A stretch of 64,000 bases of DNA from Gluconacetobacter tumulisoli (lineage in GTDB: Bacteria > Pseudomonadota > Alphaproteobacteria > Acetobacterales > Acetobacteraceae), in NCBI RefSeq assembly GCF_014174155.1, contig NZ_JABEQM010000002.1, positions 186,001-250,000 of the forward strand. The letters run 5' to 3'. Position numbers and translations under genes: made by a program. The notes below the pieces were generated by a model. That model was given only the letters and a program-made list of their open reading frames with translations. It was not told the origin of the DNA and made no database searches. Position 1 is the stretch's first letter. Every line of letters begins with the position of its first letter. Below are positions 1 through 64,000 of the stretch, in pieces.

Positions 1-693
1 GATCAGTTTCAGCGGGCCGGCCGCCTGCGCCAGCAGCTGGGCATGCGCCGCATTGTCCATGCTGATGAACCACCAGGCGGCGGCCTCGATCGTCGGCCCG
101 ACCGTCAGCAACCCGTGATTCTGCAGGATCAGCGCCTTGCGCTGCCCCAGCGTCGCGGCCAGGCGCTCGCCCTCGCTCTCATCCAGCACGACGCCGCCAT
201 ACGGGTCGAACACCACATGGTCCTCGTAGAAGGCGCAGGAATCCTGCGTGATCGGCAGCAGTCCGGTTCCCAGTGCCGAGAACGCCTTGCCGTAGGTCGA
301 ATGGGTATGGGCCGCGGCAACGACATCGGGGCGCGCCCGGTGCAGGGCCGAATGGATCGTGAAGCCGGCCGTGTTGATCGGCCGATCCCCGACCAGGATC
401 GTGCCGTCATGATCGACGAGTTGAAGGTCGGAGACCCTGATTCGCGAGAAATGAACGGCCAGGGGATTGATCCAGTACCGATCCGGAAATTCGGGATCAC
501 GCACGGTGACGTGCCCGGCCAGGCCCTGGTCGAAACCATAGCGCGCGAACAGCCGGAACGTCGCAGCCAGGCGCTGCTTGCGATGCAGCCGCTCCTCTTC
601 GAACGATGCGGCCGGCGGCCGGGGTTCCAGGCAGCGCTCCCGCGCCCGTGTCGAATCCCCTGCCGGCGCAACGGACGGCGCAATGGCATTCAT
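1..693 (-). CDS. Class II aldolase/adducin family protein (3' end outside window)
   Basis: The frame is open for 231 codons from an ATG at 693 and runs off the left edge, so the C-terminus is missing. The visible protein has the class II aldolase fold signature: the metal-binding His pair in HTHSTYGKAFSAL near residues 140-150 and the third His in ILQNHGLLTVG near residue 200. This family catalyses retro-aldol or epimerase reactions on phosphorylated or carboxylated sugars; the substrate cannot be told here. It lies downstream of the LLM monooxygenase on the same strand, with one possible small ORF between, so it may belong to the same catabolic unit. Function beyond the family is unknown. 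Confidence 0.85.
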   Translation of the reverse strand, partial: MNAIAPSVAPAGDSTRARERCLEPRPPAASFEEERLHRKQRLAATFRLFARYGFDQGLAGHVTVRDPEFPDRYWINPLAVHFSRIRVSDLQLVDHDGTILVGDRPINTAGFTIHSALHRARPDVVAAAHTHSTYGKAFSALGTGLLPITQDSCAFYEDHVVFDPYGGVVLDESEGERLAATLGQRKALILQNHGLLTVGPTIEAAAWWFISMDNAAHAQLLAQAAGPLKLI

Positions 694-941
694 GCCGACA
701 GTCCCCTTTCCTCGAAATCAGCAGCCGCATGCGGCATCCAGCGCGGCCCCGCTCCGCAGTCCGGCGGTGGCCGGTCCGGGGCGTCCGTCCGGCTGCGCGA
801 CGGGCAGGTCAGCAGGATATCGGCGCCATCGACGGCCCGGGGCGCCCCCGCCTTCCGGGCGCCGAACGGCGCCGGCACGGGGCGAGGCCAGGCGCCGGGC
901 CGGTTGACGGCGACAAGGGCGCGCGACGCAACGTCCGGCAT
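690..941 (-). CDS. Possible small ORF (83 aa), unknown
   Basis: The ORF begins 10 nt after the LLM monooxygenase stop and its TGA overlaps the aldolase ATG in an ATGA junction, which is the spacing expected of a translated operon gene. Third codon positions are mostly G or C. Against it, the protein is rich in Pro, Arg and Ala, has no recognisable domain and may be chance coding in a GC-rich gap. I do not recognise it and would treat it as tentative. Confidence 0.3.
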   Translation of the reverse strand: MPDVASRALVAVNRPGAWPRPVPAPFGARKAGAPRAVDGADILLTCPSRSRTDAPDRPPPDCGAGPRWMPHAAADFEERGLSA

Positions 942-951
942 GGCCCGGCCC

Positions 952-2043
952 TCAGGCCGCCGCGGTTCGCACGCGGGCCTCCTCCGCCGCGACCAGGGCG
1001 CGCACGCGGGGGATCAGGTCGCGCCCATAGACATGGGCGTCGAGCAGCGGGTCGAAGCCCCGGATCAGGAAGGTGGTGATGCCGATGCGATAATAATCCA
1101 GCAGCGCCTCCGCCACCTGGTCCGGCGTGCCGACCAGCGAGGTCGAATTGCCCCGGGCCCCGGTCAGCGCCGCAAGGCCCGTCCACAGCCGCTTGTCCAG
1201 ACGTGCCCCCCGGTCGGCCGCTTCCAGCAGCCGGCGCGATCCCTCGTTGGGGATCTCGGCGGGGCGGGCGAAGCCGGTCTTTTCCTGCAGCGCCCGGGCG
1301 GTGTCCAGGATCGCGTCGGCCCTGGCCCAGGCCGCGTCCTCGGTCTCGGCCAGGATCGGGCGCAGCGACAGCGAGAAGCGCGGCGTGCGGCCGTGCCGCG
1401 CGGCGGCCGCGCGCACCCGCGCCACCGTCTCGCCGACCTGCTCATAGGTTTCGCCCCACAGCGCATACACGTCGGCATGCTTGCCCGCGACCGCGATCGC
1501 TTCCTCGGACGATCCGCCGAAATAGACCGGAATCCCCGCCTCGCGGTACGGATGGACCAGCGAATGGGCGCCCCGGGCGTCATAGAACCGTCCCGTGTAA
1601 TCGAAGGGAGCCCGGCTGCTCCATTCGGCCCGGACGATATCCAGGTACTCGCTGGTCCGCGCATAGCGCTCGGCCTTGGTGGTATGGTCGCCATCGGCCT
1701 GCAGCTCGACGTCGCTGCCGCCGGTAATCACATGCAGGGCGACCCGCCCGCGCGTCAGGTGATCCAGCGTCGCGAACTGGCGCGCCGCGATGGTGGGGGC
1801 GTTGAAGCCGGGCCGATGGGCGATCAGCAGCCCCAGGTCCCGCGTGACCGACGCCGCATGCTGGGCCAGCAGGATGCTTTCGGGTGAATTCGAATGAAAG
1901 GCGATCAGCGTCCGGTCGAAACCGCCATTCTCATGGATCTTCGCCGAGGCCTCAACATGGTTCAGGTCGATGACCGGGCCGGTGGGCGGGATGGTCTCCG
2001 ACTGGTTGCGGCTGCCGATAAAGCCGATGAATTCCACGGGCAT
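952..2043 (-). CDS. LLM class flavin-dependent monooxygenase (SsuD-like)
   Basis: This 363-residue protein matches the bacterial luciferase-like fold of FMNH2-dependent alkanesulfonate monooxygenases (SsuD and relatives). Visible signatures are the N-terminal MPVEFIGFI strand, the HSNSPESILLAQHAA segment, the GRVALHVITGG loop and the VYFGGSSEEAIAVAGKHADVYALWGE segment. Such enzymes use reduced flavin from a partner reductase to cleave C-S or related bonds. A flavin reductase and a SsuABC-type importer lie just to the right, so the locus probably takes up and desulfurises an organosulfur compound. A GGAG-type ribosome site precedes the ATG. Divergent LysR gene on the right is the likely regulator. 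Confidence 0.85.
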   Translation of the reverse strand: MPVEFIGFIGSRNQSETIPPTGPVIDLNHVEASAKIHENGGFDRTLIAFHSNSPESILLAQHAASVTRDLGLLIAHRPGFNAPTIAARQFATLDHLTRGRVALHVITGGSDVELQADGDHTTKAERYARTSEYLDIVRAEWSSRAPFDYTGRFYDARGAHSLVHPYREAGIPVYFGGSSEEAIAVAGKHADVYALWGETYEQVGETVARVRAAAARHGRTPRFSLSLRPILAETEDAAWARADAILDTARALQEKTGFARPAEIPNEGSRRLLEAADRGARLDKRLWTGLAALTGARGNSTSLVGTPDQVAEALLDYYRIGITTFLIRGFDPLLDAHVYGRDLIPRVRALVAAEEARVRTAAA

Positions 2044-2075
2044 CCCTGGGTCTCCGAACGCTTATTTCACTATTT

Positions 2076-2095
2076 ATTGTGGTATATATCACAAT
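2076..2095. promoter_or_regulatory. Inverted repeat between LLM oxidoreductase and LysR
   Basis: A perfect ATTGTG-N8-CACAAT palindrome lies in the AT-rich divergent intergenic region 33 nt upstream of the monooxygenase ATG. It could be a LysR binding site; its shape (TGTG-N8-CACA) also resembles CRP/FNR-type sites. Which protein binds is not shown by the sequence. Confidence 0.45.
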
Positions 2096-2236
2096 TTAAC
2101 ACTTGCGGTTCCGGGGAAAACAAGACAAAAATAATCATATAACGATTTAGGTTCGTTAATATAAATGTTTCCAGTTCTCATTGGCCGGAGCTCCGCCGTC
2201 GTGTCCCAATCGTCCTCCCCCGGCCTGCCGCAGAGA

Positions 2237-3094
2237 ATGGCCCGGAACGTGCCGACGGAGCTGCTGCGCTCGTTCGTGGCCATCGTCGAGGCCGGGTCCA
2301 TGGCCCAGGCCACGGAAACGATCTTCCTGACCCAGTCGGCCCTCAGCCTGCAGATGAAGCGGCTGGAGGACGTGCTGCAGCAAAAGCTGTTCCGCCGCGA
2401 CGGCCGGCGGCTCCTGCTCAGCGCGGCGGGCGAGGAACTGGTCGCCTATGCCCGCCAGCTGCTCGCCCTGAACGACCGGATCGTCCAGAGCCTGGGCCAG
2501 GACCAGGATCACGACCCCATCACCGTCGGCATGGTCCAGGACTTCGCGGACACGATCCTGCCCGACGTCCTGGGGCGTTTCCGGCTGGAACATCCGCGCG
2601 CCCGGCTGATCGTGCGCGTCGGCGGCTCGGCGGAACTGCTCGAGATGTTCGACCGCGCGCGCCTGGACCTGGTCCTGTGCCTGGGCCAGCACGGCGACAG
2701 GCCCGACGCGACATGGAAGACTGTCGGCGCCGACCGGATGGTCTGGCTGGGCGACCCGGCGAACACCGAGCGCAGCGAACTCCCGCTGGTCCTCCTGGAA
2801 CCGCCCTGCCGCTTTCGCGACGCCGCCCTGCGGGTGCTGGCGCAGGAACGGCGGGACTATCGCATCGTGCTGGAAACCCCGAACCTGCCCGCCATGCGCG
2901 CGGGCGTCCGGGGGGGACTGGGCGTCAGCTGCCGCACCCGGCGCTTCGCCATGGCGGAGGGCCTGCCGATCATCGCCCAGGACGCGCTGCCCGAGGTACC
3001 GGAAATCGAGACCATTCTGGTACGCCGCAACGGATTGCCCGACATCGCGCAGGACCTCGGCGACCTGCTGGCCCAGGCCGCCGAAGGTCATTGA
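2237..3094 (+). CDS. LysR family transcriptional regulator
   Basis: The protein has an N-terminal winged helix-turn-helix of the LysR family (FVAIVEAGSMAQATETIFLTQSALSLQMKRLEDVL) followed by a LysR substrate-binding domain. I place the start at the ATG at 2237, giving 285 residues and putting the HTH at the usual distance from the N-terminus; an in-frame ATG at 2165 would add 24 residues of unlikely sequence. It is divergent from the LLM monooxygenase and codirectional with the redoxin, reductase and ABC genes, so it probably controls one or both units in response to the transported sulfur compound or a downstream metabolite. Confidence 0.88.
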   Translation: MARNVPTELLRSFVAIVEAGSMAQATETIFLTQSALSLQMKRLEDVLQQKLFRRDGRRLLLSAAGEELVAYARQLLALNDRIVQSLGQDQDHDPITVGMVQDFADTILPDVLGRFRLEHPRARLIVRVGGSAELLEMFDRARLDLVLCLGQHGDRPDATWKTVGADRMVWLGDPANTERSELPLVLLEPPCRFRDAALRVLAQERRDYRIVLETPNLPAMRAGVRGGLGVSCRTRRFAMAEGLPIIAQDALPEVPEIETILVRRNGLPDIAQDLGDLLAQAAEGH

Positions 3095-3189
3095 GGAACG
3101 CCAAGGTGATGCTTGAGTGAAACTCCTTGGTCGAAACAGGGACTTCTCTTTCATACTTCGGGCCTCGACCTTCTTCGGGAACGCCCAGC

Positions 3190-3915
3190 ATGAGCAACGA
3201 ACACACGACGACCGGCCCGTCCCTGCGCGCGCGCTTCCAGGCGCTGGACGACGAACGCAGGCGGTCATGGGCGCCGGAGGCTCTGGCCATCAACGTCGGC
3301 CAGCGCGCCCTCCTGGTGCGCGAGCACGGCCGGCAGCCGCATGTCGGCGTGGGCGACGTGCTGCCCGCGGCCACGCTGGCCGGCCTGGACGGGCGACCGG
3401 TGGCCCTCGACGCGCTGGTCGCGGACGGACCGGCCGTCCTGGTCTTCTTCCGCTTCGCGACCTGTCCCGCCTGCAACATCGCGCTGCCCTACTATCGCGA
3501 TACCCTGTGGCCCCGGCTGGCGGAGGCAGGAATTCCGCTGGCCGCCATCTCGCCGCAGCCCGCGGCGTCCCTGTCCGAAATCGCGACGCGCCACGACCTG
3601 CCCTTCCCCGTTCTGTCCGACACCAACCTGGCGCTGTCGCGCGCGCTGGGCCTGACCTACGTCTTCGACACGCCGTCGCGCCAGGCGGCCGAGGCGAAGG
3701 GCGGCACGAGCCAGGCCCTGAACGGCACCGCCGCGTGGGAACTGCCCAAGCCGGCGGTCATCGTGATCGCGCCGGGCCGCGTGGTGCGGTTCGCCGATAT
3801 CTCCCCCGACTGGATGGACCGGACCGACACATCGGCGATCCTGGCCGCCCTCGGCCTGTCCCGCGAGGAGACGGCCCCCCATGTTCCGGAAAAGGAACGG
3901 CACCATGCCGCCTGA
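3190..3915 (+). CDS. Peroxiredoxin-like redoxin (AhpC/TSA superfamily)
   Basis: This 241-residue protein contains a thioredoxin-fold redoxin domain: VGDVLPAATLAGLDG at the front, then VFFRFATCPACNIALPYYRD carrying a CPAC dithiol, and a cis-Pro region KPAVIVIAP. The CPAC motif resembles thioredoxin-like peroxiredoxins (AhpC/TSA, redoxin clan) found near alkanesulfonate genes. It may reduce peroxides made by uncoupled flavin chemistry of the neighbouring monooxygenase and reductase. The ATG at 3190 is chosen because upstream in-frame sequence looks non-coding. Its end overlaps the start of the flavin reductase by 11 nt, indicating translational coupling. Confidence 0.8.
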   Translation: MSNEHTTTGPSLRARFQALDDERRRSWAPEALAINVGQRALLVREHGRQPHVGVGDVLPAATLAGLDGRPVALDALVADGPAVLVFFRFATCPACNIALPYYRDTLWPRLAEAGIPLAAISPQPAASLSEIATRHDLPFPVLSDTNLALSRALGLTYVFDTPSRQAAEAKGGTSQALNGTAAWELPKPAVIVIAPGRVVRFADISPDWMDRTDTSAILAALGLSREETAPHVPEKERHHAA

Positions 3916-4432
3916 CGCCCTGCCGGACCTGCGGCCGCCGCAGGTCGCGCCCGACCTGTTCCGCGACGCGATGAGCCGCCTGGGCGCCCCCGTCACCCTG
4001 GTCACCACCGACGGCCCGGCGGGGCGGCACGGCCTGACGGCCTCGGCCGTGACCAGCGTCAGCGACGCGCCGCCGACGGTGCTGGTCTGCCTGAACCGGA
4101 CCAACCGGTCCCACGAGGCCTTTCTCGGCAACGGCGTGCTGGGTATCAGCCTGCTCGCCGGCGGCCACCAGGACGTCGCGACCAGCTTCGCCAGCAGCCG
4201 GCGCAGCAGCCAGGAGAAATTCGCGACGGGCACATGGCGCACGGACATCACCGGCGCGCCCCTGTTCGATGACGCACTCGCCACGCTCGACTGCACCATC
4301 GCCGCCATCCATGCCGCCGGCAGCCACGACGTCGTGTTCTGCACGGTCGCCGCCATCCGCATCCATCAGGCGGGCGGCCCAGGGCTGGCATGGTTCGACC
4401 GCCGCTTTCACCAGCTTCCGGCGGGGGCATAG
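3905..4432 (+). CDS. Flavin reductase family protein (HpaC/SsuE-like)
   Basis: The 175-residue product has the FMN-binding split-barrel of flavin reductases: FRDAMSRLGAPVTLVTTDG, GLTASAVTSVSDAPPTVLVCLNRTN and NGVLGISLLAGGHQDVATSFA are typical. Proteins of this family reduce free FMN/FAD with NAD(P)H and supply it to a two-component monooxygenase, here most likely the divergent LLM enzyme. Start 3905 is preferred over 3881 because AAGGAA lies 7 nt upstream. The gene overlaps the redoxin. Confidence 0.85.
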   Translation: MPPDALPDLRPPQVAPDLFRDAMSRLGAPVTLVTTDGPAGRHGLTASAVTSVSDAPPTVLVCLNRTNRSHEAFLGNGVLGISLLAGGHQDVATSFASSRRSSQEKFATGTWRTDITGAPLFDDALATLDCTIAAIHAAGSHDVVFCTVAAIRIHQAGGPGLAWFDRRFHQLPAGA

Positions 4433-4540
4433 ATGACGGAAGGCGTTCCTCCCTGAAGAAGGACAAAGAAAACTCCTGATAAATTCAATGAATATCATGC
4501 CGAACGCATTCGATCCCCCTGAACGGATCAAAGTCTTTTT

Positions 4541-4566
4541 GCTTCTTTTCCTTCAGAAAAAGAAGC
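4541..4566. repeat. Hairpin, possible dispersed repeat or terminator
   Basis: GCTTCTTTT and AAAAGAAGC form a perfect 9-bp stem with an 8-nt loop in the gap between the flavin reductase and the ABC genes. No uridine tract follows on either strand, so a classical terminator is uncertain. Similar T/A-rich GCTTCTTTT hairpins are, from memory, repeated in acetic acid bacterial intergenic regions. Confidence 0.4.
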
Positions 4567-4614
4567 GGCCTTCCCCTCCCCCCAATCACTCTCCAGGCCT
4601 GTCAGGGTAACACG

Positions 4615-5676
4615 ATGTCCCACGCTCCCCGCCTCTCCCGCCGCACGGCGCTCGCCTCCGCCGCGGGCCTCGCCCTTCCGCTGATCGGCGCGCGGCGCGG
4701 CGCCGAAGCGGCCGACGACATGGCCGGGATGAACTGCGCGAGCGCGGCCACCGGCGCGATCACGCCGCTGCCCGGCCCGCCCCGCAAGCTGACCATCGCA
4801 TGGAACCAGAATGCGGTCTGCACGGCGGCGGTGCCGGTCGCGAAGGCCAAGGGATTCTTCGCGCAGCACAATCTCGACATCGATTATGTGAATTTCGCCG
4901 GCGCCACCGACCAGCTGCTCGAAGCCATCTCGACCGGCAGGGCCGACGGCGCGCCCGGCATGGCGCTGCGCTGGCTCAAGCCGCTGCAGCAGGGATTCGA
5001 CGTGAAGCTGGTGGCCGGCCTGCATGCGGGCTGCATGTATATGCTCGCCCCGCCCGGGGGCGCCGTCACGCAGCTCTCCGACGTGCGCGGCAAGACGGTG
5101 GGCGTGACCGACATGGGCGGTCCCGACCGGAATTTCTTCGCCATCCGCCTGAAGGAAATCGGCATCGACCCGGAATCCGACGTGCAATGGCGGCAATATC
5201 CCGCCGACCTGCTGCCGCTGGCCCTGCAGCGCGGCGAGGTCCAGGCGATCACCGATGGCGATCCGTACGCCTATCTGCAGAAACGCCAGTTCGGCCTGGT
5301 CGAGATCGACAGCAACATGCGCGGCGACTGGGCACATGTCGCCTGCTGCGTGATCGGACTCCGCGGCGCCCTGATCCGGAACGAGCCCCCGGTCGCCGTC
5401 GCGGTCACGCGCGCCATCCTGGATGCCGGCGCGTGGCTGGCCTGCAACCCCGACGAGGCCGGCCGCATCTTCCAGCCCTACGCGCCCAGGGCGACGGCCG
5501 GGGACATCGCCGCCATGATCCGCGTCGAGGGCCACCACCACCAGACGCGGGCCGGAAATTTCCGTGACGAGATCGCGCTGTACGCGAACGCCCTGAAGGA
5601 TATCGGCGTATTCCGTCCCTCCTTCGACACCGCCCGCTATGCCACGCGCGTCACGCAGGACCTGTTCGCGGCATGA
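4615..5676 (+). CDS. ABC transporter substrate-binding protein (SsuA/TauA/NMT1-like)
   Basis: The protein (353 aa) starts with a twin-arginine type signal, MSHAPRLSRRTALASAAGLALPLIGARRGAEA, so it is probably exported folded to the periplasm. The mature part is an NMT1/THI5-like solute-binding fold: KLTIAWNQNAVCTAAVPVAKAKGFF, then ISTGRADGAPGMALRWLKPL and LSDVRGKTVGVTDMGG. These proteins bind nitrate, taurine, alkanesulfonates or related oxyanion compounds. The stop overlaps the permease start (ATGA). Together with the monooxygenase and reductase the ligand is most likely an organosulfur compound, which is an inference. Confidence 0.85.
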   Translation: MSHAPRLSRRTALASAAGLALPLIGARRGAEAADDMAGMNCASAATGAITPLPGPPRKLTIAWNQNAVCTAAVPVAKAKGFFAQHNLDIDYVNFAGATDQLLEAISTGRADGAPGMALRWLKPLQQGFDVKLVAGLHAGCMYMLAPPGGAVTQLSDVRGKTVGVTDMGGPDRNFFAIRLKEIGIDPESDVQWRQYPADLLPLALQRGEVQAITDGDPYAYLQKRQFGLVEIDSNMRGDWAHVACCVIGLRGALIRNEPPVAVAVTRAILDAGAWLACNPDEAGRIFQPYAPRATAGDIAAMIRVEGHHHQTRAGNFRDEIALYANALKDIGVFRPSFDTARYATRVTQDLFAA

Positions 5677-6683
5677 GCGGCGCCGAGACGACACAGGCGA
5701 TCGGACCTGCCGAGGCAGGGCGGACGCACGCGCCGGCCACGCCGCGTCGCGCGACGCGCGCGCTCCGGCATATTGTCCTGCCATGGGCCGCCGGTCCGGC
5801 ATGGTTCGTCGCGTCCCTGCTCACCTGGCGCGTGCCGGACGCCGACGATTTTCCGGACACGAACGAACTGGCCGCCCTGTTCGCCGGTATCGGCGTGGCG
5901 CTGCTGGCGGCGGCGGCCCTGCGCCGGCTGTCGGCGCGCGCACCGTGGATGATCGCGCTGGGCCTGGGCCTCGCGACCTGGGAAGTCGCGCAGGCCAAGC
6001 TGCTGCTGCTGCCGCGCCCGTTCTTCGGAACGCCGCAGGACCTGCTGGACGTTTTTCTGACCGACTGGAAACGGCTGGGCGACAGCCTGCTGCATTCGCT
6101 GGGCCTGCTGGCGGTGGGCTACACGGTCGGTTCCACGCTGGGCATCGCCACCGGCGTCGGGCTCGGCCGGTCGCGGCACTTCCGCTACTGGGTGCTGCCC
6201 GTCGTCCGCCTGGTCGGCCCGCTGCCGCCGGTGGCCCTGCTGCCGCTGGCCTTCGTGCTGTTCCCCTCCAACTGGCTGGCCAGCGAGGCCCTGATGGCGC
6301 TTGCCTCCGGCTTTCCCGTCACCATCCTGACCTGGTCGGGCGTGGCGGCGGTCGATCCCGCCTATTACGACGTCGCCCGCACCATGGGCGCGCGAAACCG
6401 CTTCCTGGTCCTGCGCGTGGCCCTGCCGGCGGCGTCGCCGCAGATCTTCGTCGGGCTGTTCATGGGGCTGGGCATGTCGTTCGCGATGCTGGTGATCGCC
6501 GAGATGCTGGGCGTGAAATCCGGCCTGGGCTTCTACATGCAATGGGCCCAGGGCTGGGCGGCCTATCCCGACATGTATGCCGCGCTGCTGGTCATGTCGG
6601 CAATGTGCACCGGCCTGATCACCATCCTGTTCCGGGTGCGCGACCGGCTTCTCGGCTGGCAGAAGGACGGGCTGAAATGGTGA
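5673..6683 (+). CDS. ABC transporter permease (SsuC/TauC-like)
   Basis: A 336-residue membrane protein with about seven hydrophobic segments. The BPD_transp_1 domain occupies roughly residues 130-330, with the EAA loop visible as YYDVARTMGARNRFLVLRVALPAASPQIF. The N-terminal 90 residues add two extra membrane segments, as in many SsuC/TauC relatives. It overlaps the binding protein by 4 nt and the ATPase by 7 nt, so the three genes form one importer operon. Confidence 0.88.
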   Translation: MSGAETTQAIGPAEAGRTHAPATPRRATRALRHIVLPWAAGPAWFVASLLTWRVPDADDFPDTNELAALFAGIGVALLAAAALRRLSARAPWMIALGLGLATWEVAQAKLLLLPRPFFGTPQDLLDVFLTDWKRLGDSLLHSLGLLAVGYTVGSTLGIATGVGLGRSRHFRYWVLPVVRLVGPLPPVALLPLAFVLFPSNWLASEALMALASGFPVTILTWSGVAAVDPAYYDVARTMGARNRFLVLRVALPAASPQIFVGLFMGLGMSFAMLVIAEMLGVKSGLGFYMQWAQGWAAYPDMYAALLVMSAMCTGLITILFRVRDRLLGWQKDGLKW

Positions 6684-7462
6684 TCGCCCCGACCGCCCCT
6701 GCGGAACGCGCGGCGCCGCTCGGCATCCGGCTGTGCGGCATCCACCACGGCTATCGGATCGGCGGCGTCTTCACGCCGGTGATCGGGGATGTCAGCCTGG
6801 ACATCGCCCCGGGCGAGTTCGTGGCGTTGCTGGGCCCCTCGGGCTGCGGCAAATCGACCCTGCTGCGCCTGGTCGCGGGGCTGGAACCACCGCATGCCGG
6901 CCAGGTCCTGGCCGACGGCGCGCCCGTCACCGGCCCCGGTCCCGACCGGATCGTGATGTTCCAGGACCCGACGCTGTACCCCTGGCGCACCGTGCGCGCC
7001 AACGTGGCACTCAGCCGGGACATCGCGGGCCGGCGCGACGACGCGGCCGTCGACGCGGCGATCGGAATGGTGGGGCTGAAGGGTTTCGAACGCGCCTGGC
7101 CGCACCAGCTTTCCGGCGGAATGGCGCAACGCGCGGCCCTGGCCCGGGCGCTGGTCAACGACCCGAGGCTGCTGATCCTGGACGAACCACTGGGCAAGCT
7201 GGACAGCCTGACGCGGCTGACGATGCAGACGGAATTGCTGCGCCTGTGGCAGAAGCGCGGCTTCACCGTCATCATGGTCACGCATGACGTCGAGGAAGCG
7301 CTGCTGCTGGCCACCCGCGTGGTGACGTTCAGGCCGCGCCCGGCCGGCGTGATCTCGGACATGTCGATCGACCTGCCCTACCCCCGCCATCGCGACAATC
7401 CGCGCCTGCTCGCCCTGCGCCGGGAAATCCTGGTTCGCCTGGGCCATAGCGAGGACTGGTAA
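6677..7462 (+). CDS. ABC transporter ATP-binding protein (SsuB/TauB-like)
   Basis: The 261-residue ATPase has Walker A GPSGCGKST, a Q-loop at FQDPTLYPWRT, the signature LSGGMAQRAALARAL, Walker B LLILDEP and the switch His in VTHDVEEAL, all intact. It follows SsuB/TauB-type import ATPases in length and order. The start at 6677 overlaps the permease stop; the reading frame is open far upstream but that part is a shadow of the permease. It energises the importer formed with the two preceding genes. Confidence 0.88.
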   Translation: MVIAPTAPAERAAPLGIRLCGIHHGYRIGGVFTPVIGDVSLDIAPGEFVALLGPSGCGKSTLLRLVAGLEPPHAGQVLADGAPVTGPGPDRIVMFQDPTLYPWRTVRANVALSRDIAGRRDDAAVDAAIGMVGLKGFERAWPHQLSGGMAQRAALARALVNDPRLLILDEPLGKLDSLTRLTMQTELLRLWQKRGFTVIMVTHDVEEALLLATRVVTFRPRPAGVISDMSIDLPYPRHRDNPRLLALRREILVRLGHSEDW

Positions 7463-7646
7463 TCGCACCGCCGCCGGTGCGAGAGAAGGACCGGATCACG
7501 GCAGGATCGCCCGACGCAGGCATGCCGCGCCGATCCGCGCTGTGCACGGCCGGGAAATTCCGATGGCCTGTCGTTGGGGGAACCATCAACCTTCATTCGC
7601 CGCCGGTCGGCGATCCCCCGCAAGCCGGTCGGATAACCAAGGCCGG

Positions 7647-8522
7647 TCAGATAATATAATCGGCGGAGGGCAGGCTCTGGTCCATGGTCAGCGACGGCAG
7701 TCCCTCGTGCCGGTCGCCGACCGGGCGCGCCGGGTTGCCCGCGACCGTGGTGAACGGAGCAACCGGCCGGAGCACGATGGAACCGGCCCCGACCCTGGCC
7801 CCTTCGCCGATTTCGATATTGCCCAGGACCTTGGCGCCGGTGCCGATCAGGGCCCCCCGCCGAACCTTCGGATGCCGGTCGCCCGCTTCCCGGCCCGTAC
7901 CGCCCAGGGTCACGTTCTGCAGCAGGGCCACGTCATCCTCGATCACCGCGGTTTCACCCACGACGATGCCCGTGCCATGACCGAACAGAATCCGCTGCCC
8001 CAGCCGCGCCGCGGGATGGATGTCCACCGCGAACAGCTCCGACGCACGGCTCTGGATATAGTGCGCCAGCGGCCGGCGGTTCTCCTGCCACAGCCAGTGC
8101 GCCACGCGATAGGACTGGATGGCCTGGAATCCCTTGAAGAACAGGAACGGCGTCACATGGTCCGTCGCGGCAGGATCGCGCTCGCGAAGGGCGCGCAGAT
8201 CGGCCGCCGCCGCATCGACGGCCCGGGGCCGCGCCCGCTGGAAATCGCGAACGAGCCCAAGGATGGCGGCTTTGCGGATCAGGTCGCCGCCGAGCTTGCG
8301 CGACAGCAGGAACCCCAGCGCCGTCGCGAAATCCGGCTGATCGAGAATGGAGGGGCGGAGAAGATCCTTCAGGATCTCGTCGCGATGTGAAAGCGCCTGC
8401 GCACGCATCGTCTCCCACAGGGTCACCGTCGGGGAGGACGCATGCCGCCCCGCCCGCACGCCTGGCGGCTCCGGTTGCGCCTGATCGAGATAGGCGCGCA
8501 AACTCGTGACCTGTCCAGCCAT
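7647..8522 (-). CDS. cysE: Serine O-acetyltransferase
   Basis: The 291-residue protein carries the SATase N-terminal helical domain and the left-handed beta-helix of hexapeptide repeats. Diagnostic pieces are DIHPAARLGQRILFGHGTGIVVGE, which includes the catalytic His residues, and VTLGGTGREAGDRHPKV. It makes O-acetylserine from serine and acetyl-CoA, the first step of cysteine synthesis. It sits 72 nt downstream of groEL on the same strand, so it may be read from the chaperonin promoter. Placement near the sulfur-uptake locus fits a sulfur assimilation role. The last residues, ADYII, are a typical free C-terminus for binding cysteine synthase. Confidence 0.92.
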   Translation of the reverse strand: MAGQVTSLRAYLDQAQPEPPGVRAGRHASSPTVTLWETMRAQALSHRDEILKDLLRPSILDQPDFATALGFLLSRKLGGDLIRKAAILGLVRDFQRARPRAVDAAAADLRALRERDPAATDHVTPFLFFKGFQAIQSYRVAHWLWQENRRPLAHYIQSRASELFAVDIHPAARLGQRILFGHGTGIVVGETAVIEDDVALLQNVTLGGTGREAGDRHPKVRRGALIGTGAKVLGNIEIGEGARVGAGSIVLRPVAPFTTVAGNPARPVGDRHEGLPSLTMDQSLPSADYII

Positions 8523-8594
8523 GTCTCTTTCCAGCTTCGGTCTCCGACGATGCCGGGGGGATGCGCCGGACAGGCCGTCCCCCCTTCCCCTCGC

Positions 8595-10226
<1,632 letters not shown>

Positions 10227-10318
10227 CTACCCCGATCCTGACGTGAGCCGATCGTGCGACGATGCTCACGAAAACGACAAAAGAAGGAATGCGCGATCGG
10301 ACCTGCCCGATCGCAGCG

Positions 10319-10615
10319 CTAGCGTGCGCCGACGATACCGAACAGGTCGGCTTCCTTGGCGATCAGCAGGTCCTCGCCACCGATCCTGACTTCGGTACCG
10401 GACCATTTTCCGAACAGGACATGGTCGCCCTCGCGCACCTCCAGCGGCACGACCTGCCCACGCTCGTCCCGCGCGCCGGGCCCGACCGCCACGACCACGG
10501 CCTCGACCGGCTTTTCCTGGGCGGTGTCGGGAATGATGATGCCGCCGGCCGTCTTCTCGGCCGGGGTGATGCGCCGCAGGACCACACGGTCATGCAGGGG
10601 ACGAAAATTGCTCAT
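10319..10615 (-). CDS. groES: Co-chaperonin GroES
   Basis: A 98-residue Gro[34 protein letters not shown] includes the mobile loop, and [10 protein letters not shown] and [15 protein letters not shown] close the barrel. The start at 10615 is fixed by homology at [10 protein letters not shown] and an AGAAGG ribosome site 11 nt upstream; the frame stays open further upstream but without family similarity. It is the lid of the GroEL chamber. Order small ORF-groES-groEL on one strand. Confidence 0.95.
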
Positions 10616-10658
10616 GTCATATGACCTTCTGGAATAATCGAATGTCCGGAACGGCAGA

Positions 10659-10886
10659 TCATCGGAGCGGCCGGCCGCCCCCGCCCGACGCGCCGGCACC
10701 GGCGCGGGCGGTCCGAAACAGCCGCGCGACCTGACGCGTCAGGTCGTCACGCTCTCTCAAGATCCGGTTATGGAAAGCGCGAACGCTGTCATGCGTGGCA
10801 TAGAAGCGCCGCGTCTCGTGGTCATCCTCCAGGATGACGGTTCCGACAAACGTGCCGTCGATTTCGACGATATGGGATTCAAGCAT
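10659..10886 (-). CDS. Small conserved-looking protein upstream of groES (75 aa)
   Basis: The protein begins [22 protein letters not shown] and continues with a charged helical part ([22 protein letters not shown]) and a Gly/Arg-rich tail. No known domain is evident, though the front half looks like a compact beta structure of the kind seen in small alphaproteobacterial stress ORFs. It ends 43 nt before groES and lies between the CIRCE-like promoter and the chaperonin genes, so it is probably cotranscribed with them. Function unknown. Confidence 0.6.
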
Positions 10887-11054
10887 GGGTTTCCGCCTTT
10901 CCGATCCCGCGTCCGCAGGGTTCGGCCGGCAGTCGCCCCGCCGACATCTTATCCGCTATGCGCCGGCGCCCTGTGGCCGGCATGCGCCCTACATCGATCA
11001 ACGCGGCACATTCGCGCGGTCGCCTGCCTCATGTGAACCACTCCGTCGGTCTCG

Positions 11055-11077
11055 CCCACTCATGGCGATCGAGTGGG
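11055..11077 (-). promoter_or_regulatory. CIRCE-like operator (HrcA-type) for the groESL unit
   Basis: CCCACTC-N9-GAGTGGG is a perfect 7-bp inverted repeat with the 9-nt spacer of CIRCE (consensus TTAGCACTC-N9-GAGTGCTAA); the CACTC/GAGTG core is identical, the outer bases differ. It directly abuts the -10 box of a leftward promoter, the usual position for HrcA repression of groESL. A 168-nt leader separates it from the first ORF. Confidence 0.7.
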
Positions 11078-11105
11078 ATGATACAGGCCGGCCGCCACCG
11101 GTCAA
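11078..11105 (-). promoter_or_regulatory. Sigma70-type promoter for small ORF-groES-groEL
   Basis: On the minus strand TTGACC (11105-11100) and TATCAT (11083-11078) are separated by 16 nt. The -10 box is followed at once by the CIRCE-like repeat, so a repressor bound there would cover the transcription start. Confidence 0.65.
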
Positions 11106-11357
11106 CACATAAACACCATTAAAACGTGTTATATTGCATATAACTATTAATTGAGTGCATTGAGACACCCCCTCCGTCACCCTGGCTTGGGGAGCACATT
11201 AAATAATTTATTTACAGTCACTTGATCAGGTTCCGGCCGATCTCTGGACCCAAGATGACGCCCCGGCCGAACGGATCGCCCCATGCCATACGGACCGCCC
11301 GACCCGCCTCGCACGTGCCGGACGCCTTCCATATAGACGATTTTTGTTAGTTATATG

Positions 11358-11386
11358 TTGAAAAGAACGATTATATGTCGTTATCC
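11358..11386 (+). promoter_or_regulatory. Putative promoter of the peroxiredoxin operon
   Basis: TTGAAA and TTATCC are separated by 17 nt in an AT-rich stretch 53 nt before the peroxiredoxin start. The spacer contains a small inverted repeat, AACGA-N7-TCGTT, which could be an operator. The rest of the gap between 11106 and 11357 shows nothing recognisable apart from AT-rich sequence. Confidence 0.4.
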
Positions 11387-11438
11387 ATAGGCCATGCGTG
11401 ATCCGCGGGCATCACAGACAACAGGGAAATGCAGTCCG

Positions 11439-12071
11439 ATGACCATCCATCTGGGGGAGACCGCTCCCGACTTCGAGCAGGAGACGACCTTCGGGCCGAT
11501 CCGCTTTCATGACTGGCTGGGCGAGTCCTGGGGCATCCTGTTCAGCCACCCCAAGGATTTCACGCCGGTCTGCACGACGGAACTCGGCGCCGTCGCACGG
11601 CTGGCGCCCGAATGGGCGAAACGAAACACCAAGGTGATCGGCCTGTCCGTCGATCCGGTCGGCAGGCACAATGAATGGGAGGCCGATATCGCCGAGACCC
11701 AGGGTGCCGCGGTCAATTTCCCGATCATCGCGGATGCGGACGGAAAGGTTGCCGCCCTGTACGACATGATCCATCCGGCCGCCGACCCGAAGGTCACGGT
11801 CCGCACTGTCTTCATCATCGACCCCGGCAAGAAGGTCCGGCTGACGCTGACCTATCCGCCCTCGGCCGGACGGAATTTCGACGAGGTGCTCCGTGTCCTC
11901 GACAGTCTGCAACTGACCGACCGCCACAAGGTCACGACCCCGGCCGACTGGACGAACGGCGACGATGTCATCATCGCCCCGTCGGTCGGCGATGAACAGG
12001 CCCGCGCCCTGTTCCCGGAGGGGTGGAAAACCGTGCGGCCCTATCTGCGACTTGTCCGGCAACCCCGATAG
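11439..12071 (+). CDS. 1-Cys peroxiredoxin (Prx6 type)
   Basis: This 210-residue protein is a Prx6-type peroxiredoxin. The peroxidatic Cys is residue 45 in HPKDFTPVCTTELG, and the catalytic Arg lies in VTVRTVFIIDP; the C-terminal dimer arm with TYPPSAGRNFDEVLRVLDSLQ is also present. It reduces peroxides through one conserved cysteine with an external reductant. The start at 11439 (MTIHLGETAPDF) matches the family; upstream in-frame residues do not. It is the first gene of a four-gene operon with gaps of 19, 14 and 5 nt. Confidence 0.93.
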   Translation: MTIHLGETAPDFEQETTFGPIRFHDWLGESWGILFSHPKDFTPVCTTELGAVARLAPEWAKRNTKVIGLSVDPVGRHNEWEADIAETQGAAVNFPIIADADGKVAALYDMIHPAADPKVTVRTVFIIDPGKKVRLTLTYPPSAGRNFDEVLRVLDSLQLTDRHKVTTPADWTNGDDVIIAPSVGDEQARALFPEGWKTVRPYLRLVRQPR

Positions 12072-12090
12072 CCCCTTCAGGACACAGGCA

Positions 12091-12600
12091 ATGGCGCTCT
12101 TTCCTGGCTGGGCCGCGCCTGATTTCGCGGCCGAGACGACGGCGGGCCCGATCCGCTTCCGCGCGTGGCTCGATGGTGCCTGGGGCATCGTCATCACCCA
12201 CCCGGACGACTACAGCCCGCAGACGCTCCGAAGCGGGATGGCCTGGGCCCGTTCGTGCACAAGACCGGTCAAGCTGCTTGGCCTCTCGTCCGCGGGGCGA
12301 CACCTCGGGGCCGGGACCGCGAATCAGGCGGCCGCCCGGCCCGCCGAGGGCCCGGAATTTCCGACCATCCGGGGTGACGCCGGCGGCATCGCCGCCCTCT
12401 GGCGCGGCGTTCCCCCGGATGTCGGTCCGGCTGCCGCCCCCCTGGACGAACATGTGGTGTTCATCGTGGATCCGACAGGGATGATTCGGACGACCCTGTC
12501 CTATCCGCCTTCCGGCGATCGAAATTTCGCCGACATCATCCAGGTCGTGGAAGCCTTCGATACGGGCTGCCGCTCCGTGCGGCACAGGCACGCGGCTTAG
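12091..12600 (+). CDS. Cys-less peroxiredoxin paralogue
   Basis: The 169-residue product is clearly related to the preceding gene: residues 1-38 align without gaps (PDF, ETT, GPIRF, WGI, HP), and FIVDPTGMIRTTLSYPPSGDRNF matches the C-terminal half. At the catalytic loop HPDDYSPQTLRS replaces HPKDFTPVCTTE, so Thr45 stands where the peroxidatic Cys should be, and the catalytic Arg is replaced by His in DEHVVFIVD. It is shorter because the dimer arm is missing. It cannot be a conventional peroxidase; it may be a regulatory or partner subunit, or an early stage of gene decay. The frame is intact and the gap to both neighbours is under 20 nt, which argues for expression. Confidence 0.85.
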   Translation: MALFPGWAAPDFAAETTAGPIRFRAWLDGAWGIVITHPDDYSPQTLRSGMAWARSCTRPVKLLGLSSAGRHLGAGTANQAAARPAEGPEFPTIRGDAGGIAALWRGVPPDVGPAAAPLDEHVVFIVDPTGMIRTTLSYPPSGDRNFADIIQVVEAFDTGCRSVRHRHAA

Positions 12601-12614
12601 GGACATAAACCGGA

Positions 12615-13724
12615 ATGGATGGTCTCGCCTCCGCCCCCCTGCCCTCCGAAACCGGCATGCGCGACCAGGTTGACCGGGATATCGACGGCCTCTCGCCTTA
12701 CGAGTTTCTATCGCCCTGGATCATCTACGGCCCTCTGGTGATCGTCTGGATCCTGCTCGGCCTGCGCTATCGGGATTTCGCCGTCGCGACGCTTGCCAAT
12801 CCCCATATCCCGGCCGGCGGCCTCTGCGGGGAAAGCAAGGGGGACATTCTCGATCAGGTGGGCCGGGACGCCCGTGCCTGGATCGCGCCATGGCATGTCT
12901 TCACCAGCGGCAACGGCAGCGACATCCGCGCGCGCGAGGCGATGGATCGGCTGGGCCTGACCTTCCCCGTCGTGGTGAAGCCGGATATCGGCTGCAAGGG
13001 CGCGGGCGTGCGCCGTCTCGACGGGCCCGAGTCCCTGCGGGAAACCCTCGGCCTGTATCCCGACAATGTCGCCGTGATGATCCAGCATTTCATCCCCCAT
13101 GTGGGGGAAGCCGGCATCTTCTACTCCCGCATCCCCGGGGAGGCGACCGGCCGTATCCTGTCCATGACGTTCAAGACGTCGCCTTCCGTCGTCGGCGACG
13201 GACTCTCGACCCTCCGCGAGCTGGTGCTGGCGCATCCCCGGACCGGCAGGGTGCCGCATGTCTATCTTCCCCGGCTGGCCGCGCAGCTGGATCATGTTCC
13301 AGAGGCCGGCCGGAGGATCCCGCTGGTGTTTACCGGAAACCATTCCAAGGGGTCCGCGTTCCGCGATGCCTCGCATCTCGTGACCCCGGAACTCACGCGC
13401 CGCATCGACGCAATCCTGCGCAGCATGCCCGACTTCCATCACGGTCGCGTGGACCTGCGCTTCGCGTCCGTCGCCGCCCTGCGGGAGGGACACGGATTCC
13501 AGATCATCGAGATCAACGGCATCGGTTCGGAACCGATCCATATGTGGGCCCCCGGCACCGCTCTCGCGGACATCTACCGCATACAGTTCCGCTTCTACGG
13601 CCGGGCATTCCGGATCGGCGACCTGATGCGACGGCGCGGCCATCGCAGCAGCGGCGCCTTCCACATGCTGCGGCTGTGGCGGCGGCAGTCCGCGCTGATC
13701 GCCAGCTACCCGCCAGGCCACTGA
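12615..13724 (+). CDS. Membrane-anchored ATP-grasp ligase (D-Ala-D-Ala ligase-like)
   Basis: A 369-residue protein with one N-terminal membrane helix (about residues 35-52, WIIYGPLVIVWILLG) followed by an ATP-grasp domain. The ATP-binding Lys is in FPVVVKPDIGCKGAGV; VVGDGLSTLREL resembles the loop of cyanophycin-synthetase and RimK-type ligases; the metal ligands are in GRVDLRF and EINGIGSEP. Family members join a carboxylate to an amine using ATP. They are often labelled D-alanine-D-alanine ligase, but that substrate is not established. The tight operon with two peroxiredoxin-type proteins and a hydrolase is unusual. Confidence 0.8.
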   Translation: MDGLASAPLPSETGMRDQVDRDIDGLSPYEFLSPWIIYGPLVIVWILLGLRYRDFAVATLANPHIPAGGLCGESKGDILDQVGRDARAWIAPWHVFTSGNGSDIRAREAMDRLGLTFPVVVKPDIGCKGAGVRRLDGPESLRETLGLYPDNVAVMIQHFIPHVGEAGIFYSRIPGEATGRILSMTFKTSPSVVGDGLSTLRELVLAHPRTGRVPHVYLPRLAAQLDHVPEAGRRIPLVFTGNHSKGSAFRDASHLVTPELTRRIDAILRSMPDFHHGRVDLRFASVAALREGHGFQIIEINGIGSEPIHMWAPGTALADIYRIQFRFYGRAFRIGDLMRRRGHRSSGAFHMLRLWRRQSALIASYPPGH

Positions 13725-13729
13725 CCACC

Positions 13730-14479
13730 ATGAACGCTCTCGATACCGGAGGCACGCCGATGTCGACCGTCAATCACACGAACCGGATTTCGCCATGGCG
13801 CGGGGACAGGCCGGCCGGCCAGTCTTCCACCGGGACAGCGGACGCCGCCCCGGTCGTCGCCCCTTCGCTGATGACGCTCTCGGCTTTCGAGATCGTCATC
13901 GTGCCCGGCCTCTACGGCTCGGGTCCCGATCACTGGCAATCCCGCTGGGAGGCGTTCTTGCACCGGCAGGGGGTCACGGTGCGCAGGGTGGTCCAGCGCA
14001 ACTGGGCGAATCCCACCTATCGGGCATGGGGCAACGGCTTGCGCCACGCCATGCGCGCCTGCCGGCGTCCGGCCATCCTCGTGGCGCACAGCCTCGGCGC
14101 CGTCCTGGTGGCGCGACGGGCCAGCGAACACCGTCTCGGGATCGCGGCCGGCGCCCTGCTGGTGGCCCCGGCCGATGTCGAACAACATGCCGGACCGGAC
14201 GCGTGCCGTGTCGGCGGCTTTGCCCCGCTTCCCGTCACGCCGTTGCCATTTCCATCCCTCCTGATCGCCAGCCGGAACGACGAATGGCTGTCACCGGCCC
14301 GCGCCGATGCCCTGGCCGCGCGATGGGGGTCGACATTGGTCGATGCCGGTCGGATCGGACATATCGGCAGCGCATCGGACATCGGGCTCTGGCCCGACGG
14401 TCTGTCCGCCCTCCTGCAACTGGCCCGCTCCCTCCCGATACCCCGCGACGGCCCCTTCACCCCCATGGCTTCGCAATGA
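13730..14479 (+). CDS. RBBP9/YdeN family alpha/beta hydrolase
   Basis: The 249-residue protein is a serine hydrolase of the RBBP9/YdeN group: IVIVPGLYGSGPDHWQSRWE at the front, nucleophile Ser in VAHSLGAVL, acid in SRNDEW and the base in GHIGSASDIG. Start 13730 gives a 47-residue leader before the domain; the ATG at 13760 is a second option. No signal peptide is obvious. It begins 5 nt after the ATP-grasp stop and is the last gene of the peroxiredoxin operon. Substrate unknown. Confidence 0.85.
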   Translation: MNALDTGGTPMSTVNHTNRISPWRGDRPAGQSSTGTADAAPVVAPSLMTLSAFEIVIVPGLYGSGPDHWQSRWEAFLHRQGVTVRRVVQRNWANPTYRAWGNGLRHAMRACRRPAILVAHSLGAVLVARRASEHRLGIAAGALLVAPADVEQHAGPDACRVGGFAPLPVTPLPFPSLLIASRNDEWLSPARADALAARWGSTLVDAGRIGHIGSASDIGLWPDGLSALLQLARSLPIPRDGPFTPMASQ

Positions 14480-14880
14480 CCGCCCTCCCGTCCCTGCGGC
14501 GACGCCCCTCCCGCATGCCGTCCACCCTGCCCAGCCAAGGATATCAACGACCCGGCTGAGGCGCGGACGGCTTCAGCCGTCGGGCGGCCACGCGCGCGGC
14601 GGTCCGGCAGACGCACAGCGCGGTTCTTCCCCCGACCCGCCTTGGCCCCGGCAGCCGTCCGGACTTCGACGGCAAAAATATGGAAACGAACAGTTTCATT
14701 CCTTTTCATTTTTTTCGCCGCCTCAGCCGGTCTAACAATTCTCCACCGGCAACGGTCCGGAGACGGTCGGCAAAGACCTTCTGCCGGCGCCCGAGCCTTG
14801 CGATGCGGTCCCGACATGGATTGCAGCGACCATCACAAGGCCCGGCCGGTGTTCCGATCCGCCTGGACAGGAGAGCAGCA
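14480..14880. other. 401-nt non-coding gap before wrbA
   Basis: No credible gene is seen. Around 14680-14720 there is an AT-rich patch containing GAAAC-N5-GTTTC, a short inverted repeat that may belong to the wrbA promoter or to the end of the upstream operon. GGAGAG just before the GTG at 14881 is a good ribosome site. Confidence 0.4.
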
Positions 14881-15489
14881 GTGACCAAGGTTCTCGTTCT
14901 TTACTATTCCACCTACGGACACATCGAAACGATGGCCGAAGCCGTGGCGGACGGCGTGCGCGCCGCCGGTGCGCAGGCCGACATCAAGCGCGTGCCGGAA
15001 ACCGTGCCGGAAGACATTGCCCGCGCCAATCATTTCAAGCTGGACCAGAACGCGCCGATCGCGACGCCGGCCGACCTCGAAGCCTATGACGCGATCATCG
15101 TCGGCACGCCCACGCGCTTCGGCCGCATGGCGTCGCAGATGGCCAGCTTCTGGGACCAGACCGGCGGATTGTGGTTCAGGGGCGCGCTGGTCGGCAAGGT
15201 GGGCGCGGCCTTCACCTCGACCGCGGTGCAGCATGGCGGCCAGGAAACGACGCTGTTCTCCGTCATCACCAACCTGCTGCATCATGGCCTGGTCATCTCC
15301 GGCCTGCCCTACAGCTACCAGGGGCAGATGCGCATGGACGAGATCACCGGCGGTGCGCCCTATGGCGCGACGACACTCGCCGGCACCGACGGATCGCGCG
15401 CCGTCAGCGCCAGCGAACAGGAGGGCGCCCGCTTCCTGGGCCAGCATGTGGCGCAGATCGCCGCCAGGCTTTCCACCTCCTCCGTGTGA
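14881..15489 (+). CDS. wrbA: NAD(P)H:quinone oxidoreductase WrbA
   Basis: A 202-residue flavodoxin-like protein. [18 protein letters not shown] is the FMN phosphate loop, and [13 protein letters not shown] plus [14 protein letters not shown] are diagnostic of WrbA. It reduces quinones by two electrons, preventing semiquinone formation. The start is GTG at 14881, chosen by homology (VTKVLVLYY) and the adjacent ribosome site; the longer open frame upstream is not similar to WrbA. It heads a codirectional run with YceI and b561 genes that fits quinone/redox homeostasis. Confidence 0.93.
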
Positions 15490-15514
15490 CCTCATCGTTC
15501 CAAGGATCATCGAC

Positions 15515-16132
15515 ATGTTTCGTTCGTTTCTGACCACGTCCGCCGCGGCGTCCGTCCTGCTCGCCGTCACCGCCGGCGCGGTCTCGGCCCAGGCCCCCAC
15601 GCAGCCCGCCGATGTGCAGGGCGGCGCCTATCAGGTCGAACCCGGCCACACGCAGGTCGGCTTCTCGCTGCTGCATCTCGGCTTCAGCTATTACTCGGGC
15701 CTGTTCTCGAACGTATCCGGCTCGCTGACGCTGGATCCCAAAACCCCGTCCGCCTCGACCCTGAACGTCACGATCCCCATCGCATCCGTGCAGACCACCA
15801 GCGACAAGCTGACCGGTGAATTGAAGGGCGAGCAATGGTTCGACGCGGCCCGGTTCCCGAACGCCACCTTCACCTCGACGAAGGTCACCCCCATCGGCAA
15901 GGATCGCGCGACCGTCACGGGCAACCTGACGATCCACGGCGTCACCAGGCCTGAAACGCTGAAGGTGCGCTTCGTCGGTGCCGGCGTGAACCCGCTGGAC
16001 AAGAAATACACCGTCGGCTTCGAGGCGAAGGCCACCATCAACCGCAGCGATTTCGGCGTGAAGATGTATGTCCCGTATGTCAGCGACGCCGTCGAGCTGC
16101 GCATCGCCGGCGCGTTCGAGCGTCAGGACTGA
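15515..16132 (+). CDS. YceI family periplasmic protein (copy 1)
   Basis: The 205-residue protein has a cleavable signal peptide (MFRSFLTTSAAASVLLAVTA then AVSAQA) and a YceI lipocalin-like beta barrel: YQVEPGHTQVGFSLLHLGFSY, LTGELKGEQWFDAARFPNATF and GNLTIHGVTRPETLKV are typical. YceI proteins bind polyisoprenoid lipids such as ubiquinone-8 precursors in the periplasm. AAGGA precedes the ATG by 8 nt. It stands 25 nt after wrbA and 7 nt before a cytochrome b561 gene. Confidence 0.9.
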   Translation: MFRSFLTTSAAASVLLAVTAGAVSAQAPTQPADVQGGAYQVEPGHTQVGFSLLHLGFSYYSGLFSNVSGSLTLDPKTPSASTLNVTIPIASVQTTSDKLTGELKGEQWFDAARFPNATFTSTKVTPIGKDRATVTGNLTIHGVTRPETLKVRFVGAGVNPLDKKYTVGFEAKATINRSDFGVKMYVPYVSDAVELRIAGAFERQD

Positions 16133-16139
16133 ACCCGCC

Positions 16140-16751
16140 ATGCCGGCCCGTCCCGACATGGCCGGCACGACCGGCCGCTACGATCCGGTCGCGATCGCCC
16201 TGCATTGGGTGATCGCCGCCGGGATCCTGACCCTGATCGGCATGGGCCTGGCCATGGACCATCTGTCCCTGCCGCCGATGCAGGTGTTCAGGCTCTACCA
16301 GCTGCACAAATCGATCGGCATCACGCTCATGCTGGCCATCGTGCTGCGCATCGGCTGGCGGCTGTGCCACAGGGCGCCCGCCCTGCCGGCCGCGATGCCC
16401 GACATCGAACGCAGGGCCGCGCACGGCACGCATGGGCTGCTGTACGGGTTGCAGGTGCTGCTGCCGCTCAGCGGATGGGCGCTGGTCTCGGCGTCGGTCT
16501 TCAACATCCCGACCGTTCTCTACGGCATCGTGCCGTGGCCGCATCTGCCGGTCCTGCCCACCCTGCATGACAAGGCCCCGGTCGAGGCCGCGCTGAAGAC
16601 CCTGCACCACTGGGGCGCCTGGATCCTGACGGCAGTCATCGCCCTGCACGCCGCCGCCGCCCTGCGCCACCATTTCGTCCTGAAGGACGGCGTCCTGCGG
16701 CAGATGCTGCCCGCCCGCCGCCGCGCCGCCAAATCATCGCAACCTGCCTGA
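16140..16751 (+). CDS. Cytochrome b561 (CybB family)
   Basis: A 203-residue membrane protein with four hydrophobic helices. Heme-ligand His residues sit in IALHWVIAAG, YQLHKSIGI, HGTHGLLYGLQ and IALHAAAALRHH as expected for the Ni,Fe-hydrogenase/cytochrome b561 family. It probably transfers electrons between ubiquinol and a periplasmic acceptor such as superoxide. It is sandwiched between two YceI genes, the standard yceI-yceJ arrangement seen in E. coli and others. Confidence 0.9.
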   Translation: MPARPDMAGTTGRYDPVAIALHWVIAAGILTLIGMGLAMDHLSLPPMQVFRLYQLHKSIGITLMLAIVLRIGWRLCHRAPALPAAMPDIERRAAHGTHGLLYGLQVLLPLSGWALVSASVFNIPTVLYGIVPWPHLPVLPTLHDKAPVEAALKTLHHWGAWILTAVIALHAAAALRHHFVLKDGVLRQMLPARRRAAKSSQPA

Positions 16752-16765
16752 CAGGATCTCCCTTC

Positions 16766-17338
16766 ATGTCTCTCTCCACGCATCTGAAGGCCGCGATGCT
16801 CGGTGCGGTCCTGCTCGCCCCTGCCGCCCCGGCCCTTGCCGCCGACTGGACGATCGACCCGGCCCACAGCACCGTCGCCTTCACCGGCACGCAGACCGGC
16901 GCCAGGTTCACCGGCCATTTCAAAAGCTTCGGCGGCACGATCCGGTTCGACCCCGCCCATCCCGACGCGGGGCATGCCCTGGTCACGATCGACGTCGCCA
17001 GTGCCGCGACCGGCGACACGCAGCGCGACGAGGCCATGCCCGGCGTCGACTGGTTCAATGTCGCGGCCTTTCCCAGGGCGACATTCGAGGCCAAGGGATT
17101 CCAGTCGAAGGGCGGCAATGCCTACGAGGCCCACGGGACACTTACGATCCGCGGCGTCGGCCTGCCCGAAACCCTCCCCTTCACGCTCGATATCACCGGC
17201 ACGACAGCCCATGCCCGGGGCCATCTCGACCTGGTCCGCTCGCCGTTCGGCATCGGCCAGGGCCCGTGGGCGAGCGGACAGTGGGTGGCGCTGGAGGTCG
17301 GCGTCGATATCGACATCACCGCGCATGCGGCCCCGTAG
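16766..17338 (+). CDS. YceI family periplasmic protein (copy 2)
   Basis: A 190-residue second YceI protein with a signal peptide ending in APALAADW and a barrel starting WTIDPAHSTVAFTGTQTGARF. The FDPAHPDAGHALVTIDVASAAT and GVDWFNVAAFPRATFEAKGF segments match the family. It differs strongly from copy 1, so the two probably bind different isoprenoids or act in sequence. It starts 14 nt after the b561 gene. Confidence 0.9.
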   Translation: MSLSTHLKAAMLGAVLLAPAAPALAADWTIDPAHSTVAFTGTQTGARFTGHFKSFGGTIRFDPAHPDAGHALVTIDVASAATGDTQRDEAMPGVDWFNVAAFPRATFEAKGFQSKGGNAYEAHGTLTIRGVGLPETLPFTLDITGTTAHARGHLDLVRSPFGIGQGPWASGQWVALEVGVDIDITAHAAP

Positions 17339-17564
17339 CATCCGCCGCGGGACACCCACCCGCCCCCATTTCCCCATCGCCGACAGCCGCGTGCGCCTTC
17401 GGGCCGCGCGGTTTTTTTGTGCCTGCGGCCCGCCGCCGGCGTCCGGGCGCCCGGCCAGATACAATTATTGGAACCAATAGGTTTCCTTCATTTCCATTTA
17501 ATCCCGAATGGCGAAGGCGTATCTCTGGTTTTGCAAAAGGCCAATGCAGGCCGGGAGGTATCAG

Positions 17565-18263
17565 ATGATAGACGTCAGATCATTCGCAAGCCTGGGCGGG
17601 GCCGATCATGGCTGGCTGAAGGCGAAACATCATTTCTCGTTCGCGGGATATCACGACCCCGAGCGCGTGCATTGGGGCGACCTGCGGGTATGGAACGACG
17701 ACACCATCGCGCCGGGCACCGGTTTTCCCGCCCATCCGCATCGCGACATGGAAATCATCACCTATGTCCGCAAGGGCGCGATCACCCACCAGGACAATCT
17801 GGGCAACAAGGGCCGTACCGAGGCGGGCGACGTGCAGGTGATGTCCGCCGGCACCGGCATCACGCACAGCGAGTACAACCTGGAGCCAGGCGAGACCCAG
17901 ATTTTCCAGATCTGGATCATCCCGACCACACAGGGCAAGGCGCCAGGCTGGGGTGCGCGTCCGTTCCCGAAGCAGAACCGGGCCGGCCATTTCGTCACCC
18001 TGGCATCGGGCCATGACGACGATGCCGATGCGCTGCCGATCCGCGCCGATGCCCGCGTCCTGGGCGCGACGCTGAAGGCCGGGCAGGTTGCGGAATATGC
18101 GCTCGGCACCGGACGCCGGGCCTACCTGGTGCCCTCGACCGGCGCTGTCGAGATCGAAGGCGTGCGGGTGAACACCCGTGACGGCGCCGCGATTTCGGAA
18201 ACGGAAACGCTGCGGGTCAAGGCGCTGGAAGATTCCGAGATCGTCCTGGTGGACGCCGCCTGA
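17565..18263 (+). CDS. Pirin family protein
   Basis: The 232-residue protein shows the bicupin pirin pattern: FSFAGYHDPERVHWGDLRVWNDD, then metal-binding His residues in GFPAHPHRDMEIITYV and GITHSEYN. Bacterial pirins (YhhW type) can act as quercetinase-like dioxygenases or redox-sensing regulators. A strong GGGAGG site 6 nt before the ATG at 17565 fixes the start; 19 in-frame residues upstream are excluded. It follows the YceI cluster after a 226-nt gap containing its own probable promoter region. Confidence 0.9.
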   Translation: MIDVRSFASLGGADHGWLKAKHHFSFAGYHDPERVHWGDLRVWNDDTIAPGTGFPAHPHRDMEIITYVRKGAITHQDNLGNKGRTEAGDVQVMSAGTGITHSEYNLEPGETQIFQIWIIPTTQGKAPGWGARPFPKQNRAGHFVTLASGHDDDADALPIRADARVLGATLKAGQVAEYALGTGRRAYLVPSTGAVEIEGVRVNTRDGAAISETETLRVKALEDSEIVLVDAA

Positions 18264-18277
18264 TCCGCTCGACCGGA

Positions 18278-18326
18278 CCATCGCCCGCAGACGCCGTGCC
18301 AGGGGCACCGGGCACGCGGGCGATGG
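18278..18326. terminator. Nested inverted repeat between convergent genes
   Basis: An 11-bp arm CCATCGCCCGC (18278-18288) pairs with GCGGGCGATGG (18316-18326), and inside it GTGCC pairs with GGCAC. It lies between pirin and the leftward genes on its right, where a bidirectional transcription stop would be useful. There is no T tract, so intrinsic termination is uncertain. Confidence 0.4.
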
Positions 18327-18341
18327 CCTGTCGACCGTCCC

Positions 18342-18590
18342 TCAGGCCATCGATGCGCCTGGCTTTCGACCGTATGCGGCAATCCTCCACCCTGCCGCGC
18401 GGCGTTCGCGTTCGTGGCAGGCCAGGACATCCTCCGGCGGCGGCAATCGGCCCCGCATCAGTCCCGATATCCCGAAACCGAAGATGGCCCGGACGAAGGG
18501 CATCGGCTCCGCCAGCATGGCCCCGAGAAATTGCGGCCGGAACTGCTGCCGGCCGAGACGAGCCCCCAGCGGGCCGCCGACGATCGCCAC
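18342..18590 (-). CDS. Possible small ORF (82 aa) after the MFS gene
   Basis: A GTG at 18590, 8 nt beyond the MFS stop, opens an 82-residue frame with mostly G/C third positions in its first half (PLGARLGRQQFRPQFLGAML, FVRAIFGFGISGLMRGRLPPP). It does not match a family I know and may be a short accessory protein or the remnant of a larger gene. Low confidence. Confidence 0.35.
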   Translation of the reverse strand: MAIVGGPLGARLGRQQFRPQFLGAMLAEPMPFVRAIFGFGISGLMRGRLPPPEDVLACHERERRAAGWRIAAYGRKPGASMA

Positions 18591-18598
18591 CCGCGCGG

Positions 18599-19807
18599 TC
18601 AGCCGCCGCGCCTGAGACTCGCGAGCTGGAGGACCACGGCGACCGCCGCCACCCCGCCGCCCAGCAGGGAAACCGCGGTCCATCCCGCCATGGTCCACGC
18701 CGCGGTCCCCGCGGCCGAGCCCACGGCCCCGCCCAGGAACATGGCCCCCATGAAGATGGTATTGAGCCGCGCCCGGGCCTCCGGCCGAAGGGCGTAGATC
18801 ACATGCTGGTTCGACACCAGCGCGCTCTGCACGGCGAAGTCCAGCACGATGACGCCCGCCACCAGACCGGCGATCGAGGTCCACACCCCGAACACGACCC
18901 ACGACAGCAGCGTCAGGACCGCGCCCAGCGCAATGACACGATGGGGGCCGTACCGGTCCGCCACCCGTCCCGCGACGGGTGCCGCAAGGATGCCGACCGC
19001 GCCCACGATACCGAAGAGGCCGGCGATATCCGCCCCCAGGCCGAAGCGCGGTTCCTGCAACCGGAAGGCCAGGATCGTCCAGAAGATCGTGAAGGCCGCA
19101 AACAGCAGCGCCTGCGTGACGGCCGCCAGGCGCAACGCGCCGAATTCACGCCAGATATGGACCAGCGAACGCATCAGCGCGCCATAGCCCAGCCCCGTCT
19201 GCGGATGGCTGCGCGGCAGGCTGGCCGCCATGAGGGCCCCCGCCCCGAGCGCCATCGGCGTGCCCAGCCAGAACATCTCGCGCCAGCCGAAATGGGTCGC
19301 GACGAAGCCGGCCAGCGTCCGGCTGAGCAGGATTCCGCCAAGGACGCCCGACATGACCGTGCCGACGGTGGCCCCGCGACGTTCGGGCGCCGCAAGATGC
19401 GCCGCGAACGGCACGATCTGCTGGGCAACCGTCGCCGAGACGCCGAGCAGCAGCGACGCGAGAATGAGCAGGCCGGCGTTCGGCGCCAGCGCCGCGGCAA
19501 CCAGGGCCATCGCAAGGATGGTGAACTGGACGATGATCAGACGCCTGCGCTCGATCAGGTCGCCCAGCGGCACGAGCAGGAACAGGCCGACCGCGTAGCC
19601 GAACTGCGTGGCCGTCGGGATCATGCCCGCCACGTCGCCCGGAAACGCGCGCTCGATCACGCCGAGCATCGGCTGGTTGTAGTAGATGTTCGCGACCGCA
19701 ATCCCTGCCGCGACCGACATCGCAAGGGTCGTCCCCAGGCCGAGCGTGCCGGTCGCGGGCGGATGGATCACGGGCGGATTCGGGGTGGTTGTTGCATGCG
19801 CCGACAT
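18599..19807 (-). CDS. MFS transporter (YnfM/drug-export type)
   Basis: A 402-residue protein with 12 hydrophobic segments. [26 protein letters not shown] is the MFS motif A region after helix 2, and [26 protein letters not shown] resembles arabinose/drug-efflux porters. Probably a proton-driven exporter in the inner membrane. It starts 18 nt after the Old Yellow Enzyme gene, forming an operon with it, and the divergent LysR gene is the likely regulator. Substrate unknown, but an electrophile or its reduced product is plausible. Confidence 0.85.
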
Positions 19808-19825
19808 GGCAGGTCTCCCGACGCT

Positions 19826-20956
19826 TCAGGCCGTGGTGGTCAGAAAGGGATAGTCGGTATATCCACGGGCATCGCCGCCGTAGAAACTCGCCCGATCGTA
19901 ACGGTTCATGGGGTTCCCGTTCCGCAATCTCCGCGGAAGGTCGGGGTTGGCGATGAAGAGCCGTCCGAACGCGATCGCGTCGGCGCGCGACGCCGCCAAT
20001 GCGTGCCGGGCGGTATCGCCGACATACCCGCCGGCCGAAATGACCCGGCCGCCGAATGCCCGTTTCAGCAGCGCCCCGGCATCCGGCGCGTCCGCGTCGA
20101 TGGCATTGACGTCGCTCTGCTGGTCCGCGCGGGGCTCGACGACATGGAGGTAGGCCAGCGCGCGCCGCGCGAGTTCGCCGCCGACATGGGCATGGAGGCC
20201 GGCCGGATCGCGATCGGCCATTCCGTTGTAGCGGCCCCATGGCGACAGGCGCACCCCGATCCGATCGGCGGACCAGGCATCCACGGCGGCGTCCACGACG
20301 TCGAGCAGGAAGCGTGCCCGGTTGGCGATCGAACCGCCATGACGATCGGTGCGCAGGTTGCTGCTGTCCTGCAGGAACTGGTCGATCAGGTAGCCATTGG
20401 CGGCGTGGATCTCGACCCCGTCGAACCCCGCGTCGCGCGCATTGCGCACGGCCCGGGCGAAGGTCGCGACAATGGCAGGAATCTCCTCGGATTCCAGCGC
20501 GCGGGGAAGCACGAGCGCCGCATCGCCGCCATGGACGTCCAGGTGGCGCAGACCCGGCGGCAGGATGGCCGAGGGCGCGACGGGCGTCGCCCCGGCCGGT
20601 TGCATCGACGGGTGGGAGATCCGGCCCGTATGCCAGATCTGCAGGACGATGAGGCCGCCCCTGCCATGCACGGCATCGGTGATATGGCGCCAGCCATCGA
20701 TCTGGTCGTCGCTGTAGATGCCGGGAACCCCCGGATAGCCCCGCGCCTGCGCGCTGATATCCGTGGCCTCGGTGATGATCAGGCCGCCGCGGCTGGCACG
20801 CTGCCGGTAATAGAGCTCATTGATCGCCTGCGGGACATCGCCCGGCTGGCCGGAGCGCATGCGGGTCAGCGGCGCCATGACGACACGGTGGGCAAGCGAC
20901 AGCGCGCCGAGGCGAACCGGAGCAAAAAGCGGATCGGAGTCTGGATGATCATTCAT
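19826..20956 (-). CDS. NADH:flavin oxidoreductase, Old Yellow Enzyme family (NemA-like)
   Basis: A 376-residue FMN enzyme. LFAPVRLGALSLAHRVVMAPLTRMRS, VLQIWHTGRISHPSMQPAG, the catalytic pair in GFDGVEIHAANGYLIDQF and the C-terminal VISAGGYVGD and AIAFGRLFIANPDLPRRL are all hallmarks. These enzymes reduce activated alkenes and nitro compounds with NAD(P)H. The frame extends upstream but that part is antisense to the LysR gene; the ATG at 20956 fits the family. It forms an operon with the MFS gene and faces a LysR regulator. Confidence 0.92.
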   Translation of the reverse strand: MNDHPDSDPLFAPVRLGALSLAHRVVMAPLTRMRSGQPGDVPQAINELYYRQRASRGGLIITEATDISAQARGYPGVPGIYSDDQIDGWRHITDAVHGRGGLIVLQIWHTGRISHPSMQPAGATPVAPSAILPPGLRHLDVHGGDAALVLPRALESEEIPAIVATFARAVRNARDAGFDGVEIHAANGYLIDQFLQDSSNLRTDRHGGSIANRARFLLDVVDAAVDAWSADRIGVRLSPWGRYNGMADRDPAGLHAHVGGELARRALAYLHVVEPRADQQSDVNAIDADAPDAGALLKRAFGGRVISAGGYVGDTARHALAASRADAIAFGRLFIANPDLPRRLRNGNPMNRYDRASFYGGDARGYTDYPFLTTTA

Positions 20957-21055
20957 GATCGGTGTCCCATCAATTCGGGACCCGACATCTAGGTGAATAT
21001 CATATCGTGATGTAGTTATACGAACATATATGCCGCCATAACGATCGGGGATATA

Positions 21056-21988
21056 ATGGAACTGGAGAGGCTCGCCGTCCTCGTCGAGGCCGCCCGAGCG
21101 GGCAGCCTCGCTGCCGCCGCCCGCCGGCTGGGCATCTCTCCGATGGTCGCCACGCGCCGCCTTGCCGCGCTGGAGGACGATCTCGGGGTCCGCCTCATGC
21201 ATCGCACGACCCGGTCGATCGCCCTGACGCCGGAGGGCGAGGCATTCCTGCCCCATGCGCAGGCGCTGCTCGAGGACGCAGCCATCGCGCGGGCCAGCGT
21301 CAGGCCCGTCGGTGACGGTGTCTCCGGCGTGCTGCGGATCACGGCCTCCTTTCCCTTCGGGCGCAAGGTCCTCGGGCCGCTCATCGCGGACCTCATGCGC
21401 GCGAACCCGGACCTGCGGGTCGATCTTCTCCTGACCGACAGCATCGTCGATATCGTCGCGCAGGGAATCGACGTCGCGGTACGGATCGCGGCACTTCAGG
21501 AAAACGGCCTGATCGCCAGACGTGTCGGCGACAGCCCGCGCGGCCTCTTCGCCGCCCCCTCCTATCTCGCGGAACAGGGGGTGCCGCGCACGGTCGCCGA
21601 CCTCGCGCGCCACCAGTGCCTGCTCATCACCGGCGCATCGCACTGGGATTTCTCACGCCCGGGCAGCACGCGCGTGAAGGCGGCGGGCCGTTTCACCGCC
21701 AGTTCGGTGGATGCCCTGCACCAGGCGTGCCTCAGCGGCCTTGGCATCGCCAATCTCTCGGAATGGTACGTCCACGACGACCTGCGTCGGGGCCTCCTTG
21801 TCCCGGTCGAACTCACCGACGGAGGACCGGAGCCACTGTCGGTCTGGGCCGTCTATCCGACCACACGCCTGGTCGCGCCCAAGGTCCGCGCCTTTGTCGC
21901 CGCGCTTGCCGCCCGCCTGCAGGAAGACCAGGCGCAGGCACGGATGCAATTTCGGCCCGCCCGTCCCCACCCCGGAACGGGAACCTGA
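21056..21988 (+). CDS. LysR family transcriptional regulator
   Basis: A 310-residue LysR protein with N-terminal HTH (LAVLVEAARAGSLAAAARRLGISPMVATRRLAALEDDLG) and the substrate domain typical of the CrgA/AaeR group (RRVGDSPRGLFAAPSYLAEQG). It is divergent from the Old Yellow Enzyme/MFS operon across a 99-nt gap that contains ATCA-N5-TGAT, a possible LysR half-site pair. It probably senses an electrophile or aromatic compound and activates the pair. Confidence 0.88.
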   Translation: MELERLAVLVEAARAGSLAAAARRLGISPMVATRRLAALEDDLGVRLMHRTTRSIALTPEGEAFLPHAQALLEDAAIARASVRPVGDGVSGVLRITASFPFGRKVLGPLIADLMRANPDLRVDLLLTDSIVDIVAQGIDVAVRIAALQENGLIARRVGDSPRGLFAAPSYLAEQGVPRTVADLARHQCLLITGASHWDFSRPGSTRVKAAGRFTASSVDALHQACLSGLGIANLSEWYVHDDLRRGLLVPVELTDGGPEPLSVWAVYPTTRLVAPKVRAFVAALAARLQEDQAQARMQFRPARPHPGTGT

Positions 21989-22091
21989 TGTCGTCAACAG
22001 GAGATTCCAGAGTGTATGACCAGGCCCGACTGGGAGGTCGGGCGTCGCGCCGGAGAGATGACGGTCCGACGCGGGGCACTTGCCGGACATC

Positions 22092-23321
22092 TCAGTATGC
22101 CGTCTGCCCCAGAACGATTCCGCCCAGCGCACTGATGCCGACCACGGCCAGCGGGGGCGCCCGCCAGATTGTCAGCAGCACGAAGCCGACGAGCACGATT
22201 CCGAAATCCCCCGCCGACTTGACCGAACCCGTCCAGACCGGCGTGTAGAGCGCGGCCCCCAGCAAGCCAACGACCGCCGCGTTGACGCCAAGCATGATCG
22301 CCTGGGCGATGGGCCGGCTGCGGAATGCATCCCAGAAAGGAACCGCACCGATCAGGATCAGGACACCAGGCAGAAAGATGCCCAGCAGCCCCAGGACAGC
22401 ACCGGGCACACCATGGGGCGATTGCTTGACGATGGCCCCGAGATAGGCCGCGAACGTGAAGAGCGGCCCCGGAACCGCCTGTGCCGCGCCATAACCGGCG
22501 AGAAAGGAATCGTCGCTCACCCAACCCGGGGTCACGAAGGCCTCGCGCAGCAACGGCAGCACCACATGGCCACCGCCGAACACGAGCGCCCCCGCCCGGT
22601 AGAACGCGTCGAACAGGGCAATGCCCTCTGGCGCGCCATGGCGAGCGAGGATGGGAAGGCCGACGAGCAATGCCAGAAAAAGTGCAAGCGCGATCGTCCC
22701 TGCGCGGCGCGACACGGGCACTTTGACCTGTCCACCATCCGACGCCCGTATCGTGCGACAAAGCCACAGGCCCGAAACGCCCCCCACGGCAATGGCTCCG
22801 ACCTGGGCAAGCGGTGAGGGGGAAAACAGCATGATGAGCGCGGTCATGACCGCGATTGAAGCCCGCGGCCGGTCGGGGCACAGCGTTCGTGCCATGCCCC
22901 ATACCGCTTGTGCTACGATCGCGACGGCGACAAGTCTCAATCCATGCAGAAGGCCGACACCACTCTGGCCGCCGAGCGCGCTCGCGCTATAGGCAAAGAG
23001 AACGAGCGCGACGGCCGAGGGCAGAGTGAACCCGGTCCACGCGGCGAGGCCACCGAGATAGCCAGCCCGCATGAGGCCAATGGAAAATCCCACCTGGCTG
23101 CTCGCCGGCCCGGGCAGAAACTGGCACAGCCCGACGAGATCCGCATAGGCATGCTCGTCGAGCCATTGTCGCCGGACGACGAATTCGTCGCGAAAATACC
23201 CGATATGCGCGATCGGCCCACCGAAGCAGGTGACACCCAGCCTGAGGAAGATGAGGAGGACTTCGCGTGGCGAGCCTGTCCGCTGCCCTTCCGGTTCCAT
23301 GCCACGCGGCACAATGGTCAT
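22092..23321 (-). CDS. chrA: Chromate transporter
   Basis: A 409-residue two-domain ChrA. The N-terminal half carries FLRLGVTCFGGPIAHIGYF and LCQFLPGPASSQVGFSIG; the C-terminal half repeats this as ALVFGGGHVVLPLL and GYGAAQAVPGPLFTFAAYLGA. About ten membrane helices in two antiparallel halves. It exports chromate from the cytoplasm. The gene lies immediately after the multicopper oxidase gene with a 42-nt gap, so the two may be cotranscribed. Codon use from here to about 28.1 kb is less G/C biased than in the flanking regions, by eye. Confidence 0.92.
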   Translation of the reverse strand: MTIVPRGMEPEGQRTGSPREVLLIFLRLGVTCFGGPIAHIGYFRDEFVVRRQWLDEHAYADLVGLCQFLPGPASSQVGFSIGLMRAGYLGGLAAWTGFTLPSAVALVLFAYSASALGGQSGVGLLHGLRLVAVAIVAQAVWGMARTLCPDRPRASIAVMTALIMLFSPSPLAQVGAIAVGGVSGLWLCRTIRASDGGQVKVPVSRRAGTIALALFLALLVGLPILARHGAPEGIALFDAFYRAGALVFGGGHVVLPLLREAFVTPGWVSDDSFLAGYGAAQAVPGPLFTFAAYLGAIVKQSPHGVPGAVLGLLGIFLPGVLILIGAVPFWDAFRSRPIAQAIMLGVNAAVVGLLGAALYTPVWTGSVKSAGDFGIVLVGFVLLTIWRAPPLAVVGISALGGIVLGQTAY

Positions 23322-23363
23322 CGGGTCGAGCCCTTTATCTTCCGGATAGATGCAAGACGGCCG

Positions 23364-24815
23364 TCATGCGTAGTCGAAGAGTGCCATGAACCCGAAATCC
23401 ATGTGCAGTTGCTGATGACAATGAGAGAGCGTCGGTCCCGGATTGTCGGCGACGAAATCGCATTCGAGTTCCTGAAATCCCCCCAGCATCACGACGTCCT
23501 TGATCACCCCGCCAGTTGATTTGCCGCCGATCCGGGTCAATTCGAAACTGTGCCGGTGCAGGTGCAGCGGGTGGATGTCATCGCTGGCATTGCGGATCTT
23601 GAGCCGGTAGCGCCGTCCCTCATGCAGCGTATAGCGCGGCCGCATCGTCTCCATCGAGAAGGCTTTTCCATTGAGGGTCCATTCGTTGAAGCCATCGCGG
23701 GCGGCGTTGTGCTTGACGATCGTCATCTCGATCGTCTCATCGGGCGCCCTGGCGGCACGCGGCTTGCCGAACCGCACGTAATCCCAGCGCGCGGGTCCGG
23801 GCCTGGCCCAGAGCGGCATGCCGCCTTGCCCCGCATACGCGACGACGACACCCATCCCGCGCCGGCGGTCGTCGTCGGCCAGGTCCCCCATGATCCAGAT
23901 GCCCGGGTGATCCATCCTGACGAAGGCCGAGACACGCTCTGCCGTGCCCAGCCACAGCACCGGAACCTCGGCCTGCGTCGGTACCGGATTGCCATCGAGG
24001 GCCACGACCCTGAAAACATGCCCGGGCAGGGCAAGACTGCGGATTTCGCCGGCGCTGCCGTTCAGGACGTGGAACAGGACGCGCTCGCCTTGCCTCACGC
24101 GGATGGGTTCGCCATGACCCAGCATCTTTCCGTTGATCCCGAACGATTCATAACCGACCTCGAATCCCCTGGCCTTCTCCCTGGCCGCCGCGTCGGCGGC
24201 CTTGCCCATCTGCACCAGTTCGGCGACCGGAGCGCCGGCCAGCACATCCATCGCCATGTCGCCGCCACGGCTGAAGGACGGTTCGAACTCCTTCAATACC
24301 AGGAATATCTCGCGATCATAGGCGCCGGGATTATCCTTTGGCTCGATATGGAGCGGCCCGACCTGACCGGTATATGTGCCGCGATTGAGATCGCCGCCCG
24401 CCGCGACATGCGTATGATAGAAGCGAAAGCCCGACGGCTTCGGCCAGAAGGCGATCCGGCGCATGCCGTGCGGCGGTATCGCGGGCGTGCCTTCCTCCGC
24501 CGCGCCATCGACGTCGCTGGGGATCATCTGCCCGTGCCAGTGCACCAGTTCCGGCGTGTCGGTATCGTTGAAGATATCGACGACGACCCGCCTGCCTTCC
24601 GTGAGGCGCAGCAGGGGGCCGGGAAACCGGCCATTATAGAGCGTGGTTGAGATGATGCGATCGGGCGCAAGCTCAACAAGGCCCGTGGCGATCCGCAGCG
24701 TGTGGTCGGCCTTCTCGCCGGGGGCGGAACCAGCGCCCGAGGCCCAGCCCGGGACCGTGGCCATCAGCGTCGCGGACCCGGCCAGCGTGAGGAGGGAGCG
24801 GCGATCCAGCGCCAT
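23364..24815 (-). CDS. Multicopper oxidase family protein
   Basis: A 483-residue protein with a twin-arginine-like signal (MALDRRSLLTLAGSATLMATVPGWASGA). All copper sites are visible: LVHWHGQMIPSDVDG, FYHTHVAAGG, the C-terminal HPLHLHRHSFEL, and LSHCHQQLHMDFGFM with the type 1 Cys. It is a periplasmic laccase-like oxidase, perhaps for Cu(I), Fe(II) or phenolics. The middle domain is shorter than in CopA/CueO and lacks a Met-rich insert. It precedes chrA on the same strand. Confidence 0.88.
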   Translation of the reverse strand: MALDRRSLLTLAGSATLMATVPGWASGAGSAPGEKADHTLRIATGLVELAPDRIISTTLYNGRFPGPLLRLTEGRRVVVDIFNDTDTPELVHWHGQMIPSDVDGAAEEGTPAIPPHGMRRIAFWPKPSGFRFYHTHVAAGGDLNRGTYTGQVGPLHIEPKDNPGAYDREIFLVLKEFEPSFSRGGDMAMDVLAGAPVAELVQMGKAADAAAREKARGFEVGYESFGINGKMLGHGEPIRVRQGERVLFHVLNGSAGEIRSLALPGHVFRVVALDGNPVPTQAEVPVLWLGTAERVSAFVRMDHPGIWIMGDLADDDRRRGMGVVVAYAGQGGMPLWARPGPARWDYVRFGKPRAARAPDETIEMTIVKHNAARDGFNEWTLNGKAFSMETMRPRYTLHEGRRYRLKIRNASDDIHPLHLHRHSFELTRIGGKSTGGVIKDVVMLGGFQELECDFVADNPGPTLSHCHQQLHMDFGFMALFDYA

Positions 24816-24829
24816 GATGCTGCCCGATC

Positions 24830-25171
24830 ATGAAGACACAGACTGGTCTCCAAACGCTTGTATCCTTTGGCGGGTTTCAGGGGGAAGGCGCACATCCACC
24901 CCGTCCGGACGACATCACGCCACGGGCGATCCCGACGAAAGATCCGGCCGAGACCGAGAGGCTGAAGAAAGCTGCCCGAAAGTCCGGATTCAAAAAGAAA
25001 CGCGCCATCGCGGCCCTCTCCCGACCATCCCCACGTCTCTCCGAAGACGAACCGGAGAGAATCGTCGGCGTATCATGGCGCGCGGCATCCGCGACGCCCG
25101 ATGGTGATTCAGCCATGCCCGTTCCCCGCGAAACGCCAGGCGCGACGGCCCACGATATCATGTTTTCCTGA
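24830..25171 (+). CDS. Possible hypothetical protein (113 aa)
   Basis: The frame opens 14 nt after the divergent multicopper oxidase start. The product is basic and Pro-rich, with a Lys-rich stretch KKAARKSGFKKKRA in the middle, and has no known domain. Third positions are not strongly biased, so coding status is doubtful. The rest of the gap to 25314 is AT-rich and contains only the probable promoter of the VIT gene. Confidence 0.25.
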   Translation: MKTQTGLQTLVSFGGFQGEGAHPPRPDDITPRAIPTKDPAETERLKKAARKSGFKKKRAIAALSRPSPRLSEDEPERIVGVSWRAASATPDGDSAMPVPRETPGATAHDIMFS

Positions 25172-25314
25172 CAAGAACCTGAACGGAATAAAATGATCCT
25201 GAATTTAAATAATATTGAAAACAACTCGCAATATCAGAATAAAATACATGTTGTCGCGTGGCGCCGCGCGCCCTAATCCTGGAGGTATATTCCCCAAGGG
25301 CAACAGGCCATCCT

Positions 25315-26010
25315 ATGTCGCGTCTCCATCCTCTGGCCGAACGCCATGCCGTCGAGAAACTGGGATGGCTGCGTGCGGCTGTCCTGGGTGCCAATGACGG
25401 GACTTTGTCCACCGGCAGCCTCATTGTCGGGGTTGCCAGCTCCCATGCGACACGCGGCAGCATTCTCGTCGCAGGCCTGTCCGCGCTTGTGGCCGGAGCC
25501 CTGTCGATGGCGGCCGGCGAATATGTTTCGGTCAGTTCCCAGGCGGATTCAGAGCAGGCCGATCTCGCCCGCGAAAAAGGGGAACTGGCCACCGACTGGG
25601 CTGGCGAGGTCACCGAATTGACCGGAATCTACCAGAAGAGAGGGCTGGATGAAGACCTCGCGCACCAGGTTGCGACCGCACTCATGAAGCATGATGCCCT
25701 GGGGGCGCATGCCAGGGATGAACTGGGACTATCCGATGCAACCGCGGCGAAACCCCTTCAGGCGGCATTCGCCTCAGCCACGGCCTTTTCCTCGGGGGCT
25801 GTGCTGCCCGTTCTGGCGGCTGTCCTGACCCCCGAGGCCTGGGTCTCGTGGGGCGTGTCCCTGACGTCCGTCGTGGTTCTCGCCGTCCTGGGCCTTGTCG
25901 GCGCAATCGCCGGTGGCGCATCGCCCCTGCGCCCCGCGCTGCGCGTAACGTTCTGGGGGATCGTGGCCATGGTTGTCACGGGTGGGATTGGTCGTCTGTT
26001 TGGTGTGTAA
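25315..26010 (+). CDS. VIT1/CCC1 family transporter
   Basis: A 231-residue membrane protein of the VIT/CCC1 (DUF125) family: ERHAVEKLGWLRAAVLGANDGTLSTGSLIVGVA, then SMAAGEYVSVSSQADSEQADLAREKGEL and three C-terminal helices. Eukaryotic relatives carry Fe(II) or Mn(II) out of the cytosol into vacuoles; bacterial members are presumed Fe/Mn exporters. The ATG at 25315 is chosen because family similarity starts there; a longer frame begins at 25258. It lies next to the ars genes in a metal-handling block. Confidence 0.9.
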   Translation: MSRLHPLAERHAVEKLGWLRAAVLGANDGTLSTGSLIVGVASSHATRGSILVAGLSALVAGALSMAAGEYVSVSSQADSEQADLAREKGELATDWAGEVTELTGIYQKRGLDEDLAHQVATALMKHDALGAHARDELGLSDATAAKPLQAAFASATAFSSGAVLPVLAAVLTPEAWVSWGVSLTSVVVLAVLGLVGAIAGGASPLRPALRVTFWGIVAMVVTGGIGRLFGV

Positions 26011-26063
26011 CGCGGTATCCGGTATCGGATGAGGGCCGTTCCAGGCCATCTTGACGGCCCCGA

Positions 26064-26087
26064 ATATATCCATAAATACGGATATAT
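26064..26087 (+). promoter_or_regulatory. ArsR operator overlapping the arsR start
   Basis: ATATATCC-N8-GGATATAT is a perfect 8-bp inverted repeat reaching into the arsR ATG at 26086. A -35-like TTGACG lies at 26051-26056 and TAAATA at 26073-26078 with 16 nt between, which would place the transcription start at or just before the ATG, that is, a leaderless message controlled by ArsR itself. Confidence 0.6.
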
Positions 26088-26439
26088 GGAAACGGAGTCC
26101 GCCCTGGCCGCCTTGAGTGCCCTGTCCCAGTCCACACGACTGGAAATCTTCCAACTGCTGGTGCGCCATGAACCGGAGGGCCTGCCCGCGGGTGAGGTCG
26201 CCCGCCAGCTCGACGCGCCGCAAAACACGATCTCGGTTCATCTCGCGACGCTGACGCGGGCCGGTCTGCTGACATCGACACGTCACAGCCGCCTGATCGT
26301 CTATCGCGCGTGCCTTTCCCGGCTGCGGGACCTGATGCTGTTTCTTGTCCGGGATTGCTGCGCGGGAAGTCCCGAACTCTGCGCGCCGCTGGTCACGGAA
26401 CTGTCTTCCTGCCGCCCTGCATCGGAATGCTGTCCATGA
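26086..26439 (+). CDS. arsR: ArsR family metalloregulator
   Basis: A 117-residue winged-helix repressor: LAALSALSQSTRLEIFQLLVRHEPEGLPAGEVARQLDAPQNTISVHLATLTRAGLL is the ArsR HTH. Cys residues in RDCCAGSPELCAPL and in the tail [11 protein letters not shown] could form an As(III) site near the C-terminus, unlike the alpha3 CVC site of plasmid R773 ArsR. The stop overlaps the arsC start in ATGA. It probably represses the arsRCB operon through the palindrome over its own start; the operon order arsR-arsC-arsB is compact. Confidence 0.9.
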   Translation: METESALAALSALSQSTRLEIFQLLVRHEPEGLPAGEVARQLDAPQNTISVHLATLTRAGLLTSTRHSRLIVYRACLSRLRDLMLFLVRDCCAGSPELCAPLVTELSSCRPASECCP

Positions 26440-26857
26440 CTGTCACGATCTGGCACAATCCCGCCTGCGGAACGTCGCGCAACACGCTGGGCCTGATCCG
26501 CAATGCCGGGATCGAGCCGACGATCATCGAATATCTCAGGACGCCGCCGGACCGGAAGACGCTGGTCGACCTGATCGCGCGCATGGGCATTTCCGTTCGT
26601 GATCTCCTGCGGCGCAAGGACACGCCCTACGAGGAACTTGGCCTCGATAATCCGACGCTGAGCAACGATGATCTGATTGACGCGATGCTGGCGCATCCGA
26701 TCCTGATCAACCGGCCGATCGTCGCAACGCCGCTGGGCGGTGCGCTCTGCCGCCCGTCCGAACGGGTTCTCGACATTCTGCCTGCCCCGCAGAAAGCGGC
26801 CTTTGCCAAGGAGGATGGCGAGAAGATCGTCGATGCGGCCGGAAAACGGATCGTCTG

Positions 26858-26858
<1 letters not shown>
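26436..26858 (+). CDS. arsC: Arsenate reductase (glutaredoxin-dependent)
   Basis: A 140-residue ArsC of the glutaredoxin-coupled type: [22 protein letters not shown] holds the catalytic Cys, and [29 protein letters not shown] has the substrate-binding Arg residues. It reduces arsenate to arsenite for export. The start at 26436 overlaps the arsR stop, and its TGA overlaps the arsB ATG. Confidence 0.94.
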
Positions 26859-28153
<1,295 letters not shown>

Positions 28154-28353
28154 CACGATCAGAAGATCTGCCTGATGCACGTCCGCACCGGAAATGTCCG
28201 TCCCGCGCAGGGAGCATCGCGAGCGTATCTGTCTCACGAAGACGGAACCATGCCCACCGGCCGACACACGCCCGCGCAAGCCTGACCGCCGCGCCCTTCC
28301 CATCGCGCCCATCCGAACCGGTATCATGTCACGGCCTTGATCGGCGGACATCG

Positions 28354-29613
28354 TCAGATCCGGATCGCGAAGGACGCCCCCGCGTCGGCCGCGGGCGGTT
28401 CCAGGGTCAGGCTGCCGCCATGTTCCTGGACGATCTGCCGCGCCAGGCTCAGCCCGATGCCGGTGCCCCCGTCGCGCAGCGAGAAGAACGGGCGGAAGAT
28501 CAGGGCCTCCTGCCCCGGGGGAATGCCGGCGCCGCTGTCACACACGCCGATCGTCACCTGGTCGGCATCGGCGCGGGCCGACAGCGCGACCCAGGCGGGG
28601 CGGCGGGGGCCGGCCAGCGCGGCCTGCGCGCCGTTGGTCATCAGCGCGATCAGGGCCTGGACCAGCAGGTCCGCATCCAGCCGCGCCACGATGTCGGGCG
28701 CCGGCAGCGCCAGGCGCAGCGCCACCTGCCGGTCGTCCCACCGCCCGGCGAACAGCCGCGCCGCGTCGCGCAGCATCGCGCCGACCGGCATCTGGCGGGG
28801 GGCGGCCGGCGGCAGGCGCGCCAGATGGCGATAGCCCTGGACGAAGCGGTCCAGCCCCCGGACGCGCCGCAGGATGGTGGCCAGCGCCTGCTCGACCTCC
28901 GGCGCCGCGGCCGGCGCGCCGGTGGCCAGCATCTCCTGCGCGCTTTCGGCCAGGGACGAAACCGGGGTCAGCGAATTCATGATCTCGTGGCTCAGCACCT
29001 GCAGGATCTCGCGCAGGGCGGTGGCCTCGCCGGCATTCAGCTCCGCCTCGATATCCGTCAGCGCCACCAGCCGCGCGAACGACCCGTGCCCGCTGCCCAG
29101 CGCGACCGACAGCGCGTAATGGCGCGCGCCCCCGCTCGACCCGCCGGCGCCGGTCCCGGGCCGGTCCAGGCACACGACGGCACGGCCCCCGGCCTCCAGC
29201 CGGCCCAGCGCCGCCATCAGCGCGGGCGGCGGGGCGATAACCCGGTCGTCGGTGCCGAACAGCCGCCGCGCCGCGCGGTTCGACGCCCGCAACGCCCCGT
29301 CGGTCATCAGGCCCAGCAGCGGCACGGGCGCGTGGTCCAGCATCGCGCGCAACGCCGCCGCCTGGTCGGGCCGGGGCGGCGGCGCGGCGGCACGCTCGGC
29401 GAGGCGCGCCGCCACGCGCTGCTCCAGCCGCGCCAGCCGTGCCAGCACGAACACCGCCGCCACCACGCCGCCGCCCGCCGCCACCAGCGCCACGGCATAG
29501 ACCCCGCGATGCAGGCATTCCACCGCCAGCCCGGCGCCCAGCCCCACCCCGGCCAGCTGCGCCGCCACGCCCCCCACGCGGCCGGAAACCGGGTACGACC
29601 GCCCGCCCGTCAC
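28354..29613 (-). CDS. Sensor histidine kinase
   Basis: A 419-residue kinase starting at a GTG that overlaps the response-regulator stop in GTGA. Two hydrophobic segments lie within residues 15-65, then a PAS-like region (LDHAPVPLLGLMTDGALRASNRAARRLFG). The phospho-acceptor His is in VLSHEIMNSLTPVSSL, the N box in ALIALMTNGAQAAL, and ATP lid motifs are DSGAGIPPG and GGTGIGLSLARQIVQEHGG. NtrY-like type. Its partner is the upstream response regulator, and the divergent efflux operon is the probable target. Confidence 0.9.
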   Translation of the reverse strand: MTGGRSYPVSGRVGGVAAQLAGVGLGAGLAVECLHRGVYAVALVAAGGGVVAAVFVLARLARLEQRVAARLAERAAAPPPRPDQAAALRAMLDHAPVPLLGLMTDGALRASNRAARRLFGTDDRVIAPPPALMAALGRLEAGGRAVVCLDRPGTGAGGSSGGARHYALSVALGSGHGSFARLVALTDIEAELNAGEATALREILQVLSHEIMNSLTPVSSLAESAQEMLATGAPAAAPEVEQALATILRRVRGLDRFVQGYRHLARLPPAAPRQMPVGAMLRDAARLFAGRWDDRQVALRLALPAPDIVARLDADLLVQALIALMTNGAQAALAGPRRPAWVALSARADADQVTIGVCDSGAGIPPGQEALIFRPFFSLRDGGTGIGLSLARQIVQEHGGSLTLEPPAADAGASFAIRI

Positions 29614-30917
29614 AACCCGTACCGCGCCATGCGGCGATACAGCGCCGGGCGGGTCAGGCCCAGTTCCCGCGCCGCGTGGCTGACATTGAAGCCATGGCGG
29701 CGCAGCGCGGCCTCGATCATCGCCTTTTCCGACCCGGCCAGGGTGCGGTCGTGCCCGGCCGGCGCATCGTCCGCCCCGGCCGGCATTCCGGCCGGGGCGA
29801 AATCGGCGTCGGTCAGCAGGTCGCCCGTCGCCATCACCGTCGCCCGCTCCAGGACATGGCGCAGCTCGCGCACGTTGTCCGGCCACGGCCGCGCCGCCAG
29901 CAGGCCCTCCGCCTCCGGCGCCAGCCACCGTTCCGGCAGGCCGTGGCGGCGGGCGAACAGGCGCAGGAAATGGCGGCACAGCACCGGGATTTCCTCGCCC
30001 CGCGCCCGCAGCGGCGCCAGCGCGATCTCGACCGTGCCCAGGCGATACAGCAGGCCCGGCGCCACATGGGCGCGCAGATGCTCCGGCCCGTCGCGCGACG
30101 TGGCCAGCAGCCGCGCCCGATGCCCGTCCTCCAGCCATGCCAGCAGCGCACGCTGCGCCGCCGGCGGCCAGGCCCCGATGTCCTCCGCCAGGATCGTGTC
30201 CTGCCCGCCCATCCCGTCCAGCCGGGCCGCCAGCGCGCGCGGATCGTCGCCGGCGCCATGGGCATCCAGGACCAGCAGGCAGCCGCCGCGCTGCGCCGAC
30301 AGACGATGGATGCGGCGCGCCAGCGCGGTCTTGCCGGTCCCGGCCTCGCCCCGCAGCAGGACGCCGGCCTGCGTCGCCGCCACCCGGTCGGCGCGGTCCA
30401 GCGCGTCGCGCGTCGCGGCGCATCCCGCAACCATCACGTCGTCCTCGACCAGACCCGCCGCATCGGGCGCGGCCGCGCGCACGGCCATGCGGCGGCGATG
30501 GGTGGCCAGCGCATCCTCCAGCGTCGCGACCAGCCGGTCGTTCCGCCACGGCTTCATGACGAAATCGGCCGCCCCCGCCCGCATGGCGGCGACGGCGATC
30601 GCGACGCCGCTATGCCCCGTCACCACCACCACCGGCAGGCCCGGATCATGCGCCAGCAACGCGCGCAGGCACTCCAGCCCCTCGGCCCCCGTGGTGGCGC
30701 CGCGGGCATAGTTCAGGTCCAGCAGCACGGCGGCGACGGGCATCGCGGCCAGCACCGCCAGCGCCTGCGCCGGGTCGGCGGCGCCCACGACCTCGAACCC
30801 CCGCCGGCGCAGCAGCAGCGACGTCGCCTGCCGGATGTCGGAATCGTCGTCGACGAACAGGATGCAGGGGGGCGACGCGGACGGCGCAACAATGGGGCTT
30901 GACGGCTGGTCTGGCAT
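29610..30917 (-). CDS. NtrC-type response regulator lacking the GAFTGA loop
   Basis: A 435-residue protein: receiver domain (FVDDDSDIRQATSLLL, phospho-Asp in AVLLDLNYARG, Lys in FVMKPW), an AAA+ domain (Walker A GEAGTGKTALARR; arginine-finger region LLYRLGTVEIALAPLR) and a Fis-type HTH (VSHAARELGLTRPALYRRM). The AAA+ region is compressed and the GAFTGA loop that contacts sigma54 is absent, while Walker B reads ILAEDI. It therefore probably regulates without sigma54. It is divergent from the HlyD/ABC/TolC genes and upstream of its kinase. Start at 30917 was chosen by domain position. Confidence 0.88.
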   Translation of the reverse strand: MPDQPSSPIVAPSASPPCILFVDDDSDIRQATSLLLRRRGFEVVGAADPAQALAVLAAMPVAAVLLDLNYARGATTGAEGLECLRALLAHDPGLPVVVVTGHSGVAIAVAAMRAGAADFVMKPWRNDRLVATLEDALATHRRRMAVRAAAPDAAGLVEDDVMVAGCAATRDALDRADRVAATQAGVLLRGEAGTGKTALARRIHRLSAQRGGCLLVLDAHGAGDDPRALAARLDGMGGQDTILAEDIGAWPPAAQRALLAWLEDGHRARLLATSRDGPEHLRAHVAPGLLYRLGTVEIALAPLRARGEEIPVLCRHFLRLFARRHGLPERWLAPEAEGLLAARPWPDNVRELRHVLERATVMATGDLLTDADFAPAGMPAGADDAPAGHDRTLAGSEKAMIEAALRRHGFNVSHAARELGLTRPALYRRMARYGL

Positions 30918-31049
30918 GTTCGGATCCGGACAGTGCTGTTCGCCGGCGGACACACGCCGCGACCGCACCTGACAATATCCTTTTTATTCAACGAGATAAA
31001 AAGTTCTTCCCAAAGCCTTACACTGTTCGCGAGGCAAGGAAAGACGATT

Positions 31050-32414
31050 ATGCCGCACAGCGCAGCCCCGATGACGGGCAACCCGGTACCCCCCACGGCC
31101 GGACGGACGGCGGACCCCGCCGCGGGCCGCCCTGCCGTCCCGACGCCCCCCGGCGCCCGCATGGATCGCCGGATCGCGCCGTCACGCGCCGCGCGGCTGA
31201 AACGCCTGGCCGGCCCGGCCGCCGCGATCCTGGCGCTGGCGGCCGGCGTGGCGGCGTGGCGCATGACGCCGTCGTCGGGCACCCTGGCGGTCGAGGCCGA
31301 CAGCCTGACGGTCGAGGCCGTGCGCACCGCCCCCTTCCTGGATTACCTGCCGGTGCGCGCGACGGTGGCGCCGCTGCATGTCGTGCTGGTCGGCGCGGTG
31401 CAGGGCGGCCAGGTCTCCGGCGTGACGGCGCAGGACGGCGCGCTGGTCCGTCCGGGCGACGTGCTGGCCCGCCTGACCAACCCGCAGCTGGAACTGGACG
31501 TCACGGCGCGCGAGGCCAACATCGCCAGCCAGCTCGGCGCCCTCAGCGCCCAGCGCCTGACCCTGCAGCAGTCGCAGACCGCCGAGGACGGCCAGATCGC
31601 CGAGGCCGGCTACAACGTGCTGAAGGCCGCGCACGAGCTGGAAATCCGGCGGCAACTGCTGGCGCAGGGCTTCGAATCCGACGCCAACATCCGCAGCTTC
31701 GCCGACGAAGACGCCTATTACAGCCGCCGCCTGGCCCTGCTGCGGGCGGCACGCCAGCAGGACCGCGCCGTCGCCGAGGCCCAGGCCCGCGACATCGACC
31801 GCACCGCCGACCGCCTGCGCGCCAGCCTGGCGGTGGTCGAGGACAGCCTGTCGTCGCTGACCCTACGCGCGCCCGTCGCCGGCCGGCTGACCAATTTCAC
31901 CCTCCAGCCCGGGCAGTCGCTGAAGGCCGGCGACCCGATCGGCCAGATCGACAGCGAGGGCGCGTGGCGACTGGACGCCGACATCGACGAATTCTACCTG
32001 GCGCGGATCGCGGTCGGCCAGCACGGCATCGCCCATGTCGACGGCGTCGACGCGCCCTTCACCGTCGCGCGCGTGCACCCGCAGATCACCGGCGGCCAGT
32101 TCCGCGCCGAACTGACCTTCGACCACGCGCCGCCGCCCGGCCTGCGCCGGGGCGAGGGCATCGACTGCCGCCTGACGCTGGGCCGGACCCGCCAGGCCCT
32201 GGTCGCGCCCAACGGCGCCTGGCTGGACGGCAGCGGCGGTACCACGATCTTCGTCGTCGCGCCCGACGGCCGCCATGCCGCCCGGCGCGACATCACGACG
32301 GGCGGCCGCAACCCCGAACAGGTCGAAATCACCTCCGGCCTGCAGGACGGCGAGCAGGTCGTCACGTCCGCCTACACGCGCTTTCACGATTTCAGCCGGC
32401 TGCTCATCCGCTGA
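31050..32414 (+). CDS. HlyD/MacA family periplasmic adaptor
   Basis: A 454-residue membrane fusion protein: a transmembrane helix around residues 48-68 (LAGPAAAILALAAGVAAW), split lipoyl halves (VQGGQVSGVTAQDGALVRPGDVLARL and LTLRAPVAGRLTNFTLQPGQSLKAG) around a long coiled-coil hairpin, then a beta-barrel and membrane-proximal domain. It links an inner-membrane ABC exporter to an outer-membrane TolC. The ATG at 31050 has AAGGAAAG upstream; a longer in-frame start at 30933 is antisense to the regulator. First gene of the four-gene efflux operon. Confidence 0.9.
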   Translation: MPHSAAPMTGNPVPPTAGRTADPAAGRPAVPTPPGARMDRRIAPSRAARLKRLAGPAAAILALAAGVAAWRMTPSSGTLAVEADSLTVEAVRTAPFLDYLPVRATVAPLHVVLVGAVQGGQVSGVTAQDGALVRPGDVLARLTNPQLELDVTAREANIASQLGALSAQRLTLQQSQTAEDGQIAEAGYNVLKAAHELEIRRQLLAQGFESDANIRSFADEDAYYSRRLALLRAARQQDRAVAEAQARDIDRTADRLRASLAVVEDSLSSLTLRAPVAGRLTNFTLQPGQSLKAGDPIGQIDSEGAWRLDADIDEFYLARIAVGQHGIAHVDGVDAPFTVARVHPQITGGQFRAELTFDHAPPPGLRRGEGIDCRLTLGRTRQALVAPNGAWLDGSGGTTIFVVAPDGRHAARRDITTGGRNPEQVEITSGLQDGEQVVTSAYTRFHDFSRLLIR

Positions 32415-32451
32415 TCCCCCCACGCCCGCACCCAGCCCCAGGACCGCACAG

Positions 32452-33135
32452 ATGCTGATCCAGCTTTCCGACATCCAGCGCCTCTATCGCTCGGACGAGG
32501 TCGAGACGACTGCCCTGCACGATATCCACCTGTCGATCGACCGGGGCGAGTTCGTGGCCATCATGGGGCCCAGCGGCTGCGGCAAATCGACCCTGCTGAA
32601 CATCCTGGCCACGATCGACCGGCCCAGCGGCGGCGTCTACCGCTTCGGCGACCGCGACCTGGGCCGCCTGCCGGAATCCGAACTGGCGATCTTCCGCCGC
32701 ACCCACCTGGGCTACATCTTCCAGAGCTTCAACCTGATCGACGAACTGACGATCGAGGAAAATGTCGAGCTGGCACTGATCTATCGCAAGCTGCCCCGTG
32801 CCGAACGCCGCATCCGCGTCGCCGCCGCGATGGACCGCGTCGGCATCGGCCACCGCGCGCGCCATTATCCCAGCCAGCTGTCGGGCGGCCAGCAGCAGCG
32901 CGCGGCCATCGCCCGCGCCATCGTCGGCGAACCCGACCTGATCCTGGCGGACGAACCCACCGGCAACCTGGATACGGAAAACGGCGCGCAGGTCATGGAC
33001 ATCCTGCAGACGCTGAATGACGAGGGCGCCACCATCGTCATGGTCACCCATTCCCCCAGCCACGCCGACCTGGCGAAGCGCCGCGTCGACATGCTGGACG
33101 GACAGATCGTCATTTCCGTCCGCAACGCGATCTGA
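32452..33135 (+). CDS. MacB/LolD-type ABC transporter ATP-binding protein
   Basis: A 227-residue ATPase with Walker A GPSGCGKST, signature LSGGQQQRAAIARAI, Walker B LILADEPTGNLDTENG and H-loop VTHSPSHADLAKR. The DEPTGNLD sequence is typical of the MacB/LolD/FtsE group, which couples to FtsX-like permeases by mechanotransmission. The next gene encodes such a permease. The reading frame upstream of 32452 is shadow. Confidence 0.92.
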   Translation: MLIQLSDIQRLYRSDEVETTALHDIHLSIDRGEFVAIMGPSGCGKSTLLNILATIDRPSGGVYRFGDRDLGRLPESELAIFRRTHLGYIFQSFNLIDELTIEENVELALIYRKLPRAERRIRVAAAMDRVGIGHRARHYPSQLSGGQQQRAAIARAIVGEPDLILADEPTGNLDTENGAQVMDILQTLNDEGATIVMVTHSPSHADLAKRRVDMLDGQIVISVRNAI

Positions 33136-33148
33136 AGGGGCGCACACG

Positions 33149-35662
33149 ATGCCCAACCCCCGTCTGCCCGAAACGGATCTTCCGAACACCCGTCTTCCGC
33201 ACAGCCGTCTTCCCAACGCCGGCCTGCTGGCGCACGGCGTGCTGACCTTCTGCCGCATGCTGTCGCGACACCGGCTGTACGCCGCCCTGAACATCGTGGG
33301 CCTGGGCCTGGGGATTGCGGTGTTCGTGGTGCTGTCGCTGGTGGTGCGCTTCGAATACGGATTCGACCGCCGGCTGCCGAACGCCGCCCTGATCGACCGG
33401 CTGGACGAAATCTGGACCCTGCCCGGCGAGGGCCGGACGCACAGCATGTTCTCGACCTTCGCCGCCTACGACCCGCTGCGCGCCGATTTCCCGCAGATCG
33501 CCGCCGCCACGCGGATCGACGACAACCGGTGCGCGGTCGATGACGGCCGCGGCCAGCCTGCGACGATGTCGGTCAGCTTCGTCGACCCGGCCTTCTTCGA
33601 CGTGTTCGCCCTGCCGATGCGCGACGGCGACGCGCGCGACGCGCTGGCCGCCCCCGACCGCGTCGCGATCAGCGAATCCACCGCGCGCCGCCTGTTCGGC
33701 ACGGTGGACGCGCGCGGGCGGCAGGTCGGCATCACCAATGACGACCGGCGGACGCTCTATACCGTCTCGGCGGTCTTTCGCGACGTGCCGCCCGACATGA
33801 CGGTGCGCCCCGACATCCTGGCCGTCTTCCCGCAGGACATGAAGGACCGCACGCTGGCCTTCCGTCACTGGGGGTCCAGTTCGGGCGCGACCTGGCTGCG
33901 CTTCCGCGCGGCGGCCGACGCGCGGGCGGTCGACGCCGGCCTGCCCGATTTCGTCCACCGCCGGATGGCCGACCCGGAGGTCAAGCCGGGCTGGTTCAAC
34001 ATGACCCTCTCGCCACTGCTGGACACCCATTTCGGCGACCTGCACAATTTTGGCGGCGAGAGCGGCAGCGACCGCCGCGTCATCGACGCGCTGGGCCTGG
34101 TCGGCCTCCTGGCCCTGGTCGCGGCGGTGATCAATTACGTGAACCTCGCCACCGCCCGCGCCGGCCTGCGCGCGCGCGAGGTCGCGTTGCGCAAGGTCCT
34201 GGGCGCCACCCGCCCGCAGCTGGTCGCGCAGTTCCTGGCGGAATCGGTCGTCCTGCTGGTCCCGTGCGCGGTGCTGGGCGTCGCCCTGGCCGAACTCGCC
34301 CTTCCGTTCGTCAATGCCATGGGCGGCTGGGCGGTCGCCATCGACTATGCGTGGCTGCTGCCGCGCATGGCGCTGGTCGTGCTGCTGGTGGGGGTCGCCG
34401 CCGGCCTGTATCCGGCCCTGGTGCTGTCGGGCTACCGCCCGGCCGCCGTGCTGGCGGCGTCGCGCGCGCCCTCGGGCGGACGGATGGGCCAGCGCCTGCG
34501 CAACGTGCTGGTGGTGGCGCAGTTCGGCTTCGCCATCGCCTTCGCCATCTGCACCCTGGTCGTCAACGCGCAGGCCGCCTTCCTCCGCACCGCCGATCGC
34601 GGCTTCCGCCAGGATCACCTGTTCCTGGTGTCGCTGGAAACGTCGGACCGGATGCAGGGCCGCCAGCAGGCGGTCATGGACGCCATGCGCGCCGTGCCGG
34701 GGGTGGATGCGGTCACGCTGTCGGACCGCCAGCCCCGGTCGAACAACCAGAGCAATTCCGATTTCAGGCGCACCGACCGCCCGTCGGTCGACCCGATGCT
34801 GACGATCGAGAAGATCGGCCGGAACTATCGCCAGGCCTACGGGGTCACGCTGGTCGCCGGGCGCTGGTTCGACGCGGCGCACGGCCAGGACGTCGCCCCC
34901 ACCGCGCAGATCGACGACAACAAGCCGACGACGACCAGCATCGTCATCAACGAACGCGCCGTGCAGGCACTTGATTTTCCCGATGCGGCATCGGCCCTGG
35001 GCCAGGTCCTGACGGAAAGGCAAGCGCGCTTCGTCATCATCGGCGTCGTGCGCGACGTCCGCTTCATGTCGGCGCGCGCACCCGTCACGCCGCAGCTCTA
35101 CCTGCGGACCGACGCGGTCATCCCCTTTTCGGTCGTCGCCGTGCGCGCCGACGGCGTGGCCCCGGATGCGATGATGCGCCGCCTGCAGGCCGCCTGGCGC
35201 ACGATCGCCCCCGACATGCCCTTCGTGGGCGAGGCCGCGGACGGCCGGCTGGCCAATTACTACCGGCCCGACCAGCAGCGCGGCCGGCTGTTCACCCTGG
35301 GCGCCGGGGTCGCGATCGTCATCGCCTGCCTGGGCCTGTACGGCCTGTCCTCGTTCAGCGCCGCGCGCCGGGTGCATGAAATCGGCATCCGCAAGACGCT
35401 GGGGGCCAGCACGCGCGACGTGCTGGGCCTGCTGGTCGGGCAATTCCTGCGGCCCGTCCTGCTGGCCAACCTGATCGCATGGCCGGTCGCCTGGATGGCG
35501 ATGCGCGGCTGGCTGGCGGGCTTCGACCAGCGCATCGCGCTGTCGCCGTCGGCCTTCGTCGTCGTCAGCGTGGCGGCGGCCGCGCTCTCGCTGCTGACCA
35601 TCCTGGGCCAGACCGTCCGCGTCGCCCGCGCCGAACCCGCGAAGGCCCTGCGCCATGAATAA
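33149..35662 (+). CDS. FtsX-like ABC permease with two MacB-type domains
   Basis: An 837-residue protein of duplicated design: an N-terminal helix (AALNIVGLGLGIAVFVVLSLVVRF), a MacB periplasmic core domain, three helices with the FtsX region (ATARAGLRAREVALRKVLGATRPQLVAQFLAESVVLL), then a second helix, core domain and FtsX region (AARRVHEIGIRKTLGASTRDVLGLLVGQFL). Eight membrane helices in total, so one chain may supply both half-transporters. Such permeases export lipids, peptides or drugs. The N-terminus carries repeated RLP/NTRLP units (residues 5-25). Coupled to the ATPase and to TolC. Confidence 0.9.
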   Translation: MPNPRLPETDLPNTRLPHSRLPNAGLLAHGVLTFCRMLSRHRLYAALNIVGLGLGIAVFVVLSLVVRFEYGFDRRLPNAALIDRLDEIWTLPGEGRTHSMFSTFAAYDPLRADFPQIAAATRIDDNRCAVDDGRGQPATMSVSFVDPAFFDVFALPMRDGDARDALAAPDRVAISESTARRLFGTVDARGRQVGITNDDRRTLYTVSAVFRDVPPDMTVRPDILAVFPQDMKDRTLAFRHWGSSSGATWLRFRAAADARAVDAGLPDFVHRRMADPEVKPGWFNMTLSPLLDTHFGDLHNFGGESGSDRRVIDALGLVGLLALVAAVINYVNLATARAGLRAREVALRKVLGATRPQLVAQFLAESVVLLVPCAVLGVALAELALPFVNAMGGWAVAIDYAWLLPRMALVVLLVGVAAGLYPALVLSGYRPAAVLAASRAPSGGRMGQRLRNVLVVAQFGFAIAFAICTLVVNAQAAFLRTADRGFRQDHLFLVSLETSDRMQGRQQAVMDAMRAVPGVDAVTLSDRQPRSNNQSNSDFRRTDRPSVDPMLTIEKIGRNYRQAYGVTLVAGRWFDAAHGQDVAPTAQIDDNKPTTTSIVINERAVQALDFPDAASALGQVLTERQARFVIIGVVRDVRFMSARAPVTPQLYLRTDAVIPFSVVAVRADGVAPDAMMRRLQAAWRTIAPDMPFVGEAADGRLANYYRPDQQRGRLFTLGAGVAIVIACLGLYGLSSFSAARRVHEIGIRKTLGASTRDVLGLLVGQFLRPVLLANLIAWPVAWMAMRGWLAGFDQRIALSPSAFVVVSVAAAALSLLTILGQTVRVARAEPAKALRHE

Positions 35663-37208
35663 GGCCCACCTGCTGCTGGCGGTCCCCCTGCTGGCCGCCA
35701 CCGCCGGCCCGCTGCACGCCACCCCGCCGCACGCCGTCCCCGCGCCGCGTCCTTCCACGACGGGCCCCTCCACGGCGGGCCTCCCCTCGCCGGGCGCCCC
35801 GCCCCCCGGCGCGGCGCCGACGACGCTGACCCTGCAGCAGGCGCTGGCCCTGGCCTATCGCGGCAACCCGACCCTGCTGGGCCAGCAGGCGACCCAGCGC
35901 GCCACGACCGAGGATTCGGCCCAGGCCCGCAGCGGCTGGCGCCCGACCGTCACCGCCAACGTCAACGCCGCCTACCAGCAGGGCCCCTATACCGGCGAAT
36001 ACGCGCTGGGCTCGTTCCAGAGCAACGACGCCGAGGCCTACCTGGCGGTGCGGCAGCCGATCTATACCGGCGGCCAGGTCGCCAACAGGGTGCGCGCCGC
36101 CGACGCGCGGTCCCAGGCCGCCCGCCACGCCCTGCGCCTGACCGAGGCCCAGACCTTCCAGGCCGCCATCGGCGCCTACATGGACGTGCTGCGCGACGCC
36201 AACGTGCTGGCGGTGCGCCAGGCCGATTTGCAGACCCTGACCCGCCAGGCCGCGCTGACCGGCACGCGCTACACCCTGGGCGGCGACGCCGCGCGGCAGG
36301 TGACCCGCACCGACGTCGAGCAGGCCCAGGCCCAGCGCGACGCGGCCGAGGTCGCCTTGGCCGACGCCGAGGCCCAGCTGACCGCCAGCCGCGCCGCCTT
36401 CCGCGCCATCGTGGGTGTCGAGGCCGGGGCCGGCGGGGCGACCGCCCTGGTCCAGCCCGACGGCCTGCCCGCCCAGCCCCCCAGCCTGGACGCCGCCCTG
36501 GCCCAGGCCGGCCAGGCCAATCCCGCCCTGGCCCGCGACCTGGCGGCCGAGGACGCCGGCGCCGCCGACATCGACACCGCCCGGTCGGCCTGGAACCCGA
36601 CGATCGGGGTCACCGCGACCCTGGGCGCGATCGGCGCGGCATCGCCCTTCCACGGCTCGGCCTACGACCAGGAGGTCACGGGCATGGTGACGCTGACCCA
36701 GCCGATCGAAAGCGGCGGGCTGTACAGCTCGCAGATCCGCCAGGCCCGCGACCGGTACGAGACCGCGCGCCAGGCGGCCGAGGCCTCGCGCCGCACGGCG
36801 ATCCAGGCCGTGGTGACGGCATGGCAGCAGGTCCAGTCCGGCCTGCGCGCCATCCGCGCCGGCAGCGCCCAGGTGGCGTCGGCAACCACGGCGCTGCGCG
36901 GCTACCAGCTGGAATACGGCTACGGCATGCGCAGCACGATCGACGTGCTGATCGCCGACCAGAACCTCCGCGCGGCCGAGATCTCGCTGGCCCAGAGCCG
37001 GCACGACACCATCATCGCCGAGGCCGCCCTGCTGGCCGCCACCGGCCGCCTGTCGGCCGCCACCCTGCTGCCGGACGAACGCCACTACGACCCCGACGCC
37101 CCCCTCCGCCGCGCCCGCGCCCCCGGCTGGGCCCCCTGGGAAGGCGCCGTCTCCGCCCTGGACCGGGTCGGGCAGCGGAAGACCTGCGCCGCCGCCCCCT
37201 GTCCATGA
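35655..37208 (+). CDS. TolC family outer membrane efflux protein
   Basis: A 517-residue TolC-type protein with a signal peptide (MNKAHLLLAVPLLAATAGPLHA), a Pro-rich linker to about residue 55, and two repeated OEP domains: LTLQQALALAYRGNPTLLGQQ and the outer-membrane beta strand TANVNAAYQQGPY, then VTLTQPIESGGLYSSQIRQARD. It forms the trimeric channel for the adaptor/ABC pair. The ATG overlaps the permease stop by 8 nt. The last 40 residues are Pro/Arg-rich and unusual. Confidence 0.92.
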   Translation: MNKAHLLLAVPLLAATAGPLHATPPHAVPAPRPSTTGPSTAGLPSPGAPPPGAAPTTLTLQQALALAYRGNPTLLGQQATQRATTEDSAQARSGWRPTVTANVNAAYQQGPYTGEYALGSFQSNDAEAYLAVRQPIYTGGQVANRVRAADARSQAARHALRLTEAQTFQAAIGAYMDVLRDANVLAVRQADLQTLTRQAALTGTRYTLGGDAARQVTRTDVEQAQAQRDAAEVALADAEAQLTASRAAFRAIVGVEAGAGGATALVQPDGLPAQPPSLDAALAQAGQANPALARDLAAEDAGAADIDTARSAWNPTIGVTATLGAIGAASPFHGSAYDQEVTGMVTLTQPIESGGLYSSQIRQARDRYETARQAAEASRRTAIQAVVTAWQQVQSGLRAIRAGSAQVASATTALRGYQLEYGYGMRSTIDVLIADQNLRAAEISLAQSRHDTIIAEAALLAATGRLSAATLLPDERHYDPDAPLRRARAPGWAPWEGAVSALDRVGQRKTCAAAPCP

Positions 37209-37232
37209 AGACCGGGCCGGCGCACCGCGCTG

Positions 37233-38579
37233 TCAGGCACGGGTGCGGGCGCCGCCCGGCGCGGCGTCGCCCTGCCGCCGGTCCCGCCACGCGGACGAGG
37301 TCAGGCAGGCATAGGCGATCGTGCCCAACGGCAGGGCCCCCGCCATGACATAGCCGGCGACCATGGGGCTTCCGGTCGCGGCGATCAGCCACGTCACCGC
37401 CGGCTGCGTCAGGCCGCCCAGGCTGGAGACGGCCAGCGCATAGACGATACCGAAAATGAAGCCGCGGCTTTCATGCGGCAGGGCGGCCAGCATTTCCTGC
37501 CACAGCGAGGTCGAGGTCAGTCCCGACAGCAGGAACAGCACCACGTTCAGGCCCGTCAGGGTCCAGAAACCGGGATAGTGGATGCAGATGTAATAAAGCG
37601 GCGCGGCAACAAGGGTGTTGACGATCCCGATACCGATCACGACCGGCCGCCACGCCGGCCCGCGCCGGGCGATCATCATCCCCCCCAGCAGCGCCGCGAT
37701 CCCCACGCCCAGCCCCAGCATCATCGCGGCCATCCCCCTGGCGGGCGAGAGATGCAGCACCGTCACCGCGTAACTGACGCCGAAGGTGCGCAGCCAGTGG
37801 GCGATCGTCCCGCTGCCGACCCCCATGAAGATCACCATGACCGTGATCCACAGACGCCGCATGTCCGCGCGATCCCTGCTGGTCCGGACCGCGGGCGCAC
37901 GCAGGTCGACGTTCAAGTCCGCCACCCCGCGCCGCAACCACATCCCCACGGGAAAGATGCCGATGCCCAGCAGGAACGGTATCCGCCAGCCCCAGTCATA
38001 CAGCGCCGCATGATCCAGGCTGACCGACAGCGCGAACCCGAACGCCACCGCGAACAGCGACCCCACGAGCTGCGTGAAATACTGCAGCGACCCGAAGATG
38101 CCGCCCCACCCCGGCGGCGCGATCCGGTACAGCAGGGCCGTGACGGGACCGACCTCCCCGCCTTCGGAAAATCCCTGCAGGACACGGGCCAGAAGAATAA
38201 GAACGGGTCCCAGCGCACCGATCTGTTCGGTGCGCGGCGTGATCGCGATCAGGCCGGACCCCGCGGCCATCATCACGAACGTCGCCGTCAGGGTTCGCTG
38301 GTGCCCGTGACGCCGGGTGTACAGACCCATCGCCCACGCGCCGGCCGGCCTGACGAAGAATCCGATCGCGAACGTCACCAGGGAATAGAACAGCCCCATG
38401 ATCGGGGTTGCCGAATGGTAGAAGCTTCGCGCGATCATCGGGGCGAAGAACGCATAGGCCATGAAATTGTAGAATTCCAGGAAATTGCCGATGCACAGCC
38501 CCAGCATGATGCGCGTCCGGCCGGCTTCGGCGCGCATCAGGGGCGCCGCCGGCACGGCATGTTCGACATGTGTCGTCAT
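37233..38579 (-). CDS. MFS transporter, metabolite:H+ symporter (MHS) type
   Basis: A 448-residue 12-helix transporter. LGLCIGNFLEFYNFMAYAFFAPMIARSFY and FAIGFFVRPAGAWAMGLYTRRHGHQRTL are the MHS family signature (citrate, proline/betaine, shikimate, alpha-ketoglutarate symporters), and GFSEGGEVGPVTALLYRIAPPGWGG is the helix 4-5 region. It probably imports an organic acid or amino acid. The start at 38579 is set by family similarity; upstream is antisense to the next gene. It lies 67 nt downstream of gamma-glutamyltransferase and may import its products. Confidence 0.88.
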   Translation of the reverse strand: MTTHVEHAVPAAPLMRAEAGRTRIMLGLCIGNFLEFYNFMAYAFFAPMIARSFYHSATPIMGLFYSLVTFAIGFFVRPAGAWAMGLYTRRHGHQRTLTATFVMMAAGSGLIAITPRTEQIGALGPVLILLARVLQGFSEGGEVGPVTALLYRIAPPGWGGIFGSLQYFTQLVGSLFAVAFGFALSVSLDHAALYDWGWRIPFLLGIGIFPVGMWLRRGVADLNVDLRAPAVRTSRDRADMRRLWITVMVIFMGVGSGTIAHWLRTFGVSYAVTVLHLSPARGMAAMMLGLGVGIAALLGGMMIARRGPAWRPVVIGIGIVNTLVAAPLYYICIHYPGFWTLTGLNVVLFLLSGLTSTSLWQEMLAALPHESRGFIFGIVYALAVSSLGGLTQPAVTWLIAATGSPMVAGYVMAGALPLGTIAYACLTSSAWRDRRQGDAAPGGARTRA

Positions 38580-38646
38580 CGCAGCAATTCCCTGTCTCGT
38601 TTCTGTTTCGATACCATACCCCCGGTCCGGGGCGTCGGTACCCCCG

Positions 38647-40236
38647 TCAGTACCCCATCGCCATGCCGTCCTTGCGATGGTCGGATGCCCCCCACAGCGT
38701 TCCGGTGGCCCAGTCCACGCGCACGGCCTGCCCGCCCCCCAGCGGAATCGACGCGGGCACCAGCGTATGGCCCAGCGCGCGCAGCCCGTCGCGCGTCGCG
38801 GCCGGGAACGGGCGCTCGATTTCGACCACGTCCCGGCCCGGCAGCGGAAACAGGCGCGGCAGATCCAGTGCCGACTGGATGTCCAGCCCGTGATCGAGGA
38901 CCGCGGACAGGAAATAGGCATGGCCCATCGCCTGGTAGTGCCCCCCCATGACGCCGAACGACAGTTCGATCCTGCCGTCCTTCATCAGCATCGCCGGAAT
39001 GATCGTATGCATTGGCCGCTTCGCGGGTCCGATGCAGTTGGGATGGCCCGGCTCGACCACGAAGCTCTGGCCGCGATTGTGGAACAGCACGCCGGAACGC
39101 GGCGCGGTCATGCCGCTGCCGAAGGCGTGGAAGATCGAATTGATGAAACTGACGGCGTTGCGATCCTTGTCGACCACGGTGATATAGACCGTGTCCTTGT
39201 GTTCCGGCTGCTGCACCGGCGGGGCCGGCATGGCCCGGGCCGGATCGATCGACGCACGCAGGCGTCCCGCCAGCTGTTCCGACAGCATCCAGTCGACCGG
39301 CACCTCCGACAGGGCGGGATCGGCCACGACCGCGTCGCGCACCCCATAGCCCAGCCGCGTGGCCTCGGTCAGCAGGTGCAGCCGTTCGACCGACAGCACG
39401 TCCTCCCCCACCGGCAGGCCCTCCAGGATGTTGAGGATGATCTGCGCGATGATGCCCTGCCCGTTGGGCGGACATTCGAACAGGTCGTGGCCGCGATAAC
39501 GGCTCTGCACCGGCGTGACGTACTCGCCGGCCGCCGTCGCGAAATCCTCCATCGTATGCAGCCCGCCCCCGGCCCGCAGCGTCCGGACCATGTCCTCGGC
39601 GACCGCGCCGCGATAGAAATGCGCGGGCCCATGGCGGCCTATTCCCTCCAGCGTGTCGGCCAGTTCGGTCTGGACATGGACGTCGCCCGCCCCCGGCGGC
39701 ACGTCGCCGGGCAGGAAGATGCGTCGGCTGGCGGGATCCGCCATCAGCAGGTCGCGCTGCCGCGCCCAGTCGAACGCCATGCGCGGCGCCACCGCATACC
39801 CCTCGCGGGCATAGGTTACCGCCGGCCGCAGCACCTGCTCCAGCGACAGGCGCCCATGGTCGGCCAGCAGCCGGGCCCAGGCCTCGACGGCGCCGGGCAC
39901 GGTGACGGCATGCGGCGATTGCCGGGGAATCTCCGCAAATCCCCGCTCGCGATACCATTCGACGCTGGCCGCCGCCGGCGTCCGTCCCGATCCGTTATAG
40001 GCGATGGGCGTGCCATGGCCGCCCGGGCAATACAGCGCAAAGCAATCGCCACCGATCCCGGTCGAGCCCGGCTCGACCGCGCTGTGAATCGCGCATGCCG
40101 CGATCGCCGCGTCCATGGCGTTCCCCCCCTGGCGGAGGATGTCGATCGCCCCCAGTGTCGCCAGCGGATGGGACGTCGCGGCCATGCCGTGGCGCGCCAC
40201 GACCATGGAACGACCGGGTATCTGGAAATCCCTCAT
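38647..40236 (-). CDS. Gamma-glutamyltransferase family protein
   Basis: A 529-residue GGT/acylase-family protein: ATSHPLATLGAIDILRQGGNAMDAAIAACA and SGIGGDCFALY-like GSTGIGGDCFALYC at the front, PPNGQGIIAQIILNIL, then the autocleavage site where the nucleophile Thr begins TVYITVVDKDRNAVSFINSIF, and FGVMGGHYQAMGHAYFL. It is made as a proenzyme cut into two chains. No signal peptide is visible in any of the possible starts (40299, 40269, 40236), so it appears cytoplasmic. It may cleave gamma-glutamyl compounds or cephalosporin-like amides; AlP-like oxamate hydrolase activity is another option. Confidence 0.85.
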   Translation of the reverse strand: MRDFQIPGRSMVVARHGMAATSHPLATLGAIDILRQGGNAMDAAIAACAIHSAVEPGSTGIGGDCFALYCPGGHGTPIAYNGSGRTPAAASVEWYRERGFAEIPRQSPHAVTVPGAVEAWARLLADHGRLSLEQVLRPAVTYAREGYAVAPRMAFDWARQRDLLMADPASRRIFLPGDVPPGAGDVHVQTELADTLEGIGRHGPAHFYRGAVAEDMVRTLRAGGGLHTMEDFATAAGEYVTPVQSRYRGHDLFECPPNGQGIIAQIILNILEGLPVGEDVLSVERLHLLTEATRLGYGVRDAVVADPALSEVPVDWMLSEQLAGRLRASIDPARAMPAPPVQQPEHKDTVYITVVDKDRNAVSFINSIFHAFGSGMTAPRSGVLFHNRGQSFVVEPGHPNCIGPAKRPMHTIIPAMLMKDGRIELSFGVMGGHYQAMGHAYFLSAVLDHGLDIQSALDLPRLFPLPGRDVVEIERPFPAATRDGLRALGHTLVPASIPLGGGQAVRVDWATGTLWGASDHRKDGMAMGY

Positions 40237-40356
40237 GACAGTCTGCGTACTCCATTGTCGCCGGTCCATGCACCGCCGCGGCCGAAAGGGGCGGGCCACG
40301 TCCCTGCCCCGGCGATCGCGCGTGTTCGGATCAACCTGGCCGTTCCCGTTCGACGA

Positions 40357-42690
40357 TCAGTAATTGATCGAAAACCGTCCGCCTACGAAGCGCGGGGGAC
40401 CGGGAATCCAGAAATAGTTCGTTGAATAATTACCGCTGGTCGATGCGTACTGGCGGTTCAATACGTTGGACGAATAGACCGTAACCGACCACCGGTCATT
40501 GGCGGGACGGAACGTCGTATGCAGGCCCAGCAGGAAATAGGACGGCAGGACATAGACGCCGCTGCCGGCAGGCAGCATGTTCTGCGCCCCGCGATACATC
40601 CAGTCCACCCCGGCCTCCAGGTCGTAATGGCCAAAAACCGTGTAGCGATAGTCCGCCTCGCCATTCAGGGTCAGCTTGGGGATGCCCATGTCCATGTGCG
40701 AGAAGTCGCTGTAGAAATTCGACCATGCGCCGGTCGCCAGGTGGTGCGCATTGACCAGCGTGCGGTTGACGGACTGGAAATCGTCGTACGTACCGCGCTC
40801 CCAGCCGAAATTCTGCGTGATATAGACATGCCGCAGCGGATGAATGTCGGCCGAGAACTCGATCCCCCAGATATTCGATTTCGGCACGTTCACATACTGG
40901 CTGATGGGGCCTGAGATCGGCGAGACATACGTCCCCACGATCTGCTGGTCGTGGTAGTCATAATAGAACATCGCGCCGTTCAGGCGGAACCGGTTGGGGA
41001 TGATGTCGCTCTTGAACCCGATCTCCTGCGCCAGAACCGTCTCGGGCTTGAAGGGCTTGAGCTGTGCGGGATCCAGCGTGAGGTTCGCGGTGAAGCCGCC
41101 CGGCCGGAACCCTTTCGAGATCTTGTAATAGAACATCAGGTTCGACAGCGGCTGCCACTGCACGCCCAGGTTTCCCGTGAACTGGTTGGACTGGGTGCCG
41201 GAATCGGGAAAATTCAGGTCGAACTTGCCCAGCCGAAGCGTCTCCATCCCCAGGATCCGCCGATCGTCGGCTTCATGCTCGATCCCGCCCAGCAGCGTGA
41301 CATTGCGCGGCAGCTTGTAGGACAGGTTGGCAAACTGGGAAAATGCCTGCTGGTTCTCGCGATAGTGCGAAAACTGATAGGTCTGGATGATCGAATAATC
41401 CGTGGCGTCCTGGTTGAAGTTCTGCAGCACCCGCATGCGGTCGTAATACATGCCGACCACCCACTGCAGCGGCGACGATTTTTGCGATTCCAGCCGCAGC
41501 TCCTGCGAAAACACGTTGGAAACGATGTTGCGATAGACATCGCCCGTGGCCAGCGCGGTCGCATCCTCGTCGGTATATTCGCCCTCGCGCTGGGTCTCGT
41601 ACGCGCTGATCGATTTCAGCGTCGCGAAGCCCAGATCACGCGTGAATTTCACGTCCGCCCCCCAGAACGTGTCATGCTCGCTGGGCTTGAGGTCGCCGGG
41701 CCGGCCCACCATGCGCATGAAGGCGGGATCGCGGCCCCACTCGGCCTGCCGGTACCCCAGCGTGGGAATGGGCTGGTTGGCCACGAACCCCAGGACGGGA
41801 CGCCCCGTCACCACTTCGGAATCGTCCTGCGTCCAATGCGCGCTCAGCATCAGGCTGGTGCGGGAATCGGGTGTCCACAGCAGCTTCGCACGCAACGCCC
41901 CTTCGTTGGCGTCGCCCAGCGTGGCACCGGTGCGCGGATCGTACTGCCAGCCCCCGCCATGCAGCGTCTGGCCGGCAATGCGAAAGGACAACGTGTCGGA
42001 AATCGGCCCCGACGCGAACAGCGTGGTGCGGCTCCGCGCGTAGCTCGCGATGTCCTGCATCACGCCGGCATGCCAGCTGCGCGTGGGGTCGGCCGTGTGC
42101 AGATGGATCTCACCGCCGGTATCGGCGATGCCGTGCGTGGTTCCCACGGGGCCGGGGGTCACGTCCACCCCCGCCATGTCGAACATCATGCCGTCCGTCA
42201 TGGTCGCGAGCGGGAACGCCACGTCATCCACATAGGTCATGACGGAGGAAATATTGTTCTGTGTAAAATCGTTGAAACCCACCCCGCGGATATAGAAATT
42301 GTTGGTCGCCGTCCCGTTGACGGCCTGGATGGTCACGTTCGGCGCGACCTTTGCCAGGTCGTTGATGGTGAAGATATTCCGGTTGATCAGGGTCTGCGCG
42401 GTGATATGCGTCGTCGCATCGGGCACATGCTGGGCGGCGGCATGGGCGAAGGCAACGCGCTCGGCCCGCACATCGATCGATTCGTCCGTGACGGGCGCCC
42501 TTGCCGGCCGCGACGCGGCGCCGGGCCGCGGGCGCGCCGGCTTCTTGGCATGCGACACGCTCTGCACTGCCGGACCGGCCGCATGAACGCGCGCCACGGG
42601 GGACAGAACGGTGAACATGCCAAGCACGGACAGGCACGTACGCCAGCCCGTCGCCGGGCGCCGGCAGTCATTCACTGATTGCGGATTCAT
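40357..42690 (-). CDS. TonB-dependent receptor
   Basis: A 777-residue outer-membrane receptor. The signal peptide covers about residues 1-37; a basic Pro-rich linker is followed by a plug domain (ITAQTLINRNIFTINDLAKVAPNVTIQAVNG, FYIRGVGFNDFTQNN) and a 22-strand barrel ending FVGGRFSINY. A TonB-box-like ESIDVRAER lies before the plug. The plug resembles receptors of the non-siderophore group. Ligand unknown; neighbouring GGT and MFS genes on the same strand suggest a gamma-glutamyl or peptide-like nutrient. Start 42690 gives the best signal peptide. Confidence 0.9.
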   Translation of the reverse strand: MNPQSVNDCRRPATGWRTCLSVLGMFTVLSPVARVHAAGPAVQSVSHAKKPARPRPGAASRPARAPVTDESIDVRAERVAFAHAAAQHVPDATTHITAQTLINRNIFTINDLAKVAPNVTIQAVNGTATNNFYIRGVGFNDFTQNNISSVMTYVDDVAFPLATMTDGMMFDMAGVDVTPGPVGTTHGIADTGGEIHLHTADPTRSWHAGVMQDIASYARSRTTLFASGPISDTLSFRIAGQTLHGGGWQYDPRTGATLGDANEGALRAKLLWTPDSRTSLMLSAHWTQDDSEVVTGRPVLGFVANQPIPTLGYRQAEWGRDPAFMRMVGRPGDLKPSEHDTFWGADVKFTRDLGFATLKSISAYETQREGEYTDEDATALATGDVYRNIVSNVFSQELRLESQKSSPLQWVVGMYYDRMRVLQNFNQDATDYSIIQTYQFSHYRENQQAFSQFANLSYKLPRNVTLLGGIEHEADDRRILGMETLRLGKFDLNFPDSGTQSNQFTGNLGVQWQPLSNLMFYYKISKGFRPGGFTANLTLDPAQLKPFKPETVLAQEIGFKSDIIPNRFRLNGAMFYYDYHDQQIVGTYVSPISGPISQYVNVPKSNIWGIEFSADIHPLRHVYITQNFGWERGTYDDFQSVNRTLVNAHHLATGAWSNFYSDFSHMDMGIPKLTLNGEADYRYTVFGHYDLEAGVDWMYRGAQNMLPAGSGVYVLPSYFLLGLHTTFRPANDRWSVTVYSSNVLNRQYASTSGNYSTNYFWIPGPPRFVGGRFSINY

Positions 42691-43001
42691 CAAGTCATCA
42701 TCCCGGTGTTTGGTTGCAACAGCAGAATAAGGAAGGCGAATCAGGCACGACCGCAAAAACAAACCATGATGCGTGGGAATATATTATTAAAACAACCCCA
42801 TAGTAACGGAGTTATTTATTTTCTATATTTATTAAATTCACGAAAATATTCAGGAAACGGTCATGCTGTAACGTTATTTATTTTTATATACCATCACCGG
42901 AACGCTTCCGAAAGGAACTTTCTATATCCTGGGGAAAACCAAAAGTTCCGCCTCCCCCCAGGGGCGAAACATCCCGGTTTCCTCCGGGCCGCACGGCCCC
43001 A
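42691..43001 (-). other. AT-rich upstream region of the TonB receptor
   Basis: This 311-nt gap between the LysR stop and the receptor is strongly AT-rich between 42770 and 42890, unlike its surroundings. No ORF is credible. It most likely holds the leftward promoter of the receptor-GGT-MFS genes; no single promoter can be picked with confidence. Confidence 0.4.
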
Positions 43002-43952
43002 TTACCGGCCGGGCGATATCTCCGCCCGCATGACGGGCTGGAAGGTGGACGCACTGTCCAGAAGCCACGCGCAGAAGCGCGTCAGCATGCCGTTATGCCA
43101 GTTCGCATGCGGGGCCACGATCGCATAGGTACCCCGCCGCGCCTCGTGCCAGGGCATGCCAGGAACGCCGATCCGCTCGATCGTGCCGTTCAGCAGGTCC
43201 TGGTCACCCAGATAGCTGTCGATGATGGCGACCCCCTGGCTGTCCTTGGCGGCCGCCAGCGCCAGCGAGATATGCCACATCCGCGCGAACGGGCGGATGG
43301 CGGCCACCGGCACCGACTGGGCCTGGAACCACGCCATCCATCCCCTGTCGAAATCGGTGGTGATCAAGCGCTCGTCCAGCAGGTCGCGGGGGCCGCGGAT
43401 CCGGCTGTTGATGTCGCGCGCCAGGCTGGGGCTCGCCACCGGAAAGATCGGCGGCCGGCAGATCTCCACCGCGCGCAGCGTGGGCGGCAGGACGTCCAGA
43501 TCCTCGGGCCCCAGATAACGGATGTCCGCATGGAAATCGTCCTGCTCGAAATTCGATGGCGTCCGGTCGGGCCGGATCTGCAGTTCGATCTCGCGATAGG
43601 AATGGCGAAACGCATCCAGCCGGTAGACCAGCCAGTTGCAGGCAAAGCCGGGAACGCACCGGATCCGCAGCCCGCCGTCGGTGGTGACGCGCGCGTCCTC
43701 GGACGCACGCGCGATTTCCAGCAACGAACCGGCGATCCGCGCATGGTAGGATTGGCCGCGCGGCGTCAGCTCACCCGCGTCGCGGTTGATCAGGCCCACG
43801 CCCATCCATTCCTCCAGCCCCCGCAGATGCCTGCGGATGATGACCGGGCTGACACCCAGCAGCTGGGCCGCGCCACGCACGCTTCCGGTTCTGCCGAATG
43901 CCTCGAACGCCTTGAGCATGCCAAATGGAGGAATTGAAAGACGATTCACCAT
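43002..43952 (-). CDS. LysR family regulator (GcvA-like)
   Basis: The 316-residue protein has the GcvA/AmpR-type HTH (IPPFGMLKAFEAFGRTGSVRGAAQLLGVSPVIIRRHLRGLEEWMGVGL) and a LysR effector domain with VTTDGGLRIRCVPGFACNWLV. The ATG at 43952 is preferred because the HTH then starts at the usual position; upstream in-frame ATG at 44018 adds 22 residues. It precedes the TonB receptor on the same strand and probably regulates the receptor-GGT-MFS set. Confidence 0.87.
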   Translation of the reverse strand: MVNRLSIPPFGMLKAFEAFGRTGSVRGAAQLLGVSPVIIRRHLRGLEEWMGVGLINRDAGELTPRGQSYHARIAGSLLEIARASEDARVTTDGGLRIRCVPGFACNWLVYRLDAFRHSYREIELQIRPDRTPSNFEQDDFHADIRYLGPEDLDVLPPTLRAVEICRPPIFPVASPSLARDINSRIRGPRDLLDERLITTDFDRGWMAWFQAQSVPVAAIRPFARMWHISLALAAAKDSQGVAIIDSYLGDQDLLNGTIERIGVPGMPWHEARRGTYAIVAPHANWHNGMLTRFCAWLLDSASTFQPVMRAEISPGR

Positions 43953-44195
43953 TACGTCGTCCCTTGCATCGTCCTGCGCGCCGGTGGGAAAATCCCTTTC
44001 ATTCTGGTGCGACAACAACTATAGGATTGCCGCGCTTTCGCTGTAAACCCGCCCTCCCGGAACCCGGCGCGCCCGGCCTGCCGGTCCGATGCAGCCGGCT
44101 TCCGGCGTTCCGATCGCGGGCTGCAGGGGCCCCGCTTTCGACGGGGGCAGGGGTCACCGCCCTCGCTTCCCCCGGTTCAAGGACGCCTGCCCCCG

Positions 44196-44432
44196 ATGCT
44201 CTATTTCATCAGCCTGTTCTGCTCTCCCCTCGCGCTGCTGCTGGCGGGGCGTCCGTTCCAGGCGGTGCTGAACGGACTGGTCTGGTTCGCCTCGCTGTTC
44301 GGCCTGGTCTTCATGCTGCTGCCGGGGCTGCTGCTGTGGGGAATCGGCGTCGCCCACGCCTTCGCCGTCATCAACGCCCGCGCGGCCGACCGCCGCGCCG
44401 AGCGACTGGCCCGCGCCCTGCACGACCGCTGA
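44196..44432 (+). CDS. Small two-helix membrane protein (78 aa)
   Basis: The protein has two hydrophobic segments, FISLFCSPLALLLAG and LVWFASLFGLVFMLLPGLLLWGIGVAHAFAVI, and ends in a charged helix RAADRRAERLARALHDR. Size and topology recall YqaE/Pmp3-type proteolipids, but the Pmp3 core pattern is not clearly present. Third-position bias supports coding. No functional context; the genes around it are unrelated. Confidence 0.65.
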   Translation: MLYFISLFCSPLALLLAGRPFQAVLNGLVWFASLFGLVFMLLPGLLLWGIGVAHAFAVINARAADRRAERLARALHDR

Positions 44433-44674
44433 AACTCCGTCCGGGCCTCCGCGCCGGCGGCGACCCGACGTGCGTTTCCCCCGCCAGGCGGATGTCCCGG
44501 CGGGCTCTGACCGCCGCGGGACACCTCGCCGGATCACGAGTGCTCGCCGTCGCACAGGCGTGATCGCCGTTTCCCCCGCCACCGTGCCACCCTGACGTCG
44601 CCACATTCCACCGGCCGGGCCGGATGGCGGCCAGGCGGGACGGCAAGGGCATCGGACGAGCAGGGACACAGGCG

Positions 44675-45055
44675 ATGATCGACCATGTCTCGATCGCGGT
44701 GACGCATATTCCACGCGCCCGCGCCTTCTACGACCGGGTGCTGGCGCCGCTGGGCCTGGCCTGCACCGCGGGGGACGAGACATCCTGTGCCGGATACGGG
44801 CCGGAAGGCGACGCGCCATTCTTCTGGCTGGCCCTGCAGGACGGCCCGGTCAGCCGCACCCATGTCGCCTTCACCGCCGCCACCCAGGCCGAGGTGCAGG
44901 ATTTCCACCTGGCCGCGCTGGCGTCCGGCGCGCGCGACCACGGACCACCGGGCCTGCGCCCGGCCTACGGGCCGGATTACTACGCCGCCTTCGTCCTGGA
45001 CCCGGACGGCCATAACATCGAGGCCGTCTGTCGCACCCCCAGCGATCTCTCCTGA
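44675..45055 (+). CDS. VOC (glyoxalase/bleomycin resistance) family protein
   Basis: A 126-residue single-domain VOC protein: MIDHVSIAVTHIPRARAFYDRVLAPLGL is the first beta-alpha-beta-beta-beta unit, and HVAFTAATQAEVQDFHLAALASG with YAAFVLDPDGHNIEAVC the second. Metal ligands are likely His4, Glu/His in the second half and Glu of NIEAV. Substrate unknown; some relatives are glyoxalase-like or bind antibiotics. Start 44675 by family similarity. Confidence 0.88.
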   Translation: MIDHVSIAVTHIPRARAFYDRVLAPLGLACTAGDETSCAGYGPEGDAPFFWLALQDGPVSRTHVAFTAATQAEVQDFHLAALASGARDHGPPGLRPAYGPDYYAAFVLDPDGHNIEAVCRTPSDLS

Positions 45056-45346
45056 GCGTGGACCCGAACACGCGCGCTGGCGGCGATCCGACGCGCGTCT
45101 TCCATGCCCCGAGTTCCATGCCCCGAGGCGCGAAAACGCACGTCGGGCCCGACCCATGGGGCCGCTCCCGCTCGCCAGCCTGCATCAAGCCCTGAACGAT
45201 AGGCGCTGAACGCGCGGCTGGGGCATCGCCCGGCGGAACGTCTCCTGCCGGCGGTCCGGCGCACCACAACCGGGCCTGCCCGGCACCGCCAGGCCCCCGG
45301 CTCCAACCGATTTTTCAGGGCGCGCCCGGCCCCTCCCGCCGAAGCC

Positions 45347-45535
45347 TCAGCGTCGGTGGACGCGGCGCAGGCGCGCGCGATGGGCGGCGTGGATCTGGGC
45401 GGGGGTCCGGGCGGCGGGATCGCGACGTTCGGCCTCGTTGGCCGGCGCGGGGGGCGCCGGCTCGTTCGGGGCGTAGACGACGGCCCGGGGCGGCGCGTCG
45501 GACGCGCCTTCCCTCTTGGTGATATGTGCCGGCAT
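45347..45535 (-). CDS. Small hypothetical protein (62 aa)
   Basis: MPAHITKREGASDAPPRAVVYAPN opens a charged, Pro/Ala-rich 62-residue protein ending in RARLRRVHRR. A CGGAG ribosome site sits 6-10 nt before the ATG at 45535. No known domain. The surrounding 45056-45797 gap holds nothing else convincing; a T-rich hairpin-like patch near 45630 resembles the repeat at 4541. Confidence 0.4.
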   Translation of the reverse strand: MPAHITKREGASDAPPRAVVYAPNEPAPPAPANEAERRDPAARTPAQIHAAHRARLRRVHRR

Positions 45536-45797
45536 CGACTGTCTCCGGTTCCGGATCGTCCGGCATCCACGCTCCGTGCGTGCGGCTCGACCCGTGTCAC
45601 ATTGTAACGCACCGATCGGCCCGGCGGTAAGAAGCTTTTTTGTCAGGCACGCCATACCCGCACATCATGCCGGGGCCGAACCGGTTCCCCGGGGCCACGC
45701 CCCCCGGGACCGGAACCGCGTGGCCGCCCCCACGTTTCCATCGGACGGAACCGCCCTATCGGCCGTCCGGCACGCCTCGAGCCACGAGGACAACGCC

Positions 45798-46367
45798 ATG
45801 ATCGTTCCCCTGCAGATCACCTTCAAGGGCCTGGAGCCCTCCCCCGCGCTCGAGGCCCGCATCCGCGCCCGGGCGACGCGCCTCGACCGGTTCGAGGACG
45901 ACATCGTGGGATGCCACGTCACGATCGCCGCCCCCCACCGCCATCATCACCAGGGCTACCTGTACACGGCCTGCATCGAAATCTCCGCCCCGGGCGGCCG
46001 GATCGTGGTCTCGCACGACAATCCGCGCGACCCCGCCCATGCGGACCCGTACGTCACGGTGCGCGACGCCTTCGACGCCGCCATCCGCCAGCTGGAAGAC
46101 CATGTCCGCACCCGGGGCGACCGCGCGGCGCCCCACCCGTCCCCCCTGCCCCACGGCCAGGTCACCCGGCTGGACGAGGCCGCCGGCAGCGGCGTCATCG
46201 CGACCGATGACGGGCAGGACGTGACCTTCGACCGCAACAGCGTCGTCGGCCACGCCTTCGACCGCCTGCGGGTCGGCAGCAAGGTCCGCCTGGCCGCCGC
46301 CGGGGATTCCGACGGGCTGCGCGCCAGCACGGTCTACCTGCTGGACACGCCCTATTCCGCCGCCTGA
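45798..46367 (+). CDS. HPF/RaiA-like ribosome-associated protein fused to a cold-shock-like domain
   Basis: A 189-residue fusion. Residues 1-105 form the S30AE/HPF fold (PLQITFKGLEPSPALEARIRARATRLDRFEDDIVGCHVTIAAPHRH, YVTVRDAFDAAIRQLEDHVR). Residues 118-185 look like a cold-shock/OB domain: HGQVTRLDEAAGSGVIATDDGQDVTFDRNSV and VGSKVRLAAAG. HPF proteins bind the decoding region of the 30S subunit during dormancy; the second domain could add RNA binding. GAGGA precedes the ATG by 7 nt. Neighbour sthA suggests a stationary-phase or energy-stress setting, which is only inference. Confidence 0.85.
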   Translation: MIVPLQITFKGLEPSPALEARIRARATRLDRFEDDIVGCHVTIAAPHRHHHQGYLYTACIEISAPGGRIVVSHDNPRDPAHADPYVTVRDAFDAAIRQLEDHVRTRGDRAAPHPSPLPHGQVTRLDEAAGSGVIATDDGQDVTFDRNSVVGHAFDRLRVGSKVRLAAAGDSDGLRASTVYLLDTPYSAA

Positions 46368-46487
46368 CGCCGGCCCGCGCCCGGACCGGTTTTTCCCCGT
46401 CCCCCTGCCGCCGCACGGGCCGTCCGCGCGTTGCCCTGAAGACCGCGCCGTCCCCACGGGGGCGGCCAGACCGGGCAGGACGGGCGC

Positions 46488-47933
46488 ATGACCGAATCCC
46501 ACGAATACGACCTCATCGTGATCGGCAGCGGCCCGTCGGGCCGGCGCGCCGCGATCCAGGCCGCCAAGTTCGGACGCACCGTCCTGGTGATCGACCGGGG
46601 CGCGCGCGTCGGCGGGGTCTCGGTCCATACCGGCACCATCCCGTCGAAAACCCTGCGCGAAACCGTGCTCAACCTGACCGGCTGGCGCGAACGCGGCTTC
46701 TACGGCATGGCCTACCGGGTCAAGACCGACATCAGCGCCGGCGACCTGCGCGCGCGCCTGGCCAAGACGCTGGAATACGAGGTCGACGTCCTGGAACATC
46801 AGTTCGCGCGCAACGGCGTGGCCGTGCAGCGCGGGCTGGCGCATTTCGTGGATCCCCATCGCCTCGACATCCTCACCCCCGCCGGGGACACCAGGACGGT
46901 CTCCGCCGACAAGATCGTCATCGCCGTGGGCACCCGGCCCTACCGGCCGCCGCACGTGCCCTTCGACGACAGGATCGTGCTCGACAGCGACGGCATCATC
47001 AGCCTCGACCGGCTGCCGCGTGCCCTGACGGTGGTGGGCGGCGGGGTCATCGGCATCGAATACGCCACGATCTTCAGCGCGCTGGACGTGCGGGTGACCA
47101 TCATCGATTCCAAGGACGGCATCCTGGAATTCGTCGATCGCGAACTGGTCGCCAATTTCATGCATCAACTGCGCGACCACGGGGTGAATTTCCGCCTCGG
47201 GGCCCGCCTGGAGGCCATCCGGATCGAATCCGGACAGCCGGTGGCGCTGCTGGAAGGCGGCCAGCGCGTGCGCGGGGACATGCTGCTCTATACCGCCGGC
47301 CGCGCGGGGGCGACGGACCAGCTCAACCTCGCCGCCTGCGGGCTGCACGCCGACCATCGCGGCCGGCTGAAGGCCGATCCGAAAACCTTCCAGACCGCCG
47401 TCCCCCATATCTACGCGACCGGCGACGTGATCGGCTTCCCCTCCCTGGCCTCGACCTCGCTGGAGCAGGGGCGCATCGCCGCGTGCCATGCCTTCCACCG
47501 GGACGTGCCGCCCGCGCCGGAATTCTTCCCCTACGGCATCTATTCCGTACCGGAAATCTCCACCGTGGGCATGAGCGAGGAAGACGCCCGCACCCGGGGC
47601 GTGCCCTATGAATGCGGCGTCGCCCGCTTCCGCGAGACCTCGCGCGGCAACATCATGGGGCTGCGCGGCGGCATGCTCAAGCTCGTGATCGCGCTGGAAA
47701 CGCGCCGGCTGCTCGGCGTGCATATCGTGGGCGAGGGCGCGACCGAACTGATTCACATCGGGCAGGCGGTGCTCAATCTCGGCGGCACGCTGGACTATTT
47801 CCTCGACGCCACCTTCAACTACCCGACCCTGGCCGAGGCCTACAAGGTCGCCGCCTTCGACGCCTGGAACCGCATCGCCCCCCGCGCCCCAGAACCGCCG
47901 CCGCCCCCGGATCCGCCCGAAATCACCCCGTGA
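46488..47933 (+). CDS. sthA: Soluble (Si-specific) NAD(P)+ transhydrogenase
   Basis: A 481-residue flavoprotein of the pyridine nucleotide-disulfide oxidoreductase fold: FAD site IVIGSGPSGRRAAIQAAKFG, then VHTGTIPSKTLRET, where the usual redox Cys pair is replaced as in SthA, NAD site VVGGGVIGIEYATIF, and YATGDVIGFPSLAS. It interconverts NADPH and NADH in the cytosol. The C-terminus ends in a Pro-rich tail. It runs convergent to the DUF2834 gene with an 10-nt gap. Confidence 0.92.
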   Translation: MTESHEYDLIVIGSGPSGRRAAIQAAKFGRTVLVIDRGARVGGVSVHTGTIPSKTLRETVLNLTGWRERGFYGMAYRVKTDISAGDLRARLAKTLEYEVDVLEHQFARNGVAVQRGLAHFVDPHRLDILTPAGDTRTVSADKIVIAVGTRPYRPPHVPFDDRIVLDSDGIISLDRLPRALTVVGGGVIGIEYATIFSALDVRVTIIDSKDGILEFVDRELVANFMHQLRDHGVNFRLGARLEAIRIESGQPVALLEGGQRVRGDMLLYTAGRAGATDQLNLAACGLHADHRGRLKADPKTFQTAVPHIYATGDVIGFPSLASTSLEQGRIAACHAFHRDVPPAPEFFPYGIYSVPEISTVGMSEEDARTRGVPYECGVARFRETSRGNIMGLRGGMLKLVIALETRRLLGVHIVGEGATELIHIGQAVLNLGGTLDYFLDATFNYPTLAEAYKVAAFDAWNRIAPRAPEPPPPPDPPEITP

Positions 47934-47943
47934 CCCCGGCCCT

Positions 47944-48288
47944 TCAGGAAACGCGCGACATTCCTTCCATCCTCACCTGCCGCAGATACAGCATCAGCGG
48001 CAGCCCGAACGACACCCCCACCAGCAGGGTCGCCGCATAGACCGGCCACACCCGCGCCAGCCGCCCGGCCCGGCGCTCCACCCCGGCGAAGCGGAACAGC
48101 ACGATCGCCGACACGACGACATCCGCCGCGCAGAACAGGCTGATCCGGTTCGCCGCCAGGTCGCGCAGGAACCGGCCGCCCCCCATCCCGCCGCCGGACC
48201 CATGGTCCAGCAGCCAGGGTACGAAGAACGCATAGGGCACGACCACGCCCAGCACGCACAGGCCCAGATACAGATGCCGCACCGGCAT
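47944..48288 (-). CDS. DUF2834 membrane protein
   Basis: A 114-residue protein with three hydrophobic helices (YLGLCVLGVVVPYAFFVPWLL, NRISLFCAADVVVSAIVLF, VYAATLLVGVSFGLPLMLYLR), matching DUF2834. A GGGAGG site precedes the ATG at 48288. It is 17 nt after the DUF1624 gene and belongs to the TetR-DUF1624-DUF2834 operon. Role unknown. Confidence 0.85.
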   Translation of the reverse strand: MPVRHLYLGLCVLGVVVPYAFFVPWLLDHGSGGGMGGGRFLRDLAANRISLFCAADVVVSAIVLFRFAGVERRAGRLARVWPVYAATLLVGVSFGLPLMLYLRQVRMEGMSRVS

Positions 48289-48305
48289 GCTTTCCTCCCG
48301 CGATT

Positions 48306-49454
48306 TCAGAACAGATGAACCCAGGACGCGGCCGGCCGGTCCCGCCGCATCCGCGCGAACCCGACGCACAGCCGATGCAGCGGCCACAGCCCGGCCAGCC
48401 AGACCAGCATCCCCACGCCGTAATGCGCGCCCGCCGGGAAAAACACCGCGCCCACCACGGCGAACAGCCACAGATGCGCCAGATAGAACGGCAGCGGCGC
48501 CCGCCCGAACCCGACGCAGATCCGCCCGATCCACCCCGCCGGGCGCGACAGGACCCGGAACAGGCACAGGTTGCCCCCCAGCATGGCCAGCACGAACACC
48601 GGCGCGGGCGGGTATTTCACCAGGTTGAAGAATTCCCGCCACGACCCGTCGCGCGGCGCGCGCAGATTGCCGAACGTCCCATGCCAGCGCAGCAGGACGG
48701 CCGCCAGCAGGCACGCGGCGCCGATCCATGCCGCGGCCCGGATCGTCTCCGCCCTCCACCGGACCAGGCACTGGCCGAAGACATGCCCCAGCAGCGCCAC
48801 CCCCAGCCACGGCAGCACCGGATATTCGACATACAGCCCGCCCGTCTGCCCCGCGACCAGGCCCAGGCGCGCCGGCATCCCCACCGGGCGCCCCGCATCG
48901 CCGGGCAGGAACAGCGACGGCGACAGCACGCAGAATCCCGCCAGCAGCAGCATCGCCGCGCGCCGACGCATCACGGGCTGCAGCATCGCCAGCACGACCG
49001 TGCAGATCCCCAGCGTCGTCAGCACCGTCACCGGCAGCCGGATCGCCGGCCCGGCCCCGGGCCAGCCGCCCGGGGTCGCCCCGACCCGGCTGGCATGGAT
49101 CGCGACCAGCCAGGCCGGCACCTCCACGACCCAGCTCAGCAGCATCAGCACCAGGCCGCGCAGCGCCACATGCCCGGCCAGCCGCCACCCGCTCCAGTCC
49201 GCCCGGCGGCTGGACAGCAGCGCGATTCCCGCACCCATCCAGAAGAAGAATCCCGGCGCGCACAGGTCGGACAGGACCCGGTATCCCAGCGCGACCAGGT
49301 CGGCCCATCCGGTGCCGTACCGCGTCCAGGTCCCCGCCCAGAACTCCGCCGCATGGCGGTGCACCACCAGCGCGTTCACATGGTCCGTCGCCATGACCAG
49401 CATGATCGCTCCGCGCGCCGCATCGATCCCGGCGATGCGGTCGGACCGGCTCAT
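48306..49454 (-). CDS. DUF1624 (heparan-alpha-glucosaminide acetyltransferase-like) membrane protein
   Basis: A 382-residue protein with about ten helices. RIAGIDAARGAIMLVMATDHVNALV and FFFWMGAGIALLSSRRADW match DUF1624/YeiB-like acyltransferase proteins. Such proteins probably transfer acyl groups across the membrane to sugars or other acceptors; the active-site His may be in ATDHVN. Its ATG overlaps the TetR stop (ATGA), so translation is coupled and the TetR protein likely controls it. Confidence 0.82.
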   Translation of the reverse strand: MSRSDRIAGIDAARGAIMLVMATDHVNALVVHRHAAEFWAGTWTRYGTGWADLVALGYRVLSDLCAPGFFFWMGAGIALLSSRRADWSGWRLAGHVALRGLVLMLLSWVVEVPAWLVAIHASRVGATPGGWPGAGPAIRLPVTVLTTLGICTVVLAMLQPVMRRRAAMLLLAGFCVLSPSLFLPGDAGRPVGMPARLGLVAGQTGGLYVEYPVLPWLGVALLGHVFGQCLVRWRAETIRAAAWIGAACLLAAVLLRWHGTFGNLRAPRDGSWREFFNLVKYPPAPVFVLAMLGGNLCLFRVLSRPAGWIGRICVGFGRAPLPFYLAHLWLFAVVGAVFFPAGAHYGVGMLVWLAGLWPLHRLCVGFARMRRDRPAASWVHLF

Positions 49455-50029
49455 GCCCCGTCCCCCGCCAGCGGCAGCAGGTCGAGAAACGCATCGACCA
49501 CGCCGGTCAGGCGCTCGGCCTCGTCCGTCGCGGCCAGCTCCAGCGTCGCGCCGCGCAGCATCGCGATCGTCATCCCGCCCAGCAGCCGCGCCCGCGCCGG
49601 CGTCTCCCCCGCGTTGCGGAAGCGCGCGCTCATCGTCTCCAGCCAGAAATGCGCCGTGCGCTGCGGGTAGTCGCCGAACCGCCCCGGCTCGCGCGCCGCG
49701 ATCGCGTACATTTCGTAGAAGATCCGCAAGGTCGGACGCATGGCCGGGCTGGCCAGGTGCCGCCACAACGCCCGATAGATCGCGCGCGGGTCGCCATGCA
49801 TCGGCAGCCGCGCCTCCACCTCCACCGCTCCGGCCTCGCGCATCGTGTCGAACACGGTGCACAGCAGCTGCTCGCGCGATCCGAAATGATACAGGATCGT
49901 CCGATGGCTGGTCCCGATCGCCGCCGCCAGCGGCCGCAGCGAAAACGCCGCCACGCCGTTCTCGCGGACATACGCGATGATTTTCTCCAGCAGCCGGGTG
50001 CGCAGTTCGGGGTCCACGGGACGCGCCAT
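49451..50029 (-). CDS. TetR family transcriptional regulator
   Basis: A 192-residue repressor with N-terminal HTH (LLEKIIAYVRENGVAAFSLRPLAAAIGTSHRTILYHFGSREQLLCTVF) and a helical ligand domain. It is the first gene of the operon with DUF1624 and DUF2834 and lies 14 nt from a 26-bp near-palindrome, the likely autoregulatory operator. Ligand unknown. Confidence 0.9.
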   Translation of the reverse strand: MARPVDPELRTRLLEKIIAYVRENGVAAFSLRPLAAAIGTSHRTILYHFGSREQLLCTVFDTMREAGAVEVEARLPMHGDPRAIYRALWRHLASPAMRPTLRIFYEMYAIAAREPGRFGDYPQRTAHFWLETMSARFRNAGETPARARLLGGMTIAMLRGATLELAATDEAERLTGVVDAFLDLLPLAGDGA

Positions 50030-50042
50030 CGCCGTCTTTCCA

Positions 50043-50068
50043 ATTCATGATCCGATCGGTTCATGAAT
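50043..50068 (-). promoter_or_regulatory. 26-bp palindromic operator for the TetR operon
   Basis: ATTCATGA at the left and TCATGAAT at the right end frame a central CCGATCGG, and the whole 26 bp is palindromic but for one mismatched pair of positions. It ends 13 nt before the TetR ATG, a position suited to autorepression. Confidence 0.65.
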
Positions 50069-50209
50069 AAACGGCACCGCCGCCGCTGTCCAGTGCCCCG
50101 ACACCGGTCGGCGACGCCACCCCGGGGATTGCACATGCCCCGGCGAAACGAATAACTGTCCCTGAACCGCGGACGGGGGTCCGCACGACAGGGGATGGAG
50201 GAAAGCGGA

Positions 50210-51109
50210 ATGGGCTTACGCAGGATGCTGGGCTGCACGGCGCTGGCGATGGGCCTGGGCACGGGGGCGGCGCAGACCGCCTATGCCTGGGGCGGCAACG
50301 GCCATGCGATCGTCGCCGACATCGCCGAGGCCCGCCTGACCCCGGCCGCCGCGCGGCAGGTCGCCGACCTGCTCGCCCTGGAAGGCCACCGGACGATGGA
50401 CCAGGTCGCCTCCTGGCCCGACACGATCGGCCATATCCCGCCCGACAAGGGCGGCGCGCCGGAAACGCTGCCGTGGCATTACGTCGACATCGATGTCGAC
50501 GCGCCGGCCTACGCCGCCGCCGACTGCCCGGACCGCAATTGCGTGGTGGAACGCCTGCCGGAACTGGCCCGCGTCCTGGGCGACGCCCGCGCCCCGCGCG
50601 CCAGGCGGCTGGTCGCCCTGAAATGGGTGGTGCATCTGGTGGGCGACATCCACCAGCCGCTGCACGCCGCCGAACGCGACCATGACAAGGGCGGCAACAT
50701 GGTCAAGGTCAGCTATTTCGGCGAGACGCGGAACGGGCACCTCAATCTGCATTCCCTGTGGGACGAGGCGATCCTGGAACATGAAACCGGCCTGACGACC
50801 GGGCCGCACTACACGATCGACCTGGCCCGCGCCCGGCAGGAGGCCGACATCCTGAACGCCCGGATCACCCCCGGCCAGGCGGCGGCGTGGGCCCCGCAGG
50901 GCCTGCCCGGATCGCTGGACCCGACCGTCACCGCCTGGGCGAACGAAAGCCACGCCCTGGCGCGCGACGTGACCTACGCCGACCTGCCGAAGACGGGCAA
51001 CGCGCTGGGCGACGCCTACGACCAGGCGGCATGGCCGGTGATCCAGATCCGCCTGGAACAGGCGGGCGTCCGGCTGGCGGACGTCCTGAACGCCGCCCTG
51101 CCCGGCTAG
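50210..51109 (+). CDS. S1/P1 nuclease
   Basis: A 299-residue zinc nuclease. The signal peptide is cut before the N-terminal Trp that binds zinc (AYA then WGGNGHAIVADIAEARL). Other zinc ligands are visible: ASWPDTI, the HYVDID segment, VVHLVGDIHQPLHAAERDHDKGGN and LHSLWDEAILE. Such enzymes degrade single-stranded DNA/RNA and 3'-nucleotides, releasing phosphate outside the cytoplasm. GGAAAG precedes the ATG at 50210. Followed by a secreted peptidase gene; both suit nutrient scavenging. Confidence 0.92.
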   Translation: MGLRRMLGCTALAMGLGTGAAQTAYAWGGNGHAIVADIAEARLTPAAARQVADLLALEGHRTMDQVASWPDTIGHIPPDKGGAPETLPWHYVDIDVDAPAYAAADCPDRNCVVERLPELARVLGDARAPRARRLVALKWVVHLVGDIHQPLHAAERDHDKGGNMVKVSYFGETRNGHLNLHSLWDEAILEHETGLTTGPHYTIDLARARQEADILNARITPGQAAAWAPQGLPGSLDPTVTAWANESHALARDVTYADLPKTGNALGDAYDQAAWPVIQIRLEQAGVRLADVLNAALPG

Positions 51110-51181
51110 GACAGCAGCACCGCCCCCGCCCCCAAAGGGCATTGCCCCGGGGAAACCCGGAACTTCACAAACGCACGGGAT

Positions 51182-51223
51182 GCAAGGGCCAGGGCCCTTG
51201 CCGGGTCCGGGCAGAGCCCGGCC
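51182..51223. repeat. REP-like palindromic element
   Basis: GCAAGGGCC-AG-GGCCCTTGC (51182-51201) is followed by CCGGG-N10-CCCGG. The pair of GC-rich palindromes between two genes looks like the dispersed intergenic repeat I recall from acetic acid bacteria; copy number could not be checked beyond this window. Confidence 0.45.
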
Positions 51224-51258
51224 TCCCCGTCCCCCCGCCACCAGACCAAGGACCGTTC

Positions 51259-52788
51259 ATGTCACGCTCCCGCCTTGCCGCCCTCCTGCTGGCCTCGGCC
51301 TGCCTTGCGACCTCCGCCTCAGCCTCCGCCGCCGACAAGCCCGCCGAAACGCCCGGGGCCGACGCGGCGAAGCCGGACGCGCTGAAGGGCCAGGCCGCCC
51401 TGCTGCCCGCGGATTCGATCACCCGGCACCGTTTCACGGTCGGCGGCCAGACCATCGCCTACACCGCCCATGCCGGTACGCTGACCCTGCGCACCGGCGA
51501 CGGCAAGCCGGGGGCAAAGGTGTTCTACGTCGCCTACACCCAGGACGGCGCCAACCCGCAGGCCCGGCCGGTCTCGTTCTTCTTCAACGGCGGCCCGGGC
51601 GCGGGGTCGGCCTACCTCAACCTGGGCGCGGCGGGTCCGCGCGTCCTGCAATTCCCCAGGGACACGCCCACCGACGGCGCGGCGGCCCACCTGGCGGACA
51701 ATCCCGACAGCTGGCTTCCGGCCACGGACATGGTGTTCATCGATGCGGTCGGCACGGGCTACAGCCTGCCGGTCGACCCGTCCAAGGCCGCCGCGGCCTA
51801 TTACGGCGTGACCAAGGACGGCGCGGCCTTCTCCAAGGCCATCGAGCTCTGGGTCGGGCAGAACGGGCGGCAGGCGTCGCCGCACTACCTGGTCGGCGAA
51901 AGCTACGGCGGCATCCGCTCGATCCAGGTCGCGTGGCAGCTGCAGCAGGAACAGAACCTGATCGTCAACGGCATCGTCATGATCTCGCCGGCGATCCAGA
52001 TGCAGTACCTGGACACGGCCAACAACCCGGTGGCGGCGGCCATGACCCTGCCCACCTTCATCGCCGCCCATCTGGACGCGACGCACCAGCTGACGCCGGC
52101 CGCCGTGGACGACGCCTATCGCTACGCGTTCGGCCCCTACCTGACGACGCTGGCCAACGCCCCGCCGCAGGGCGCGGCCGCGCAGACGTTCTATGCCGAC
52201 GTCGCCCGCCGCACGGGCCTGCCCGAAGCCGTCGTCGCCAAGCAGCGCGGCACGCTGGACCCGATGTCCCACGACGTGCGCAGCCGCGACGGGCGGCTGT
52301 ACGGGCTGTACGATTTCACGCAATCCATCGCCGATCCGTACCCCGAGGGCATCGACAACAACGACAGCCCGGAAATGACGCTGTCGGGCTTCGGCCGCGC
52401 CTACGGCAACGCCTTCGCCGGCTATGCGGCGAACGAGCTGGGCTTCCGCACCGACCTGACGTACGACCTGCTGAGCATGGAGGTCAACGGCGCGTGGGCC
52501 TGGGGCGACAAGGGCTCGCCGATGACCGACCAGGTCGCGCTGCTGCGCAAGCTGCTGGCGCTCGATCCCGGGCTGCGCATCTTCGTCGCCAACGGCTATT
52601 TCGACATGGCCTGCCCCTTCGGCACCACCCGCTGGACGCGCGACCACATCCCCGTCGGCGCCGACCGGATCGGCCTGCATCTCTATGCCGGCGGCCACAT
52701 GCTCTACGCCCGCCCCGACAGCCGCGCCGCCCTCTGGCACGACGTCGACAGCTTCTACACCGCCGCCCAGACCCCGCGTTCGAAGTAA
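51259..52788 (+). CDS. S10 family serine carboxypeptidase-like protein
   Basis: A 509-residue secreted protein (signal peptide to about residue 24, ASASAA). The S10 triad is visible: Ser in YLVGESYGGIRS, Asp in ANGYFDMACPFGTT, His in LYAGGHMLYAR; the oxyanion region FFNGGPGAGSAYLNLGAAGPR is also clear. It removes C-terminal residues from peptides, typically at acidic pH, which suits an acid-producing host. It is the second of two secreted hydrolases; a hairpin after the stop may terminate it. Confidence 0.9.
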   Translation: MSRSRLAALLLASACLATSASASAADKPAETPGADAAKPDALKGQAALLPADSITRHRFTVGGQTIAYTAHAGTLTLRTGDGKPGAKVFYVAYTQDGANPQARPVSFFFNGGPGAGSAYLNLGAAGPRVLQFPRDTPTDGAAAHLADNPDSWLPATDMVFIDAVGTGYSLPVDPSKAAAAYYGVTKDGAAFSKAIELWVGQNGRQASPHYLVGESYGGIRSIQVAWQLQQEQNLIVNGIVMISPAIQMQYLDTANNPVAAAMTLPTFIAAHLDATHQLTPAAVDDAYRYAFGPYLTTLANAPPQGAAAQTFYADVARRTGLPEAVVAKQRGTLDPMSHDVRSRDGRLYGLYDFTQSIADPYPEGIDNNDSPEMTLSGFGRAYGNAFAGYAANELGFRTDLTYDLLSMEVNGAWAWGDKGSPMTDQVALLRKLLALDPGLRIFVANGYFDMACPFGTTRWTRDHIPVGADRIGLHLYAGGHMLYARPDSRAALWHDVDSFYTAAQTPRSK

Positions 52789-52801
52789 CCACCCCACAAC
52801 C

Positions 52802-52831
52802 GGCAGGGCCCGTCACCCGACAGGCCCTGCC
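52802..52831 (+). terminator. Hairpin after the S10 peptidase gene
   Basis: GGCAGGGCC-N12-GGCCCTGCC forms a 9-bp stem starting 14 nt after the stop codon. A C-rich, not T-rich, tail follows, so it may terminate weakly or protect the mRNA end. Confidence 0.45.
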
Positions 52832-52943
52832 CCCGCCGCCTCCATGAAACTCCGGCATATGCCGATGGGTCGTCCGGGCCACGTCCGCTGTAGAAAGCGG
52901 CCGCGGCACTGAAGAGGGACCGGCCGTCAGTCAAGATGAATGC

Positions 52944-54074
52944 TCACGCACGTCCTTTTGCGACCTCTCGCGTTTCTCCCGTTCTTCTTTTCCGTAAAAA
53001 ATACATCCATGTGCCAGTCGCGAAGAGAAACGTGACCGACAGGCTGGATACGACCATGACGATCTGCCCGGGCAGGCCAAGGAAGCTGCCGCGATGGACC
53101 TCGAACATGCTGGTTGCGATAACCGCGCCCGCATTTCGATTTCTATAAAGGTCGATTTTGATCTGGCGGCCGTCCCGGGCGTCAAAGTAATAATCGTCCG
53201 TCATATGCCCATGCCGGGCATGGGCTGCGAGGCGCGATATCCTTATGGGGTTGCCGTGCGCTGCCATGAAGATGGTCGCGGCGCCGAAATCGGGCTCAAC
53301 ATTCGCGTCAAACCGGGACCACACCGTCCCGTAAACCGCCGCCCCGTAAACCGCCGGCGTCGAGACGACCGCAGGACGCGGCCTCTCGGGTACGGCGTCC
53401 AGCAGATGCTGCACCCCGCTGCGATACCAGCCGTATGACCACCACAGTGCGGTCAATCCGCTGACGAGGTACAGGATCGCCCCCCAGCCTCCAATGACGG
53501 CATGGAGATTCCGGTAGAGAGGCGCCCCGCGACGCCTGAAATCGATGGCAAACCACGGTCGCCAACTGAAAGGCTTGCGCGGCCAGCGGAGATAGATCCC
53601 GGAGAGAGACAGGTACACGACGCACAGGGCAGCAATAGCTGTAATCTGGCGACCCGGGCCGGACCCACGCCCGGGCAACGCGAGGAAGCGGTGGATGTCT
53701 TCCACACAATCGAAGAACGATTGTCCATTGCGCGCGCCAATGATGCGGCCGTCTCGCGGGTCGATGTAGATTTCCCGCTCGCGCATCCAGGGCCGTTCTC
53801 CGGCCAGCCGCAAACGCCAGGAGCGACGATGGTCGGAATAGATCGTCAGTCGCTCGACCCTGAACCGGGGATCGGCACGACCGACCCGTGCAAGAAGGTC
53901 GTCAGGGCGCAGGAAGGGCGCTTCGGCCCCCGTCAGACGGACGACATGAGGGCTGAGACTGTCCATCATGCCGTCTTCGAAACTCAGCATGGCACCCGTT
54001 GTGGCCATGACGGCCACAACAGCCCCAAAAGTCAGGCCGAGCCATCTATGTATAGATGACAGAACCGCACGCAT
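52944..54074 (-). CDS. PepSY-domain membrane protein (PiuB-like)
   Basis: A 376-residue protein with the PepSY-associated four-helix layout: SSIHRWLGLTFGAVVAVMATTGAML, then a PepSY-like periplasmic part (RVERLTIYSDHRRSWRLRL, REIYIDPRDGRIIG), helices ITAIAALCVVYLSLSGIYLRWP and LHAVIGGWGAILYLVSGLTAL, and LSVTFLFATGTWMYF at the end. Several membrane His residues (IHRW, VHRG, NLHAV) could bind heme. Relatives act as ferric-siderophore reductases beside TonB receptors. It is divergent from a siderophore receptor. The ATG at 54074 or 54101 are both possible. Confidence 0.85.
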   Translation of the reverse strand: MRAVLSSIHRWLGLTFGAVVAVMATTGAMLSFEDGMMDSLSPHVVRLTGAEAPFLRPDDLLARVGRADPRFRVERLTIYSDHRRSWRLRLAGERPWMREREIYIDPRDGRIIGARNGQSFFDCVEDIHRFLALPGRGSGPGRQITAIAALCVVYLSLSGIYLRWPRKPFSWRPWFAIDFRRRGAPLYRNLHAVIGGWGAILYLVSGLTALWWSYGWYRSGVQHLLDAVPERPRPAVVSTPAVYGAAVYGTVWSRFDANVEPDFGAATIFMAAHGNPIRISRLAAHARHGHMTDDYYFDARDGRQIKIDLYRNRNAGAVIATSMFEVHRGSFLGLPGQIVMVVSSLSVTFLFATGTWMYFLRKRRTGETREVAKGRA

Positions 54075-54258
54075 TTTTACGTTATCGATCCCCAATATCA
54101 TCTACATGTTCACAAATGCGTCACAAACGCACAATAGAAAACGGCAATAGACGCACGTCCACCTGAATCGTCATGTCCGCCCTGCCCCTACGCTTCGTTG
54201 CGTTGCGTTTCCTTGCGGTATGCAAACCTTCTTTACATAGCGTGCGAGGCCTGTCAAA

Positions 54259-54275
54259 GAATGACAATCATTCGC
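54259..54275 (+). promoter_or_regulatory. Fur-box-like site upstream of the siderophore receptor
   Basis: GAATGACAATCATTCGC contains GAATGA-N3-TCATTC and agrees with the Fur consensus core AATGATAATCATT at all but one position. It sits 15 nt before the ATG at 54291 and suggests iron repression of the receptor, possibly of the divergent PepSY gene as well. Confidence 0.6.
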
Positions 54276-54290
54276 AACATGGTGACGCTG

Positions 54291-56495
54291 ATGCGCTCGT
54301 TATGGTCCGTTCCCGCTGTCTGCTGCGCTCTGGCTTCGGCCGCGTGGGCGGAGCCCGCCACGGCGCAATCCCTATCGGGTAACGTTTCGGAAACCTCGCC
54401 CAAGGCCAGGAACCCTCCCTCCCGGAAATCGAAGGCTCCTCAGAAGACCGATGTGCGCAGCGACGCCGTCGAGATTGGCGAGCACATCGACGTCCGGGGA
54501 TCGCGGCAGGGGTTCAAATCGGAAGCCGTCCAGATCGGCTCATTTCGCAACCAGTCCATCCTGGAAGCGCCGATGATCGTGACCGTCGTGAACAGGGCGC
54601 TGCTCGACGCGGAAGGCGCCCAGTCCATGGAGGAGGCGATGCGTAATTCGCCCGGCCTCACGGCGATGGCGACGCCCCCGTTCATCGCGCCGACCTTCAT
54701 GGCCCGCGGTATCCAGATCCAGGGCCGGACGAATTACCGGCTCGACGGCACGCTGCCCATTATTTCGTTCACGCCGATCCCGATGGAAGACAAGGAGGCC
54801 GTGGAGGTCCTGAAGGGAGCATCCGCAATTTATTACGGCTTCTCAACCCCGTCGGCCATGGCGAACTTCCGAATGAAGCGGGCCGGATCCAGGCCCGTCA
54901 CGGACCTCACCCTGACCGGAGACAGCCAGGGCAGCTACGGCGGGGGTGTCGATTTCGGCCGGCAGGTCGGCAAGGACAGGCAGTTCGGTTACCGGATCAA
55001 CGTGTACGGCACGCATATCGTCGCCCCTGTCGATGGAATCGACGGATATCGCTGGCTCACCTCCGGCGCGTTCGACTGGCGCCCCACGGAGAAGCTTCAG
55101 TTCAAGCTGGATGTGGAGCATTACCAGCAGGTCATGGACAACCCGGGCGGCCTGATCGTTCCCTCGGCGGTGGGCGCCGTCAACGGCGTCGGCGGCCATA
55201 TTGCCCTTCCGCGCATACCGCGCATCTACAACAGGTACGCGCCCATCAATTCGCCCTTTGACACCGCCGCCGACAACGCATTGGGCCGCATCGACTACGC
55301 CATCTGGCGGGACTGGAGCCTGCGCCTCGAAGGCGGTCTGGCGCGGGACACACGGGCCCGGAGTGGACCGTACGTGCAGAACTACAATGTCGTGACGGGC
55401 TGGGGAAAGGAATCGGCATATTACGAAGGGGACGAAGTCTACTACAACGTGAACGCCAGGGCGGAAATATCCGGTTCGTTCAGGACATGGTTCATCAACC
55501 ATGAAACTGTATCCGGCTATACCAGAAACGACCAGATTCAGGACAACCATCCGCAGATCACGTACGCCACGTTCGACCAGAACATCTACCATCCCGTCCA
55601 GATGGATATGCGAAACATGAAGGTCGTAAGCGCGAAGACGGCCTATGGGGCCGAAAATACCGACAACGGCCTCTATTTCATGGACAAGGCCCGCATGGGG
55701 AAGCACGTCATCGTGACCGGCGGGTTCCGATACGAGATTTATAAAACCCTGCAGATGAAGGACAACAGCTCCTACAGCCTGGACCGGATAACGCCTTTCG
55801 GGGCTCTCAACATCCTTCCCATCAAAAGCCTCTCCCTGTATGCCTCCTATATCGAGGGGCTTGAAAGCGCCGGCACGGCACCGAATTCCGCATCGAATTC
55901 CGGTTCCATTCTGCCACCTTCGGTCAGCGAGCAATATGAATTCGGCGGAAAATGGGATACCGGGAGAGGCCTCCTCTCGGTTGCGTATTTCCACATCAAT
56001 CACGCCCTCGCTTACACAAATACCAGTGGCGTCTACGTGACGAACGGCAGGGCCGTTCACAAGGGCATCGAAGCGTCATACCAGGGAAACATCACGAAGG
56101 AAGTGTCCGCCCAGCTCTCCGGCACATGGATAGACGCCGTCCAGAAAAACACCGGATATGATTATGAAGATAACAAGAAGGTTCTGAACGTCCCAAAATG
56201 GGCCGCCTCGGCGTTCGTCCAGTACACGCCGTCCTTCTTCCCCAGGCTTTCGGTCAACGCGGGCGTGAACTACATCGGTGCGCGACCGCTGGACGTGCAG
56301 AACCTGGCGACCATTCCGGGCTACGCAATCATGAGCGCGGGCGCCAGCTATCGGACGAAGATGGGGGGACACAACATCGTCTTCAGGGCAAACGGCAACA
56401 ACATAACCAATGCCCGCTACTGGGCCTCGGGCGACGATATCCTGTTCGTCGGCATGGGCGCCACCGCCCATTTCTCGGCAACGACCTCTTTCTGA
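54291..56495 (+). CDS. TonB-dependent siderophore receptor
   Basis: A 734-residue receptor: signal peptide MRSLWSVPAVCCALASAAWA, a basic linker, plug domain (SFRNQSILEAPMIVTVVNRALLDAEGAQSMEEAMRNSPG, MARGIQIQGRTNYRLDG) and a barrel ending GATAHFSATTSF, as in FhuA/FpvA-type proteins. The TonB box is probably in GEHIDVRGSR. In-frame ATGs at 54261 and 54279 lie in or next to the Fur-like box, so 54291 is preferred. Codon use is less GC-biased than elsewhere in the window. It imports a ferric siderophore of unknown type. Confidence 0.9.
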   Translation: MRSLWSVPAVCCALASAAWAEPATAQSLSGNVSETSPKARNPPSRKSKAPQKTDVRSDAVEIGEHIDVRGSRQGFKSEAVQIGSFRNQSILEAPMIVTVVNRALLDAEGAQSMEEAMRNSPGLTAMATPPFIAPTFMARGIQIQGRTNYRLDGTLPIISFTPIPMEDKEAVEVLKGASAIYYGFSTPSAMANFRMKRAGSRPVTDLTLTGDSQGSYGGGVDFGRQVGKDRQFGYRINVYGTHIVAPVDGIDGYRWLTSGAFDWRPTEKLQFKLDVEHYQQVMDNPGGLIVPSAVGAVNGVGGHIALPRIPRIYNRYAPINSPFDTAADNALGRIDYAIWRDWSLRLEGGLARDTRARSGPYVQNYNVVTGWGKESAYYEGDEVYYNVNARAEISGSFRTWFINHETVSGYTRNDQIQDNHPQITYATFDQNIYHPVQMDMRNMKVVSAKTAYGAENTDNGLYFMDKARMGKHVIVTGGFRYEIYKTLQMKDNSSYSLDRITPFGALNILPIKSLSLYASYIEGLESAGTAPNSASNSGSILPPSVSEQYEFGGKWDTGRGLLSVAYFHINHALAYTNTSGVYVTNGRAVHKGIEASYQGNITKEVSAQLSGTWIDAVQKNTGYDYEDNKKVLNVPKWAASAFVQYTPSFFPRLSVNAGVNYIGARPLDVQNLATIPGYAIMSAGASYRTKMGGHNIVFRANGNNITNARYWASGDDILFVGMGATAHFSATTSF

Positions 56496-56600
56496 GGCAG
56501 TGGAATTCATTGGAAATAATTTGAAATTTTCCATGATGAGATCGGACCGAGCGTCCTGCCGCAGTGCAGGATCTGCCGGCATGGCGGTCTGAGGAAACGA

Positions 56601-56735
56601 TCAGGAATGGCGGTGGACCCATGATGGTTTCCTGTCCGCGAGCGGCGCGCTGTCCCACACGCCAGCGCTGACGAAGTGATGCAGCCGATCTTACGGAACC
56701 TCGCCCGCGACGACCTCGGATGGCGCGGCGACACG
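56601..56735 (-). pseudogene. IS701-like transposase remnant
   Basis: In one minus-strand frame (56640-56690) the peptide DRLHHFVSAGVWDSAPL resembles the RLHHF...WD..PL block of IS701-family transposases. It is preceded by a stop and followed by another after 30 nt, so only a short scrap remains. The rest of the 56496-56794 gap has no recognisable gene. Confidence 0.45.
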
Positions 56736-56794
56736 GAATTAAAGTCGCCGCCAGCTATCGCATACCTGCTTCCGCGCTACACTCGTCATCAATT

Positions 56795-57379
<585 letters not shown>

Positions 57380-57415
57380 CGTATCCTTCCATTTCGATGG
57401 TCGCGGAAGGATACG
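57380..57415 (-). promoter_or_regulatory. Hairpin sequestering the eno ribosome site
   Basis: On the minus strand CGTATCCTTCC pairs perfectly with GGAAGGATACG (11 bp, 14-nt loop), and the 3' arm containing AAGGA ends directly at the ATG. It lies just downstream of the riboswitch aptamer, so it is a good candidate for its translational expression platform. An additional 6-bp hairpin GCGACA/TGTCGC separates the two. Confidence 0.65.
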
Positions 57416-57446
57416 AATCTCCTGCCGCGACAACACATGTCGCATA

Positions 57447-57496
57447 GGCAGGAGTCATCGGCCCCGAGGGCGGTTACGGGAGGAACTCCATCTCCC
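57447..57496 (-). ncRNA. Fluoride riboswitch (crcB motif), leftward
   Basis: Read on the minus strand, GGGAGATGGAGTTCCTCCC forms the first hairpin with the conserved ATGG and GTTC bases, then TAACCGCC, and the 3' conserved CGATGACTCCTGCC. This is the order and spacing of the crcB/fluoride motif (GG.GATGG.GTTC.CC, ACCGC, GATGA..CCT). It lies 67 nt upstream of the decayed eno start. Confidence 0.8.
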
Positions 57497-57591
57497 TTTC
57501 ACGTTCAAGGCGTGGTCGTGGCCCTTTTCATGGTCAAGCGTGCCTGACCGCGTCGCCCCGCACATCCCGCCAACGGCATGGCTTCCAACAC

Positions 57592-57621
57592 TTGACAAGG
57601 TCCGTCGTTCACTGGTGATAT
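57592..57621 (+). promoter_or_regulatory. Putative promoter for the usp-crcB unit
   Basis: TTGACA and TGATAT are separated by 18 nt. Transcription would begin near 57628, right at the first base of the rightward riboswitch, which is typical for such leaders. Confidence 0.55.
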
Positions 57622-57628
57622 CGACGAT

Positions 57629-57700
57629 GGCAATGGATTCTGCCTGATCGCCGCAAGGCGGTCGAACCGCTTCCCTTGTGGAAGCTGATGATTCCTACCC
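57629..57700 (+). ncRNA. Fluoride riboswitch (crcB motif), rightward
   Basis: GGCAATGGATTCTGCC matches the first conserved hairpin, then an extra hairpin (ATCGCCGCAAGGCGGT), the conserved AACCGC, and GCTGATGATTCCTACC as the 3' element. A downstream stem GGGGAGGA (57714-57721) with TCCTTTCC (57735-57742) might be the expression platform. It precedes a universal stress protein gene and crcB, both known fluoride-regulon members. Confidence 0.8.
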
Positions 57701-57786
57701 TGCGGGCTTGCAAGGGGAGGAATCTGTCCGGTTGTCCTTTCCTCATCGTATGGCTCCGTTATCGACCGTTGCGGGAGAACGACGTC

Positions 57787-58620
57787 ATGCGCCTTCTGAT
57801 TGTTCTGGACAGACCCGATACTGCGCTCTTTACGCTCAAGACGGCGGGTGCTTTGGCCGAACGGTTGCATGCGGATCATATTCGCATCCTGCATCCCCGC
57901 CTTGCGGACAATCCCGCGTTCCAGACTCCCGATGAGGGGATGCCGACCACGGGGGAACAGCAGCGTTTCGCTCGCGAGGTGACCGAACGCGCCGACAAAT
58001 TGCGTGAAATAGCCTCTGCCTGGATGGGGCCGGCGCCAGCCGGCGTGCGACATCAACCCGACAGGCAATGGGTCGAAATCGCGGGGGACGTACGCAAGAT
58101 CGCGGCGCAGGAAGCGCGAAGCGCCGATTTCGTCATTCATGGCCGCCCTCGTGCGGGCGATCCGGGCTATGTCGCGGACGCCTTCGCGGGCATCCTCTAT
58201 GACGCGGAAGCCACGCTGGTTGTCGCCCCGCTTCAGGACTATTCCTCCGTCGGGCGGAGGCCGGTGATCGGATGGCGTCCCTCTCGCGCGCTCGACAATG
58301 CCATCGCGGCCGCCATGCCCCTGCTGGAAGCCGCCGAACGCGTAACCCTCATTATCGGCGAGCATGCCGGCACCAGGACGAAGCTGCCGGAGTTCACCGA
58401 CGCCCTGGCCGACCGAGGCGTAAAGATCATTGTCGACCGGTTCAGGATCGATGGAGACGGCGACGTTGGCGAGCAGATTCGTGCCCATGCCCTGGCCGCC
58501 AATGCCGACCTCCTCATCATGGGTGCCTATACCCGGCCGCATTTTCTCGAATGGCTGTTCGGCGGCCCCACACAGGATGTGTTCGCCCACGCCACCCTGC
58601 CGATCCTGACCCATCACTGA
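57787..58620 (+). CDS. Universal stress protein, tandem UspA domains
   Basis: A 277-residue protein with two Usp-like halves: MRLLIVLDRPDTALFTLKTAGALAERLHADHIRIL and RPVIGWRPSRALDNAIAAAMPLLEAAERVTLIIGE, ending with ALAANADLLIMGAYTRPHFLEWLFGGPTQDVFAHATLPILTHH, where MGAY and the FGG loop mark the nucleotide site. USPs of this layout are common next to crcB under fluoride riboswitches. The ATG at 57787 has GGGAG 9 nt before it; an in-frame ATG at 57676 lies inside the riboswitch and is excluded. Confidence 0.9.
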   Translation: MRLLIVLDRPDTALFTLKTAGALAERLHADHIRILHPRLADNPAFQTPDEGMPTTGEQQRFAREVTERADKLREIASAWMGPAPAGVRHQPDRQWVEIAGDVRKIAAQEARSADFVIHGRPRAGDPGYVADAFAGILYDAEATLVVAPLQDYSSVGRRPVIGWRPSRALDNAIAAAMPLLEAAERVTLIIGEHAGTRTKLPEFTDALADRGVKIIVDRFRIDGDGDVGEQIRAHALAANADLLIMGAYTRPHFLEWLFGGPTQDVFAHATLPILTHH

Positions 58621-58675
58621 ATATTGAAAAAGAGCGTTCGCAGCGGCTGAGCATGCGGGCCTGGAGGATATATCC

Positions 58676-59128
58676 ATGACGTCTGGCTTTCTCACCCCGA
58701 TGTGGATCGCCGTCGCGGGCGCGATGGGAACATTGCTTCGTTATTACATGGGTCTTTTGACACTATCCTGGAGCCAGCGGCTACCGTGGGGCACAATCCT
58801 CATCAATGTGACGGGCTCCTTTGCCATTGCTTTCTTCAGTGCCCTGACGGCTGCTCACGCCCGCTTTCCCGCTTCGAACGAAACCCGGCTGATCGTCATG
58901 GCGGGGATCTGCGGTGGCTATACGACGTTTTCGGCCTTCAGCCTCCAGACCATCGATCTCGCCCGCGATGGCGCTCTGGGGCGCGCCCTGCTCAATATCA
59001 CCTTCTCACTGGTCCTGTGCCTCGGCGCCACGGCAGTCGGATATGTGTCCGCCGATGGGATCAACCAGCACTCTGCGGGTGCCCGCACCCCGCCCACGCC
59101 CGACCCTGTCACCCGGCAGGGCACGTAA
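58676..59128 (+). CDS. crcB: Fluoride channel/exporter CrcB (Fluc)
   Basis: A 150-residue four-helix protein: AGAMGTLLRYYMGLLTL, WGTILINVTGSFAIAFFSAL and GICGGYTTFSAFSLQTIDLARDG are the Fluc signature, including the Asn and Phe residues lining the pore. It exports fluoride as a dual-topology dimer. A GGAGGA site precedes the ATG. It is 55 nt after usp and under the rightward riboswitch. The C-terminal 25 residues are a hydrophilic extension (GINQHSAGARTPPTP). Confidence 0.95.
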   Translation: MTSGFLTPMWIAVAGAMGTLLRYYMGLLTLSWSQRLPWGTILINVTGSFAIAFFSALTAAHARFPASNETRLIVMAGICGGYTTFSAFSLQTIDLARDGALGRALLNITFSLVLCLGATAVGYVSADGINQHSAGARTPPTPDPVTRQGT

Positions 59129-59323
59129 GAACGAAACATCGGTCCATTTGTATATTACGGATGATATATTACGGCGCCCTGACGATTGCGACCTCTCGCG
59201 TTAACCGGCATCCCGTCTCGCAGGGCATTCAAGCCTGAATGCATTTCCCCTGACGGCTACGTGCTCTTGCACGCACGGAGCGGTCCGCAGGCCAAAGCCA
59301 TGGACATTGCTCGTACCGGCCTC

Positions 59324-59716
59324 CTATCCGCCGCGTGATCGCACATAGCGCGCAAGGTCCCCCGTTATCAGGTCCCAGTCGAGCGCCTCGCTCGTCCAGA
59401 CATGAAAGGTCGGAGGAATCGCATTCGGGTTGTCCAGGCTCACCGTCATGACGTCGAGTTCGCCGGGCGTGTCATCCCGGCGATAGGTCAGGGGGGACCC
59501 GCATCGGCCGCAGAAGCTCCGGATGACGCCGGGTGAGGAACTATAATCGACCGGCACACCGCGCGTGTAGCGAAAGCCCGCGGACAGCACGCCAACGAAG
59601 GGAAGTCGGGGCGACGATGCAGCACGCCGGCAGGTCTCGCAATGGCAGATGCCACTGCTGACCGGTTCGCCCTCGGCGATATAGCGCACGGCGCCGCAAA
59701 GACATCCACCCTCCAT
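59324..59716 (-). CDS. GFA family protein (CENP-V/glutathione-dependent formaldehyde-activating)
   Basis: A 130-residue zinc protein. Cys ligands appear in GGCLCGAVRY, ICHCETCRRAASS and FCGRCGSPLTYR, the standard GFA pattern. Family members bind glutathione or form S-hydroxymethylglutathione; most are uncharacterised. It stands alone between crcB and a GNAT gene. Confidence 0.9.
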   Translation of the reverse strand: MEGGCLCGAVRYIAEGEPVSSGICHCETCRRAASSPRLPFVGVLSAGFRYTRGVPVDYSSSPGVIRSFCGRCGSPLTYRRDDTPGELDVMTVSLDNPNAIPPTFHVWTSEALDWDLITGDLARYVRSRGG

Positions 59717-59881
59717 CTACCCCTCCGACATTGGCCGGTTCGACCATTTCACACAACCGACCTCATCATGGGCGGCATAAATCGACGCTACCCGGACGCC
59801 ACCTCGATTTCCGGACAGTCTCCAGGATAGGGTGCCTGCCATGTCTCTGATTGAAAGAAGAAAGCAGAGCCACGCATTCAC

Positions 59882-60343
59882 CTACTCCAGGTCGAGATGC
59901 AGAAATTGGTTGAAGCTGCTTGGTGTATAAAGGCCAAATGCTTCACCAGCCGTGAAGCCGTACCGACGATAAAGGGTCAGCGCCGGATCAAACGCCGCAC
60001 CGCGCCCCGTCTCCAGACTCGGGCGCCGGACCCCCCGGTTTTTTGCGGTCGCGATGATCGTGTCCAGAAGTGCGCGCCCCACGCCTTTTCGGACGAAATC
60101 GGGGTGCGTCCGCATGGATTTCACTTCGGCCATATCGGCCGACAGCATTTTCAATGCGCCTATCCCGGCGACCCGATCCTGACACCAGGCCGCCCAGACT
60201 GTCACGTCCGGAGTGGCGAGGCCGGACAAATCGAGAGCATAGACACTGTCGGGAGGTGACTGGGCACGCATTCCGGCAAGATGCAGCGCGAGCAATTCGC
60301 GCGTCTGCTCACCTGACAGATCGTCTTCGCGGATCTCGAACAT
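59882..60343 (-). CDS. GNAT family N-acetyltransferase
   Basis: A 153-residue acetyltransferase: VAGIGALKMLSADMAEVKSMRTHPDFVRKGVGRALLDTIIATAKNRGVRRPSLETG holds the acetyl-CoA loop (RKGVGRALL), and YRRYGFTAGEAFG the C-terminal strand. Substrate unknown. Start 60343 (MFEIRED) gives the usual N-terminal strand; the frame is open to an ATG at 60403. Confidence 0.9.
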   Translation of the reverse strand: MFEIREDDLSGEQTRELLALHLAGMRAQSPPDSVYALDLSGLATPDVTVWAAWCQDRVAGIGALKMLSADMAEVKSMRTHPDFVRKGVGRALLDTIIATAKNRGVRRPSLETGRGAAFDPALTLYRRYGFTAGEAFGLYTPSSFNQFLHLDLE

Positions 60344-60554
60344 GCGACTCGCCTCTCCGAACGGCATGAATAATATGTCCGCATTTTGCAGTAGAGAAAA
60401 CAAGCACCAATGCCGTCAATGACGGCGACAGCAGTAATACATCTCCTCCGGCCAATGCGGGCCTTTCACATATTCGCCCCCGGAAGCCGCCAACCCGCCT
60501 CCGGCCGATTGCAGACCCATCCGCACATCACGCAATCGCCCTTCGGCAACAGCC

Positions 60555-61673
60555 TCACACCCCCACCCGCCCCCGATAATGCTCCAGCACGCCGGCCAGG
60601 GCATCCGGCGCGATGGCGCCGCGCAGGCCCGCGGCGGCCCCGGCCGCGGCGGGGGTCGCGCGGGCGACCATGGCGGCCTCGTACCGCGCGACGGCCGGCC
60701 ATCCCGTCCCGTCGCCCAGCGCATCCGCCAGGTCGGCGGCATCGGCCAGCGCCAGGTTCGCCCCCTCTCCCCCGAAGGGCGACATCAGGTGCGCCGCATC
60801 CCCCAGCAGCGTCACCCCCGGCCGGCCGGGCCATCGGTACCCGATCGGCAGCGCGTGAAGCGCCCGCACCGCGATCAGGTCGCCGCGTTCGACCAGATAT
60901 CGCAGCGCGGGCGCCCAGCCGGCGAAAACCTCCATCATGGCGGCCCGGACCGCCCGCGGCGACGCCACCGCCAGGCCGTGGGCGGCGGCCTCCGGCATGC
61001 GGCGCATCGCATAGGCGCGGATGTGCCCATGGCCGTTGCGTTGGGCGATCAGCGCCCGGCAATCGCCGACCGCCATCATCTTGCCACCCCCCACCAGATC
61101 GTCGACCAGGGGATGCCGATGCGCGTCGAATCCGAACTCGACCAGCGTCACGCCTTCATAGGCCGGCACGACATCCGACAGCAGCGGTCGCACGCGCGAC
61201 CACGCGCCATCCGCGCCCACGACGATGTCGAAAATTTCGGCACCCCCGCGCCAGCCGATCCGATAGCGGCCGTCCGGCGCCGGCGTTATCGCCGCGACCG
61301 CGCAGCCCCAGCGCACCGTGCCCGGCGCCAGCGCGTCCAGCAGGATCCGGCGCAGCACCGTGCGGTCGATTTCCGGCCGGTCGTCCCCCGCGCCGTCGCG
61401 ATCGAACAGCAGCACGCCGTCCGGATCATGGAGCCGATCGCCCTGGTCCTCCGGACGCGCCGCGGCGCGAAACGCGGCCTCCAGCCCCGCACGCCGCATG
61501 GCACGCTGGCCGGTGTCGGGATGCAGGTCCAGCGAGCCCCCCTGCGGGCGCGCCCCGGCATGGGCGTCGCGCTCGAAAACGGTGGCGGCAATGCCCCGGC
61601 CGTGCAGCAGCCGCGCCAGCATCAATCCGCCGGGCCCACCGCCGACAATCGCGATGCGAGGGGATGTCGTCAT
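60555..61673 (-). CDS. FAD-dependent monooxygenase (TetX/UbiH-like)
   Basis: A 372-residue flavoprotein: IAIVGGGPGGLMLARLLHGRGIAATVFERD is the FAD dinucleotide motif, FDIVVGADGAWSRVRPLL the DG motif, and VTLLGDAAHLMSPFGGEGANLALADAADLADAL the GD motif. The PHBH-fold layout matches TetX-type hydroxylases acting on aromatic or tetracycline-like molecules. The start at 61673 excludes 13 extra residues. Divergent from a MarR regulator over twin palindromes, so it is probably induced by its substrate. Confidence 0.88.
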   Translation of the reverse strand: MTTSPRIAIVGGGPGGLMLARLLHGRGIAATVFERDAHAGARPQGGSLDLHPDTGQRAMRRAGLEAAFRAAARPEDQGDRLHDPDGVLLFDRDGAGDDRPEIDRTVLRRILLDALAPGTVRWGCAVAAITPAPDGRYRIGWRGGAEIFDIVVGADGAWSRVRPLLSDVVPAYEGVTLVEFGFDAHRHPLVDDLVGGGKMMAVGDCRALIAQRNGHGHIRAYAMRRMPEAAAHGLAVASPRAVRAAMMEVFAGWAPALRYLVERGDLIAVRALHALPIGYRWPGRPGVTLLGDAAHLMSPFGGEGANLALADAADLADALGDGTGWPAVARYEAAMVARATPAAAGAAAGLRGAIAPDALAGVLEHYRGRVGV

Positions 61674-61690
61674 GACGAACTCCGTGATAC

Positions 61691-61723
61691 ATAGGACCCT
61701 ATATATAAACATAGGCGCCTATG
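61691..61723. promoter_or_regulatory. Twin palindromic MarR operators
   Basis: ATAGGACCCTAT (61691-61702) and CATAGGCGCCTATG (61710-61723) share the core ATAGG-N2-CCTAT and lie 19 bp apart centre to centre between the divergent monooxygenase and MarR genes. The second is a perfect 14-bp palindrome ending 2 nt before the MarR ATG. They would let MarR repress both genes. Confidence 0.65.
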
Positions 61724-61725
61724 CA

Positions 61726-62193
61726 ATGGCAGATGAAACAGATGAAGAAGCCGGCGAAGACTGGGATCCGATGAAGACCCCCGGCCATTACATCAGCCGA
61801 ATCGCCCGCGGCTTCGCACGGGCCGGCGACGCGCGGCTGGGCGCGGTGGGCTTCGCCACCGCCCAATTGCCGGTACTGACCGCCCTCAAGGACGGCGCGA
61901 AACTGTCGCAGGCCGAACTCGCGCGCTGGGCCCGGGTGGAGCAGCCGACCATGGCGCAGCTCCTGGCCCGCATGGAACGCGACGGCATCATCCGGCGCGA
62001 ACCCGATCCCCGCGATCGCCGCAGCAGCCTGGTGTCGCTGACCGCGCAGGCGCAGGCCCGGCTCCCCGCCGGCCGGGCGATCCTCGCCCAGGGCAACAGG
62101 GACGCGACCCGCGGCATGACGGACGACGAGGTGGACACGCTCGTCACCCTGCTGCGCCGCGTCCTCGCCAATGTCGAGGCCATGGAGGGCTGA
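61726..62193 (+). CDS. MarR family transcriptional regulator
   Basis: A 155-residue MarR protein: LKDGAKLSQAELARWARVEQPTMAQLLARMERDGIIRREPDPRDRRSSLVSLTAQAQ is the winged helix with the DPRDRRSS wing. The N-terminus is acidic (ADETDEEAGEDWD). It is divergent from the FAD monooxygenase; the operators overlap its start region. Likely controlled by an aromatic ligand. Confidence 0.9.
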   Translation: MADETDEEAGEDWDPMKTPGHYISRIARGFARAGDARLGAVGFATAQLPVLTALKDGAKLSQAELARWARVEQPTMAQLLARMERDGIIRREPDPRDRRSSLVSLTAQAQARLPAGRAILAQGNRDATRGMTDDEVDTLVTLLRRVLANVEAMEG

Positions 62194-62249
62194 TCCCGCC
62201 GCCATCCGGGGGCGGCCCGTCATGTGCAAGACCACGCGACGCGAAAATA

Positions 62250-62276
62250 TGTCACACGCCACGCACCTGTCCCGTC
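62250..62276 (+). promoter_or_regulatory. ECF41-type promoter (TGTCACA-N16-CGTC)
   Basis: TGTCACA at 62250-62256 and CGTC at 62273-62276 with exactly 16 nt between match the promoter described for ECF41 sigma factors. It lies 31 nt before the carboxymuconolactone decarboxylase start, indicating autoregulation of the module. Confidence 0.75.
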
Positions 62277-62307
62277 TTGAGGAAAACCAGCCCGAAGGAT
62301 CCCCCCC

Positions 62308-62766
62308 ATGACGGAACGTCTCGACTATTACGCCACCTCTCCCGCGCTTCTCGGGAAGATGCTGGACCTGGAACACGCCATCGCGTCCAGCGGCCTGGAC
62401 CGGACCCTTCTCGAACTCGTGAAGATCCGGGCGTCCCAGATCAACGGATGCGCCTTCTGCCTCGACATGCATCTGCGGATCCTGCAGAAGGCAGGGGAAA
62501 GGACGGACAGGATCGTTCTTCTGGACGCGTGGCGCGAGGCACCGATCTATACGGCGCGCGAACGCGCGGCGCTCGGCTGGACCGAAGCCCTGACACTGGT
62601 CGCCTCGACGCATGCACCGGATGATGCCTACGAAGCCCTGGCCGGCCATTTCACCGAACAGGACATCGTCCAGCTCACGCTGGCGATCGCGATGATCAAC
62701 GGCTGGAACCGCATCGTCATGGGTTTTCGGGCGCTGCCCCGTGCGCCGCGCATGCCCGGAAACTGA
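62308..62766 (+). CDS. Carboxymuconolactone decarboxylase/AhpD-like protein
   Basis: A 152-residue all-helical protein: RTLLELVKIRASQINGCAFCLDMHLRILQKAGE carries the E...CxxC...H alkylhydroperoxidase motif (CAFC). Such proteins are putative peroxidases. In ECF41 loci a CMD-family gene is the usual partner and target of the sigma factor (COE family). Its stop is 1 nt before the sigma gene. Confidence 0.92.
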   Translation: MTERLDYYATSPALLGKMLDLEHAIASSGLDRTLLELVKIRASQINGCAFCLDMHLRILQKAGERTDRIVLLDAWREAPIYTARERAALGWTEALTLVASTHAPDDAYEALAGHFTEQDIVQLTLAIAMINGWNRIVMGFRALPRAPRMPGN

Positions 62767-62767
62767 C

Positions 62768-63652
62768 ATGTCCGGCCCGACCGAAATCTTCATGCAGGCC
62801 CGCCCCGACATGATTGGCGTGGCCTATCGCATGACGGGTTCCCTGTCGGTCGCCGAGGACATGGCGCAGGACGCCTTCCTGCGCTGGCACGCGGCGGACC
62901 GCACGGTCATCGCGAACCCCCGGGCGTGGCTTCTCAAGGTCGTGACGCGCCTGTGCCTGGACTGGCTCAGGTCCGCGTCGCACCGGCGCGAACGTTATAT
63001 CGGCCCATGGCTTCCCGAACCCCTGCTGGAGACGCCGGATGCGCCGCAGGCGATGAAACACATGCATGACCAGGACCTGTCGGTCGCCTTCCTGCTGCTG
63101 CTGCGGAGCCTGTCCCCGGCGGAGCGCGCCGTGTTCATCCTGCACGATCTCTTCGAGACGCCGTTTCACGATCTGGCCGCTCTGCTGGGCCGGAGCGAAG
63201 AGGCCTGCCGCCAGCTGGCGTCGCGCGCCCGGCGACATCTGGGCCGGCCGGATGTCCGCCCGGCCCAGGGCCATGAGGCCGCCATGCGCCTCGCCGAGGC
63301 CTTTCTTGCGGCATCCCGCAAAGGCGACGAAACGACCCTGCGGAACCTGCTCGCGCGGGATGTCCGCCTTGTTTCGGACGGTGGAGGACGACGCCCGGCG
63401 GCCCGCAATGTCATCGAAGGGGCCGACAGGATCTGTCGCCTGTTCGTCGCCCAGGCACGCAGGACCGCCGGCCGGCCGGCCGCCGTCCTCTACCGGGGCC
63501 TGATCAACGGGGCGGCGGGCTTTGTCACGCGGGAAGCCGACGGGCTGGTCCAGACCACGACGCTCCTCCTCGAAGGGGAACAGGTCACGGCCATTCATGT
63601 CGTCCGCAATCCGGACAAGCTTCGCAATGTCGAGGCGCGTCTCGTTCACTGA
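62768..63652 (+). CDS. ECF41 family RNA polymerase sigma factor with SnoaL-like C-terminal domain
   Basis: A 294-residue sigma factor. Region 2: DMIGVAYRMTGSLSVAEDMAQDAFLRW; region 4: SPAERAVFILHDLFETPFHDLAALLGRSEEACRQLASRARRHL. The linker has the GPWLPEPL motif and the C-terminal SnoaL-like domain has VSDGGGRR and NPDKL motifs, all typical of ECF41, where this domain takes the place of an anti-sigma factor. Its probable target promoter lies upstream of the preceding gene. Start 62768 by family similarity. Confidence 0.93.
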   Translation: MSGPTEIFMQARPDMIGVAYRMTGSLSVAEDMAQDAFLRWHAADRTVIANPRAWLLKVVTRLCLDWLRSASHRRERYIGPWLPEPLLETPDAPQAMKHMHDQDLSVAFLLLLRSLSPAERAVFILHDLFETPFHDLAALLGRSEEACRQLASRARRHLGRPDVRPAQGHEAAMRLAEAFLAASRKGDETTLRNLLARDVRLVSDGGGRRPAARNVIEGADRICRLFVAQARRTAGRPAAVLYRGLINGAAGFVTREADGLVQTTTLLLEGEQVTAIHVVRNPDKLRNVEARLVH

Positions 63653-63708
63653 GGGAACGGGCCGAAAATCACACGAACTTTCCGCGTATAAAAAATGGAA
63701 CACGCATC

Positions 63709-64000
63709 ATGCGCAAGTCGGTCCTCGTCCTGTCCGCAGGCCTGTCCCTCTTTTCGACCCGCCTTCTGGCGGCACCGAAAATCACCCCTCTCCTTTCTCG
63801 CGACCTCGCAGGCCGCCCCGGCGAGGAAGCCGCGATGCTGACCGTGACCTATGGCCCGGGAGAGGGCGACCCCGTTCATCGTCATGACGCCCAGGTCTTC
63901 GTCTATGTCCTGCAGGGCACGGTCACGATGCAGGTCAGGGGCTCCAGCCCGGTTACCCTTCATGAAGGGCAGACCTTCTACGAAGGGCCGAACGATATTC
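63709..64000 (+). CDS. Cupin domain protein (3' end outside window)
   Basis: The 97 visible residues begin with a signal peptide (MRKSVLVLSAGLSLFSTRLLAAP) and continue into a cupin barrel: DPVHRHDAQVFVYVLQGTVTMQVRG with the metal-binding His pair, then LHEGQTFYEG. A periplasmic small-molecule or metal-binding protein. It starts 56 nt after the sigma gene; no ECF41-type promoter is visible in that gap, so it is probably read through from the upstream one. Confidence 0.85.
   Translation, partial: MRKSVLVLSAGLSLFSTRLLAAPKITPLLSRDLAGRPGEEAAMLTVTYGPGEGDPVHRHDAQVFVYVLQGTVTMQVRGSSPVTLHEGQTFYEGPNDI

Follow-up and report, generated by a model that had tools for sequence, protein, structure and literature searches.

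The fluoride-resistance locus described here is part of the window, by which we mean the whole 64-kb stretch of DNA that was analysed. A decayed enolase gene on the minus strand and a usp-crcB gene pair on the plus strand point away from a common intergenic region, which carries two fluoride riboswitch aptamers and two candidate -35 boxes. The features are as follows.

56852 to 57379, minus strand: remnant of eno, a fluoride-type enolase gene, with an in-frame TAG at 57049-57047 (Pfam, and match to a 468-aa ORF of Gluconacetobacter entanii).
57442 to 57504, minus strand: fluoride riboswitch aptamer of the eno side, canonical form (RF01734, 52.7 bits, E 9.3e-12).
57532 to 57537, minus strand: TTGACC, candidate -35 box of a leftward promoter (TTGAC at -33 from the eno-side aptamer).
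57592 to 57597, plus strand: TTGACA, candidate -35 box of a rightward promoter (TTGAC at -28 from the usp-side aptamer).
57620 to 57704, plus strand: fluoride riboswitch aptamer of the usp-crcB side, insert type (RF01734, 45.4 bits, E 2.3e-09).
57646 to 57663, plus strand: extra hairpin GATCGCC-GCAA-GGCGGTC, between the first stem and AACCGC, with covariation in relatives.
57787 to 58620, plus strand: usp, universal stress protein, 277 aa, intact (Pfam PF00582, E 2.2e-10).
58676 to 59128, plus strand: crcB, Fluc fluoride channel, 150 aa, intact (Pfam PF02537, E 2.2e-26).

Both strands of the 64 kb were scanned with cmscan against 4227 families of Rfam 15, and exactly two matches at gathering scores were obtained in the whole window, both to RF01734 and on opposite strands, with no other family represented at such scores. 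Each match is full-length (1-64 of 64) and exceeds the RF01734 gathering score of 34 bits, the usp-side one with a 17-nt insert, and each is located in the 5' leader of a fluoride-resistance gene, namely the eno remnant on one side and usp-crcB on the other. The 5' ends of the two aptamers face each other across a gap of 115 nt without overlap, a separation which rules out a single element read on both strands. The conserved motifs of the eno side are GATGGAGT at 57492-57485 (minus strand) and GATGACTCCT at 57459-57450 (minus strand), and those of the usp side are CAATGGATTC at 57631-57640 (plus strand) and GATGATTCCT at 57687-57696 (plus strand). An earlier sequence-only reading had announced two divergent fluoride riboswitches in this intergenic region and had proposed the RF01734 covariance model on both strands as a check; both copies indeed score above the gathering threshold, and the motifs it quoted for both strands are found at the coordinates just given.

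The fold was examined in an alignment of 45 aptamers chosen from the survey of relatives described below, 44 of which are distinct. In these 44, 97.8% of the cells of the two stems and the pseudoknot are paired, and 55 show changes on both sides; none of 500 shuffles reached either value and every slid version was far lower, keeping in mind that the compared leaders and aptamers are related and that shuffle counts overstate their independence. One of five covariation measures, that of further pair types, was no better than shuffled in the 44 aptamers. The pseudoknot joining loop 1 to the 3' end comprises 5 pairs with 97.6% of cells paired and both-sides changes at 2 pairs, and its fourth pair has no letter in 10 of the 44 rows and is unpaired in 2 more. 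On these sequence grounds both aptamers look like genuine members of the known class RF01734, and the pair represents a known type of switch in an arrangement that recurs, not a new type.

The extra hairpin that had been noticed on the rightward copy, between the first stem and ACCGC, is present at 57646-57663, where it falls inside the 17-nt insert of the covariance alignment, and relatives show covariation that supports it. Across 19 distinct insert-type aptamers, picked by pattern (the window copy and the non-insert-type L013, L020 and L023 being outside the set), 104 of 114 cells are paired over the first six positions of the hairpin arms. Shuffles gave a mean of 86.7 and a maximum of 97, with 0 of 5000 as high, a count that is not a probability since the sequences are related. 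The loop of the insert-type copies is changed as well (GGA-[T/C]TC) and their 3' end mostly reads GATTCCT, so that most of them have lost the fourth pseudoknot pair. Within the window pair, the insert hairpin and the GATTCCT variant are found on one side only. The possibility of a new aptamer class was considered and dropped because inserts at the same place also occur in rows L172-L175, outside the family; the insert is thus treated as a structural subtype.

The flanking genes agree with what had been read from the sequence, with Pfam domains of Usp and then CrcB on the right and a decayed eno on the left. The eno start at 57379 is intact and the remnant matches the 468-aa ORF of the G. entanii island up to residue 63 and again over residues 321-464, the offset between the two matches giving a deletion of ~266-269 codons. 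In terms of domains, Enolase_N 2-32 is joined to Enolase_C 158-228, followed by 233-288 past the TAG stop, and the full Enolase_N and Enolase_C are not found in one open frame of this gene. A complete 426-aa eno is present elsewhere in the genome (G000:C6). The longer piece of the remnant is 80% identical to the entanii island enolase and only 54% to the housekeeping one, hence it is of the island type. When the entanii island enolase was used as query in 14 Gluconacetobacter genomes, the 13 congeners gave one match each, at 55-56%, with a fluoride-type eno found in 0 of 13, and a second eno copy (the remnant) was seen only in the window's genome. Usp of the window shares 83% identity with its Acidomonas counterpart and, over two pieces, 83% and 88% with that of entanii; among the congeners, nine have a best match at 53-59% and the remaining four stay below 30%. 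Furthermore, GC content is 0.56-0.63 over 53000-60500 against 0.66-0.74 in the flanks. Taken together, the absence of a fluoride-type eno from the congeners, the Usp identities and the GC contrast point to horizontal acquisition followed by eno decay, and the module looks horizontally acquired.

The low-GC segment 53000-60500 holds a PepSY gene and a TonB receptor gene together with the fluoride module, and is perhaps one acquired island; the best full-length match of the PepSY gene in the 13 congeners is 27% identical. An origin from an Acidomonas-like island (in the order eno, riboswitch, riboswitch, porin, then riboswitch and usp-crcB) by loss of the porin segment was considered, and the comparison of the gaps gave only short weak matches (best E 0.016). 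A larger island in L083/L163 consists of eno, a riboswitch pair, an alginate-export-type porin, riboswitch usp-crcB, a 184-aa gene, DUF211 and a histidine phosphatase facing CLC across a second riboswitch pair, and dynamin-like and MutS_V-like genes are found past eno in L163. Probable frameshifts place eno in two frames in L163 (4190-2803) and usp in two frames in G. entanii (L073, 6622-5797); given these, the island genes may decay repeatedly.

In a survey of 397 Acetobacteraceae genomes RF01734 was found in 146 and, among the matches listed, divergent pairs with gaps of 75-178 nt were found in at least nine (G000, G034, G035, G074, G186, G204, G217, G263 and G408, the partner aptamer of G217 being a partial match), with wider pairs of 465-657 nt in G074, G134 and G285. 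Scans of contigs add G177 (84 nt gap, partner at 39.0 bits) and G130 (177 nt gap, partner exactly at the 34-bit threshold). A survey of 299 genomes of the order, which overlaps that of the family, found RF01734 in 137 and adds, among the matches listed, G454 (two pairs), G459 and G470. Pairs with a gap of 178 nt or less are present in at least 14 genomes of the family, the window's genome included, pair counts from the family and order listings being lower bounds. At the scale of the phylum, RF01734 was found in 67 of 398 sampled genomes, with all 78 matches listed, and the only close divergent pair among the 67 positives is that of the window's own genome, in a sample where weak partners could be missed given that surveys of more than 40 genomes used stricter filters losing weak matches. 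The description of the back-to-back pair as unusual is hence accurate for the phylum sample, where it is rare, but not for the Acetobacteraceae, where it recurs.

A search for Usp in named genomes confirmed at least 523 relatives, and 80 loci were kept, 17 with a fluoride riboswitch and four with a divergent pair: Acidomonas methanolica (two pairs), G. entanii, Acetobacter lambici and Sphingobium estronivorans (258 nt); the first two are the genomes G074 and G177 already counted above. G. entanii (L088/L073) exhibits the same eno/usp-crcB divergent pair with eno intact. A crcB/usp pair is carried on plasmids by Kozakia baliensis, Acetobacter ascendens (with usp cut by the record start), Gluconobacter oxydans 621H and G. 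thailandicus. Other observations concern the wider neighbourhood of these switches. Eight genomes (G130, G217, G285, G254, G094, G169, G074 and G263) have 6 to 12 fluoride riboswitches each, in riboswitch-run fluoride islands. The window's genome has a third one, single and upstream of a second crcB (L056, 7847-7912, plus strand). In G. diazotrophicus (L084, 4712-4775, minus strand) the riboswitch beside usp-crcB faces MutS_V-like genes, and no second fluoride riboswitch was found there on the usp side. Adjacent gene pairs of one cluster are seen on the fluoride-riboswitch contigs L061, L062, L066, L067 and L069, and three tested members of this cluster match MutS domain V; an association of mutS with the crcB motif is mentioned in PMC2864571. 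In another genome of the family, a sul1 RNA (RF03058, 68.9 bits; L072, 4017-4072, minus strand) is located near a fluoride riboswitch and crcB.

As for promoters, TTGAC is found between -36 and -22 in 29 of 34 hand-chosen leaders, compared to a mean of 0.38 and a maximum of 4 in shuffles. The five leaders without it are the entanii eno leader, the MutS side of G. diazotrophicus, both Kozakia leaders and the third riboswitch of the window's genome. The leftward TTGACC lies in a stretch of 17 nt that matches the Acidomonas eno/porin gap at 88%, a weak match (E 0.016). A strict sigma-70 scan returned no promoter site, and the -10 boxes are weak, without clear consensus. The -35 boxes, being placed back to back at 57537-57532 and 57592-57597, suggest two promoters, and judging from these boxes the intergenic region seems to have a separate promoter facing outward on each side and not one that both sides share. 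The pair had been said to flank one promoter region; this stands for the common intergenic region but probably not for a single promoter.

Four hairpins were predicted downstream of, or overlapping, the aptamer 3' ends.

57380 to 57415, minus strand: hairpin B, predicted by folding to hide the eno Shine-Dalgarno GGAAGG (57390-57385).
57400 to 57431, minus strand: predicted anti-sequestor hairpin C (GUCGCGGCAGGA..UCCUUCCGCGAC), from a partial-transcript fold.
57419 to 57454, minus strand: alternative hairpin A (CUCCUGCC..GGCAGGAG), from the apo fold, overlapping the eno-side pseudoknot strand.
57690 to 57724, plus strand: alternative hairpin GAUUCCU..AGGAAUC, from apo folds, competing with the usp-side pseudoknot strand.

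On the eno side, the apo fragment folds into hairpin A at -24.6 kcal/mol in the window, with the same value in entanii and -22.7 in Acidomonas, and the region 57380-57460 comprising hairpins A and B has a fold z of -7.25. Hairpin B keeps its pairs against entanii; in the alignment, judged by eye, one pair is altered on both sides and another has become a wobble pair. With the pseudoknot strand left out, hairpin C is the best partial-transcript fold in the window, entanii and Acidomonas. In the complete eno leader of the window, however, hairpin B (-34.6 kcal/mol) is favoured over hairpin C (-23.3 kcal/mol), and barring the pseudoknot strands did not open hairpin B in any of three species, so that a simple equilibrium ON state was not obtained. 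Since B is stabler than C at equilibrium and stays closed, the predicted ON state of the eno side must be kinetic or ribosome-helped. An AUG at 57445 (minus strand) opens a 22-codon extension in frame with eno (57445-57380), which is also open in entanii and Acidomonas; its reading as a coding leader was set aside in favour of RNA structure, as the differences between window and entanii look non-synonymous while the pairs of hairpin B are kept (by eye, with no statistic).

On the usp side, the competing hairpin is formed in apo transcripts of 10 of 10 insert-type leaders at 45 nt and of 7 of 10 at 110 nt; the three leaders that lose it include that of entanii. The z-scores of the usp-side folds are modest (-2.18 and -1.51) and no ribosome-site helix common to the usp-side relatives was found. 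Mimicking the pseudoknot, by leaving out five bases or barring them from pairing and without modelling the aptamer itself, changes the folds of the eno leader in three species and of 10 usp/CLC leaders.

We consider it probable that the locus is a horizontally acquired fluoride-resistance module with two outward promoters, each reading into its own fluoride riboswitch. Most likely, on the basis of the predicted folds, these are two fluoride ON-switches driving opposite operons, with one side now orphaned, and their output is probably controlled at translation. Without fluoride, the alternative hairpin would form and expression would be low; once fluoride is bound, in the form of a Mg-fluoride complex, the strand common to the alternative hairpin would stay in the pseudoknot, so that fluoride would raise expression on both sides at once. 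For eno, where hairpin B would hide GGAAGG before the AUG, translation is the likely output: once hairpin A is blocked, its 3' arm could pair with the 5' arm of B to give hairpin C, leaving the ribosome site open during RNA synthesis. Higher levels of Usp and of the CrcB exporter are still to be expected from the right switch, and the left one, its enolase gene being dead, would now control nothing evidently useful.

Several other readings of the pair have to be weighed against this one. The motifs are short and the RNAalifold structure of these aptamers has few pairs (8), which could speak for one or both being chance or model artefacts; E values of 9.3e-12 and 2.3e-09 over both strands of 64 kb and 4227 families, the fitting genes on both sides and the corresponding pair of G. 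entanii make this extremely improbable. Two members of one class on opposite strands of a common intergenic region could also have arisen by inverted duplication of one riboswitch. However, the window aptamers are only 37.2% identical to each other over aligned columns, while the eno-side one reaches 88.9% identity with its eno-side counterpart in Acidomonas methanolica and 84.1% with that in G. entanii, and the usp-side one 85.9% with the usp-side aptamer of G. entanii and 78.8% with that of Acidomonas methanolica; moreover, the insert hairpin and the GATTCCT variant are confined to one side. Inverted duplication was rejected on these identities and is very unlikely. As each aptamer is closest to its own-gene counterparts elsewhere, we favour an inherited or transferred pair of distinct aptamers over a local duplication.

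The questions of function are more evenly balanced. It is quite conceivable, if somewhat less than an even chance, that only the usp-crcB riboswitch still works and that the eno-side one is a relic decaying with its gene, given the loss of ~266-269 codons and the TAG in eno, the presence of only short ORFs on the leftward strand from the remnant to the end of the convergent TonB-receptor gene, and Pfam matches in 0 of 3 such ORFs tested. Yet the eno-side aptamer is the higher scorer of the two at 52.7 bits, its leader hairpins and -35 box are intact, and the gene may simply have broken recently. Control by transcription termination, intrinsic or Rho-dependent, instead of translation is slightly less plausible again: predicted terminators overlap many crcB-motif RNAs according to PMC2864571, and UGUCCGGUUGUCC comes after the long usp-side hairpin GAUUCCU..AGGAAUC, but a T-run terminator was not found in 56300-57850 (shuffles mean 1.2), and PMC5756330 gives the coverage of leader and ORF as similar for crcB of G. 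oxydans, which fits translational control. On these two points translational control is favoured, with termination as a serious rival. A more elaborate and rather unlikely proposal is that the two promoters and two aptamer subtypes, with different fluoride set-points, are a selected layout of acetic acid bacteria that would start the exporter operon and the metabolic-bypass gene at different doses, and that fluoride-dependent transcripts may still run from the orphaned leftward switch into the convergent TonB-receptor gene at its 3' end.

With two outward promoters, each reading into its own riboswitch, as the preferred reading, the locus is a small, naturally occurring example of one riboswitch class with two members facing outward from a single region. 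An intact-eno version (G. entanii) and a broken-eno version (the window) are available to compare, and the locus makes it possible to test directly if a riboswitch keeps working once its gene has died. The results also suggest that riboswitch-run fluoride modules move between acetic acid bacteria. Furthermore, the second riboswitch of a pair can be overlooked, as in G. oxydans 621H: plasmid pGOX1 (L076) has divergent riboswitches at 6147-6207 (minus strand) and 6385-6450 (plus strand), between usp and crcB, and the RNA-seq table of PMC5756330 contains a single fluoride riboswitch, at 152,387-152,452 on the crcB side, for which that study detected no start site. In the titles and abstract openings of the open-access literature, no description of a natural divergent fluoride riboswitch pair was found, and the two-riboswitch construct of PMC8814607 is presented there as artificial. 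As far as this search reaches, the back-to-back layout is undescribed, its parts being ordinary class members.

Among known systems, the riboswitch-linked operon of Enterobacter cloacae FRM, in which ppaC, uspA, eno, gpmA and crcB are described as strongly fluoride-induced (PMC5533749), resembles the locus in placing usp, eno and crcB under a fluoride riboswitch on a genomic island (ppaC-uspA-eno-gpmA-crcB-orf5249). It differs in that one riboswitch and one direction are reported in that description, whereas the window has two divergent single-riboswitch leaders. The plasmids pGOX1 of G. oxydans 621H and pKB14400_1 of Kozakia baliensis resemble it in that two defence genes, usp being one, are separated by divergent fluoride riboswitches; unlike the window, they are plasmid-borne, have a gap of 177 nt and carry crcB in place of eno on the other side. 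Compared to RF01734 itself, both window aptamers have P1, AACCGC, P2, the pseudoknot and the 3' GATGAYTCCT, and both are upstream of fluoride-defence genes. What sets the window apart from the class is a pair of copies that point in opposite directions out of one intergenic region, together with two features of the usp-side copy: an additional covarying hairpin behind the first stem, and a fourth pseudoknot position that is changed.
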